A DNA stretch of 64,000 nt from Phyto melanocephala (lineage: Eukaryota; Arthropoda; Insecta; Diptera; Rhinophoridae), in the NCBI GenBank assembly GCA_941918925.1, contig OW799237.1, positions 55,912,997 to 55,976,996 on the forward strand, read 5' to 3'. Within the stretch, counting starts at the first letter, position 1; every line of letters begins with the position of its first letter. The position numbers were made by a program, and so were the translations under genes. Positions 1-64,000 of the stretch are shown in pieces. The notes beneath the pieces are model-generated. The model worked only from the letters and a program-made list of their open reading frames with translations. It made no database searches and was not told the DNA's origin.

Positions 1-200
1 ACATGCTTTGTATCCTGGTAGTTTAAACTTGTGATTACTTGCAAAGAAAGTTTCATTTAACATAAGCACGTCGACAGATTGCTCTGTAATAATTCAATGG
101 ATTTAGCTGAGTTTATAATGCCTTATCAATCAATATTTTGATACATTGAGAAATATTTGAATAAACTGCATATTTGAATTAAGACATTACAACGTTTAGT
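1..200 (-). pseudogene. Jockey-type LINE ORF2, 5' end (endonuclease start)
   Basis: On the minus strand the first 80 or so bases encode SVDVLMLNETFFASNHKFK and then LPGYKA, the typical opening of an APE-type endonuclease of Jockey-group non-LTR retrotransposons (the LNET motif holds a catalytic Glu). A TGA interrupts the frame just upstream of this motif, so the start of ORF2 is decayed. The rest of ORF2 lies outside the window to the left. It follows ORF1 (229-1201) in the order expected for a LINE on this strand. Family membership is inferred from motif similarity only. Confidence 0.7.
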
Positions 201-228
201 TGTTCTGCTTTTGTGTTACATTTAGGAA

Positions 229-1201
229 GGTCAGCTATAGCTCCAGTAAATATGTTAAATAACTCGTCGATTGTAAAGAAACCATCACAATATGTTTGCT
301 GGTTAGAGAATTTTAGAGCCTCTGCGTAACTTCTGTTGAGATTCAGTCGTGCACTTTTTGAGGTCTCAGTATTTGTAGGATAGTCGTTGAAATTTTTTTT
401 TTTTATAAATTTTGACGCAAAGTTACAAATTCTTTGCGGCTGAGGCAGCGGGGATCGTCAGCTCTATGATTAATATTTTTAAAGTTCTTGTTGGAACAGT
501 TAAAACATTTATAAGAAACGGCTCCTTCTAGTTGTGTTTTGTTAATAATACAGGTAGAGAAGTCATGTCCTGCTCCACAGGCAATGTACCTGTTTTTACG
601 GAAACAATTTTGGTACCGTGGCCGTATGGAGCACATTTTGTGCAAAACGTATGTCATTTGTTTTTCTTGGACAACAGCTATACTACTCAAAAATTTTATT
701 TTGTATATTTCACTTTTAGTGTGGTGTAATCTGTCAAATTCTAGTATATAAAGGGCATCATCAGTGCTTGATCGAGAGGTTTGGATTTTCTTTATGGTAA
801 CTGCAGCCACGTAAAATTTATTTTTGAGTTCATCATTAATTTCTTTAGTTCGCATTTGCGGAAGTCCAAAAAGAACTAATTTCAAAAGTGTTTTGTCTTT
901 TAAATCATGCGTTAACGATTCGAATTCTTCTTTTACAAGAATTGACTTTGCAGTTTTAGTGTTCTTTTGTTGGTGAGATGACTTTTGTACCTAATGACAC
1001 ACGCTTATAATGGTATGATGTTCCATGTATAGAATCAACCGCAATTGGCGGAATTACTGTCTTATACTCGATTTCTATTTCTCCTTTGATGAAAGTATTA
1101 CTGTCTTCACGATTTTCTAATTCTTTAAATCTGCTGGTGTTATCTTTGATTTTATTTTTTGGAGTACTTCTCCAAAATATTTTACATTTATTAGTATTCA
1201 T
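229..1201 (-). pseudogene. Jockey-type LINE ORF1 (Gag-like), frameshifted
   Basis: Three consecutive minus-strand frames make up one decayed Gag-like ORF1: an N-terminal piece (1201 down to 956), a middle piece (about 950 down to 403) and a C-terminal piece (about 400 down to 229). The middle piece has a nucleic-acid-binding region with CGAGHDFSTC and a second cluster, KCFNC, followed by NHRADDPRC, as in LINE ORF1 zinc knuckles; one knuckle has lost expected cysteines. The C-terminal piece contains SYAEAL and FTIDELFNIFTGAIADL, a conserved C-terminal Gag region. At least two frameshifts mean no functional protein. The 5' side is cut by the DINE-1 element starting at 1237. Confidence 0.75.
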
Positions 1202-1570
1202 TGTACTATTAAAGTATGTTTTTTATAAGAAAGTAAAAACAAGTAAGAGTGCTATATTCGGCCATGCCGAATCTTATATACCCTTCACAACGTGTAGTCA
1301 TGCAATTACAGTAGTTTGTATCACCATTCATCTCATATGAAATACGCACATTCATATAAAAAACATACATATATAAAAACATCCCATTGTAAAATTAAAA
1401 ATTAACGTATGTATGTTAAAAAAAAAAAATTTAAAAAAAATTAAAAAATAATTAAAAAAAAAATTTAAAAATAAAAATTTAAAAAAAATAATTAAAATAT
1501 AAACAATAAATTTTAAACAAAAAAAAATAAAAAAAATTAAAAAAAATATTAAAAAAAAAATTTAAAAAAA

Positions 1571-2108
1571 ATTCTTGAAAAAGTTTAAAATTTTTATAAG
1601 TTATATTTTTAAATTCTCATTAACAAAATGAGAATTCAAAAATAAAACAAAAAACCATAAAAAACTTTTTCAAAAACCCAACCAACAATTTTTTTAATTT
1701 TGAATTTATTTTATTTTTCTAATCCCTTTAACATTTGGCTAACCGTTGGTTAACACGAAATGCTTATAAAGGCAACCGAAAAATAAAATCTTCTATAATA
1801 TTCTAGCTTAAACCCAACAACCAAATAAATATAATTGAAAAATTATGGGAGAATATCCCAAAAAAATTTAGTAAATTAACTTATAGAAGATTTTATTTTT
1901 CGGTTGCCCTTATAAGCATTTCGTGTTAACCAACGGTTAGCCAAATGTTAAAGGGATTAGAAAAATAAAATAAATTCAAAATTAAAAAAATTGTTGGTTG
2001 GGTTTTTGAAAAAGTTTTTTATGGTTTTTTGTTTTATTTTTGAATTCTCATTTTGTTAATGAGAATTTAAAAATATAACTTATAAAAATTTTAAACTTTT
2101 TCAAGAAT
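1571..2108. repeat. Near-perfect 227-bp inverted repeat
   Basis: Arms 1571-1797 and 1882-2108 are each 227 bp. By eye they differ at one base (AAAGGC against AAGGGC near the inner end). The 84-bp loop holds the start of the retrozyme unit. The left arm is thus an inverted copy of the middle of the same 360-bp unit. Confidence 0.9.
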
Positions 2109-2177
2109 TTGGGTAAAGGTTTACTGATGATCTGGCATAAGCACCAGTGAAATGCATATAAACCAGCTTAAACCCAA
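2109..2177 (+). ncRNA. Type I hammerhead ribozyme (360-nt unit)
   Basis: Parts in order: outer helix I TTGGGT (2109-2114); loop AAA; inner helix I GGTTTA (2118-2123); core CTGATGA (2124-2130); helix II CTGG (2132-2135), 8-nt loop, CCAG (2144-2147); core GAA plus A15.1 (2149-2152); palindromic helix III TGCA (2153-2156); U16.1 (2157) and A17 (2158); inner helix I TAAACC (2159-2164); loop AGCTTAA; outer helix I ACCCAA (2172-2177). All conserved core bases are present and both helix I segments pair perfectly. Predicted cleavage is between 2158 and 2159. A T-T mismatch (2131/2148) closes helix II. The 4-6-nt palindromic helix III has no room for a loop, which suggests dimeric cleavage. Confidence 0.85.
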
Positions 2178-2735
2178 CAACCAAATAAATATAATTGAAA
2201 AATTATGGGAGAATATCCCAAAAAATTTAGTAAATTAATTTAAAAAAAAATAATAATAAAAATATAAATAATATATTAAATAAAAAATAAAAAAAAAAAT
2301 TTAAAAAAATTTAAAAAAAATATAAAATATAAAAAAAAATTTCTTTGGCTCAGCTGGGATTCGATCCCACGTTTACTTTAACCAATATACAAGTTTGTAT
2401 GTATGTATGTTGTTGTTGTAATGTTGTTTTTGTGAAAAAAAAATCGAGGTGGTCGTGGGTTTTTGCTCATATCTCAGTTGTTTATGAACCGATGTGTCTG
2501 ATTTTCAATACCGATCTACTCCCGAATATTTCTGATATTTTAATACCTCACCCGGGTCCAAGCGATTTCGGGGGGCTTGACAAAGTTGATTTCAACATAC
2601 ACTCGGACAGACGGACAGACTGACAGGGCTTAATCGACTCCCCTATTCATAAGCTTTCAGAAAATATATACTTTATGGGGTCGGAAATGAAAATTGTATA
2701 AATTTCACACGGAATGACAAACCTATATATATCCT

Positions 2736-3509
2736 TTTTATACCCTTCACCTGTGGTGCACAAGGGTATATATAGCTTTGTCATTCCGCTTTTTATACCC
2801 TTCACCTGTGGTGCACAAGGGTATATATAGCTTTGTCATTCCGTTTGTAATTTCTACAATTTTCATTTCCGACCCCATAAAGTATATATTTTCTGAAAGC
2901 TTATGAATAGAGGAGTCGATTAAGCCCTGACCGTCTGTCCGTCTGCCCGTCTGTCCGTGTGTTGGTTGAAAACAACTTTTAGAAGCAACTATATGTTCCT
3001 CAGATCTGTATATGGTATCAATCTCTTGGAAATATCCAGGAATGAATCGCTATTGAAATTCAGCACAATCGCCCCATAACTTTCTGAGATATGAGCAAAA
3101 AACCACGACCACCTCGTTTTTTTTCACAATTACAACAACAACAATTAAAAACAAAAAAAATTACAAAAAAAAATATTAAAAATAAGAAAAAAATAATAAA
3201 AAAAACTACAAAAAAAAAATTTAAAAAAAATTTAAAAAAAAATTTTTTAAAAATTTTTCTAAAAAAATTTTTTAAAAAAATTTAAAAAAAATATAAAAAA
3301 AAATAATAAAATATAAATAATATATTAAATAAAATAAAATAAAATTTTTTTGGCTCAGCTGGGATTCGATGCCACATTTATTCTAACGTGTACGTATGCA
3401 CGTATTTTATATGGGATGAATGGTGATACAAACAATTGTTATTGCCTGACTACACGTTGTGAAGGGTATATAAGATTCGGCACGGCCGAATATAGCACTG
3501 TTACTTGTT
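2736..3509 (+). mobile_element. DINE-1-like copy, subfamily 1, with duplicated 5' terminus
   Basis: The 5' end TATACCCTTCACCTGTGGTG with its own inverted partner CACAAGGGTATA occurs twice, at 2736-2789 and 2790-2845, so the terminal 55 bp is tandemly duplicated. The body runs through the ACCCCATAAAG segment, the GTCCGTCTGTCC repeats, an A-rich tract and the 3' hairpin TTCGGCACGGCCGAA, ending at CTTGTT. It is followed without gap by the next copy. Confidence 0.8.
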
Positions 3510-4246
3510 AATTTCTACAATTTTCATTTCCGACCCCATAAAGTATACATTTTCTGAAAGCTTATGAATAGAGGAGTCGATTAAGCCCTGACCGTCTGTC
3601 CGTCTGCCCATCTGTCCGTGTGTTGGTGGAAATCAACTTTTTGAAGCCCCCCGACATAAGTTGGACCCGGGTAAGGTATTAAAATATCAGAAATATTCGG
3701 GAGTAGATCGGTATTGAAAATTAGAAACATCGGTACATAAACAACTGAGATATGAGCAAAAACCCACGACCACCTCGATTTTTTTTTTCACAAAAACAAC
3801 ATACATACATACAAACATGTATACTGGTTAGAGAAAACGTGGCATAAAATCCCAGCCAAAAAAAATTTTTTTAAAAATTTTTTTTTTAATTTTTTTTTTA
3901 TTTTTAATTTAATACATATATTATTTATATTTTTATTATTTTTTTTTAAATTTTTTTTTTTTTTAATTTTTTTTTAATTTTTTTTTGTTTTATATATACT
4001 GCATTAAAAAGTATATAATAATTTATTTTTTTTAATTTTTTAAAAAAATTTTTTTTTTATTTTTTTTGTTTTTTTTTTAACATACATACGTGAATTTATA
4101 ATTTTACAATGGGATGTTTTTATATATGTATGTTTTTATATTTTATATGGGATGAATGGTGACACAAACTACTATTATTGCATGACTACACGTTGTGAAG
4201 GGTATATAAGATTCGGCACGGCCGAATATAGCGCTCTTACTTGTTT
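3510..4246 (+). mobile_element. DINE-1-like copy, subfamily 1, 5'-truncated, in tandem
   Basis: It begins abruptly inside the element body (AATTTCTACAATTTTCATTT), lacking the first 60 or so bases, directly after the 3' end of the previous copy. It ends with the complete 3' hairpin and GCGCTCTTACTTGTTT. Its internal CCCAGC/GATGCC-like module lies in the opposite orientation to that of the preceding copy. The head-to-tail layout fits rolling-circle transposition. Confidence 0.8.
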
Positions 4247-4633
4247 TTGTTTCTGTTAGTCTGTTTTATTTTTGTTTTACAAAGTAACCCGTTAATGACT
4301 AATAGTATACATATCGATGGCTCAATATAAAAAGGCGTATCTCGTTTTTAACGTTTGCTGGTAGTCCTCATACAATCAAATCACACCTAAAAAATTTAGT
4401 GAACAGATTTATAGCCAAATAAAATAGATCTCTCTCTCTCTCATTTTATTCTGGTCAATTTTATTCAGTTTTTTCTTCCTTTTTGTATTAGGTAACAGAA
4501 TTAGAAGTGCCCATAGACTATTGCTCTATTCACGACCTGTCGTAGGTTATAAAAAATTCACTTCTCCATGTTAAAGGAAAACGGGGATAGTACTTTCTTC
4601 TCTAACTGTGATGTTCGACATTCTATAAACAGT
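4247..4633. other. No gene seen
   Basis: AT-rich sequence with a short CT-rich run near 4431. I see no coding frame or recognised repeat. It may belong to the LINE interrupted at 1236, but I cannot show this. Confidence 0.5.
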
Positions 4634-4641
4634 GTTGCAGT

Positions 4642-5738
4642 CATAGCTGCCAGATTTGACGATTTATCGTCATTTTGACGATTTTACGTGCTAAAATTAA
4701 GTGTTGACGATTTGACGATTTATGCTATATTCTTGACGATTTTCAAGAATTCAAGTTTGCAACATTTTTCATTACTTTTATATCGACCTTAAACTAAATA
4801 AAAATAATTTGTAACGGTTTTTTATGTTATTAATAATAGAACAGAGTGAAAGAGATACATTGATCATTATTTAATGTGTTTGTGTGAGTAATTTTTCCAC
4901 TTTGTACATTTTTAACATAGTATATGCCCCATATTATCAACTGATACCTACAACTCGAACAAATATAAATTTGGAAATGCGTTTAAAACAATTTTAGTTT
5001 TTTAAGTAAATTTATTTAAATTATTTAAGTGACAAATTAATATGCTTAAATACTTCAACAAAATGGTAAGTTCTTTTTAATTATACAGTAAAACCTTAAA
5101 AATCAAACATTATATTTTCAATAGAAAACCAAGATGATGAAAATTCTAGCAGCTTTTCCTCTGTAAGTAGAAATTTCATCCATTTTTTATACAAAACTTT
5201 GTCGTAGCTAAAATGAAATTTTAATGGTGTTTTTCACAGGTAACCAACAAGAAGAAGAAAATTAAGGAAGACGGGTTTGCAGATCCAGAAATAAATTTAT
5301 GGGCTAAAAAGCGAAACGATGTAGTTTATTTTGGCGTTGTGCTCGTCTTACGCTTGCCTAAAGCTACCTTAATCTGTAGAAACTTTAGAAAGAAATGATT
5401 ATAATTATTTGTCAATTAGTCTGAATTAGATGCAGCCAATTCATTATTTATTATTTTTTGTATTTATATACATATTAATATTTATTTTTCGAAAATAATT
5501 CTAAATTGTATTATATTTATTGTCATGTTCTTAGCTTAAAAGGGTCTAATAAAACCATTGATCTCTCTGGATTTAAAAAGTTTGTTATGTTATGCATTAA
5601 ATAAAAAATGTTTTGTTTTGAAAAATGCGTTTTTTTATTTTGACGTTTTTATGACGATTTGAGTCAACTATTTGACGATTTTGACGATTTTTTTCCCCAA
5701 TTTAGACGATTTTGCCCCTATTTTATCTGGCAGCTATG
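4642..5738. mobile_element. TIR element with 8-bp target duplication (hAT- or P-like, non-autonomous)
   Basis: Terminal inverted repeats CATAGCTGCCAGAT start at 4642 and end at 5738. They are flanked by an exact 8-bp direct repeat GTTGCAGT (4634-4641 and 5739-5746), the target size of hAT and P superfamilies. Subterminal regions on both sides carry clustered TGACGATTT-type repeats in inverted orientation, likely transposase-binding arrays. The 1.1-kb interior is AT-rich. Around 5040-5400 there is a short coding-like stretch (ending LICRNFRKK) with flanking GTAAGT and TTTTCACAG signals that could be a spliced transposase relic. I could not assemble a consistent reading frame. Confidence 0.8.
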
Positions 5739-5746
5739 GTTGCAGT

Positions 5747-6466
5747 ATTAAGTATAAGAGAAAAACATTTTTTTTTTGGCAAAAAGTTGAAGAACTAATT
5801 GAATTAATTTTGAGTGCAATCACTTTCATTTAGTTAGCCTTCAAGTTTCTAACAATATTCATACAAACATTTTGCACCGTCACTATCAATTAGTGAAACT
5901 GTAAAATCTGCAATTAAAATACGTCTGTAACCTACATATGTATGTACTCTCTACTCTAAATAATTTTTATGTACAGATTTTTATTTATTATTATTTTCTT
6001 GCCAATTCAACGGTATCTCATAGATTATTTATTCGATTATGAATGTTAACTGAAGTTTATAAATTTAATAATTGTCATTTAATGCCCCTCGGCACAGTGC
6101 TCATATCAAAACTAAAATCTTAACACAATTATGTACAAACATACATATGTACATGTGTAAATGTGGCTCTTAAATTGCATCGAGGTGGCAAAAATTAAAT
6201 ATTGCAAGTTGCAACATCAGTAAAGAAGATACCATATTGTAGTTTTGAAGAAGGCAAAGAGGTAAGGAAAAAGCTTTGGGCTGGTTATGACGGTAACAAG
6301 GTGTTGAGCGATAACCAACTAACTATCCGCTTACTGCAATTTATACAATAAATGTTATGTAAATTTGTATGTTTGTCGTATATGGTATAAAATGTAAGGA
6401 ATATTTTTGCTAAAAATTATGTGCATCAAGGTGTAATTTGTAGAGTGGCATACAGGAAAATGAAAA
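5747..6466. other. No gene seen
   Basis: AT-rich sequence with scattered ATGTATGT/ACATACAT microsatellite traces. No supported coding region or recognised element. Confidence 0.5.
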
Positions 6467-7150
6467 TCTTCTATATATATAAAAATGGTGTAAAAAATGT
6501 TTAGTAATTCATAAAATGAGAACGGTTGGGCCAATTTCTGTAAAAGTCAGAAAATTGGAAAAATCTAAAATCGTTTTTGTATGAAATTTTGTGTGAAATT
6601 ATTCTTTAATGGCTTTTCAAATGAAAAATAAAAAGTTCTCAGTCAAAATCCGATAGATGGCGTTTTACGCTGACTTCGACTTTGCGCAATCTGACAGCTG
6701 TCATTTTGGCATTGTAATATTCTACAGTAAATGAGCTATTTTTCTTGCTGTAATTTATACGAGTTTTGTGTATTGTTAAATCACGCATTCACGTAAAAGC
6801 ATTAAAATCAATTGAAATTCAGTGCAATATTCATCAAAACATTCATTCTTAAAGAAAATAAGTTTGTGCGAAAAAGGTGAGTTTATTTAATTGGATTGCA
6901 AGCATTCATACAGAAACATTTATTCCGTAAGCTTGTATCTTTAAACATATTTTTTTTTTTAATTGCATTAGTCGAAAACAACTTTATTGTTTTTAGGGAG
7001 ACTTATTTTCTTCATGTACACGTTGTGCAATAATTAGTCAGAGTGAATAAATCACATTAAAAATTTAAATATATTGTTGTTGTATTATTACTATAAAATT
7101 TGTCTGAAGGCTTAAAATTGGGGCGAGGCGAAGTTCGCCGGGTCCGCTAG
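6467..7150 (+). mobile_element. Short non-autonomous Helitron (third family)
   Basis: The 5' end is TCTTCTATATATATAAAAAT after an A. The 3' end has a hairpin (GGCGAAGTTCGCC) followed by GGGTCCGCTAG, the stem-loop plus CTAG of canonical Helitrons. About 680 bp. There is no Rep/helicase, so it is non-autonomous. The base after CTAG is A rather than the usual T, and the exact first base is ambiguous (6467 or 6470). Confidence 0.65.
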
Positions 7151-8037
7151 AATGCTTTAAATCTTGAACACTTACTTAAGTATGTGCCAAATCTGTGTGG
7201 TATTTTTCTAAACAATGAATTTGAAATTTAAGTTTTACATGCATCCATGAGTACACGTTTATTTTTGTGATGTAAGTACAAAATAGAATAACTCAGATTA
7301 ACCAATATTGGTAGCAAGACGCAAAATAGTTCAAGGGAATCAGAATTTTGTTGACTGTGAGTTTTTTACAAAAAATTTTTAATTAAATTTCAAGATATTT
7401 TAGAAAAGCAAAAAAAAGGACATACAAATAAAAGTTAAAAAAATAATGTAAATTATTATTTTTTTTTATTAAGAATCTCTTAAAGTATTATATTATACCT
7501 CAAAATATGTAAAGCGGCATGACGATTTTATTTTTATTGTTTAGAAAACAAAAACTTAAAATTTTCTTATCTCGACTTAAGATCTTTTGTCAAAAGTTCA
7601 CGTACATGTTCGTACGTATGACATGATTTGTTTTTTTTTTTGCAATTTGATAAGCTAAATATCTGCTGTAACTGCCAATTTTTAACTTGCCTTGTTAATA
7701 CAGAAAATATGTGTGATTTTTAATTTATGTATTACAGCCCTCTGGGTGAAATAATATAAATTGAATGTTTAAGTTCTACCTAATAAAATGTAAAATGTAA
7801 ATGTAGGATATTACGGAATAGTATCAAATACTATACTACATTTTCTTTAATAATCATTAATAATAATAAAAAGCGATATATCGAATATGGCAAATACAAA
7901 TATCTGTAGCCAATACTCGCAAATATGAATGTGTGCGTACGCACTCCTTTATTATCTAACGGCTTTATAATTTAATAAATTACTAAATAACAATTTATAT
8001 TTTAAAAAATGCTTAAATATGTCTGTTTTCATAGATT
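7151..8037. other. No gene seen
   Basis: AT-rich sequence with no supported coding region. A short perfect palindrome, GTGCGTACGCAC, lies near 7932. Confidence 0.5.
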
Positions 8038-8722
8038 TTAAACAAGTAAGAGCACTATATTTTATTGTGCTGAATTTTTGATACCCAGCACCAATTTTGT
8101 GCCTCCTACTTTTAAAATTATATAATTAATGTTTGAATTCAACAAAAAGCAATGTTTGCAAAATTTCAAAATCGTACATCTAATTTTGTCACTTTTATTA
8201 CGTTTTTAATTTTAAATATACTGAAAAATGCACTGTGCGGTATAAATTTTGGTACATTTTTATCTATAACGTCTTTTCTAATATATAGATTAAAGCAATT
8301 TTTAGGAAAAAATATTTTTTCTGCAGGAAATATACATTCGAAATTTAATGATTCTACGTTAATGCGTTTAGACACAATTGTATTTTATTCGATGTTGGAA
8401 GGTCATTGTTTTTTTAACCTATTTACTCTTGCACTACGAGCTATAACTCTCTTCCTAATATACTAATGTAGGTTATTTTCAATACCAAACCTTGTGTAAA
8501 GGTAATGTTCTGGCAAAATTTGTGCCCGCTAAGTTTTTTGGCTCGAACTCTATCGTGCTTTCAACAGACGGACGGACGGACATAGCTAGATCGTCCTATA
8601 ATGATACCAGGACTCAGAAAATATATACTTCATGGAGTCTTAAATGGATATTTCGATGTGTTACAAGCGGAATAACAGAATGAATATACCCCCTCAAATT
8701 TTTGTGTTTGTGGGTATTAAAA
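8038..8722 (-). mobile_element. DINE-1-like element, subfamily 2, degraded
   Basis: Begins with AAACAAGTAAGAGCACTATA (minus-strand 3' end). Its hairpin is decayed. It contains the subfamily 2 body with ACGGACATAGCTAGATCG and TTTCGATGTGTTACAAGCGG and ends with GGGTATTAAAA. It lacks the middle third seen in the copies at 11149 and 18537. Open frames across it (8152-8466, 8166-8375) are chance frames in the repeat. Confidence 0.7.
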
Positions 8723-11148
8723 TGTATTCCCTTTTAATACTGCGCGATACAAATTAAACAGCATATTAATTTGCGTATAACTGGCTAAATTTTATTTTTA
8801 TTATTAATTCAAATGATATTATTTTTTAAAAATATATGGGCAATACGTTTTTATGCTATAACTTCCTGCTAAGTTGTCAAAAATAGTTGAATATTTGCCC
8901 GGGGATAGTTTTGAATTTCAGAATTCTGTGCATATCTATATATATAAAAGTGAAACTCTGTGTGTGTGTGTTCAATCGGACTCAAACTTTAGCAAGTTGT
9001 TGTACACATACCAGGGAGTGTTTATGGGTGGAAAAAAGTGGGCGGGGCTACGCCCATAAAAAATTAGTTATCAGTTTTAGCTACTTGCACTTGACCGATT
9101 TTTCTGAAACTTTGCACACATATTAAGCTGTCCTGACTAAATAATTTCGTGATAAAAAAGTGGGCGGGGCCACGCCCCTAAAAAAGTTTTAGTTTTGAAG
9201 TACTCGCACTAGACCGATTTTTCTGAAACTTTGCACACATATTAAGCTGTCATGACTTTATATTTTCGTGATTAAAAAAGTGGGCAGGGCCACGCCCATA
9301 AAAGAAAGTTTTAATTTTTAGGTTCTTGCACTGGACCGATTTTTCTGAAACTTTGCACACATATAGAACTGTCATGGCTAAATAAATTCGTGATTACAAA
9401 AGTGGGCAGTGCTACGCCCATAAAAAAAGTTATCATTTTCAGCTACTTGAACTTCACCGATTTTCCTGAAACTTTTCACACACATATTGAGCTGTCATGA
9501 CTATAAAATAAGTTGATTAGAACAGTGGGCAGGGCCACGCCCATTAAAAAAAGTTATAATTTTGAGGTACTTGCACTATACCGTTTTTTCTGAAAATGTG
9601 CACACATAATAAGCTGTCATGACTTTACAATTTCGTGATAAGAAAAGTTGCAGTGCCACGCCCATAAAAAAAAAGTTATCATTTTCAGCTACTTGAACTT
9701 CACCAATTTTTCTAAAACTTTGCGCACGTATCGAGCTGTCATGACTTTACAATTTTTTTTTTTTTAAGTATTTTCATTTATTCATATATATTTTTACAAA
9801 TTTACAATTTGGTGCCCCAGCGCCTTAAAGGCTTTATAGGGGCAAAAGGCAACTTTATATATTACAGAAAAAAAAATATAAACAAATATACAGAATTATT
9901 TTAAAGATATGTAAATAGAGTAAAAAAAGATTCAAATACGTTAGATTTCATAATTACATTAGAAGTGTTTCTATATTTTTAAGTAAGTGGTCTTTTATCT
10001 GATTTTTAAACGTAGAAATAACATTAATGTTTCGATAATTTACAGGCAATTTATTATATTCAATAGGCCCAGAAAATGAAATTCTTTGTTTGGTCAAATC
10101 AAGGCGACATCTTGCAAAACTTAAATTTTGAGCTTGTCTGGTATTTCTTTGCGTTCGAGCCAAATTATTAGAAAATTGTACAAATCGATGTTAATTGTCA
10201 CTTAGAGTCTTAAACACGTACATCAACACTTTTTGTTTATACAAGCCTCGTATTGGCAAAATATTTTTTGCATATCTTTTAAACAAATTTAACGTTGAAT
10301 ATCTCATAGGCAGATTAAATACAAGTTTTAACGCTTTATTTTGGGCAGATTGAAGTGACTTCAAGGAATTATTTATTCTACAACCATATACAGCAGGAAG
10401 ATAAGTAAAATGTGAATGTACAAGAGACTGATAAATAAGTAACTTTGTATCGCAGTTAAGCTTATTCCTAAACTTATATAGTATTCCAATGCCTGGTAAA
10501 ACTTGAGCTTTCAGTGAAAGTATATGCTCATCTCATAACAAATTTTGATTTAAGACAACTCCTAAGTATGTTACCATCTCAGATTCATTAATAGCGATTC
10601 CATCAACATGTACAAACATCTTCTCATCATTTTTTAGATTGTATGGTTTAAATCTTACAAATTTAGTCTTGGAGGGATTAATAACAAGTTTGTTGCATTG
10701 CGAAAATTCCGTTAGAATAGCCGCATCATATTCAATCTGTGTTTTTAGAACTTGTGAGTATTTAAATATAAGGATAAAACAAGCATACATCATCAGCATA
10801 CATAAATAACTTGCCGTTAAAGCCAATATTTTTCAGATCATTAATAAAAATCTTGAACAGTAAAGGACCAAGGACACTTCCTTGCGGAACTCCACAGGTT
10901 ACTGGTAGCATTGTACTTTTAGACTCACCAACTTCCAGCTTCCTGTTTGATAAATAACTTCGGAAAATGTCCAGAGTTTTGTTCGAAACTGCTATAATAG
11001 TAAGTTTTTTTATTAAAATATCATGGTTAACCAGATCAAAGGCTTTAGAATAAACAAAGAACACTCCTGCTACACCACTGCAGCCACCATCAAGCTCTCC
11101 ACAAATGTAATCAACCACAGTAACAACAGCTTCCTCGGTTCCAGAACC

Positions 11149-13326
11149 TTTTTATACCCGCCACCAAAAAAATGGTGGGGGTATATTCATTTTGTCATTC
11201 CGTTTGTAACACATCGAAATATCCATTTGAGACCCCATAAAGTATATATATTCTGAATCAGGGTTTGATTTGATGACGATCTAGCTATGTCCGTCCGTCT
11301 GTCCGTCTGTTGAAAGCACGATAGAGGTCGCACCGAAAAAGCTAGGGGGCTCAAATTTTGCCAGAATCTTTCTTATAGACAAGGTTTGTTTGGTTTTGAA
11401 AATGGGCTAAATCGGAGTATTAGGAAGAGAGTTATAGCTCGAAAAGCAAGAGTAGGTCGAAAAAACCGTGTCCTTCGAACACCGAATAAAATGGAATTGT
11501 GTCCAAACGCATTAACGTAGACTCATGAAACTTCGAATATATGTTTTCTGAGTCAAAACAATATCATTCCCCGAAAATTATCTAAATCTATGCATTAGGA
11601 AAGGAGTTATCTATCAAAATGTACGAAAATTTATACCGCACAGTGTATTTTTCGGTATATTTAAAAACAAAAACTTCATAAAAGCAACAAAATTGGATGT
11701 ACGACTCTGAAATTTTGCACACTTTGCTTTTTAGTGAGACGCTTTTTTTTAACGAAAAATCAATGTGCCACGCCCACTTTTACGCCCACCTCCCATATAA
11801 CGTTTTACCTAAAATTCATATAATTTCTCTATTAATAAAGATTTTGGAATAATAAAGGGCTATATTGAAACATCTAAAATGTACTCATTCGTAAAAATAA
11901 CTTTGACACGCCTACTATAACGCCCACTTTTCACGTTATCTACCGTTAATGAAATTTAAAAGCTCATAAAACCGCCAAAATTAGAGGTATGGTGATAAAA
12001 TTTGCTACGTATATCCCCCTAGGCAATGTCATTATTTTACCAAAAAATTAAGGTGCCACGCTCACTTTTACGCCCACCTCCCATATAACGTTTTACCTAA
12101 AATTCATATAATTTCTCTATTAAAAAAGATTTTGGAATAACAAATGGCTAAATTGAAACATCTAAAATGTCCTTTTTCGTAAAACTAACTTTGACACGCC
12201 TACTATAACGCCCACTTTTCACGTTATCTACCGTTAATGAAATGTTAAAGCTCATAAAGCCGACAAAATTAGAGGTATGATGAGGAAATTTGCTACATAT
12301 ATCCTTCTAATCAATGTAGTTGTTGTGCCAAAAAGTTTAGGTGACACGCCCACTTTAACGCCTACCTCCCATATAACGGTTTATCTTAAATTCATGTAAT
12401 TTCTCTATTGACAAAGTTTTTGGGAAAATAAAGGACTATATTGAAATATCTAAGTTGTATTTATTAGCAGAAACTTTATTGGCACACCTACTTTAATGCC
12501 CACTTTCATTGAAAGACTACATTTACAAAAGCATTTTAGTAGCATATCGAAGTTATAAAGGGTGGTTAAATTTTAAGGGCTGATGTTGAATTTAAATTAA
12601 AAACAAATTATTTAGGAAATTATTATTAGTTCTTTTTGTAATGATAATATTTGAACGGTTCAATTATGTATTTAACAAAATATCGGCCAAATGTCCCCCC
12701 CCCCCATCCTTGGCGCCACTCCTCTATCTGATGGTCCAAATTTTCAATGACAATGTTGATGCGCAATTGTTGGGCACGATGATGAGTCAAGGTTGACTGC
12801 TCTTTTCCCACACTATCGCAAAAAACAGCAATGGTTCCCATTCAACGAACTAAGAAGGCATTCACAGATTTTCTAACATTTTATACAGACCTGTTTTGCA
12901 GAAATTTAAATATTTTTTACAATTTTCCCGATTGTGGACGAATTTGAACGATTATGTTGATCAAAAGAATTACGAAGTGCACAAAATGCATTTTGATTTG
13001 AACGCCCATTTTCATAAAAAAAACCTGAATAACTTTAAAGCGTTGTTCATTTGCGTATCTTTCCACGGATCAAATTGAGTAAGTTTGAGATTGAGAAATG
13101 TCAAATGAAATGCAGAAAACAAATTTAAAGACTAGCTGTAGTTCACCTTCAACATGGGCCCTTAAAATTTAACCACCCTCTACAAAGAAAGTGATACATA
13201 CTTTATTATAAAGAGATTATTCCATAGCGGTTAACAAAATAATAAATATTGTGCTTTAAATGTACACAAAATTGGTGGTGGGTATAAAAGATTCGGCACA
13301 GCCGAATATAGTGCTCTTACTTGTTT
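11149..13326 (+). mobile_element. DINE-1-like element, subfamily 2, with mariner passenger
   Basis: Starts TTTTATACCCGCCACC with a partner GGTGGGGGTATA and ends with hairpin TTCGGCACAGCCGAA and TAGTGCTCTTACTTGTTT. The body has GTCCGTCCGTCTGTCC, ACCCCATAAAGTATATATAT and several copies of CCACGCCCACTTTTACGCCC, the same box that recurs in INE-1. It carries the mariner relic at 12558-13180. It sits inside the reverse-transcriptase coding region of the LINE, between RQFGF and GSGTEEAVV, with no LINE sequence visibly lost. Confidence 0.9.
12558..13180 (-). mobile_element. Mariner (rosa-type) relic inside DINE-1
   Basis: TIRs GAGGGTGGTTAAATTTTAAG/AAGGGTGGTTAAATTTTAAG flanked by TA on both sides. 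The minus-strand interior is an internally deleted transposase: CALR..FDQHNRSNSSTIG (N-terminal HTH region), HHRAQQL and a C-terminal remnant before the end. The catalytic domain is missing. The same element, at the same site of the same DINE-1 subfamily, recurs at 18684-19291 and in part at 60880-61155. A C-run (CCCCCCCCCC near 12697) marks one local expansion. Confidence 0.75.
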
Positions 13327-14980
13327 GAATCCGAATTGCCTTTCGAATAAAATGTTATTTATATCTAGATAGTTTGACATCTGTTCAAAGATAAGTTTCT
13401 CAATGACCTTGTCCACAATCGATAAAAGAGATATTGGTCGAAAATTTTGTATTTTATTTGATCCAACAACTTTAGGTATGGGAATTATCTTATGTATTTT
13501 AAAAATATCTGGATATTTTCCTTCTTCAATCATTTTATTAAACACGTCAGTTAATATATTAACAATTTTATGTTTCCTTGTTAGTAAAATTTTCGGGGTA
13601 ACGCTATCATATCCAGGAGATGAATTGCACTTTAGATTGTCAACTATACTTCCAACTTTAGCATTATCGACTTTTTTTTAAATAAAAGTTGTTCCCTGGG
13701 GTATTAATGTTTGAAATATGTTAATGTCGGCATTATAATTACTTGCATTGATAGATTGCATATTTTGTACTGCACTAAAGAAGAAATCGTTAAATTCTAA
13801 AGCTTTATCTTTTTCCCGACTTAAGACAGTTCCATCTTCAGTTACAATACTTTTTATACCACGACTATTACGGCCTAACTCCTTGTTTAAAAACTGCCAC
13901 GTTTTCTTAGTATCACCACAAAAGCTCTTTAGTTTATTTATGTAATACTCATTCATTAATTGGTTGTTACATATTTTAATGACTTTACTTATTATTTTAA
14001 GCCGCTGAGATACTAACTTATTTTTGGTATTTTTCCTTCGAGCTCGAAGTAAAGTTTTCTTAAAACAAATTAATGAAAGAAGGTAATCTGTCATCCAAGG
14101 AGTAAGTTTCTTACGTGCACACATTTGCCTCTTTGACGTTGGTGTATGAAGTAATGCAGCTTCTGATAAAGTATTTATTAAATTCTCACAAATGTTTGAT
14201 GAACTGCTAGTCAAATTTTCATTCTGTAGATTATCATCTAAATAATGTCCAAGTTGTTCATTATCAACTTGGAAGCTCTTTTCAGTTAAAACGTTCTGCC
14301 TTACTAATTCAGTTCCAAACCCACAATATATTAAATTATGGTCACTTAGTCCATTTTCAATAGAGTGCACAAAAACATCACGATTTATTTTAGTAAAAAC
14401 CAGGTCAATAGACGTTTTACTTTGAGGCCGTGTTACCGTATTATGACAAGAAAACATATCAAACTCCGAAAAAAGATTAAGCAATGAAATACTACTACAG
14501 TCGTTAGATAACAAATCCACGTTAAAGTCTCCCACAAAAAGGTAAGGAGCACCATTAGACAAAATTAGTAAATCTTCAAGTTTCCTTAAAAAATCTGCAA
14601 AAATACATTTTTGCGATCTATTTTTAAGATCTGGTAACTCTATCGACACAGCATCCAAAAAACCTTCACTGCAATTTGCCTTAACATTGAATTTTAAAGA
14701 TGACTGAATAAAAACCGAAGTTCCGCCATATCCATCCTTTCTACAACAGTGGACAACCTCATATCCGGGTATTGAATACAGATTCTCTAATTTATTACTG
14801 AACCAGGTCTCCTGAATTGCGATTATATCAGGAAGTCTTGCAAGTTGACTAATTTCATATTTAAATTTATTGCATTTACCAATTGAAGAAACACTTCTAA
14901 TGCTTACAGATAATAAATTTAAGTTTTTTGAGCATTTTTTATTAATGTACGAATTAAATAGTTTAACATTTTTAAAATAT

Positions 14981-15997
14981 TTAGAATTCATTAAAGGAAT
15001 TAAAAAGAAAATAATAAAAACAAAATTTCCTAACACGTCCACCAGAAGCACCAATTAACAATTTATCAACTTCATCCATTGATTTGATCTTAATTTGTTT
15101 AGTTTTTTCATCTTTTTTAGCAAATATATTACCACCACTAGAGTACACAAACTTATAACCAACGTTTTTTAAAGTTTTGGCGTGATTAAAAATGTCTAAA
15201 GATTCTTTGCTAAGAAAATCGTTAGTAAATACTGTGCTTAAATTTTCAATTTCTTTCAATTTTGCCTTTTTATCCATAAAAGCCGTTTTACTTTTCCTAG
15301 TTACAAATTTTATAACAAGAGACTTCTTTGTATTTCCCTTGCTCTTTGTTTTATTATTTTTTGTTTTATTATTGTTGTTGTTTAAAAAATAACATTCTTC
15401 AATTTCATTCTCACAGATACTAGCTCCAGTTTGCTTTGCTAAATCCAAAACGACCTCTAAAGGTTTAGTGGTTTCATCTTTTACTTCTACTCCATTCACA
15501 ATGCAATTTTTTTGCACTCTAACATCGTTTTAAAATTTAACGGATGATTTTAATTCATTAACCTCATTACGAAGCATTTTATTTTCTTTTTGTAATGAAT
15601 CAATTTGCGTTTTATTTTTTGTAACTCCCTTTAAAATTGTATCATATTGGGAGGACATAAACTGAATTGTCTCCCTAATATCACTCAGCTGATTTAGTTG
15701 TGTTTTAATTTGTGCTAGTTCACTCACTACAAAATTGTTGTCAGCTGGTAAACAAAAATGACATTTATATTCGAGAGAATCATCGTTTAACAATTTATCA
15801 ATTTGCTTTTTATCCATCTTCGTGCATACAGAATGTAAGGTTTTATTGCAAGCATCACACTGGAATTTATCTTCACTTTCCAATACTTCTGTTTTACATT
15901 GCAAGCAAACTATTCTATTTTTATTGTTTAAACTTTTACGAGTTTTTCCCACCATCATTCTTTTATTACCACAAAGAGAGTATAAAATTCTCTTCAC
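14981..15997 (-). pseudogene. LINE ORF1 with PHD-like zinc finger and coiled coil
   Basis: About 339 codons with one in-frame TAA at 15530-15532 (after SSVKF, resuming NDVRVQKN). The N-terminus is basic (GKTRKSLNNKNR), then CLQC, CDAC, HSVC and CHFC pairs form a PHD-like C4HC3 finger. Next comes a coiled-coil-like stretch (ETIQFMSSQYDTIL to LRNEVNELKSS), a lysine-rich segment with a run of Asn, and a C-terminal RNA-binding-like domain (LVIKFVTRKSK, VYSSGGNIFAKKDEKTKQI). PHD-type ORF1 proteins are known in CR1-group LINEs. The TATG overlap with ORF2 suggests translational coupling in the active ancestor. The likely start is MMVGKTRK or the methionine at 15997. Confidence 0.75.
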
Positions 15998-16354
15998 TTT
16001 AATTACAGTTTTGTTTATGTATGTAACGATTTAAAAACAAAATTATTTATTTATATATTTTGGTAATCTGCAAGTATTTTGACGTGTGATCACGTGTGAT
16101 TAGAAAAGTGAGCAGTGTCACGCCCATAAAAAAAGTTATACTTTTCAGCTACTTGAACTTTACCGATTTTTTCTGAAACTTCGCACACATATTGAGCTGT
16201 CATGACTATACAGTTTAGTAATTAGAAAACTGGGCAGTGCCAAGCCCATAAAAAAAGTTATAATTTTTAGCTTCTTCCACTTGATATTCAATTAAAATTC
16301 AGAATGCATTTTTATTCATTAAGGGGCGTAGCAACGCGCGCCGGGCTTTTCTAG

Positions 16355-17747
16355 TGCTAAATAAAATAAAATGACAATTTTTTTAATGTTTGTTAACATT
16401 TTCTTTAAGTTGAAAACAAAATATGTAAAAAGGTTCTCTAATCTACACACAGTTCAACTGATTATTTTAAAATTTTACGGTGAGCATTTTGTATCAGAGG
16501 ATGGAGTATTTCATTAAGCTAATGAACATATGGACAAATCGCTGAAACAGTCCCCCAACCAAAAATTAAACTTACTTAATTTTTTAAGAAAATATTAGAT
16601 ATCGATGCCTTACTTCCTCAACCTCGTAACTTAAAAAAATACGGTTTTGACTTTTCATATCTCAATAAATGCGTTTCATGCTTTAACTAAAAAAGATTAG
16701 TATGTATAATATAATTACTAATATACATAAATGTAATCAATTCATTAATAGCATTTAAACTTTTAACCAAACACCGAAGTATAAAAAGATAAACCGTTTT
16801 TTTTTCTCTCCTAAAAAGTTGATACGTGGTTGAGGAAGTAAGGCATCGATATATGACTTTATAAATATATATAAAACAGGATAGAACGATATATTCACTA
16901 TCATGTACATAGGTGTAGTGATCGCATCATAGCTAACCATAGATTTAATGTATTTTTAGATTTTTATGCCATTTTGTTTTATTTTTTCTGCCGCTATCTT
17001 TGAGTTAAAATTTTTACACAGTAAACAAGTATTATATTGTAGTAGTCAAGCCCTTTTATTTGTTTAGAACGCCATGTTTGATTATAACATTTTTATATTT
17101 TGCTCTATTGTACTGGTCAAGCCCTTTTATTTGATGCCCATATCGTGGGGTTAAAGGCGTCAAATCCGTATTTACTATTTCAGACCCTTATATCCACTAT
17201 TTGATTTCGGAAAAAAATCTTGGATTGTAAATTTCTTATTGTTTACTGTGTTCTGCTGACAGAAGCCTTTTGTTTGATGCCAATATTTAGGGGTTTGAAG
17301 TGGGTACATTTTTGATTACTAGATTTGACCCGTATATAAATTAATTATACGCAATCTTGTAGTGACTAATTAATTTGTTCAAGCCAACTATAATTTTAAA
17401 TACATTTTTTATTACGCCTTAAAGCGAATAAAAATTAAAATCAAAATCTAAAATAAAAAATATAATAATAATCTCTGCAACGTGAATCGCGATTTTATTT
17501 CTCCAAAAAAATTTAATTAAAAAGTGTTGAAATGTTTACTTTGTTACTGCAACAACACCAGTAGATCCCTTAACTAAACTGACTGAACTGAACTGCAACA
17601 AATATACAAAACAGAATACTTATATTTTTTTTAACATTAGCTGCAATCCAGGTAATGTTTGTTAAAAAGTTATTTGTAATAAAATACAAATGAGACAATT
17701 TTTTTCTTTTGACCTAAATGCCTCTTTAACTGTAGAGGGTAACCTAC
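16355..17747. other. Spacer between two inverted Helitron ends; no gene seen
   Basis: AT-rich spacer. A diverged direct repeat built on TCAAGCCCTTTTATTTG occurs at about 17047 and 17106, with a third trace at about 17265 (GAAGCCTTTTGTTTGATGCC). A TIR-like element lies at 16599-16852. No coding frame is supported. Confidence 0.55.
16599..16852. mobile_element. MITE-like 254-bp inverted-repeat element
   Basis: A perfect 25-bp inverted repeat (ATATCGATGCCTTACTTCCT followed by CAACC, at 16599-16623 and 16828-16852) closes a 254-bp AT-rich segment. Similarity continues imperfectly inwards for about 35 more bases, including ACGGTTT in both arms. Size and structure fit a MITE, but no clear target duplication is seen. 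Confidence 0.5.
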
Positions 17748-18022
17748 ACACAGCCAAGCCCGGCGCGCGTTGCTACGCCCCTTAATAAATAAAAATGCAT
17801 TCTGAATTTTAATTGAATATCAAGTGGAAGAAGCTAAAAATTATAACTTTTTTTATGGGCTTGGCACTGTCCAGTTTTCTAATTACTAAACTGTATAGTC
17901 ATGACAGCTCAATATGTGTGCAAAGTTTCAGAAAAATCGGTGAAGTTCAAGTAGCTGAAAAGTATAACTTTTTTTATGGGCGTGACACTTCTCACTTTTC
18001 TAATCATGAAATTGTATAGTCA
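17748..18022 (-). mobile_element. Helitron family 1, 3' end fragment
   Basis: Minus-strand copy of the Helitron 3' end: CCGGCGCGCGTTGCTACGCC at 17759, then two array units, cut off near 18022. It shares rare variants with 16095-16354 (AGTGCCAAGCCC instead of CACGCCC; AGCTTCTTCCAC). Its terminal CTAG is altered. The open frame 17813-18019 is a chance frame in the array. Confidence 0.8.
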
Positions 18023-18536
18023 AGTATTAATTGTTGGGCAAGTGTTCCTTTGATCATATTTTTATAATATTTTTTCTGTGTAATAATCTATCTATAGAGA
18101 ATTTTTCAAAAATTTACCGCAATAAATCTGCAAAAGACCTGCAACCATTTTATGAAGCAAGTACAGAAAAGGACATACTTTTTTTATATATTGTACATAC
18201 ATATATAAAAAGTTGTACTAAATATATCGTCATATTTTTAAGTATTTGTTGATATGTTTACTACCTCACTTAAATACAAGTAACAATTTTGCTCACATCA
18301 ATAAATTTAAAAGCATATGGCATTTTCGAATATCGAGTTGTTCCAATCAGTTAAACAAAAGGCTTATACATGTATGTACATATGTGTATGTAAGCAAAAG
18401 TAAGTATATAAATCATTAAATAAAGCGAGGTTCATTTTGTTTGAATAGGTGGCAGTTGGTTGGAATTATTACAAAAAAGCTTTTATATCTTGGGTTTACA
18501 GTACAATTTTCGTACCTTTATTTTACCTTTGTAGTA
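18023..18536. other. No gene seen
   Basis: AT-rich sequence with an ACATGTATGTACATATGTG-type microsatellite near 18370. The short frame at 18031-18252 has no recognisable features. Confidence 0.5.
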
Positions 18537-18683
18537 TAAACAAGTAAGAGCACTATATTCGGCTGTGCTGAATCTTTTATACCCACCACCAATTTTGTGT
18601 ATATTTAAAGCACAATATTTATTATTTTGTTAATCGCTATGGAATAATCTCTTTATAATAAAGTATGTATCACTTTCTTTGTA

Positions 18684-19291
18684 GAGGGTGGTTAAATTTT
18701 AAGAGCCCATGTTAAAGGTGAACCACACATAAACAACAAGTTTTTTTTTGCATTTCATTTGACATTTCTCAATTTCAGATTAACTCAATTTGAACCATGG
18801 AAAGATACACAATTGAGCAACACCTTAAGGTTATTCAGGCTTATTATGGCGTTCAAATCAAAATGCATTTTGTGCACTTCGTGATTCTTTTGGTCAACAT
18901 AATCGTTCAAATTCGTCCAAAATCGGAAGAATTGTAAAAAATATTTAAATTTCTGCAAAATCGGTCTGTATAAAATGTGAGAAAACCTGTGAATGCCTTC
19001 TTAGTTCGTTGAATGGGAACCATTGCTGTTTTTTGCCATAGTCTGACAAAGGAGCAGTCAACCTCGACTCATCATCGTGCCCAACAATTGAACATCAACA
19101 TTGTCATTGAAAATTTGGACCATCAGATAGAGGAGTGGCGCCAAGGATCGGGGGCCATTTGGCCGATATTTTGTTAAATACATAATTGAACCATACAAAT
19201 ATTATAATTACAAAAAGAAATGCTAATAATATCCTAAATAATTTGTGTTTTATTTAAATTCAACATCGGTCCTTAAAATTTAACCACCCTT
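18684..19291 (+). mobile_element. Mariner (rosa-type) relic inside DINE-1
   Basis: TIRs AGGGTGGTTAAATTTTAAG and its inverse, TA on both sides (18682-18683 and 19292-19293). The interior begins with a transposase N-terminus MERYTIEQHLKVIQAYY, typical of rosa/DD41D-group mariners, followed by CALRDSFGQHNRSNSSKIGR, then jumps to HHRAQQL and a C-terminal remnant (GHLADIL-like). The catalytic core is deleted. It is the best-preserved of three sister copies. Confidence 0.75.
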
Positions 19292-20265
19292 TATAACTTC
19301 AATATGCTACTAAAATGTTTTCGTAAATTTAGTCTTTTGGTGAAAGTGGGCGTTAAAGTAGGCGTGTCAATAAAGTTTCTGCTCATAAATACAAGTTAGA
19401 TATTTCAATATAGTCCTTTATTTCCCAAAAACCTTGTCACTAGAGAAATTACATGAATTTAAGATAAACCGTTATATGGGACGTAGGCGTTAGAGTAGGC
19501 GTGTCACCTAAACTTTTTGGCACAACAATTATATTGTTTAGAAGGATATAGGTAGCAAATTTCATCATCATACCTCTAATATTATCGGTTTTATGAACTT
19601 TAAAATTTCATTAATGGTAGATAACGTGAAAAGTGGGCGTTATAGCAGGCGTGTCAAAGTTGTTTTTTCTAATGAGTACAACTTAGATATTTCAATATAG
19701 TCCTTTATTATTTCAAAATCTTTCTTAATAGAGAAATTATATGAATTTTATGTAAAACGTTATATGGGAGGTGGGCGTAAAAGTGGGCGTGACTCACCAA
19801 AAATCAAAGTGTGCAAAATTTCAGAATCGTACATCTAATTTTGTCCGTTTGATTAGGTTTTAAATTTAATATATACTGAAAAATACTCTGCGCGTTATAA
19901 ATTTTCGTACATTTTTATCTATAACTCCTTTCCTAATGCATAGCTGTAAGCAATTTTTGGGGAGATATTGTTTTGACTCGAGAAATTCAAGTTTCATGAC
20001 TGTACGTTAATGCGTTTGAAAACAATTGCATTTTATTCGATGTTGGCAGGACATGGTTTTTTGACCTACTATTGCATTACGAGCTATAACTCTCTTTCTA
20101 ATATTCCGATTTAGCCCATTTTTAATACCAAACAAACCTTGTCTATAAGGAAGATTCTTGAGCTCCCTATCTTTTTCCGTGCGACCTATATCGTGCTTTC
20201 AAATTATGGACAGACGGACGGACACAGCTAGATCGTCATCAAATCAAACCCTGATTCAGAATATA

Positions 20266-21929
20266 CTGTCAACGTCAAAAGAAAGTGTACAGTATGTTTT
20301 CTTAAATAAAAGCGTTCAATTTTGCACTGAAAAATTAATATTTTTCTAACTTATTTGTTATTTACAAAACATTGAACAATGCTCCTACAATATTTATATA
20401 AAAAATAAAAATACTTTAACAACAACAAAAACAGTACAAATAAAACCAAAAATACTCAATATTTAATGCGCCAAAACAAGTGTACAGAATAATGCTACCT
20501 ATAAGACAACGGAAAAAAATTACCGTTATGATTTTTTTTCGCGCATAAATTCTCTACTTATGATGTTTGCTATTGTGCGCAATTGATTTCAAGTTATTTG
20601 CATTTGTTATTTCGTGGCGTGTTCATTAATATAAAAATGGGTAAGCAAACTGCAATTGAGACAAGAGAATTAGTCATAACATTTAAGCAGGAAGGCAAAT
20701 CTTTGCGTGAAATTGCCTCCATTATTGGTAGAAGCCGTAATACTGTAAAAAAAAGTATCGACAAACAGAAAAAATTTGGTTATTTGGAAGATCAGCCACA
20801 TTCCGGGAGACCAAAACGTCTTAATGACTTGGAAATTAGGTCAATTGTGAGAGCTGCAAAGAATGATCCAACTGTAAGTGCGGTCAAAGCAAAGCAAATT
20901 TGCTCAAAGCAAAGAGCAAATGTCCGAATCATCTACAAAGAAAGCTAGTGCCAGTACCATCCGCCAAGCGTTACATGCAAATGGTTTATATGGCAGAGTT
21001 ACCAGAAAAAAAACCACACATCTCCAAACAAAACAGAAAGCGACGGCAAGAATTCGCAAAAAAATACAAAAATAAAGAAGAATTGTTCTGGAACAACGTA
21101 ATGTTTACAGATGAAAGCAAGTTTGAGGTCTTTGGCCAAAAAAAACGAGGTAAAATTTGGAGAAGCAGAAATGAGGAATTTAACTTAAAAAACGTGATAT
21201 CTACTGTGAAGCATGGCGGGGGTTCGGTAATGGTGTGGGGCTGTATGGCGGGAAGTGGTGTAGGAAACCTTGTATTTATTGACAGTTTAATGAACAAAAC
21301 CGACTACTTAAACATTTTAAAAGAGAATTTGGTGCCTAGCGTAGAAAAATTAAACTTGAACCAAGCTTGGATCTTTCAACAAGACAACGATCCTAAGCAC
21401 ACCGCCAAAATTGTTAAGGAATGGTTACTGTACCACACTCCAAAACAGTTGGATCATCCCCCACAGTCACCGGACCTTAACCCCATTGAACATCTCTGGA
21501 AACATCTGGACAGACAAATAAGAAAAAAAAAAGAACCATAACCAGCAAAGACTCTCTAAAACAAATTTTACAGGAAGAGTGGACCAAAATTCCAGTGGAG
21601 GAACATCAAAATTGGTTGATTCAATGCCCAAGAGACTAGAAGCAGTTTTAAAAGCAAAGGGAAACCAAACAAAGTACTAGCCATTAGAATTATTATCTTT
21701 TCTGAAACTGTACACTTTTTTTGACGCATTAAATATGGAGTATTTTTAGTTTTATTTTTATAGTTTTTGTTGTTCTTAAAGTATTTTAATTTTTTTATTA
21801 AATATTGTATGAACATTGTACAATGTTTTGTAAAAAACAAATATATAAGAAAAATCTTAATTTTTCAATGCAAAAATAAACGCTTTTATTTAAGATAACA
21901 TACTGTACACTTTCTTTTGACGTTGACAG
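20266..21929 (+). mobile_element. Tc1-like transposon, both ends intact
   Basis: 1,664 bp with inverted terminal repeats of about 50 bp beginning CTGTCAACGTCAAAAGAAAG and ending with its inverse, flanked by TA duplications (20264-20265, 21930-21931). The interrupted DINE-1 sequence TTCAGAATATA..TACT/CTATGGGG confirms insertion at a TA. It contains one broken transposase gene. Confidence 0.93.
20637..21640 (+). pseudogene. Tc1-like transposase (DD34E), frameshifted
   Basis: Starts MGKQTAIETRELVITF at 20637. The N-terminal paired-type HTH has LREIASIIGRSRNTVKK, then a GRP(K/R) hook, DQPHSGRPKR. Two frameshifts (about 20895-20940 and 20990-21010) move the reading into other frames. The catalytic domain is open from about 21000 to 21541: FTDESKF (first Asp), STVKHGGGSVMVWGCM (GGSVMVWG motif), FQQDNDPKHTAK (second Asp) and SPDLNPIEHLWKHLD (Glu), with 34 residues between the last two. 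Another shift at an A-run near 21525-21540 precedes the C-terminal end (EEWTKIPVEEHQNWLI). The gene is non-functional but young. Confidence 0.88.
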
Positions 21930-21998
21930 TATTTACTCTATGGGGTCTAAAATGGATATTTCGATGTGTTACAAACGGAATGACAAAATGAATAAGAA

Positions 21999-22380
21999 AT
22001 AAAAATGTTGTAAGAAATTTTTATTTAAATTTATATATCGAATGTTCATTATGAGTTTGTTCGTGCATAAGTTTTGAGAATATGAATAACACGAAAACTA
22101 ATATTAACTAACCAGTACCTAAATACTGATTGCTTGCCTTTTCCAAAAACAGATTTTCTTTGAAAAAATTAAAAACAATCGATTAACCAAGTTATTATTA
22201 TACATATATACATAGTTCTCAAATGAAAAAATGAAAAATCAATAACAAAAATACAAGTAAAACTAAGTTCCATTACAATGAAGATCTAAACACGTACATA
22301 AATAAAATATATAAATATAATTTTTTTATAGCTATTCGATATTTCGTAAAATCATCTTTAAAAAAAAAGATATATATGTA
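21999..22380. other. No gene seen
   Basis: AT-rich sequence between the truncated DINE-1 and the Helitron. No recognised element. Confidence 0.5.
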
Positions 22381-25048
22381 CTAGCATTTACCCCGCTATT
22401 TCAGCAGCGCAGTTCTTACTATGTATTGAATATTCAAGTTCTATTTATAATTATTAAATATTTTTGGTTCAACTCATGAAAATTTGTATCTCTGACTCAA
22501 TCAACTTAGAAAAATAAAAAGTAGAGTAAGGATATATCGGGCATATATTTTCTAACTAAAAGCAAGATCAATGCTACTGAGTTTCAAAAATTAAGATTCA
22601 TAATTTACAAAAATTACCCTAAAAAATACAAGTAACATTTTTTCCTTCACTAAAACTTCCACTTGGTTTATTATTACCTACATTCAGAATTCTATAAATA
22701 CATAAAAAATGAGAAAAAGTAATTTTGGTCGTTCATATTATTAGGAGTTAGACCACGGATCAAAAAAAACTAAGTTTAAGAATCGATGTTTACAAACGTA
22801 AAAATACAAAGAGTACAATAAAAATGCGAAAAGGCATTTTTGTGTCTCCAATATCATTTTAATCCTCAAATTAAATCAACAATACTTTATTTCAAAATTT
22901 TAGCTTTATAAACGTAGAAAATATAAAAAGTTCCATTAAAATTCAGTAAAGTACCTTTTTGGTCGCCTATAAAATTTCTAGTCTTACCTTATATCAATAG
23001 TCACTAAATTCGAAATTCTTGCTTCGCAAACGTTAAAAATACAAGGAGTACCATAAAAATTCACAATATTACCTTTGTGGTCGCCCATAACATTTTCAGT
23101 TTCACCTGGAATCAAACGTCTTTGATTGTACAATCCTACCTTCAAAATCGTACAACATACAAATAGTACCATAAAAACTCAAAAAGGTACTTTTAGGTCG
23201 CCCACAACATTTTTAGTCTTAACTTGTATCAATAGTCACTAATTTCAAAATTCTAACTTCGCAAACGTTGAAAATACAAAAAGTATCATAAAAATGCAAA
23301 AAAGTAGCTTTTGTGTCGCCCATAACATTTTTAGTCTCACCTGGAATCAATACCTTTTGTGTCGCCCATAACATTTTTAGTCTCATATGGAATCAATAGT
23401 CCTTGATTGTACAATCCTATCTTCATAAACGTAGAAAATACCAAAAGTACCGTTAACATTCAAAAAAAAGTACCTTTTTAGTCGCCCATAACATTTTTAG
23501 TCTCACCTGAAATCAAAAGTCCTTGATTGTACAATCCTACCTTAATAAACGTAAAAAATACAAAAAGTACCATAGAAATGCGAAAAAGTACATTTTTGGT
23601 CGCCCATAACATTTTTAGTCTGACCTGGAATCAAAAGTCCTTGATTGTACAATACTACCATCATAAACGTAGAAAATACTAAAAGTACCACAAAAATTAA
23701 AAAAAGTACGTTTTTTGTCGACCATAACAGTTTTAGTCTCACCTTGTATCAATAGTCCCTAATTTCAAAATTCTAGCTTCGCAAACATTGAAAATACCAA
23801 AAGTACCATACAAATTGTACAAAGTCTCACGTGGAATCCAAAGTCCTTGATTATACAATCCTACCTTCATAAACGTAAAAAATACAAAAAGTACCATAAA
23901 AACTCAAAAAAGTACCTTTTTGGTCGCCCAAAAAATTTTAAGTCTTACATTGTATCAATAGTCACTAAATTCGAAATTTTTGCTTCGCAAACGTTAAAAA
24001 TACAAAAAGGACCATAAAAATTCAAAAAAGTACCTTTTTGGTCGCCCATAACATTTTTAGTTTCACCTTGTATCAATTATCACTTATTTTAAAATTCTCA
24101 CCTGGAATCAATAGTCCTTTATTTTACTATTCTACTTTTATAAACGTAGAAAATACAAAAAGTACCATAGAAAAGCGAAAAAGTACATTTTTGGTCCAAG
24201 TTCCAAGTTTAAAATGTTCAAATATCTATGTAACAAAATATTTTAATAGATATGATTTAAAGTCAGTAAATCTATTCTTTTTTGCATAAAAGTAATTATG
24301 TTCTAAAAAGTACCAAACTTTTTCCCGATTTTTTCCCTTTCTACCCTGTTATGAATGTGTTTAATTTTTTTACTGAATTACATAATTTTTTATGACTGGT
24401 GAATCCCAATTAAAAATTTTGTGAAAATTGACCGTCCAATTAGGAATTACATACATTTTCCGGAATTTTCCCCTTTTCGGTACCTTTTTGGTCCCCAAAA
24501 AGTTTCCAAAAATTGTACATATTCTATTAGGCAATAATAATCATTAAATTTTATCCCATTGAATAATATAAGAAAAGTTTCTTTTAAAAAAAGTTCCCAA
24601 AAAAGGGACAATTTTTACCCCTTATACATATGAATTTAAAAAAAAAATATATTTTTTCGCGGATTACTTAAAACAGTTTAAATCTTTTTTCTAGCTTTAT
24701 GTGTTTGGAAGTTATGCAGGGTACCAAAAAAGTACCAAATTATAATTTTTACCCGTTTTCCCTCTTAGGGGTTGAAAATGAAAAAAAGGCCAGACACCTG
24801 TCAACTTATTTTTTGTGCAAATTATACTACAATTTAATTAGTATCATTTTTAGTTACGCAGATACAAGGTTACCGTTTTTACCCTTTTTTACCCCCTTAA
24901 AGTACGAATTTCCAAAAATCCCTTTTTAGTAAAGCTATACATTGAAAGGGGAACCGATTGTCCAAATTTCGTGTCTCTAGCTCTTTGTTTTTGGGCTGTG
25001 CGATGATGAATCAGTCAGTCAGTCACGTTAGTCCTTTATATATATAGA
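22381..25048 (-). mobile_element. Helitron family 2, complete non-autonomous copy
   Basis: On the minus strand it starts TCTATATATATAAAGGACTA (5' end at 25048, preceded by A) and ends with hairpin GCGCTGCTGAAATAGCGGGG, then TAAATGCTAG (3' end at 22381, followed by T). These are canonical Helitron termini at an A/T target. The 5' region has TGACTGACTGACTGA. Most of the rest is a tandem array (22760-24230) and a diverged GTACC-rich segment (24300-24950). No Rep/helicase is present. A degraded second copy lies at 61985-63307. Confidence 0.85.
22760..24230. repeat. Tandem array of about 117-bp units in Helitron family 2
   Basis: About eleven diverged units, each with AAAAAGTACC(T)TTTTGGTCGC, CCATAACATTTTTAGTCTCA and AATACAAAAAGTACCATAAA. 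Period is about 117 bp where measured (23500 to 23617). Short frames through it (22984-23172, 23542-23742) are chance frames. Confidence 0.8.
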
Positions 25049-25229
25049 TGAAACATGTGGAATTTCAGGTAAATCCTGGTACTAATGTTAAGTCTCATCT
25101 TTCAGAAAATTAAAAAGTGTACCTACCCTTGATTATAAACAGTAAAACTACTATGCTTCAACGTACTGGTCAGTATCTTTAAAACATTGCTGTTGTAATT
25201 AAAACCCGAATACATTAAATCGGCAAGGT

Positions 25230-25840
25230 TCTTAACAACTTCAAATTCCACGAAGCACTACGCAGTTAATTTTGACAACGAACATCCATCTTCATGCGTA
25301 AAAATTTAGTTTACTCAAGAGCTCAAACCATAAGGTCATGGAAAGCACCGCCAATAAGTAATGGAGCAAAGTCATGCCTATTTTTCGAAAAAATTCATCA
25401 ACTATCTGGAACCTGAAATTGCAGTGACTGTGAACGGCATTCGTTACAAGAACATGATAACGGAGATCTTGTAGCCTCAATTAGATGGCATGGGTATGGA
25501 CGACATTTGGTATCAGCAAAATGGCATCACCTACCACGCTAAACATAAAACAATTCATTTATTGCAGCAACAATTTTAATAACAAATTATCGCAAGAAAT
25601 TCTGATGCTAACTGGCCTGCAAGATTATGCGAAAAAAACCAGAAATAAATCGAGATCCAACCATCTACCCATGATGAGATGATGATGATGAGATGCAGCC
25701 AAAAAGTCATAAGAAATTTCATGAAGATAGTAATGGCATGTCGTTAAAGCCGTGGGGTTCATTTGACAGATATTTAATTTCATAGTTAGTCGCAAATAAT
25801 CTTCTTTAAAGTCCAATAAAAAATCGCAGCCAAGTGTTTA
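25230..25840 (+). pseudogene. Mariner (rosa-type) transposase relic
   Basis: A decayed transposase is visible on the plus strand in shifting frames: SRAQTI / APP near 25330, then VTVNGIRYKNMITEIL, PQLDGMGMDDIWYQQNGITY (the usual QQD catalytic Asp is Asn here) and HAKHKTIHLLQQQF, and a C-terminal RGVHLTDI near 25760 matching GGHLxDI ends of this family. Several stops and frameshifts. No TIRs recognised. It directly precedes the 3' end of the LOA-type LINE. Confidence 0.65.
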
Positions 25841-25847
25841 TATTAAT

Positions 25848-28404
25848 TCATATGGTTGACTTCGATTCTGGGTAAACTTGACTGTTCGAATTTGTCTTTA
25901 TGTTATATTGGACGAGCATTGTTTTTAAGAGCAATGTTTTTAAGAAAAGGTAAATGATCTCAGCCTGAAAAATAGTGTTGTGATCTGGTAGACGGAAGTA
26001 TTTGCTTCTATTTCGGCTTATGTCGTATAAGCCCATTCCAGTTTGGTCCCCAATCTTTGAACCGTCTGTATAAAGATCGATTCCGTGGGTGTTTCCCATC
26101 CTGATTATCTCATCCCATTCTCCCTCTTCCGGTATAATGGTGATGCAGTTAATATTCTCATATCTCATCGGGATTTTATCACATGTTATTTCCGTAATAT
26201 TTCCCATCGGTAAGATATCCGTTATTCTTAGGTATCTGGTCTTATGTTCTCTTATAAGCCACTCATCTATTGCCATTAATCTTGTGGCATCTAAGGCCGC
26301 TTCATATTTTACCTGTATCTCAATAGGCCAAATGGATAATATATTCTCAATGGCCATTGTCGATGTGGTCCTCATGGCGCCGCAAATACTAATGCAGCAC
26401 TGTCTCTGAATCTTTTGAAGAGGTTTTATATTCACCTTCTTCTCTAGGGATGTCCACCACACTAACGAAGCGTACGTAATTGTAGGCCGCAGTACACTCG
26501 TATATAGCCAATGTGTCATCCTTGGGCTTAAGCCCCATTTTGAGCCAATCATTCTTCTGCAGAGGGCCCATATTCTTTGAGCTCCCTCCACTTTACATTC
26601 AATGTGGTCCTTCCAGGATAGTCTCCAATCAAGTACTACTCCTAGGTATTTGACCTTCTTATCAATCTTAATTGTCTTATTCCGAAAGATGGGATAGCTA
26701 TGCACCGGTATCCTCCTCTTTCTCGTAAACAAATAGATTTCAGTCTTTTCCGGGTTGACATTGAGCCCTCGCTCCTTCGCCCAGTTATAGGATATATTCA
26801 AAGCCTCCATTGCTCTCATACATAAAGAATTTGGATTCGTCCCCCTGATCAGTATCGCAACATCATCTGCGTAACAGATAGGCTTGAATCCCTCGTTCGA
26901 TAGAATCCTCAGTAGACTATGTATGGTAGTTACCCATAATAATGGAGATAAAATACCTCCCTGCGGGGTTCCTCGACATACTTTGTCCCTTCTTCTTACT
27001 CCATTCGCCTCACAATTTATCCATCTGTTCCTTAACATATTGCTAATCCATGCAATTAAGACATGGCTTAACCCTAAGTTTTCCAAGGAACCGATAAGAC
27101 TCGAGGTCATTACGTTATTGAAAGCTCCTTCTATGTCCATGAATACGCCCATGGTATACATACCCAGGTCGAAGGATCTTTCTATATGATAAACAACCTC
27201 CTGAAGAGCAGTCTCAGTAGATCTGCCCTTGATATAGGCGTGTTGTCCAAATCTCATTGAATCGCCTGGTAATCGTCTTCTGACCATTCCATCGACGATA
27301 CGCTCCATGGTTTTCAATAAGAATGATGTTAAGCTTATGGGTCTATAAGCTTTAGGATTCGCGTAATTTTCCTTCCCTGGTTTAGGTATGAAGACGACTC
27401 TCGCCTCCCTCCATTCCACAGGGGTATACGCATATTTCAGGCAAGTAGTAAAAATATTCGCCAGCCTTATATCGATTAGGTCAATGCTTCTTTGTAGGAG
27501 AGCCGGAAAAATTCCGTCCGTCCCTGGTGCCTTATATGGCAAGAAACTATTTACCGCCTCTCTTACCATCTTTGTGGTTATAATTATGTCCGTCGTGGCA
27601 CTACCGTCATGGGGGTGTGGAATTTCTCCGTTATCCGCCATTTCCGTTTGGAAGTGTGCCTCTATCAGTATTCCTAGCGTCTCCTCCATCGGCTCCGACC
27701 CTTTCCCGTTCGAGTCAACGAGGGTTTCCGGTTGGGTGTGGGTTTTCGATAGGAATTTCTTAATTCTAGAAACGTCATTCACGCTGTCCACCTGATTGCA
27801 AAAAAGCCTCCAGGATCTGCGTTTGGCGATTCTTATTGCCTTGTTGTATATTCTGAGCTTCTCACTGTAATCGTCCCAGTATACTGATTGTTTCTTTCGA
27901 TAGGCTCTGTTAAATAGCCTTCGGGTTTCTTTCCTAATATTAATCAGTTCAGCTGTCATCCAGGGCTTTTCCCTTGGGGTTCGCCTTTGTCGGAGTGGAC
28001 AATGCTCCTCAAAAGTTTCCCTAAAATCGGCAGTCAGTCTTCCCACCATCGAATCTATCGTGTCCAAATTTTCATCCGGTTCTGGATAGTTTTCGAGTTT
28101 ATGTTGAAGACTTAACCTAAAATTTGGCCAGTCCGTTCTGGCCTTATTCCTAAAAGTCACCGGTTCCGGTGGCGGATGAGTTAAGATCATAAAAATATAG
28201 CGATGGTCCGAAAAAAAGTGCATATCAGATACGTGCCAAATTTTATCAAATTAAAATTTCTGAACATATAGTCACATCAATTACCTCTTCCCTAATTCTG
28301 TTAATATATGTAGGTTTATTACCTGAGTTAAGGGTAAATAAGTTATTAGCATTTAGGAATTCCCATAGGGCGTCTCCTCTCTTGTTACAGTTCGTGCTGC
28401 CCCA
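25848..28404 (-). pseudogene. LOA-type LINE ORF2 (endonuclease end, RT, RNase H)
   Basis: The main frame 28223-25848 codes 791 residues. In order: endonuclease end with SDHRYI; linker; reverse transcriptase with KAPGTDGIFP, FIPKPGK, YRPISLTS, DIEGAFNNV, GTPQGGILSPLLW and YADDVAI (catalytic pair), KYLGVVLD; then an RNase H start with DLYTDGSK and FQAEI. The frame ends soon after the RNase H Glu, so the element is 3'-truncated. Upstream (28240-28404), across a frameshift, lie more endonuclease residues: NHSWGSTNCNKRGDALWEF and TLNSGNKPTYINRIREEVID. The 5' side is cut at the junction with the gypsy relic at 28412. RNase H plus these RT motifs suggest the LOA clade (Bilbo/Baggins-like); I-clade is the alternative. 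The long intact frame implies relative youth. Confidence 0.85.
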
Positions 28405-28411
28405 CGAATGA

Positions 28412-31378
28412 TTTTATGATTAGTCATGTCATTAATCTGCACATGGGGCAGAAGGTAATGATTTGGAGGAATGTTGAAATACCCCTAGACGTTGGTTATG
28501 AAAGTAAGGTGCATGTAAGGAAACTAGTTGCTACAGAATATGAGAAAATACCACCACAGTCAGAAAGTGTAGTATGGGCGCGTATAGAGGGAGATTGTGT
28601 GGACAACCGGTTGTGGGTGGTAGAACAAGCAGATATAAAAAGTGACCTAATAACAGCAAAAGCCCTTGTCAAAACCAGCAATGACGGAAGAGTCCCTGTA
28701 AGAGTGCTTAACCTTTCTGCCTGTGAAAAAGTCGTCAAGACAAAGTCCGAAATAGGTCAATGTGCTAAAGCTGAGGCGATAATAACCTGCGAAGTGAAAT
28801 CGGGTCCTGTCAGTATGTCAAACATAGAGCAGGAGATGCTAGCAGAATACGTAGAGAAGTGGGTTAAAGGATTTTCTCCGTCCGATAGGAATAAAACAAA
28901 ACAGCTACTTAGAAAACATGCATCCATCTTCGCTCTGAAAGGTCAACATCAAGGTAGAACATCACTTGTGAAACATCAGATAAATACCAGCGATGCAATG
29001 CCTATAAAACAAGCTCCTAGAAGTATTCCTCTAGCGAAACGTAATGAAGTCAAAGAGCTTGTCAATGAAATGGAGCAGAATGGAGTAATAGAACCTTCTT
29101 CAAGTCCTTTGAGCTCACCGGTAGTTTTGGTTAAAAAGAAAGATGGCAGCACAAGATTTTGCGTCGATTATAGAAAACTGAATGACGTCACTAAGAAGGA
29201 CAGCTATCCACTACCAAGGATAGATGACACTCTGGACACGCTAGCTGGAACAAAATGGTTCTCTACATTAGACCTGCAAAGTGGTTATTGGCAAGTAGAA
29301 ATATGTGATAGAGATAAGTAGAAAACAGCTTTTAGTGCAAGTGACGGGCTATGGCAATTTAACGTGATGCCATTTGGACTATGCAACGCTCCAGCCACAT
29401 TCGAGCGATTAATGGAACGCGTATTAAGGGGACTTCATTGGAAGACATGCCTGGTGTATCTTGATGACATAATTGTCATGGGTAAAAGTTTTGACGGTCA
29501 CCTGAAAAATCTAGAAGAAGTCCTTAAACGAATATCAGTGGCTGGACTTAAACTAAGCGCCAAGAAATGTGCATTGTTCCAGAAAGAGGTAAAGTACTTG
29601 GAGCATCGAGTCGCAGAGGATACTATATCAACTGACGAAGATAAAGTTCAAGCTGTGAAGGACTGGCCTCGCCCGAAAAATATGCATGAGTTACGGAGTT
29701 TTCTAGGCCTCTGTACCTACTACAGGCGATTTGTGCCGAATTTCGTCAGTGTCGCTGCCAGTCTACATGAGCTCACCAAGAAGTTACGACCATTCCTGTG
29801 GGCTGCAGCACAAGAAGAAGCATTCCAGAAGCTGAAGGAGTTATTATGCATAGCACCAGTTTTAGCATAACCTATCGCTGGAGAGAAATTTGTATTGGAT
29901 AGCGATACGAGTGGCTACGGCATAGGTGGTGTTCTTTCGCAGGTTGTTAATGAAACAGAAAAGGTGATAGGGTACTACAGTCGAACACTCTCGAAGCCTA
30001 AAAGAAATTATTGTGTAATACGTCGAGAGCTTCTGGCAGTTGTAGAGTGTGTAAAGCATTACCACAAATATCTGTATGGACAACACTTCGAACTAAGAAC
30101 CGATCACTCTGCACTCAGATGGTTGCTACAATTTAAACAACCGGAAGGACAGTTAGCCCGTTAGATTGAACGTCTCCTGAGCTACAATTTCAGAATTAAG
30201 CACAGAAAGGGCACTAAACGTGGAAATGCAGATGCACTCTCCCGAATACCGTGCAGATTGGAGTGCAAACACTGTGTCGTTGACGTTTGACTAACACATA
30301 TAGAGACAAGTGACGACTGATCAGCGGCGCAAAGAGACGATCCCATACTGACAAAAATTATGTCAGCAAAGGAGGAAGACAAAAGGCCAACCCGTAACCA
30401 AATATCAGCGGAATGTCCACTGATGAAATCATACTGGGAGCTATGGAATAGTATGCAGGTTATTAACGGATGCCTTTATCGCAAATGGGAAAGTACTGAT
30501 GGTAAATCGACAACAAATCTAATTGTGGTGCCATCCACTAAAGTCAAGTGGTGGTCATCTTGGTGTAACAAAAACCATAGAAAAGATAAAGCCAGAGGTA
30601 TACGCAATACCAAACCAAGAAGCTAAAACTGTCGTAAACGCATTTGTGAACAACTGGGTGTACCGCTATGGAGTTCCGCTTGAGCTACATTCTGATCAGG
30701 GAAGATATTTTGAATCTGCGATATTCCAGGAAATGTGCGAACTATACGGTATCCGAAAAACGAGGACTACGCCACTGCATCCACAATTTGATGGCATGGT
30801 CAAGAGATTTAACTGCACGCTAGAGGAACACTTGAGAAAAGTGGCCAGTGCACACCAAAAGGACTGGGATGAGCACATACCAAAATTTCTGTTGGCATAC
30901 AGGTCAGCCGTTAATGACTCTACCTCCCGAACTCCTGCAAAAATTTTGTTTGGAACGGAGCTGAAACTGCCAGGTGATCTAGAATTCGGTATTAATCCCT
31001 CGACAATAGATGAGCACGAAGAAGACATTTCAAGGGGACAAAAAGATCTCGACGAAATTCATGAATTCCTTCGTGGCCGAATAAAAATGACCAGCGACAA
31101 GAAAAAGGCCAGATATGACCGAGCAGTAAATTCTGAAGGTTGTAATGAGGGTCAGCTAGTTCTACTATATAACCCACAACGAAAAAAAGGACTGTCTCCT
31201 AAATTGCAAACTCATTGGGATGGGCCATATAAGGTGATAAAATGAATAAATGATGTTGTGTATAGAATATTTACACAAGTACAATAGCCCAAGATCAAAT
31301 ATGAAAGTGGTTCATCTCGAGCGCCTCTCTAAGTACGGAAAAAGTGAATTTGTGCCTATTCGGGACGAACAGGCTTAA
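28412..31378 (+). pseudogene. Ty3/gypsy pol, 5'-truncated and broken
   Basis: Frame 28416 starts in the region after the protease (VEIPLDVGYESKV). Reverse transcriptase follows: PLSSPVVLVKKKDGSTRFCV, DYRKLNDVT, FSTLDLQSGYWQVE, MPFGLCNAPATFERLME, VYLDDIIVMG (YLDD). RNase H: FVLDSDTSGYGIGGVLSQ, LRTDHSALRWL. Integrase: HLGVTKTIEKIK then HSDQG, HPQFDGM (catalytic region), LLAYRSAVN. In-frame stops lie at 29319-29321 (TAG), 29868-29870 (TAA), 30162-30164 (TAG) and two TGAs near 30290-30320; a frameshift lies near 30545. The integrase lacks the rest of the HHCC finger and the first catalytic Asp because of an in-frame deletion after TIEKIK (about 30590). A further stop is at 31243-31245; the terminal region ends ...RDEQA at 31378. 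Gag and the 5' LTR are absent. Confidence 0.88.
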
Positions 31379-31389
31379 GCGGGCGGTAG

Positions 31390-31885
31390 TGTTACAGATT
31401 TATTTTTAAAAAGCTTAATTTGCATTATAATTTATTTTATTTTTAGTAGTTTAAGTTACTGTAGTTTTGTTTGTATTAGTTTATTTCGCTGTTTGTTTGA
31501 ACATGATATTAAGTTGTTATTATGTGTAGCATACTTTAAGGTACTTCTATTATTCCTGCATATTACTAAACGTCTTAATTTAAATGTAACGGTTTTCGAA
31601 TGTACATACGAGAACTTTGTCGAATGTTACCGAACACCACTATGTTACTATAAATAGCCGAACAACACAGCTAACATGATCAGTCTAACAATAGAGCTTG
31701 CAAAGCGCGTATCAAAGTGAGTTTGATAATAAAAGTGTATAACGATAAGTGTAATAAGTGAAGTGCTATAAAAACCATATCTGAGTATATTTAAATAAAT
31801 AAAGTGCTCTTAATTTTATAACTAATTTCAAGTGCTTTTAATTGCAATAAAAGAACTCAAGGCGTATTGTACCTCACAAGTGTCT
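31390..31885 (+). repeat. 3' LTR of the truncated gypsy element
   Basis: Starts TGTTACAGATTT directly after a purine-rich tract (GCGGGCGGTAG), the polypurine-tract position just downstream of pol. It contains a TATA box and initiator and, downstream, several AATAAA signals. The likely end is TGTACCTCACA near 31885. The end is uncertain because there is no 5' LTR to compare. Confidence 0.6.
31650..31684 (+). promoter_or_regulatory. TATA box and initiator in the LTR
   Basis: TATAAATAG at 31650-31658 and TCAGT at 31680-31684, spaced 30 bases start to start, as expected for an insect RNA polymerase II core promoter (TCAGT initiator). Confidence 0.6.
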
Positions 31886-32390
31886 ACTGCACACACATTG
31901 CCCACTCTGAAATTCATACATACAATCCAAATTAAAGTAGAGTATACAATAGATCAAATAACTGCATTTATCAATTAACCCTCATTCACTAGAATATAGG
32001 ACAAGTATGCATGGAAATGAATACATGTTACTCAATCAGAATGCAAACAAACCATATTGAGTGTTTTGATGGAAATGAGTACATTTACAAATACCAACAT
32101 TCTGATTGGCTAGTACAATTACAGAGAGAGTAAATCTTGATAAAGACAAATAGAACTTTGTCAATAAGTATAATAAGTTGGAAAGGTAAGAATTAATTTC
32201 AAACTTAGTATATAAGAACAGATAAAATTAAATAAAATCAGACTTGAAATTACAATACTAATTCGGCAACAACCTGCCTTGTGTTTTAATCAAAAGTCTC
32301 AAAGGCAATTCGGCAGTTCCTTTGAACGCCTTGCAAATCAGCTGAAACCCTGACAGCTACGAAAAATAACCAAGGGCTATAGGAAACTTA
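31886..32390 (+). other. Possible solo LTR
   Basis: This stretch has TATATAAGAAC (about 32210), AATAAAATCAGAC and a TTCGGCA-repeat tail (ACTAATTCGGCAACAACC; GCAATTCGGCAGTTCC) ending near CTGAAACCCTGACA, all reminiscent of insect LTRs. I see no matching partner or clear TSD, so this is weak. Confidence 0.3.
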
Positions 32391-33039
32391 TACAACACTA
32401 CACAAGAAAAACTATTACAAAGGTTTATTTAAAGGAAATAATCCAACATTCATTCTAATCGACTGGCAGATGGATCCGCTGAATTAAAAACCGGTAAAAA
32501 AATCATGTTATGCAACTGACAAAATAATAAAGGGGATACAATTATAACAAATTTCGATCATGCCTTGCGTTTACGCAATGTCTAAGGTTGGAAAAAAAGA
32601 ATCGTCATGAAAAACGAAGCAGGTAAATACGTCATGTATAGGCAGCCATGTTAAACAATTATAGCAAGAGCATGGAGCATGGAAATGCAATTCAGAAATA
32701 CCAAATAAATCTACGTAAAAAGAATTGGCATTGGACTTTGTGTTGTACTACTGTAAATTCGGCAGTTTTAAACGCTTATAAATTGCATTATTTGATTGCA
32801 ATGATGATTGAAAAACCGATGAGTCAAAAATAATTAAGAATCGTTGTAACGGAAGCTCTTTTTTAACTGAGACGAAAGAAACTGCCGATGATGAAGTCGA
32901 TGATAAGGAATATCGGTCAGCAAGAATTGAGAGGGACCCTTCTTAATCAGAAATCCCGTTGCAAAAGGTCGTCGCTGTCACTTGGGATGTGGTAAGCCAT
33001 TAAATTATATTTGCGTGTAATGCAATATGTATCGCGATC
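32391..33039. other. No gene seen
   Basis: Mostly AT-rich sequence. A short coding-like stretch at 32880-32990 (DDEVDDKEYRSARIERDPS) ends at a stop and matches nothing I recognise. Confidence 0.4.
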
Positions 33040-33215
33040 AGTGTTGCCAGTTCTTGATGACAAGAAAAAAATAATTCCATACAAAAAAGGGCTAAAAAAG
33101 GTTAAAAAGACGCTAACAATTTCAAAGGAGATTTTACTAAAAACAATAATTTTTTAGTCAAAAGCATTAATATGTAAATAGTTTTTAACATTCACTCAGA
33201 AAATTATAACAGCAA
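33040..33215 (+). repeat. Dispersed repeat starting CAGTGTTGCCAG, copy 1
   Basis: Shares AGTGTTGCCAG, TTCTTGATGACAAG, AATTCCATACAAAA and the run TTTTACTAAAAACAAT to TAGTTTTTAACATTCAC with 34434-34477 plus 35239-35330. The start resembles hAT-type termini (CAGTGTTGCCA), but no closing inverted end was found. Confidence 0.55.
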
Positions 33216-33448
33216 GATCAAAAAGTAGTCCTTAAAATTATTTTAAAGTGTAAAATCAGTTAAAATAAAATGAAAATTTTTAAAAAATAATTTCAATTAA
33301 ATACTGACTTTTAGTCAAAGTAAAAATTTTCAGTAATTTTAATGCATACTTAGCCAAAGTTTAAAATGCGGATGTGTAGGTAAGCGAGTTACCCAACAAA
33401 CAAAATTAGTAGAACTTTAAATATGAAACTATTCTTCATAAGCTAATA

Positions 33449-34366
33449 CAGGATGTCCGCCGGGCAGGTAAGTAATCTATTTTGTTTTACCATTTTGGTA
33501 AACATTAGTCTTTAACAATTCATATTTGGCAAAGAATAACTTTGGCCACAATGTTGAACAAAGATTTGCATTTGTTTCCATTTAATATTCACTTGACACA
33601 AGAGCTTCTTCCAGAAGACCATTTACGCCACCACACATATGCCAATAGAATGTTAAAGCTTGCACATGACAACCCTGGTTTTCATGAAAAAATCATAACA
33701 CACATTTTCATTTGAATGGATATGTGAATGAACAGAATAGTCGGTTCTGGGCAATGTGAGAAAGCCTAGTGTGTTATTGGTCAGGAGGAATCATTGGACC
33801 TTACTTCTTTGAAACTGAAAACGGTGTAACGGTAACTGTCAATGGGGAGCGATATCGTAATAAATATGATTGAAAACTTTTTAACGTCACAACTGCATGA
33901 TTTGGGCTTGTCTAACATGTGGTTTCAACAAGACGGTGCCACATCGCATACAGCCAGGATTACAATGGAATTACTGCGAGACCGCTTTCCACAATAATTT
34001 ATTCCAAGTAATGGTGATGTTGATTGACCTCCACGGTCGCCTGATTTGACTACTCCGGACTTCTTTTTGTGTGGATATTTAAAACGCAAGATTTATGCAA
34101 ACACACCAGAAACGCTAAACCAAATAAAAAATATATTCGTGATGAAATTAAGAAATACCGCGTAAAATGTGAGAATGGAATGAAAAATGTGCTCAAAAGG
34201 GCTCGCATTTGTGAAGCTAACAGAGGCGGACATTTATCTGTTATTGTATTCCATACATAATTGGCGACATTAAATAAAACGTTTTTCAATATAAGATCCA
34301 TTCTCTTTTATCTACTCAAAAATTGTAAACAAACAAAGTATATACTACTTTCCGGCGGGCACCCTG
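33449..34366 (+). mobile_element. Rosa-type (DD41D-spaced) mariner, deleted
   Basis: Ends CAGGATGTCCGCCGGGCAG and CCGGCGGGCACCCTG are inverted repeats flanked by TA (33447-33448 and 34367-34368). The 918-bp interior is a decayed transposase in shifting frames: FHLNGYVNEQNSRFW (about 33700), SGGIIGPYFFE, NGVTVTVNGERYRN, FQQDGATSHTARITMELLRD, RSPDLTTPDFFLC and a C-terminal ICEANRGGHLS. There are 41 codons between the Asp of QQD and the Asp of TTPD. The N-terminal third is mostly missing. Frames at 34050-34301 and 34069-34260 include the C-terminal end. Confidence 0.8.
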
Positions 34367-34433
34367 TATTTAAGGTGAGGTAAGGTGGTTATATGCAATT
34401 TTAATGAAGGACAATCAAAGCGAATTCACGACC

Positions 34434-35330
34434 AGTGTTGCCAGATCTTGATAACAAAAAAAGGATAATTCCATACAAAAAACAAGTAAGAGCGCTTTAT
34501 TCGGCCGTGCCGAATCTTATATACCCTTCACAACGTGTAGTCATGCAATAACAGTAGTTGTATCACCATTCATCCCATATGAAATACGTACATACATACC
34601 AAAAACATACGTATATAAAAACAACCCATTGTAAAATTATAACTTTACGTACATATGTATGTTAAAAGAAAAAATAAAAAAAATAATTAAAATATATATA
34701 ATAAAATAAAACAAAAAAAAATTAAAAAAAAATAATAAATATATAAATAATATATTAAAAAAAAAAATTTAAAAAAAATTTAAAAAAAAATATAAAAAAA
34801 ATAAAAAAAAATTTTTCGGCTCAGCTGGGATTCGACACCACGTTTTCTCTAACCAGTATACACGTTTGTATGTATGTATGTTGTTGTTGTAATGTTGTTT
34901 TTGTGAAAAAAATCGAGGTGGTCGTGGGTTTTTGCTTATATCTCAGTTGTTTATGTACCTATGTTTCTGATTTTCAATGCCGATCTACTCCCGAATATTT
35001 CTGATGTTTTAATACATCACCCGGGTCCAAGCGATATCGGGGGGCTTCAAAAAGTTGATTTCAACATACACACGGACAGACGGTCTGACAGACTGGCAGA
35101 GCTTAATCGACTCCCCTATTCATAAGCTTTCAGAAAATATATACTTTATGGGGTCGAAAATGAAAATTGTAAAAATTTCACACGGTGTGACAAACCTATA
35201 TACTTATACCCCTTTTCACTGTGTGAAGGGTATAAAAACAGGCTAACAACTACAAGGGAGTATTTACTAAAAACAATTAAAAGCACGTATAGTTTTTTAC
35301 ATTCACTTTGAAAATTATGATAGCAAGTTC
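34434..35330 (+). repeat. Dispersed repeat starting CAGTGTTGCCAG, copy 2, split by DINE-1
   Basis: Left part 34434-34477 and right part 35239-35330 are homologous to 33040-33215. The DINE-1 at 34478-35238 lies between them, at ATACAAAA|CAGGCTAAC, so copy 1 gives the empty site. Confidence 0.6.
34478..35238 (-). mobile_element. DINE-1-like element, subfamily 1, full length
   Basis: AAACAAGTAAGAGCGCTTTA and hairpin TTCGGCCGTGCCGAA at the left (3' end); A-rich tract; GGCTCAGCTGGGATTCGACA; ATGT microsatellite; GTCGTGGGTTTTTGC; ATACTTTATGGGGTCGAAAA; and 5' terminus TTCACTGTGTGAAGGGTATA at the right. A complete 761-bp reference copy for this subfamily. Confidence 0.9.
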
Positions 35331-35498
35331 GGATACAAAGTTTGTATACAGTGTTCCTACTGTATTTAAATCACATACATATGCAAAGTTCCGAAGCAAT
35401 GCATCAACTATAAAACCGATGCATTGTTTGCTTTCTTACGGCGTTAAAAATACTTGGCGGCGGCGTTTTAAAATGATATACATTGTACTGCGGCGTTA

Positions 35499-35519
35499 TC
35501 TATATATATAAAAGTGAAA

Positions 35520-35550
<31 letters not shown>

Positions 35551-38500
35551 CTATAGACTCCGAAACTGTAAAACCGATCGGGCTCAAACTTTGGTAAGTT
35601 GTTGTACACATACCAGGGTGTGTTTATGGGTGAAAAAAAGTGGGCGGGGCTACGCCCATAAAAAATAGTTATCATATTAAGCTACTTGCACATGACCGAT
35701 TTTTCTGAAACTTTGCACACATATCGAGCTCTCATGACTAAATAATTTCGTGATTAGAAAAGTGGGCGGGGCCACGCCCATAAAAAAGTTTTAATTTTGA
35801 GGTACTTGCACTGGACCGATTTTTCTGAACCTTTGTACACATATTGAGCTGTCATGACTTCATAATTTCGTGATTAGAAAAGTGGGCGGGGCCACGCCAA
35901 TAAAAAAGTTTTAATTTTGAGGTACTTGCACTGGACCGATTTTTCTGAACCTTTGTACACATATTGAGCTGTCATGACTTCATAATTTCGTGATTAAAAA
36001 AGTGGGCAGGGCCACGCCAATAAAAAAAGTTATAATTTTGAGGTACTTCCACTGAACCGATTTTTCTGAAACTGTGCACACATATTGACCTGTCATGACT
36101 TGACAATTTCTTGATTAGAAAAGTGGGCTGTGCCACGCCCATTAAAAAAAAGAGATATTTTTGAGGTACTTCCACTAAACCGATTTTTCTGAAACTGTGC
36201 ACACATATTGACCTGTCATGATTTTATAATTTCGTGATTAGAAAAGTGGGCAGGGCCACGCCCATAAAAAAAGTTATAATTTTGAGGTACTTCCACTGGA
36301 CCGATTTTTCTGAAACTGTGCACACATATTGACCTGTCATGACTTTATAATTTCTTGATTAGAAAAGTGGGCTGTGCCACGCCCATAAAAAAAAGTTATA
36401 ATTTTGAGGTACTTCCACTGGACCGATTTTTCTGAAACTTTGCACACATATTGAGCTGTCATGATTTTATAATCTCGTGATTAGAAAAGTGGGCAGGGCC
36501 ACATCCATAAAAAAAAGTTATAATTTTAAGGTACTTCCACTGGACCGATTTTTCTAAAACTTAGCACACATATTGACCTGTCATGATTTTATAATTTCGT
36601 GATTAGAAAGCTGGGCAGGGCCACGCCCATAAAAAAAAGTTATAATTTTGAGGTACTTCCACTGGACCGCTTTTTCTGAAACTGTGCACACATATTGACC
36701 TGTCATGACTTTACAATTTCCTGATTAGAAAAGTGGGCTGTGCCACGCCCATAAAAAAAAGTTATAATTTTGAGGTACTTCCACTGGACACATATTGACC
36801 TGTCATAATTTTATAATTTCGTGATTAGAAAAGTGGCCAATAAAAAAAGTTATAATTTTGAGGTACTTCCACTGAACCGATTTTTCTGAAACTGTGCACA
36901 CATATTGACCTGTCATGACTTTACAATTTCTTGATTAGAAAAGTGGGCTGTGCCACGCCCATAAAAAAAAGTTATAATTTTGAGGTACTTTCACTGGACC
37001 GATTTTTCTGAAACTTTGCACACATATTGAACTGTCATGATTTTGTAATCCTGTAATTAGAAAAGTGGGCAGGGCCACACCCGTAAAAAAAGTTATAATT
37101 TTGAGGTACTTGCACTGGACCGATTTTTCTAAAACTTTGCACACATATTGACCTGTCATGATTTTATAATTTCGTGATTAGAAAGCTGGGCAGGGCCACG
37201 CCCATAAAAAAAAGTTATAATTTTGAGGTACTTCCACTGGACCGCTTTTTCTGAAACTGTGCACACATGTTGACCTGTCATGACTTTACAATTCCTTGAT
37301 TAGAAAAGTGGGCTGTGCCACGCCCACTAAAAAAAAGTTATAATTTTGAGGTACTTCCACTGGACCGATTTTTCTGAAACTTAGCACACATATTGACCTG
37401 TCATGATTTTATAATTTCGTGATTAGAAAAGTGGGCAGGGCCACGCCCATAAAAAAAGTTATAATTTTGAGGTACTTCCACTGGACCGATTTTTCTGAAA
37501 CTGTGCACACATATTGACCTGTCATGACTTTATAATTTCTTGATTAGAAAAGTGGGCTGTGCCACGCCCATAAAAAAAGTTATAATTTTGAGGTACTTCC
37601 ACTGGACCGATTTTTCTGAAACTGTGCACACATATTGACCTGTCATGACTTTACAATTTCTTGTTTAGAAAAGTGGGCTGTGCCACGCCCATAAAAAAAA
37701 GTTATAATTTTGAGGTACTTTAACTGGACCGATTTTTCTGAAACTTTACACGCATATTGAGCTGTCATGATTTTATAATTTCGTGATTAGAAAAGTGGGC
37801 AAGGCCACGCCCATAAAAAAAGTTATAATTTTGAGGTACTTCCACTAGACCGATTTTTCTAAAACTGTGCACACATATTGACCTGTCGTGACTTTACAGT
37901 TTCTTGATTAGAAAAGTGGGCAGGGCAACGCCCATAAAAAAAAGTTATAATTTTGAGGTACTTCCACTGAACCGATTTTGCTGAAACTTTGCACACATAT
38001 TGGGCTGTCGTGATTTTATAATTTTGTGATTAGAAAAGTGGGCAGGGCCACACCTATAAAAAAAAGTTATAATTTTGAGGTACTTCCACTGGACCGATTT
38101 TTCTGAAACTGTGCACACATATTGACCTGTCATGACTTTACAATTTCGTGATTAGAAAGAAAAGTGGGCGGGGCCACGCCCATAAAATAGTTTTATTTTG
38201 AGGTACTTGCACTGCACCGATTTTTCTGAAACTGTGCACACATATTGACCTGTCATGACTTTACAATTTCTTGATTAGAAAAGTGGGCTGTGCCACGCCC
38301 ATAAAAAAAGTTCTCATTTTCAGCTACTCAAACTTCACCGATTTTTCTAAAACTTTTCACACACATATTGAAGTCTCATGATTATACAATTTCGTGATTA
38401 GAAAAGTGGGCAGGGCCACGCCCATAAAAAAAGATATAATTTTTCGGTACTTGCTCTGGACCGATTTTTTTAAAACTTTGCACACATATTGAGTTGTCAT

Positions 38501-38769
38501 GACTTTACAATTTCGTGATTAGAAAATTGGGCAGTGCCACGCCCATAAGAATTATAATTTTCAGCTACTTGAACTTTACCGATTCTTCTGATACTTTGCA
38601 CACATAATGAGCTGTCATGACTATACAGTTTCGTTATTAGAAAAGTGGGCAGGGCAACGCCCATTAAAAAAAGTTATAATTTTTGTTTTTTGCACTGGAT
38701 ATTCAATTTAAATTCAGAATACATTTTTATGCATTAAGGGGCGTAGCAACGCGCGCCGGGCTTTTCTGG
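35499..38769 (+). mobile_element. Helitron family 1 with about 26-unit array
   Basis: Starts TCTATATATATAAAAGTGAA after an A at 35498. The leader has a TG microsatellite and AGCTATAGACTCCGAAACTG. Ends GCGCGCCGGGCTTTTCTGG before a T; CTGG fits the CTRR rule for Helitron ends. About 26 units of about 120 bp fill 35640-38700. Units fall into GGGCAGGGCC and GGGCTGTGCC types that partly alternate, a higher-order pattern. Open frames in it (35972-36202, 36935-37159, 37945-38133) are repeat artefacts. No Rep/helicase. Confidence 0.9.
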
Positions 38770-38847
38770 TGAAATATAACACAAAGCAATTGACGTTTTG
38801 GAAGTCGGCCAGAATTATTTGTCCAAACTTATTTCATGTCTTTCATA

Positions 38848-39042
38848 TATTATTGAGTTAATACGCAATTTACCAACATCTGTTTTTACTGTATTCCTTT
38901 GTAGTAGTTTAAAGCATCGTGTTTTTGTTATATTTTTTAATATTACATTTGAACTTTCTATTTTTATATTTAATTTTAAGTTTATAAGTTCAATGTGATA
39001 ATGACAGAATATCTAGGAAAATTTAGTTATCCGATACTTTAC
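38848..39042 (+). repeat. Diverged relative of the 497-bp ribozyme repeat
   Basis: Matches the 497-bp unit at 49411-50709 in GAGTTA(G/A)TACG, CTACCAACATCTGTTTTT-like, TATTACATTTGAACTTT and AGTTC(T/A)ATGTGATAATGACA, ending at CCGATACT. An internal segment of about 150 bp is missing. The similarity stops exactly where the hammerhead of the 497-bp unit begins. Confidence 0.75.
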
Positions 39043-39098
39043 AATGTTCAATGTGGAAAGTGTATAATGAATTGTTTTTAGTGTTAAATTGTTACTCA

Positions 39099-39141
39099 TT
39101 TCCTTGATAATGATATCCGATGGATATCGAAATATTGGAAA
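39099..39141 (+). ncRNA. Degenerate hammerhead-like ribozyme
   Basis: Helix I TTTCC (39099-39103) pairs GGAAA (39137-39141). Core is TTGATAA instead of CTGATGA (two transitions). Helix II GATATCC/GGATATC (39112-39118, 39122-39128) with a 3-nt loop is perfect. Core GAAA 39129-39132, then TAT and T. The two core changes should abolish cleavage, so this is probably a relic. Confidence 0.45.
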
Positions 39142-40287
39142 AAATTAATTATTAATAAGATAACCTATTTATTAATTATTAATTTATTAATTAATAAATA
39201 ATTTTTTTATTAAATTTTTTTTTTTGTTCTAATTGTAACTTTTTTTTATTTATTTACCGATTTGGTATTGCACATATATTAGTTTTTTATATATATTTTT
39301 TTAAAAATTTCACTGCTTTTATTAAATTTTTCAACCAACGCAGATACAAATCAATTTTTAATCAAATCTACTAGATTTCGGGCAGGTGTAAATGTACTAG
39401 TAATGTTGGCCACGACCACGTCTGAAGTGGTCCACTTACAGCCCCCTACTGTATTCTCAATCATCTATTGAAATACAGTTTTGGTTTATTTACTTGTGAA
39501 CGCAATTTCTATTGTATAGGTTGTATTGTTAAACGTCAGTTATTATTAAAAGTCAGACAAATAAAAAATCAAAAATTGAAGAGTTGATCAATTCTTACTT
39601 CTGCTGAGTTTTAAAAAAATTTTTTAAAACAATTGTAAATTTGGTCAACCTATATGTAGGTACGTTGGAATACCTCAAATAACGTTGACAGAGGCGTCAC
39701 ACTAATTATCCTTTTCTGCCAGATTATATTAAAACAACATGCATTGTGTTAGCAAATTTTGTAGTTCAATATCTGTTTAACTTTTAGTTAACCATATGAT
39801 AAAATCAAAATCACGCAAACTGGCGGTTAAGTACAACTATCTATATTTATTTTAACATAATGTATGTAACTATTTTTTACTACTTCATTGACATTTAAAA
39901 AAGAAATTTTCATAGAAACAAAATATTAAGAAAAAATTCACTTTCTAGGTGTGAAACTTTCACGCTCAAAACTTGTTTAAGAAGAAATTAAAAGACGCAT
40001 ATACTTAAAATGTATAAGCCAAAAGAATTTTGTGAACGAGACGTTCCACCTCCAAGAATAAGAAATATATGTTGCAATTTAATCTTAATTTTTATTTAAA
40101 AAAAATCATTAAATTCTTTAAAGGAATTGGTGAATAAACTGAAAAATTATATAATTTGGGGATTCACAATAGTGTCATAAAATCATATGTCCTATAATAA
40201 TAGCATGAAAAATTAAGACTATTGTGAAAAACCCTCATAATTAAGTGTGCTATTTTGAATTTATATCAGCTGATGTAAAACAATTAT
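39142..40287. other. No gene seen
   Basis: AT-rich, including runs of TTAATTAATAAATAATTT. No coding region or recognised element. Confidence 0.5.
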
Positions 40288-40670
40288 AAAAACAAGTAAA
40301 AGTGCTATATTCGGCCGTGCCAAATCTTATATACCCTTCACAACGTGTAGTCATGCAATAACAATTGTCTGTATCACTATTCATCCCATATAAAATACGT
40401 ACATACATATAAAAAACATACATATATAAAAACATCCCAATGTAAAATTATAAATTTACGTATGTATGCTAAAAAAAGAATATAAAAAAAAAATTTTTTA
40501 AAATTTAAGAAAAAATTAAAAAAAAATTAAAATATAAATAACAAATATAAAACAAACAAAAATAATTAAAATATAAATAATATATAAAATAAAAAATAAA
40601 AAAATAAATTAAAAAAAAAAATTAAGAAAAAAATTTAAAAAAATAATAAAAATATATTAAATAAGAAATA
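40288..40670 (-). mobile_element. DINE-1-like 3' half, subfamily 1
   Basis: AAACAAGTAAAAGTGCTATA, hairpin TTCGGCCGTGCCAAA, then only the A-rich half. The 5' half is missing and the next copy's 3' end begins at 40671, forming a head-to-tail chain. Confidence 0.8.
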
Positions 40671-41525
40671 AAACAAGTAACAGTGCTATATTCGGCCGTG
40701 CCGAATCTTATATACCCTTCACAACGTGTAGTCATGCAATAACCATTGTTTGTATCACCAATCATCTTATATAATATACGTACATATGTGACGGTGATAA
40801 ATTTTAATTTAAACAGATTTGCATTCCACGGTAATTAAAATTTTACTGTAGGTTTTATATACCAATTTTATTCTTTTTTATTTTTGATTTAGCCTTGATT
40901 TTTACTTTTGAAAATTGTTAGAAAATTTTTGAACTTTTACAAAATAAATTTTAATAGAGCTGAACACAAAGTAAAGATTATCAAATAAAAGGGTTTTTAT
41001 AACGGAAAGGAATAGTGATTCAACATAACTCTTAAATACTATAATTTTTATTTGATGCGGAGAATAGTTAAACAATCTTGTGGCAGGCCTGAGTGTGGTG
41101 CAAACCGTAAAAGTGCTTAGGGTTAATCTTTAAATAGGCAATGCAAGATTCTGTTTTATTTATTTTTTTTTTTTGAAATTTTGTTGAAGCAACTGATAAA
41201 TCAGTTAAAAGTAAGCTGGTATCGTGTTATTTCTAGTAAACGGAACAACGTTATTCAAATTTACATCGGGTCTTTCTGATAAGGAAAACTTTAAATTTAA
41301 TCCTATATTGAGGTGGCAAAACATTCTAATCTAACGTAAATAAACATCAAATTAAGTAATAAAATTTATTGAGGTATATCGCAAGCTTTAGCTTAAATAA
41401 GCTAAATTTTGGTCGTTGTTTTAAAAGAAAAAAAGGAAAGAGAATAATTAGAACGGATTGGGAGTTAATTGCAAATATTAATAATCTACTTATATATTTA
41501 TATTTTATTCGAACTTTTTTTCTAT

Positions 41526-41669
41526 ATATTAAATTTTAATGTGAACCATTTTTTATTTTGGCTTAAGTTCATTTGTTTATTTATTAATTTAATTTGAATT
41601 ATAAAATTTAATAAATAAACAAATGAACTTAAGCCAAAATAAAAAATGGTTCACATTAAAATTTAATAT
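41526..41669. repeat. Perfect 61-bp inverted repeat inserted in the 5' LTR
   Basis: Arms 41526-41586 and 41609-41669 are exact inverse complements over 61 bp, with a 22-nt loop. The surrounding 190 bp or so (about 41492-41680) is absent from the 3' LTR (AATCTACTTTTTTTT at 51110), and the target-like string TATTAATAAT(C/T)(T)ACT is repeated on both sides. Confidence 0.85.
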
Positions 41670-42354
41670 TAATAATTACTTTTTTTTTATTTTTAAATAA
41701 TAATATTTTTTTTTAATTCTAAATTCTTAAACACATTGTTGGTTTGTGTTGAACTTAATCGTGTAATTTACGCTAAAATATCTTACATTGTTTAAAAATA
41801 TTTAAATTAGTCACTTTAATTAGTTTTGTGTTTTTTTTTTTTCTTATAATTTAATACTCTATAGTTATTCTCTATCTAAACAAATATTGATTTTTGACAT
41901 ACATACCCTTAATATAAAACTATAACTGATATTGTTCCTTTATATAACTTGTGAGTGACAAACTTTAAATTTATTACACGATCATCCAGCTGTCATCCGG
42001 CGCCTGTTGTCGTGGGACATTATAAAAAGTAAGTTGTAATATTATTTATTTAACAGTCACATTTAACATATACTTGAATTAAACTTAGAGCAATACTAGC
42101 TGGAAATATTAATTTTTAGTTATTTTTTTTATATTATATTGCATAATAAATAATTAACTGAAACTCATAAAGAAAAGTAAAACTAAAAGAACTAAATTTT
42201 AAATATAATATATTTTTAATTATCGTCGTAAATAAAGTCCAATTAAGGTGACTATCATAGTTTTAGACAATTTTTTTTACATAATTCTTAATTTGCTTAT
42301 TGTGTATTTAATCTTTACTTAACTATTTAATTTGAATTTTATTTTGTTGTATAA

Positions 42355-42374
42355 TCTATATATATAAAAGTGAA

Positions 42375-42419
<45 letters not shown>

Positions 42420-43119
42420 GCTATAGACTCTGAAACTGTAAAACCGATCGGGCTCAAACTTTGGTAAGTTGTTGTACACATACCGGGGAGTGTTTATGGA
42501 TGAAAAAAAGTGGGCGGGGCCACGCCCATAAAAAATTAGTTATCAGTTTTAGCTACTTGCACTTGACCGATTTTTCTGAAACTTTGCACACATATCGAGC
42601 TGTCATGACTAAATAATTTCGTGATGAGAAAAGTGGGCGGGGCCACGCCCCTTAAAAACTTTTAATTTTGAGGTACTTGCACTGGACCGATTTTTCTGAA
42701 ACTTTGCACACATATTAAGCTGTCATGACTAAATAATTTCGTGATTAGAAAAGTGGGCAGTGCCACGCCCATAAAAAAAAGGTATCATTTTGAAGTACTT
42801 GCACTGGACCGATTATTCTGAAACTTTGCACACATATTGAGCTGTTATGACTTTACAATTTCGTGATAAGAAAAGTGGGCAGGGCCACGCCCATAAAAAC
42901 AATTTTAATTTTGAGGTACTTGCACTGGTCCGATTCTTCTGAAACTTTGCACACATATTGAGCTGTTATGACTTTACAATTTCGTGACTAGAAAAGTGGG
43001 CAATGCCACGCCCATAAAAAAATTATAATTTTTAGGTTTTTTCACTTGATATTCAATTAAAATTCAGAATGCATTTCGATTCATTAAGGGGCGTAGCAAC
43101 GCGCGCCGGGTTTGGCTAG
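42355..43119 (+). mobile_element. Helitron family 1 copy in the 5' LTR
   Basis: TCTATATATATAAAAGTGAA to GCGCGCCGGGTTTGGCTAG, flanked by A and T. The leader has a (TG)n run of about 19 repeats and five array units. The orthologous copy is at 51788-52554 in the 3' LTR. Confidence 0.92.
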
Positions 43120-43575
43120 TATTAAATAAAATATGAACTATTTTTATGTTTAAAAAAAAATATTAAATTCGAACATGAATTGAACAATTAATTATATTAT
43201 GAAAGGTGAAGTAGGAGGTATGGGGTAAAAGGAGTAAGGTGTTATTATTATTTATATGGGTTGACAGTTTAGAACACAATATATGTCAGCATGGAGGGAG
43301 GGCATTGAAAGGTATAGCGAACTTCATCTTAAGCTACAGCCTTAGCCAATCATCAACCAATTTTTTTATTATATACTAATTTAATTATGATATGTGGGTT
43401 ATTTTGTTTTATAAAGCTAGCTACCTAAAGTTAATTAAACTTTGTAACAGGTTCAAACTATTTATTTATTTTTATTGGGAATATGACACACCCCAACGAC
43501 GAGCACAGCCGGAATATTAGGTAGCGCCGTTCCCAAATTACTACCCCTATATGTAGAATCGTTACAGAGAAATTA

Positions 43576-43593
43576 TGGCGCCCAACGTGGGGC
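43576..43593 (+). promoter_or_regulatory. Primer-binding site, tRNA-Lys
   Basis: TGGCGCCCAACGTGGGGC, 9 bases after the LTR end, is complementary to all 18 terminal bases (with CCA) of insect tRNA-Lys(CUU) as I know that tRNA. This primes minus-strand synthesis. Confidence 0.85.
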
Positions 43594-44388
43594 CTCAGTT
43601 AACGTTCATATTCAAACTTTTATCGTGCAATTATATCTAGTGACTGAGGGCCTTTGAATCTTCTAAGTGTGGTGATTTACATACATATGCAAATAGTTTT
43701 TTTTAAAATGTCTACTTTAATTTTTTTTTTTTCATTAATTGTAACCGTGGATTAAATTGTTTATTGTTAATATGATAAACAATTTCCGGCAGACATTTGA
43801 TGTAGTAGGAATTATCAGGTCGTGGGTTCGAGCTTGAGAAATTGTTCTGGTAATCGCCGGATCAATCCTCGCTTAACTCTTTTCTGATTATACTCTTATC
43901 TGTTATTTTAGTTTTTTATTATTAAGTTTGAATTGTTCTGGATGTGTGGATTTAAAGTAATTGATTTTTATTATTTGGTTACTTTCCTACAACAGACAAT
44001 CAATCCCTAATTGTCGTTCTAAACTCAGTTTTGCTTTGGAATTATTCTTAGTGTCTTATGGCAAAAGATTCCAGCATTTCTAATCTATATTTAATTTATT
44101 TATTCTTATTTTAATTGTTGATGATTGGTCGATTATTTTCCTTTTAATTTTTTTTTTTTTTTTCGTTACCCACCCCTATCTTGGGACTTCAGCGAGTAGT
44201 AATGATATTTATTAATCCTACAGATTTTTTAATTTCGTAAAACTTAGATAATTTATAAACCTTTATACATATGTGTGTAAATATTTCTTTTATGAGCTTT
44301 TATTGGTTTGAAATTTGACAACTGAGGATTGTTGATTTTTTTTTACGTTTCTGATATAAATATACTGATTTAAATTACAACACTTATA
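43594..44388 (+). other. Gypsy leader, non-coding
   Basis: 795 bp of AT-rich leader between primer site and gag. At 43817-43833 it contains AGGTCGTGGGTTCGAGC, a sense copy of 16 bases of the tRNA-Lys T-arm. Confidence 0.6.
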
Positions 44389-45656
44389 ATGCCATTAGTA
44401 CGTAGCTGTGGTAATATACCAGCTCATGTAGAACAGGAGGCGAATGACTTAATTTTGACGATTCATCAGGGTGCGCGTGGCAATACACAATCTACGGCAA
44501 ATCTTGAAAATAGACCGAAAACTAGATTACAAGCTCGTAATCAGGCCATGCAACAAGAAACTATTAATGACAATCGAGTTCGTCGTATAGTAAACGACTC
44601 ATTAATAGGACTTAGGGAGGAATTATCTGGAATGATTGCAGATGGACTTCGTGATTTATCATTAGCAAACCAAGGACCGGGGGCACAGTACAGACAACAA
44701 AATCGGACGGAACGGATGAATGCGCAAGGCGATGGGAATGAGTATCGAGAGGATCAAAATGTAACAAATCACTTCGAAAGTGAAAATCGCGGCTTTAGTA
44801 ATACGGATACTTATATTAATCGAAATTCTGAAAGAGTTCTGAATTTAGTACGCAACTGGAGAATTCGATTTACTGGTGATATTTCGGAAGTGACAGTGGA
44901 CGAATTTATTTATAGGGTTAATACTCTCACAAATGCCAATTTGCGAGGAGACTTTGATTTGTTATGTGATCATGCTCATATACTTTTTGAGGGTAAAGCC
45001 TTAAAATGGTTTTGGCGTTTTCATAGGAGATGTGACTTATTGGACTGGGACGTGTTATGTAACGGTTTGAAAAGACAATTTAAGGAATGCAATACAGACT
45101 ATGACATTAAGGACGACATAATGAGACGAAGACAAGGACTTAAGGAGACATTTGACGACTACTATGATGCGATGATGGTTTTATGTGACAGACTTCGAAC
45201 ACCTTTACCGGAAACTGAACTGTGTGTAATTATTCAGCGGAATTTGAGACCAGAGGTAAGGCATGAGCTTTGCATCTGGAAATTAATCGATGTGCCCAGT
45301 TAAGACGAGCAGTTAGACGGCATGAGAAATTTGTTAAGGACGTAGCTGTGTATGATTCAAGAAAAGGTTCATATCAAAGGAATCATGTTTCTGAAATTGC
45401 AACTGATGATATTCTGACAGATTCTGAAAATATTGTCGAAAAAGAAATTTGTTTAGTGATAAAAACAGGAAAATGTTGGAATTGTGGTAATGTGGGTCAC
45501 AATTTTATTGACTGTTTGGAGCCACGTACAGTGTTTTGTTACGGATGCGGGGCAAGAAATATATTTCCAATGTTGCCCAAATGTTCTAATTGTTCACAAG
45601 GGCAGGGAAACGTTCTGAAGGATGTCCGGATGAGACAGGACGGGCATCCAAGGTAA
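44389..45656 (+). pseudogene. gag: gypsy gag, one frameshift
   Basis: Starts MPLVRSCGNIPAHVEQ at 44389. After a low-complexity N-terminus comes a capsid-like region: RNWRIRFTGDISEVTVDEFI, HILFEGKALKWFWRF, RRRQGLKETFDDYYDAMM, IIQRNLRPEVRHEL, matching the retrotransposon Gag domain of Metaviridae. A frameshift near 45265 ends this frame at 45303; the protein continues in the next frame with LHLEINRCAQLRRAVRRHEK, a CCHC knuckle CWNCGNVGHNFIDC (about 45475) and a degenerate second one (CYGCGARNIF). Another frameshift near 45600 leads into protease. Gag assembles the particle that packages the element RNA. Confidence 0.88.
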
Positions 45657-47359
45657 AATTAGTAGATGATATTCAACCATTTAACAACAACCTATCTGTA
45701 GAGCCAATTTTAACTATTAAGACAATTATACCTGCTAAGACCAACCATCTATTAAAACATATTCTACCGGAGGCTACGAATGTACTTGATGTGATAAACA
45801 AACCTGATCTTACAAATAGTCATCCACTACAAAGACCTTACCATATTCGTTTGAAAGAATATGAAAGAACAAGAAATAGAATTTTTAATGAGCCAATAAA
45901 TAAAATTAATAGATCGTCCAAAAGAATTAATGAATTTTACAAGAGAAAGAAAATTTTTTATAAACATGTCATATCATCCTTAGTAAGTAAAGAAAATGAT
46001 AATAGACCTTATATTAAATTATATTTACAAAATAAAAATCATTTTGCTCTAATGGATAGTGGAGCAAATGTTAACATTATTGGAGGAGACTTATGCACTG
46101 AAATTGCTAAAAATGGGAAATTCAAACGGGAAGTTGCAAAAGTCAAAACAGCCGACGGACAACAACAACGAGTGTTGGGAACCGTAACTATGGAAATTAC
46201 TTTCAATGGATTTAAGAAGCCAATTGAGTTCTTGTTGATTCCGACAATTTCACAAGATATAATTTGTGGTATGGAGTTTTGGAAGAAGTTCAACATACAA
46301 ATAGTAACCAAGAATACGGTTAATGAAATTTTTTCAGATGAAGGTTCAAACAAGATTGAATTGTCTGCATATCAAAATCAACAGTTACAAGAGGTAATGG
46401 ATTATTTCCCAAATTCAGAACGAGATGGTTTAGGATGTACCTCAGTATTGGAACACAATATCGATACTAAGGATTCTATACCTATCAAGCAAAGATATTA
46501 TCCTATATCTCCGGCAAGGGAGAAATTGTTATGTGATGAAATTGATCGCATGTTGAAAATGGGGGTTATTGAAGAATGTTCCACATCACCATGGTCATCT
46601 CCTGGAGTTCTAATAGTTAAACCTGGAGAAGTGCGATTTTGCTTGGACAGTCGACAATTAAATTCGGTGACGACTAAAGATGCGTACCATATTCCTAATA
46701 TAGACGGACTAATTTCCAGACTTCCTCCAATTTACTTTATCTCTAAAGTGGATCTGAAAGATGTATTTTGGCAGATTAAATTGGACGAATCATCAAAACC
46801 AAAAACGGCGTTTACAATTCCTAATCGGCCTCTGTACCAATTTATACGAATGCCGTTTGGATTGTGCAATGCTCCACCGACAATGTGTAGACTGATGGAC
46901 CAGGTCATTCCGTACAACTTGAAGACAAATGTCTTTGTTTATCTTGACGACTTACTAATAATTTCGAAAGATTTTGACGAACATTTAGAGCACTTAAAGG
47001 TAGTGGCTTCCCAATTGCGCAAGGCTAATTTGACCATTAATGTAAAGAAAAGTAGTTTTTGTATACAAAACGTTCAGTACTTGGGTTATATTGTTGGCGA
47101 AGGTGAACTTAAAGTAGATACGGGAAAGGTAAAGGCCATTTCACAGTTTCCAGTTCCAAAAACGGTTCGACAGTTACGCCAGTTTCTTGGTATGGCCGGC
47201 TGGTATCGCAGATTCATTGATGATTATGCTACTGCTACATTCCCTTTGACGGAATTGTTATCCAAAAGAAAAAACTTTGCTTGGTCCGATGAAGCCCAAA
47301 AGTCCTTTGAAGTAATAAAAAATAAAGTGACGTCAGCCCCTTGTTTTGGTACATGCTGA
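45650..47359 (+). pseudogene. pol: gypsy protease-reverse transcriptase part of pol
   Basis: Frame 45590-47359. Retropepsin: HFALMDSGANVNIIGG (catalytic Asp in DSG, about 46053) and IICGMEFWKKF. Reverse transcriptase: CSTSPWSSPGVLIVKPGEVR, YFISKVDLKDVFWQIKLDE, FIRMPFGLCNAPPTMCRLMD, VFVYLDDLLIISKDFDEHLE (YLDD near 46940), TVRQLRQFLGMAGWYRRFID. The frame breaks near 47340, where it shifts into RNase H. RT domain residues appear intact. Confidence 0.9.
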
Positions 47360-47780
47360 TTTTAACAAACCGTTCTTACTTCAATGTGACGCAAGTACTT
47401 ATGGAATCGGTGCAGTTTTAGCTCAGCTGGATGATAAAGGAAACGAACGGCTAATAGCATACATGTCACAGAAGCTAACTAAATCCCAGCGAAACTATTC
47501 TATTTCAGAGCTTCAATGTTTGGCAGTAATGTTGGCCATTAGAAAATTTAGAGCCTATATTGAAGGCCATGAGTTTAAGGTAATTACTGACCATGCTAGT
47601 CTTAAGTGGCTTATGAGGCAAAAAGATCTGTCGGGGCGATTAGCGCGGTGGGCTCTTAAATTACAAGGTTTTGATTTTACCATAGAATATCGCAAAGGTA
47701 AAGAAAACATTGTACCAGATGCATTATCCAGAGCTTTTTATGGTGAGAATTTTGGATTTGCAAACTTTGCCTTGTATTGA
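47346..47780 (+). pseudogene. pol: gypsy RNase H part of pol
   Basis: RNase H with FLLQCDASTYGIGAVLAQLD (first catalytic Asp), ISELQCLAVM (Glu) and VITDHASLKWLM (Asp), then the linker EYRKGKENIVPDALSRAF. It starts in a new frame relative to the RT and shifts again near 47740-47780 before the integrase. Confidence 0.88.
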
Positions 47781-49005
47781 TCTTAAGTCCAAAGCCTTCG
47801 AAAGTCCTGAATACGTTCGATTAAGAAATGAATTTTTAAAGTTAGACTCGCCAGATTATAAAATAGTAGACAAATTTATTTATAAGAGAGCAGATTTTAC
47901 TGTAGGTAGTTTTGATGAGTCTGATAGTTGGAAGCTGTATGTTCCAGAAGAACTTCGTAGGGAAGTAATCTTCGTTGCTCATGACGTACCAAAATCAGGT
48001 CATGGTGGTATTGCAAAAACCGTTCATCGTATTAGACAATTCTTCTACTGGCCTAAATTAATCGTTTATGTAAAAAACTACGTTGGAAATTGCTCGTACT
48101 GCAAAACTTCAAAGGTGCCAACAATATCGCTTAAACCACCCATGGGCCAAATCGTAAATACGGAAAGACCATTCCAGCGTTTATACGTTGATCTGATTGG
48201 ACCTTTCCCACGAACTAAGAATGGAAATATTGGGATTTTAATAATTCTTGATCATTTCACAAAATTTACTTTTCTATAACCGATAAAAAAATTTATAACT
48301 AAACCAATTGTAGAGTATATACGAAACGAGATCTTCACTTGCTTTGGTGTTCCGGAAATTATTGTTTCCGATAATGGAAGTCAATTTAAATCAAGTGAAT
48401 TCAGAAAGCTTGTTAACCAATATGGAATACAATACCAGTTTACTGCAGTTTACAGCCCGCAATCCAACGCAAGCGAAAGAGTTAATCGATCGGTAATTGA
48501 AGCTCTTCTCTCTTACGTCCGAAATGATCAACGTCAATGGGATGAGTATTTGGCTAACGTTAATTGTGCAATACGGAGTAGTATACATCAAACTACAGGA
48601 AATACCCCTTACGAACTTCTATTCGGACAGAAAATGATAACACATGGACAGGACTATACAATTTTACGAAATTTGGAACTTATGGCGGAAACAGATGCAA
48701 AATTAGAAAGACAGGACAATTTTACACTACTTCGAGACTCCATAAGATCAAAGATTAGGGAAGCTTATGATCGCAATACCAAGTCATATAACTTGAGATC
48801 CCGACGGCGAGAGTTTAATGTAGGACAGATAGTAATACGGCGTAATTTTGTTCAGAGTTCTTTGGCAGACAATTTTAATGCAAAACTGGCACCTACTGGC
48901 GTTAGGGCAAGAGTAAAAACGCGAATAGGTAACATGAGCTATGAACTTGAGGATTTGAACAGCAGTCATACAGGGGTTTACCATATTAAGGATATATGGA
49001 TATAG
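47770..49005 (+). pseudogene. pol: gypsy integrase part of pol, one stop
   Basis: Frame 47710 runs IDLKSKAFESPEYVRL, then an HHCC finger (HDVPKSGHGGIAKTVHRIRQ; CSYCKTSK), core start RLYVDLIGPFP (first Asp), and a stop TAA at 48277-48279. The same frame then stays open: IIVSDNGSQFKSSEF (second Asp), YSPQSNASERVNRSVIEALL (Glu) and a C-terminal part with NTPYELLFGQ, NVGQIVIRRNF and TGVYHIKDIWI, ending at 49005. One nonsense mutation thus separates two otherwise complete halves. Confidence 0.9.
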
Positions 49006-49094
49006 AAGATTTTTCAGTTTTGAATTGTTAATATTAACATTGACACCTTTTGTTCAGTTGAAATTCTGCAGCACGCTTAGCATTTCATCTGCTT
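49006..49094 (+). other. Short 3' untranslated spacer before the 3' LTR
   Basis: Only 89 bases separate the integrase stop and the 3' LTR. No strong polypurine tract is visible (it reads TTTCATCTGCTT before TGTGACGG), which is unusual for an LTR element. Confidence 0.5.
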
Positions 49095-49468
49095 TGTGAC
49101 GGTGATAAATTTTAATTTAAACAGATTTGCATTCCACGGTAATTAAAATTTTACTGTAGGTTTTATATACCAAGTTTATTCTTTTTTATTTTTGATTTAG
49201 CCTTGATTTTTACTTTTGAAAATTGTTAGAAAATTTTTGAACTTTTACAAAATAAATTTTAATAGAGCTGAACACAAAGTAAAGATTATCAAATAAAAGG
49301 GTTTTTATAACGGAAAGGAATAGTGATTCAACATAACTCTTAAATACTATAATTTTTATTTGATGCGGAGAATAGTTAAACAATCTTGTGGCAGTTATAT
49401 TTTTATATTAGGCTATAAGTTCTATGTGATAATGACAGAATATCTAGGAAAAGTTAGTCATCCGATAC

Positions 49469-49536
49469 TAGCTGAGTGGAATGCATTTTCGAAACCAGCT
49501 ACGGTTTCATCATCAGCACTCTTTTGATCAGAGCTA
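49469..49536 (-). ncRNA. Type I hammerhead ribozyme, unit 1
   Basis: Minus strand in order: outer helix I TAGCT (49536-49532), loop CTGATCAAAA, inner helix I GAGTG (49521-49517), core CTGATGA (49516-49510), one extra T, helix II GAAACC/GGTTTC with 6-nt loop (49508-49491), core GAAA (49490-49487), palindrome ATGCAT (49486-49481), U16.1 and C17 (49480, 49479), inner helix I CACTC (49478-49474), outer AGCTA (49473-49469). Predicted cut between 49479 and 49478. The extra T next to helix II is unusual but all core bases are kept. Confidence 0.8.
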
Positions 49537-49965
49537 CAAATGTTGTGTGTAAATATCGACTATTTAACTCAGTATTTATTGAAATTTGAAATATAGAATT
49601 ATTTGTTCTAATTGATTTATGTATTTCATATAACATTGAGTTAGTACGAAATCTACCAACATCTGTTTTTCCTGTATTCTTTTTGCACGTCATTACCACA
49701 GGTAATTAATAGTTGCCTTTAGCTACAGATCCACAGATGTCGCTAAAGCAATTTTTGCAATTATGCAGTTTCATTATATGTCACATGTGTTCTAAACAAG
49801 ATGGTATTAGTTGAACAATGTTTTTATTTTTACACCATGCCCTGTGTTTGTTGTATTTTTAAAGTATTACATTTGAACTTTTTAATTTGTATTATATTTT
49901 TATATTAGGCTATAAGTTCTATGTGATAATGACAGAATATCTAGGAAAAGTTAGTCATCCGATAC

Positions 49966-50033
49966 TAGCTGAGTGGAATGCATTTTCGAAACCAGCTACG
50001 GTTTCATCATCAGCACTCTTTTGATCAGAGCTA
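49966..50033 (-). ncRNA. Type I hammerhead ribozyme, unit 2
   Basis: Same sequence as the ribozyme of unit 1, displaced by exactly 497 bp. Confidence 0.8.
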
Positions 50034-50462
50034 CAAATGTTGTGTGTAAATATCAACTATTTAACTCAGTATTTATTGAAATTTGAAATATAGAATTATT
50101 TGTTCTAATTGATTTATGTATTTCATATAACATTGAGTTAGTACGAAATCTACCAACATCTGTTTTTCCTGTATTCTTTTTGCACGTCATTACCACAGGT
50201 AATTAATAGTTGCCTTTAGCTACAGATCCACAGATGTCGCTAAAGCAATTTTTGCAATTATGCAGTTTCATTATATGTCACATGTATTCTAAACAAGATG
50301 GTATTAGTTGAACAATGTTTTTATTTTTACACCATGCCCTGTGTTTGTTGTATTTTTAAAGTATTACATTTGAACTTTTTAATTTGTATTATATTTTTAT
50401 ATTAGGCTATAAGTTCTATGTGATAATGACAGAATATCTAGGAAAAGTTAGTCATCCGATAC

Positions 50463-50530
50463 TAGCTGAGTGGAATGCATTTTCGAAACCAGCTACGGTT
50501 TCATCATCAGCACTCTTTTGATCAGAGCTA
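50463..50530 (-). ncRNA. Type I hammerhead ribozyme, unit 3
   Basis: Same sequence as units 1 and 2, displaced by 994 bp from unit 1. All three copies are intact in core and helices. Confidence 0.8.
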
Positions 50531-51787
50531 CAAATGTTGTGTGTAAATATCAACTATTTAACTCAGTATTTATTGAAATTTGAAATATAGAATTATTTGT
50601 TCTAATTGATTTATGTATTTCATATAACATTGAGTTAGTACGAAATCTACCAACATCTGTTTTTCCTGTATTCTTTTTGCACGTCATTACCACAGGTAAT
50701 TAATAGTTAATAGGCCTGAGTGTGGTGCAAACCGTAAAAGTGCTTAGGGTTAATCTTTAAATAGGCAATGCAAGATTCTGTTTTATTTTTTTTTTTGAAA
50801 TTTTGTTGAAGCAACTAATAAATCAGTTAAAAGTAAGCTGGTATCGTGTTATTTCTAGTAAACGGAACAACGTTATTCAAATTTACATCGGGTCTTTCTG
50901 ATAAGGAAAACTTTGAATTTAATCTTATATTGAGGTGGCAAAACATCATTCTAATCTAACGTAAATAAACATCAAATTAAGTAATAAAATTTATTGAGGT
51001 ATATCGCAAGCTTTAGCTTAAATAAGCTAAATTTTGGTCGTTGTTTTAAAAGAAAAAAAGGAAAGAGAATAATTAGAACGGATTGGGAGTTAATTGCAAA
51101 TATTAATAATCTACTTTTTTTTTATTTATAAATAATAATATTTTTTTTTAATTCTAAATTCTTAAACACATTGTTGGTTTGTGTTGAACTTAATCGTGTA
51201 ATTTACGCTAAAATATCTTACATTGTTTAAAAATATTTAAATTAGTCACTTTAATTAGTTTTGTGTTTTTTTTCTTATAAATTAAATACTCTATAGTTAT
51301 TCTCTATCTAAACAAATATTGATTTTTGACATACATACCCTTAATATAAAACTATAACTGATATTGTTCCTTTATATAACTTGTGAGTGACAAACTTTAA
51401 ATTTATTACACGATCATTCAGCTGTCATCCGGCGCCTTTTGATATCGTGGGACATTATAAAAAGTAAGTTGTAATATTATTTATTTAACAGTCACATTTA
51501 ACATATACTTGAATTAAACTTAGAGCAATACTAGCTGGAAATATTAATTTTTCGTTATTTTTTTATATTATATTGCATAATGAATAATTAACTGAAACTC
51601 ATAAAGAAAAGTAAAACTAAAAGAACTAAATTTTAAATATAATATTTTTTAATTATCGTCGTAAATAAAGTCCAATTAAGGTGACTATCATAGTTTTAGA
51701 CAATTTTTTTTACATAATTCTTAATTTGCTTATTGTGTATTTAACCTTTACTTAACTATTTAATTTGAATTTTATTTCGTTGTATAA

Positions 51788-51807
51788 TCTATATATATAA
51801 AAGTGAA

Positions 51808-51854
<47 letters not shown>

Positions 51855-52554
51855 GCTATAGACTCTGAAACTGTAAAACCGATCGGGCTCAAACTTTGGT
51901 AAGTTGTTGTACACATACCGGGGAGTGTTTATGGATGAAAAAAAGTGGGCGGGGCCACGTCCATAAAAAATTAGTTATCAGTTTTAGCTACTTGCACTTG
52001 ACCGATTTTTCTGAAACTTTGCACACATATCAAACTGTCATGACTAAATAATTTCGTGATAAGAAAAGTGGGCGGGGCCACGCCCCTAAAAAGTTTTAAT
52101 TTTGAGGTACTTGCACTGGACCGATTTTTCTGAAACTTTGCACACATATTAAGCTGTCGTGACTTTATAATTTTGTGATTAAAAAAGTGGGCGAGGCCAC
52201 GCCCATAAAAAAAGGCTATAATTTTGAGGTACTTTCACCAGACTGATTTCTCTCAAACTTTGTACACATATTGAGCTGTCATGACTAAATAATTTCGTGA
52301 TTAGAAAAGTGGGCAGTGCCACGCCCATAAAAAAAAGGTATCATTTTGAAGTACTTGCACTAGTCCGATTCTTCTGAAACTTTGCACACATATTGAGCTG
52401 TTATGACTTTACAATTTCGTGACTAGAAAAGTGGGCAATGCCACGCCCATAAAAAAATTATAATTTTTAGGTTTTTTCACTTGATATTCAATTAAAATTC
52501 AAAATGCATTTCGATTCATTAAGGGGCGTAGCAACGCGCGCCGGGTTTGGCTAG
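51788..52554 (+). mobile_element. Helitron family 1 copy in the 3' LTR
   Basis: Same boundaries and LTR position as 42355-43119, but (TG)n is longer and the array differs: it has a unit (GTGGGCGAGGCCACGCCC) missing from the 5' copy, and units 3 and 4 of the 5' copy are fused here. Confidence 0.92.
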
Positions 52555-53111
52555 TATTAAATAAAATATGAACTATTTTTATGTTTAAAAAAAAAATATT
52601 AAATTCGAACATGAATTGAACAATTAATTATATTATGAAAGGTGAAGTAGGAGGTATGGGGTAAAAGGAGTAAGGTGTTATTATTATTTATATGGGTTGA
52701 CAGTTTAGAACACAATATATGTCAGCATGGAGGGAGGGCATTGAAAGGTATAGCGAACTTCATCTTAAGCTACAGCCTTATCCAATCATCAACCAATTTT
52801 TTTATTATATACTAATTTAATTATGATATGTGGGTTATTTTGTTTTATAAAGCTAGCTACCTAAAGTTAATTAAACTTTGTAACAGGTTCAAACTATTTA
52901 TTTATTTTTATTGGGAATATGACACACCCCAACGACGAGCACAGCCGGAATATTAGGTAGCGCCGTTCTCAAATTACTACCCCTATATGTAGAATCGTTA
53001 CACATACATGTAAAAAACATACCAAAAAAAATTACAAAAAAATATATTAAAAATAAAAAAAAAATAATAAATGAAATTACAAAAAAAAAAATTTAAAAAA
53101 TAATCAAATAT

Positions 53112-53836
53112 AAACAAGTAACAGTGCTATATTCGGCCGTGCCGAATCTTATATGCCCTTCACAACGTGTAGTTATGCAATAACAATTGTTTGTATCACC
53201 ATTCATCCCATATAAAATACGTTCATACGTACAAGTTAGAATAAATGTGGCATCGAATCCCAGCTGAGCCAAAAAAATTTTATTTTATTTTATTTAATAT
53301 ATTATTTATATTTTATTATTTTTTTTATATTTTTTTAAAATTTTTTTAAATTTTTCTTTAAATTTTTTTTTAAATTTTTTTTAAATTTTTTTTTGTAGTT
53401 TTTTTATTATTTTTTTCTTATTTTTAATATTTTTTTTTTTTTTAAATTTTTTTTGTTTGGTATGTTTTTTACATGTATGTATGTATGTATGTTGTTGTTG
53501 TAATTGTGAAAAAAAACGAGGTGGTCGTGGTTTTTTGCTCATATCTCAGAAAGTTATGGGGCGATTGTGCTGAATTTCAATAGCGATTCATTCCTGGATA
53601 TTTCCAAGAGATTGATACCATATACAGATCTGAGGAACATATAGTTGCTTCTAAAAGTTGATTTCAACCAACACACGGACAGACGGACAGACGGTCAGGG
53701 CTTAATCGACTCCTCTATTCATAAGCTTTCAGAAAATATATACTTTATGGGGTCGGATATGAAAACTGTAGAAATTACAAACGACATGACAAAGCTATAT
53801 ATACCCTTGTGCACCACAGGTGAAGGGTATAAAAAA
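53112..53836 (-). mobile_element. DINE-1-like element, subfamily 1 (variant with inverted module)
   Basis: 3' end hairpin TTCGGCCGTGCCGAA at left; body with TGGCATCGAATCCCAGCTGA (opposite orientation to the 34478 copy) and GCGATTGTGCTGAATTTCAA; 5' terminus GCACCACAGGTGAAGGGTAT at right. Same variant as 2790-3509. Confidence 0.85.
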
Positions 53837-54244
53837 TAAAAAAAAATTTTTGGCTCAGCTGGGATTCGATGCAACGTTTACTCTAGCCAGTATACACGTT
53901 TGTATATATGTATGTTGTTGTTGTGATGTTGTTTTTGTGAAAAAAAAATCGAGGTGGTCGTGGGTTTCTGCTTATATCTCAGTTGTTTATGTACCGATGT
54001 TTCTGACTTGCAATACCAATCTACTCCCGAATATTTCTGATTTTTTAATACCTCACCCGAGTCCAAGCGACTTCGGGGGGCGTCAAAAAGTTGATTTGAA
54101 CATACACACGGACAGGCGGACAGACTGACAGAGCTTAATCAACTCCCCTATATACTTTATGGAATCGGAAAAGAAAATTGTAGAAATTTCACACGGAATG
54201 ACAAACCTATATATACTCTTTTTCACTGTGTGAAGGGTATATAA
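53837..54244 (-). mobile_element. DINE-1-like 5' half, subfamily 1
   Basis: Begins at the module GGCTCAGCTGGGATTCGATG and runs to the 5' terminus TTCACTGTGTGAAGGGTATA; the 3' half is missing. Head-to-tail with the previous copy. Confidence 0.8.
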
Positions 54245-54276
54245 ATATTTTCTTTGATAATGCCAAAAACAAGTGA

Positions 54277-55050
54277 AAACAAGTAAGAGCGCTATATTCG
54301 GCCGTGCCGAATCTTATATACCCTTCACAGCGTGTAGTCATACAATAACAGTAGTTTGTGTCACCATTCATCCCATATGAAATACGTACATACATATAAA
54401 AACATACATATATAAAAACATCCCATTGTAAAATTATAAATTCACGTATGTATGTTAAAAAAACAAAAAAAAAAAATTTTTTAAAAAATTTATAAAAAAA
54501 AAAAATTAATATAATAAAATATATGTAAAAAACAAAAAAAATAAAAAAAAATTAAAAAAAAAAAAATAAAGAAAAAATTATAATAAAAATATATATAATA
54601 TATTAAATAAAAAATAAAAAAAATAAAAAAAAAAAAATTTTTTTGGCTCAGCTGGGATTCGATGCCACGTTTTCCCTAACCAGTATACACGTTTGTATGT
54701 ATGTATGTCGTTGTTGTAATGTTGTTTTTGTGAAAAAAAAACCGAGGTGGTCGTGGGTTCTTGCTCATATCTCAGTTGTTTATGTACCGATTTTTCTGAT
54801 TTTCAATACCGATCTACTCCCGAATATTTCTGATATTTTAATACCTTACCCGGGTCCAACCTATGTCGGGGGGCTTCAAAAAGTTGATTTCAAAATACAC
54901 ACGGACAGACTGACAGGGCTTAATCGACTCCCCTATTCATAAGCTTTCAGAAAATATATACTTTATGGGGTCGGAAATGAAAATTGTAGAAATTTCACAC
55001 GGAATGACAAACCTATATATACCCTTTTTCACTGTGTGAAGGGTATAAAA
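54277..55050 (-). mobile_element. DINE-1-like element, subfamily 1, full length
   Basis: Both ends present: AAACAAGTAAGAGCGCTATA plus hairpin at left, TTCACTGTGTGAAGGGTATA at right. Colinear with the 34478-35238 copy. Confidence 0.88.
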
Positions 55051-56555
55051 ACAAAATAATAGCCAGTTTGTACGAAAAGTACATTTTAGATGTTGTAATG
55101 GCAGACTCAAGTAAATAAACAACATTTTCAGTTTTGCCGTAAATCACAAATATGTAAATTAAATTTTGTTTGATAAACGAAAACTTAGCCGATCTTATTT
55201 GACGCCGCCAGTGATTTGTTAGCAAAAATTAGCAACTGCGCTTAAATTTGGATGTCGGCCCGATAAAATTATACAATGAACGGCGACGACTTTCAAAAAC
55301 TATTGCGGCTTGGCTTAGCCGTTTAGCACAGGTGTCTGCTTATTATATACGACAGCACAATAAACATAGCGTACAAAGTTTTATTATTATAAGACACTTT
55401 TTGTTTGAAAAGCAACAACAACATTTTTAAACCATTGTAAAATTTTAGAACAGTATGACATGATAAGACACCTTGTGAATCACCCAAATGTTTTCTTGAC
55501 TACAAGAAAAACATTTTTCTCCAGTCAGCGTGGATTTTTTCACTAACTGTCCATTTTTTTTGGGCAAATTTAGAAAACGAGTTTCAAATGATTCTACAGA
55601 TGCTTGCTCCGTACTAAATCAAGAAAATATAATACGTATTTTCAATAAGTATCAGTATCTTTTTAATAACAAATTCTCCGTGGCGAAGAGACTGATTAAG
55701 TCGACATAAGCTTCAATTGAGATAATAACAACTTCAATATAAAACTAATCTCAAATGAATTTGCAACTATTTTAGACAACTTTACACGAAGCAAAGAAAA
55801 CTTATTTCCCATATTTTTCAACGATCAATATCAATTGGAATAATAACTCATAATTCAACTATATACGATATGCGAAAACCGACAAACTCTCTAATTAATA
55901 CAGGACTGAAATCATATAATAAATAGTCTGTATTTCAAAGAGAATCACTTTATAGAAATCAACTCTAACATTTTAAGGTGCAGTATTTCCTTATTGCCAC
56001 AGATTTGTTTCTTAAACTTTGTTGTTTTTGTTAACTAATGTTTAATACAATATTAATACTGTTTTATAATAGGACATACATATATAATAGAAATATTTTG
56101 TATGAGATGAAATTCCCGGGATCGGCTTAAAACGTAAATCTAACAGAAATAAATGTGCTGTGCTGAAATCTTGTAAATGTATTAATGAGGCCTTTCCACT
56201 TTCATATATGGAGTATGCTGCTAATATTTATTTAAAAACAAAATAAAAATTGGGCATATACAATTAAGCCGTTAGTTGGAGGAAGGGTTCATAGTACGCT
56301 CCAGAATTGTCTAGTTACGGCAACGCATGCGACTAAACTTATTCAACTGATAATAAAAAAAAATAAATCAAATTAATTCTGGTAGAATTAATTTCAAAAA
56401 AGTTGATCTCTACAACATTGCTGATTTGTTTTTACTCGTATTTAGATAACAATAAAGACACATGTTATAGATCTTAGATTTTAGTAGTTTTTTGTGACAA
56501 AGTTTACGCTCACATTATACAACCGATTTAAAAAAAAAGGAAATTATATTTTTTT
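55051..56555. other. No gene seen
   Basis: 1.5 kb with no recognised repeat and no frame over 62 codons that looks coding. It could be unique host sequence. Confidence 0.5.
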
Positions 56556-57060
56556 AAACAAGTAAAAGTGCTATATTCGGCTGTGCCTAATCTTATATAC
56601 CCTTCACACAGTTTGTACCATCATGTAGTGACTATAACTGACAATTTATTAACTTTTAATTGACATGTTTTTCTAAAATAATTTTTTGCCGATATCTCTG
56701 CTGGTAATTGTTGCCAAAGTTATGTATATTCACCTTTTATAAATACGTAACAAAAGTTGCAATTATTTAATATATAGAAGCTGCAAAATCTAACTTCCAC
56801 CCACATAACTGATTTTCAATAGCAAAAATTCTAGAAAATATATCCGATAAATTGATGCCATATAAGAGAAGGGTAAAAAAATAATAAAGTATAGTTAAGG
56901 AGCTGAAAGTTAAAGTAGGCGTACCAAAGTAATTTCTGCTAATATATGTATATAGAAAAATAATTTCTGATAATTTTTTATATTACCATAATATTAAGCA
57001 GAAAGCCACATTTACAAAGCTATTGGTTTGTGCTGTATTATTACATCCTTCACACTGACT
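56556..57060 (-). mobile_element. DINE-1-like element, diverged
   Basis: AAACAAGTAAAAGTGCTATA and hairpin TTCGGCTGTGCCTAA, then TTATATACCCTTCACACAGT. The body is unlike the other two subfamilies apart from AAAGTTAAAGTAGGCGTACC (about 56907). Right boundary uncertain (near the CCTTCACACTGACTG at 57047). Confidence 0.6.
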
Positions 57061-58196
57061 GTAAGTGTAATAAATTTTTTAATATATTCAATCAAAAATC
57101 ATTTTTGGTTTACATTGTGTGGCACATTATTTTGTAATTAGAGTTTTTTGTGTGCAATAGGAAATATTTAACATACATATGTATTAAAGTTTTTGTTATT
57201 AATGTGTTTAAATCTTGATGCAATTTAGATTAAAAAAACTTTGCGATCCTTTTGCAAGAAAATATAGTTGGATTTTTGTGATGGTGTTGTTTCTGTTATT
57301 GTGCAAATATGCATGAAAACATAAAGTGTTGCATGAATAAAAGATTTATTAAATGTTCATAAAGAGTTGAAAAGATTTAATATGAAGTTGTTGTCGGTAT
57401 AATTCAATTCAGTTTAATGGTATTTCTTTGCCTTCATCTGTTTCTTCTATTTTTTAATTTTGTTGAAATCAAAAAAGGATGCCGCAACAAAATTTTTATG
57501 TTTTTGAAATATAAAAATCGGATTTTATGCGTTTTTCGGTGAATGCATTTTTTATGCAAACGCATGAACCAAAATATGTATGGATGAATACATGCCAACA
57601 CTTAAATACAATGAATGAGAATGAGCAAAAAAAAATTAAAATACGAGCACTAAATAAATTCATGCACATAACACATCTATATAATTTTTTTGTAGGCATG
57701 TTTGAAACATTAAAACACATATCGTTGCCCAAAATGTAAAAAAGCATATAAGTAGCTGCAAGCAATTCAAATTCGTCTCCGTCAAATCTTATTTTCCCAG
57801 CAGGGGCTCAATTCTCGTTCTGTGAAACTGTGAAATGAAAAAGTTTTTGCATAGCAAAGGGTATGTTGGCACCATATGATATTACACACAAAAATTTTTC
57901 ATTTCATAGTTTCATAGAACCAGGGTATCAACCAGGACTCCATTTTTTTATCATTATCATTATAAAGCAGCAAAAAAATTTGTTTCCTTTAACCAAAATA
58001 TATGCATTCCAGAGATTTTAACACTCTAAATTCGAATCCGCTTTTAGTTTTTTTTTTATTAAAAATACCAGCAAATGCTCAACAATAAAATTTCCTTCAA
58101 GTCGACTAAATAACATTTTTTTTTTATTTTTTTTTATGCGTTTAGGAGATATTCAAAAGAAGTTACAATATTTTTTTATGCAAAACAAGTGCTACT
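57061..58196. other. No gene seen; contains a small inverted repeat
   Basis: No supported gene; frames 57496-57765 and 57527-57739 overlap on opposite strands and lack any known motif. An imperfect inverted repeat at 57817-57848 and 57890-57920 (GAAACTGTGAAATGAAAAA) with a 41-nt loop could be a small foldback. Confidence 0.45.
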
Positions 58197-58929
58197 TTTA
58201 TACCCTTCACACAAAAGTGAATAAGTAGGTTTGTCATTCCTGGTGAAATTTCTACAATTTTCATTTCCGACCCCATAAAGTATATATTTTCTGAAAGCTT
58301 ATGAGTAGGGGAGTCGATTAAGCTCTGTCAGTCTGTCCGTGTGTATGTTGAAATCAACTTTTTAAAGCCCCCCGATATCGCTTGGACCCGGGTAAGGTAT
58401 TAAAATATCAGAAATATTCGGGAGTAGAACGGTATTGAAAATCAGAAAGATCGGTACATAAACAACTGAGATATGAGCAAAAACCCACGACCACCTCGAT
58501 TTTTTTTTTCACAAAAACAACATTACAACAACAACATACATACATACAAACGTGTATACTGGTTAGGGAAAACGTGGCATCGAATCCCAGCTGAGCCAAA
58601 AAAAATTTTTTTTTAAATTTTTTTTAAATTTTTTTTTTTTATTTTTTTTTTATTTTTTATTTAATATATTATATATATTTTTATTATTATTTTTTTTTTA
58701 ATTTTTTTTTTTTTAATTTTTTTTTATTTTTTTTTTGTTTTATATATATTATATATATAATAATTTTTTAAAAAAAATTTTTTTTTAATTTTTTTTTTTT
58801 AATTTTTTTTTAAATTTTTTTTTTTATTTTTTTTTATTTTTTATTTAATATATTATATATATTTTTATTATTATTTTTTTTTTAATTTTTTTTTATTTTG
58901 TTTTGTTTTATATACATATTATATATATA

Positions 58930-58966
<37 letters not shown>

Positions 58967-59219
58967 ATATAATATATATTATATATATAATAATTTTTTA
59001 AAAAAATTTTTTTTTTAATTTTTTTTTAAATTTTTTTTAACATACATACGTAAATTTATAATTTTACAATGGGAAGTTTTATATATGTATGTTTTTTATA
59101 TGTATGTACGTATTTCATATGGGATGAATGGTAACACAAACTACTGTTATTGCATGACTACACGTTGTGAAGGGTATATAAGATTCAGCACGGCCGAATA
59201 TAGCGCTCTTACTTGTTTT
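58197..59219 (+). mobile_element. DINE-1-like element, subfamily 1, expanded AT tract
   Basis: 5' TTTTATACCCTTCACACAAA, body as in the other copies (opposite strand), a very long T/AT-rich tract with an (AT)n run at about 58935, 3' hairpin TTCAGCACGGCCGAA and GCGCTCTTACTTGTTT. Part of the T-rich segment (about 58600-58770) is repeated at 58800-59030. Confidence 0.85.
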
Positions 59220-59443
59220 TTATATTTTTTTTATATTTTTTTCTATTTTTTTTTAACATAAACATAACATAAACTCAATTTATAATTTTACAATGGGATG
59301 TTTTTATAAATATATGTTTTTTATATGTATGTACGTATTTCATATGAGATGAATGGTGATACAAACTATTGTTATTGCATGACTACACGTTGTGAAGGGT
59401 ATATAAGATTCGGAACAGCCGAATATAGCAATCTTACTTGTTT
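59220..59443 (+). mobile_element. DINE-1-like 3' end, tandem
   Basis: Second 3' end directly after the first: TTTATAATTTTACAATGGGA to hairpin TTCGGAACAGCCGAA and TCTTACTTGTTT. Confidence 0.8.
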
Positions 59444-59755
59444 GTATCCAAAAGGTCATTAAAAAGTATAAGAGAAAACATTTCACTTTTTTTAACCTAA
59501 AACGAACTATAAATCATAAAAATCGGTTGACAAATGTTGATTTTACTCACGATTAAGTATATATACCTGGGATGCCACTTTGGTCGCCTGGTTGGTATGT
59601 TTTAAGATTTAGTGGAATATAATATTAGCTTTATAACAATTAATCAATTAATAACACGTATTCAATTGGCATATTAAAGGAAACTAACGCTGCTAGGGTA
59701 CATATAACATGGCTTTAAATCGTTCGGGAATCGTTCTTTTTAAATTATAGATTAA
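59444..59755. other. No gene seen
   Basis: AT-rich spacer without recognised features. Confidence 0.5.
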
Positions 59756-60131
59756 TCTATATATATAAAAGTAAAAATCTGTGTGTGTGTTAGCTATAGA
59801 CTCCGAAACTGTAAAACCGATCAGACTTTAACTTTAACAAGTTGTTGTACACATACCAGGGAGTGTTTATGGGTGGAAAAAAGTGGCCGGGGCCACGCCC
59901 ATAAAAAATTAGTTATCATTTTTAGCTACTTGCACTTGACCGATTTTTCTGAAACTTTGCACACATATTAAGCTGTCATGACTTTACAATTTCGTGATTA
60001 GAAAAGTGGGCACAACCACGTCCATTAATAAAAGTTATAATTTTTTGCTTTTTGCACTTGATATTCAATTTAAATTCAGAATGCATTTTTATTCATTAAA
60101 GGGCGTAGCAACGCGCGCCGGGGTTTACTAG
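59756..60131 (+). mobile_element. Helitron family 1, short copy
   Basis: TCTATATATATAAAAGTAAA (after A) to GCGCGCCGGGGTTTACTAG (before T), 376 bp with only two array units. Confidence 0.88.
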
Positions 60132-60281
60132 TATCTTTATATATTTATGTGCAATATAACCATTACTTTATATATAAACATTTAGGAGCCTAGTGGATTC
60201 AGACAAAGCAGCAACACAATATAATAAATAGGCTTTGGTTTAGTACCGCTTGCATTTAAATATTAATCTTCTATCTTCTAT

Positions 60282-60567
60282 ATATAATCTATCTTGTTGT
60301 ACACATTCCAGGGAGTGTTTATGGGTAGTAAAAAGTGGGCGAGGCCACGCCCATAAACAATAAGTTATCATTTTTAGCTACTTGCTCTGGACCGATTTTT
60401 GTGAAACTTTTCACACATATTTAGTTGTCATGACTTTACAGTTTCGTGATTAGAAAAGTGGGCAGTGCCACGCCCATTAGAAAAGTTATAATTTTGATAT
60501 TTAATTTAAATTTAGAATGCAATTTTATACATTAAGGTGCGTAGCAACGCGCGCCGGGCTTTTCTAG
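60282..60567 (+). mobile_element. Helitron family 1, 5'-deleted copy
   Basis: TCTATATATAATCTATCTTG joins directly to the TTGTTGTACACA leader, lacking the TG microsatellite and start motif; two units; ends GCGCGCCGGGCTTTTCTAG before T. Confidence 0.8.
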
Positions 60568-60654
60568 TACAATCTAAAAAGAATTTTGGACACATTTAGA
60601 CACAATTCAAAATATTTCAATCACTTATATATATTTACTATTGCTTTTGTTATT

Positions 60655-60685
60655 ATACCCTTCACCTGTGGTGCACAAGGGTATG
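60655..60685 (+). mobile_element. Solo DINE-1 5' terminus
   Basis: Only the terminal inverted segment TATACCCTTCACCTGTGGTG plus CACAAGGGTAT is present, with no element body. Confidence 0.7.
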
Positions 60686-60734
60686 TGGGCATTTTTCCAA
60701 AATCAAATGCAACATTCGTACGCATTTGAAGTGA

Positions 60735-61480
60735 AAACAAGTAAGAGCTCTATATTCGGCTGTACCGAATCTTTTATACCCACCACCAATTTTATGTACA
60801 TTTAAAGCACAATATTTATTATTTTGTTAATCGCTGTGGAATAATCTCTTTACAATAAAATATGTATCACTTTCTTTTTCTTAGACCTAAACGTCAAAAT
60901 TGTTTTCTGCATTTCATTTGACATTTCTCAATCTCAGACGAACTCAATTTGAACAGTGGAAAGATACGCTAATTAGCAACGAGTTAAAGTTATTCAGGTT
61001 TTTGATTAAAATGGGCCTTCAAATTGGCCGATATTTTGTTCCATATATAATTGAACAATACAAATATTATCATTATAAAAAGAAATGATAATAATTTCCT
61101 AATAATTTGTGTTTCATTTAAAACCAACATCGGCCCTTAAAATTTAACCACCCTTTATAACTTCGATATGCTAGTAAAATATTTTCGTAAATTTAGTCGT
61201 TCAATATAATAACGTGAAAAGTGGGCGTTATAGTAGGCGTGTCAAAGTTATTTCTACAATGCATACAACTTAGATCTTTCAATATAGTTCTTTATTATTC
61301 CAAAATCTTTCTTAATAGAGACATTATATGAATTTTAGGTAAAACTTTATATGGGAGGTGGGCGTGTAACATTGATTTTCCGTTACGACAAAGTAATTTT
61401 GATCTATAACTCCTTTCCTAATGCATAGATATAAGCAATTTTTGGGGATAAATATTAAATATTTGACTCGGGATAATTAC
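60735..61480 (-). mobile_element. DINE-1-like element, subfamily 2, with mariner relic
   Basis: AAACAAGTAAGAGCTCTATA plus hairpin TTCGGCTGTACCGAA, then the subfamily 2 body with GTGGGCGTTATAGTAGGCGT. A mariner remnant at 60880-61155 keeps the right TIR (CTTAAAATTTAACCACCCTT) at the same site as the other two copies; its left TIR is lost. Truncated near 61480. Confidence 0.8.
60880..61155 (+). mobile_element. Mariner relic in DINE-1, third copy, strongly deleted
   Basis: Keeps the start region (GAACAGTGGAAAGATACGCT), the C-terminal region (GGCCGATATTTTGTTCCATA) and the right TIR next to TA. Most of the transposase is gone. Confidence 0.7.
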
Positions 61481-61984
61481 GAAAACCAAGAGATTCGCAT
61501 GCGACAAAAACAGAAGTCGCTTTTAAAGTCAACAAATCAACCGCTGATTTAATCGATAGCTTAAGGAAAATTTTAATGCGAATAATTTTAAAGTGTCTTA
61601 ATAATGTTAACGAAATATGCATATTGTAATAATAATTGCTTTCTATACAATTAATACAGAATTCTTAAATTCCATTTTTTTTAAATTTTTATTTGCGCAA
61701 ACATGTAAAACACATATTATGACAGATGAAAGATGTTGCAAATGTTAACAAGTTTTTTTAATTTTCAACATCTTCAACGCATTCCGCTAAGATGTGAGCA
61801 AGTGTAAAAAGGCTATTATCATCTTTCATCAAATCAACAAGATCTTAACATCTTCTCATATGAATTGTAAGTGTTTGTGTGTCAACATTTCTCAACATCT
61901 TTTAAAGATGTTCCTAAATCATTTTGTTCCGCTCAACACCTTTCGATTATTTTAGTGTCTTCACTACAAAAAAAAACGCAAAAA
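61481..61984. other. No gene seen; clustered CAACATCTT repeats
   Basis: Between 61725 and 61925 the string CAACATCTT or AAGATGTTG-like variants recur at least six times in both orientations. No known element. Confidence 0.5.
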
Positions 61985-63307
61985 CTCCCAAAAGTACAAT
62001 AAAAAAGCGAAAAAGCGAAAAAGCAGCTTTTGTGTTGCCAATATAATTTTCATTCTCAACTTGAATCAATAATCCATTATTTTGCAATTTTAACTCCATA
62101 AACAAAAAGTTCCATAAAAATTCAAAAATGTACCTTTTCGATCACCCATAACATTTTCAGTCTCACTTCGTATCAATAGTCACTAATGTCAAAATTCTAT
62201 AGCTTCAGAAAAGTAGAAAATAGAAATTCAAAAAAATTCCTGTTTGGTCGCCAATAACATTTTCAGTCTCACCTCGTATCAATAGTCACTAACAACGAAA
62301 TTGTAACTTCCCTAACGTTGAAAATACAAAAGGTACCATAAAAATTTCAAAAAAGTACCTTTTTGGTTTCCCATAACATTTTCAGTCTCATCTTGTATCA
62401 ATAGTCTCTTATTTCGAAATTCTAGGTTCACAAATGTTGAAAACACCAAAAGGACCATAAGAATTCTAAAAAATGCCTTGTTGGTCGTCCATAACATTGT
62501 CAGGATCAACTGGAATCAATAGTCCTTCATATAACAACTCTAGCTTCATAAACGTAGAAAATACAAAAAGTACCATAAAAATTCAAAAAAGTACCTTTTT
62601 GCTCGATCATAATATTTTTAGCCTCTGCTCGGTTCAATAGTCCTTAATGTCGAAATTCTAGCTTCATTAACGTAGAAAATAAAAACAGTATCCAAAAAAG
62701 AGAAAAATACCCTTTTAGGGGTTTTCCATATCAATCTTTAAATTTCAAGTTTAAAATGTTCATGTGTATTTTAATACACATGATTTAAAGTGAGTAAATC
62801 TACTCTTTTTGCATAAGAGTAATTATGTTATAAAAAGTACCAAACTGTTTTCCCGAGTTTTTTCCTGGTGACTGGTGAAATCCCCATTACAAATTTTATG
62901 CAAACTGGCCCTATATTTAGGAATTATACATATTTTCTGGGTTTTTTCCTATTTGGTACCTTTACTGACACCATAAATGTTTCCGAAAAATCCACCTTAA
63001 TAATTATCCATGTTCTATTAGGCAATAATAACTATCACATTTAGCCCCATTGAATAATATTAGAAAAGTTTCTTTTAAAAAAGTACCAAAAATAGGGACA
63101 CATACGAATTTAAAAAAAAGTCCCGAAATCTTATTATTATTTTTTCGCGGAATAAGTGATACAGTTTAAAATTTTTTCCTTGCTTTTTGTTTTCGGAAGT
63201 TACATACGGTACCAAAAAAGTACCAAAGTTTTTACCCGTTTCCCCACTTAGGAGTTGAAAATTAAAAAAAAGGTCAGAAATCAGCTTATTTTTTGTGCAA
63301 ATACAAT
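61985..63307 (-). mobile_element. Helitron family 2, degraded copy
   Basis: About six diverged array units (AAAAAGTACCTTTTTG, CCATAACATTTTCAGTCTCA) followed by the GTACC-rich segment colinear with 24300-24820, ending at TTTTTTGTGCAAAT where the PIF/Harbinger element begins. Its 5' terminus is outside or lost. Confidence 0.8.
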
Positions 63308-63524
63308 GGGGCATATTCATAGTCATCAAAAAAGTCGACTTTTACAGTACTTAAGTCAATTTCTTAAAAAAGTCTACTCTAAGTCATTTATAGACAACTT
63401 AAAGTTGGTTTTTGACATTAAAGTCGGCTCTAAATTTAAAACCAGCTGAACCTGTAGTTAACTCTATTTACAATAACATCAGCTGTTCATTGTAAAGTTA
63501 AAAGATGTATTAAAAATTAAAAGA

Positions 63525-63705
63525 ATGGCAAGATTTCAAGATATTGAAAGAGATTTTTCAATAACTGGTGATTGTGAGGGTGATTTTTGTGTAAGGAAGC
63601 CTAAAAATTACAAAAATAGATTTAATCCCTTCGACCTAAGCGATGAGGATTTTTGTTCCCGCTACAGATTTGACAAAATTACAACTCGTTTTTTGTTAAG
63701 CTTTG
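63525..63705 (+). CDS. Harbinger-like transposase, first exon
   Basis: MARFQDIERDFSITGDCEGD at 63525, then NRFNPFDLSDEDFCSRYRFD and KITTRFLL, which matches the N-terminal part of Harbinger transposases (NPFE..SDEEFxxRFR). A splice donor TTTG|GTAAGA at 63706 is a likely exon end; read-through stops at 63734. The DDE domain is not in the window. The next sequence belongs to the convergent Myb/SANT gene, which is odd (see findings). Confidence 0.6.
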
Positions 63706-63986
63706 GTAAGATGAAAGCATCGTTTCCCTTATAGCTTTCCACGAATTTTTTTTTCTGTATTAATGAAATATCATTTCCTCTGTTTTCTACCACATCCAAG
63801 TGTGCGTTTACATACTCCCGGAGGCATTCTTTCTCAGAAGCACTCCAATTTGCATCTCTTGGCTTCTTCAGTTTCTGAAAGTAAAACATTTATTAAATGC
63901 CAAACTAAAAATATATCATACATATGTACATGTGTATGTACATACATAAATATGTTATTGAGACTTACCATTTCTGTTTTTTCCAT
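63700..63986 (-). CDS. Myb/SANT-like DNA-binding protein (Harbinger partner), 5' exons
   Basis: Exon 1 is 63986-63969 (MEKTEM), intron 63968-63875 (GTAAGT...TTTCAG, 94 nt), then exon 2 from 63874: KLKKPRDANWSASEKECLRE, YVNAHLDVVENRG, SLIQKKKF. The W..SEKECLREYV pattern is a Myb/SANT-like (MADF-related) domain, found in the accessory protein of PIF/Harbinger elements that imports the transposase into the nucleus and binds the ends. The 3' limit is uncertain: the frame runs to 63662 but overlaps the transposase exon. Confidence 0.6.
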
Positions 63987-64000
63987 TATTTTAATAAATT

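Follow-up and report, generated by a model that had tools for sequence, protein, structure and literature searches.

What kind of element carries the hammerhead-like motif at positions 2109-2177 (plus strand) of the 64,000-nt stretch of Phyto melanocephala DNA analyzed here (the window), and by which route was it inserted? The initial annotation had described a type I hammerhead ribozyme in a 360-bp unit and had taken it for a non-coding, circular-RNA-type retroelement in a fly. Its ribozyme parts were all found at the places given: an outer helix I (TTGGGT, 2109-2114, with ACCCAA, 2172-2177), an inner helix I (GGTTTA, 2118-2123, with TAAACC, 2159-2164), the cores CTGATGA (2124-2130) and GAAA (2149-2152), helix II (CTGG, 2132-2135, with CCAG, 2144-2147) and the palindrome ATGCAT of helix III (2152-2157), all on the plus strand, with the predicted cut after A2158, between 2158 and 2159. 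The unit length has to be corrected, as unit spacing in the tandem locus L009 gives 359 bp. The assignment of the motif draws on the parts located in the sequence and on folding, scanning, constraint and comparison.

When the window was scanned for the core sequences CTGANGA and GAAA together with helices of set length (4 bp for helix II, 6 bp for inner helix I), one match was returned, and 150 resampled windows of equal dinucleotide make-up gave none; the 6-bp rule overlooks a second hammerhead array in the window, the inner helix I of which comprises 5 bp. Minimum-energy folds of the isolated motif and of the whole unit retain both parts of helix I as well as helix II. The isolated motif folds no more stably than shuffled sequences (z -0.6), and the whole unit is stabler than its shuffles (z -6.0). 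Helix II is flanked by an unpaired U on each side, giving a U.U at its base, a position usually held by the pair G10.1-C11.1 in hammerheads. The covariance search that the initial annotation had suggested did not bear it out, an outcome that the annotation had counted as a refutation: Rfam scans of the motif matched no hammerhead family, RF00163 included, at the gathering threshold or even at E<=10. Since the second hammerhead array in the window is likewise unmatched by the Rfam model, the Rfam hammerhead library seems to be blind to this variant. Over the whole genome, 73 of 57,102 candidates for RF00163 were scored, and none of 14 control genomes was positive, so that this search carries no weight either way; the exact 47-nt motif had no match among viral contigs. 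As an Rfam match is absent, identification as a hammerhead rests on the core, the pairing, related motifs and constraint.

With regard to related motifs, we compared 13 hammerheads from retrozymes and several families of Penelope-like elements (PLEs). Their helix sequences are quite different and the pairing is kept, each hammerhead preserving four or more of the six initial helix I pairs and at least three consecutive pairs in helix II. In all 13, one additional unpaired base precedes helix II; in the 359-bp family, another follows this helix. These motifs show the minimal features of PLE-type hammerheads, i.e., a CUGANGA plus GAAA core and helices I and II kept across differing sequences. 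With regard to constraint, variants were regarded as template-level when present in at least two loci or in most units of one locus. They occur at 0 of 47 sites in the inner ribozyme versus 30 of 289 sites outside the ribozyme, with private variants at 21 inner and 61 outside sites (Fisher p = 8e-4 on template-level versus private counts and 0.013 per site, with ribozyme boundaries set by us). For the whole 69-nt motif, which contains one template-level site, the corresponding values are 0.007 and 0.015. Variants in the inner ribozyme fail to pass through transposition, which shows that the ribozyme is under constraint. As judged from sequence, the RNA is likely to cut itself via the hammerhead.

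In the 740-Mb genome from which the window stems, at least 402 sequences match the 359-bp unit (best candidates scored), and the loci fetched contain tandem units, up to 13 full ones on one side. Stop-to-stop open reading frames of at least 120 amino acids overlapping 1569-2240 were not found, nor was any frame for a reverse transcriptase with GIY-YIG endonuclease in the unit, which is not a PLE itself. In the window, one full unit lies at 1881-2238 (plus strand), complete except for base 359, at which the outer end is located. It is preceded by a partial unit starting from unit position 285 (1805-1880, plus strand), the inner end of the plus-side cDNA, by a 6-nt filler (1799-1804) at the variable junction where the two cDNAs meet in the centre and by a left arm (1569-1798, minus strand). 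This arm is a second copy of unit positions 1-230; its 230 nt are 100% complementary to 1881-2110 and we read it as cDNA primed from the other target strand. Two sites on the plus strand are putative starts of reverse transcription, a short-end site around unit position 316 (2191-2196, ...AAATAAATATAATT) and a long-end site around unit position 358 (2234-2238, ...AAATTTAGTAAATTAA). The outer end of the window's insertion resides at the long-end site, while its left end is aberrant (unit position 230). A candidate target site duplication, AATTTAAAAAAAA, is present at 1559-1571 and 2237-2249; since the target consists of low-complexity A/T DNA, this candidate is weak. Elsewhere in the window, arrays of a repeat of about 121 bp are situated at 35636-38683, 9032-9755, 42506-43037 and 51941-52472, and a perfect 55-bp tandem duplication lies beside a larger inverted repeat at 2734-2843.

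The general rule emerges from the 39 loci of our sample (38 fetched plus the window). The insertions are divergent tandem arrays, minus units followed by plus units: both strands are present at 86% identity or more in 35 of the 39, and all 35 strand changes are minus-plus, none plus-minus. L031 and L045 have units on one strand only, and L040 and L042 contain short plus pieces below the 86% filter. The outer ends cluster at two fixed sites with a spacing of about 42 nt, in unit orientation around 358 (long) and 316 (short), for which the script allowed the ranges 354-364 and 312-322; microhomology gives a few bases' leeway. Both ends were assignable in 36 loci (all except L031, L036 and L045), 32 of which have one long and one short end and none two alike. 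Assignment was by script in 26 of the 32 (for L023 after restriction to the main array by hand) and by eye in L012, L014, L037, L040, L042 and L046. The remaining four, L010, L018, L024 and the window, combine a long with an aberrant end, and the short-end site, which serves as outer end in the 32, is not used in the window's insertion. Were the two sites chosen with equal chance and independently at each end, 32 mixed cases out of 32 would have p = 5e-10. Poly(A) tails were not seen at the ends of this family.

These ends bear on two explanations that involve no priming of both target strands. Long inverted tandem arrays with target duplications could be formed by a foldback-type DNA transposon or a satellite with long inverted repeats, in which case the hammerhead would be accidental. 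However, the termini are not plain inverted repeats, one side being about 42 nt longer in 32 of 36 loci, and the constraint is specific to the ribozyme, the motif of which is absent from all 150 resampled windows; we rejected this explanation and give it next to no chance. A single self-primed cDNA could alternatively snap back and make the inverted arm, with only one target strand primed. Taken alone, the window with its perfect 230-bp arms and 82-nt loop resembles such a product, and self-priming has been proposed for head-to-head PLE copies in the sections of PMC3846280 considered here. The two sides should then mirror each other from the centre and the second end should not be fixed, but in 32 of 36 loci the far end occupies a fixed site of its own, side lengths can differ (13 versus 2 full units in L009) and junctions connect unrelated unit positions. 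On these grounds this possibility was also rejected, and we consider it very improbable.

The same architecture recurs in a second retrozyme family, represented in the window by an array of about 2.6 copies of a 497-bp unit (49395-50708, minus strand) with its outer end at the short site (unit position 126) and with cores of the hammerhead, likewise on the minus strand, at 50510, 50013 and 49516. The hammerhead reads GAGTG-CTGATGA-T-GAAACC...GGTTTC-GAAAATGCATTC-CACTC. An inverted partner of this array was not seen in the window. The unit has at least 171 matches in the genome, and eight of ten double-sided loci among the matches listed combine a short end at about 126-139 of 497 with a long end at about 161-171. 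The region C1:67414132-67422836 (L082, L083 and L100) is rearranged or compound: it has two short ends and one long end, and its left flank recurs inverted inside the array, beside the second short end. The locus at C2:72941287 ends at positions 78 and 85, neither of which is a fixed site. In the eight simple loci, the two ends have 10-13 nt in common (counted with element letters, no control), and three of nine fetched long ends run into A-runs (L087, L093 and L098). The window also contains, at 38811-39038 (minus strand), two older pieces that match the 497-bp unit at 84-86%.

Which enzyme could make such ends? A Pfam GIY-YIG search over the genome found one locus, so PLEs were sought by a reverse transcriptase motif. 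The best 150 of 777 candidates were scored as PLE matches, many of them in open frames of more than 800 amino acids. Among these 150, adjacent matches on opposite strands within 8 kb are arranged minus-plus in 18 cases and plus-minus in none. All five PLE arrays examined have one short and one long end: 3 of 3 pairs, judged by eye, and, in another PLE family, 2 of 2 arrays. Two fixed putative start sites 30-45 nt apart with a tail on one end only are found in 32 of 36, 8 of 10 and 5 of 5 cases for the 359-bp family, the 497-bp family and the PLEs, respectively. A minimal hammerhead-like motif is present in 27 of 30 PLE loci. In PMC11167929, a purified PLE protein is reported to cut both strands and extend them, beginning at two internal sites of the RNA that bound a "tail"; its start site did not differ between strands, whereas most insertions studied here have one of each.

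The PLE protein encoded at L049 is a candidate for the trans-acting protein of the retrozyme. It contains the Pfam domain RVT_1 and shows 51% identity over 96% to a Drosophila virilis protein of 857 aa. Among 120 listed relatives of this Penelope protein those named are from flies, which lends indirect support to the earlier placement "in a fly". The L049 family retains Y-I...Y-x-G, R and H at its C terminus, residues compatible with a GIY-YIG endonuclease; the Pfam GIY-YIG model did not match the L049 protein, and a profile of 14 PLE proteins retrieved solely reverse transcriptases among solved structures. A search for DNA common to 30 PLE loci and the retrozyme gave nothing convincing, short A/T-rich matches being the best, which counts against the mechanism proposed below. 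In PLE loci L048-L081 the tails seem, by eye, to pair with a stretch upstream of the short site, with GACCTT...AAGGTC in one family and GATCTT...AAGATC in another, a compensatory change. A related hammerhead, in which outer helix I is CCGAT/ATCGG and helix II carries a compensatory change, is found near the PLE copies at L049, L057 and L067 (on the opposite strand in L049) and possibly represents a third retrozyme family.

Twin priming is another route to 5' inversions, and a LINE protein could mobilize the retrozyme in this way; the three of nine long ends of the 497-bp family that run into A-runs are what a poly(A)-primed element might leave. The ends of the 359-bp family lack poly(A), however, and two internal starts together with a single-sided tail, traits shared with the PLEs of this genome, have been described for PLEs (PMC11167929 and the sections of PMC3846280 considered). 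Mobilization by a LINE was thus rejected, and we give it slightly less credence still than the self-primed cDNA. PLEs have been called "a strong candidate" for moving retrozymes in the part of PMC7229834 considered here.

Target duplications of about 10 bp accompany the insertions: in flanking DNA only, a stretch of at least 8 nt is common to both sides in 19 of 26 true pairs (those of the script-assigned loci) versus 44 of 650 mismatched pairs. Duplications of more than 4 bp, as expected for metazoan non-LTR retrozymes, are present. Together with dispersed matches, tandem units, the lack of an open reading frame and the presence of PLEs in the genome, they sustain the initial view of a non-coding retroelement of retrozyme/Penelope type. 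That interpretation holds in part, as it included neither the inverted arm, nor the two fixed ends, nor the link to Penelope. Central junctions are located at scattered unit positions, often with overlaps of a few bases (microhomology) or templated filler, as in microhomology end joining. We looked across the central junctions for an accumulation of cDNA ends at the predicted cut and saw none, so cleavage leaves no direct mark. In a list compiled by hand, 20 of 37 left-side inner cDNA ends fall at unit positions 31-90 (window 1911-1970), inside a predicted hairpin that may be a stop site for reverse transcriptase.

The variants carried by the units point at the template. Across 125 full units in 38 loci, mean differences amount to 2.5 within a side, 2.4 between sides and 8.2 between loci. 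In the 15 loci with at least three full units, 44 variants occur in all units, 119 in one and 11 are intermediate, and locus-wide variants are common to both sides of a locus. As sides and units are alike and intermediate variants few, both cDNAs probably stem from one RNA or from near-identical RNAs. A circular template fits best and the RNA was probably circular, although a linear multimer from a homogeneous array fits too. It is conceivable that the same element and enzyme employed a linear multimeric transcript, with the hammerhead idle during insertion and circles absent or by-products. Tandem source arrays exist, PLE RNAs with hammerhead mutations kept insertion activity in vitro (PMC11167929), the predicted cut shows no accumulation of junctions, and a transcript of a homogeneous array would yield much the same variant pattern. 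Linear multimers would account for the arrays nearly as well as circles. The constraint on the ribozyme speaks against an idle hammerhead, as do the low share of intermediate variants (11 of 174) and sides that are as alike as units within a side, which is what one small template predicts. We regard a linear template as unlikely, though it deserves more weight than the other alternatives.

Taken together, we consider it probable that the element is a non-autonomous retrozyme of the metazoan type, mobilized by a PLE protein that primes both target strands on one RNA, probably a circle. The anatomy of the insertions suggests both the tie to PLEs and dual-strand priming on one small RNA. In the mechanism that we propose, the RNA would be cut into 359-nt units by the hammerhead, acting as a dimer via the ATGCAT palindrome, and the units would probably be closed into circles. 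A PLE protein of the same genome would cut AT-rich DNA and begin cDNA on both target strands, at the short site for one and at the long site of the same RNA for the other. Each cDNA could go round the template several times until the two meet and would then be joined to the other by microhomology end joining. On balance, but only just, we favor a broader proposal: animal retrozymes may be dedicated parasites of PLEs, and PLE insertion itself may consist of two first-strand cDNAs, each with its own start site per strand, that roll round one circular RNA and are connected by end joining rather than by a DNA-templated second-strand jump, with the one-end tail corresponding to the distance between the start sites. 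Dual priming would also explain head-to-head PLE copies without self-priming.

The enzyme moving animal retrozymes has so far been a guess, and the insertion route of PLEs is only partly known. The genome studied here offers hundreds of young copies in one chromosome-level assembly, with an apparent enzyme signature at both ends, which renders the PLE link, the rule of one site per strand and the small shared template testable. In the titles and abstract openings of the literature searched, which mostly excluded subscription papers, we found no report of divergent two-ended retrozyme arrays.

The retrozyme is a new addition to the animal retrozyme class. As far as the parts of the paper considered here describe them, metazoan non-LTR retrozymes (Cervera and de la Peña, 2020, PMC7229834) share the type I hammerhead, low-GC tandem units of 170-400 bp, the lack of LTR features, target duplications of more than 4 bp and the presence of PLEs in the genome, and their hosts include insects. 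They differ from the element described here, in which helix III is palindromic and loopless and helix II is preceded by a bulged base; arrays that are divergent and two-ended go unmentioned in these parts, and the word "inverted" has no occurrence in the main text. Plant LTR retrozymes (PMC4918200) are likewise non-autonomous retroelements with a hammerhead and circular RNA (for our element, we infer the circles), but type III hammerheads, LTRs and 4-bp target duplications, listed for them in the same parts of PMC7229834, were not seen here. The likeness to PLEs is closest in the insertions themselves: as described in PMC11167929 and in the sections of PMC3846280 considered, PLEs share the divergent arrangement, AT-rich targets, a minimal hammerhead and a tail of about 30-40 nt that may be present on one of the two inverted ends (the pLTRs), and the latter source adds short target duplications of 8-10 bp. 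Unlike PLEs, the 359-bp unit encodes no protein, and the sequence of its tail is its own.
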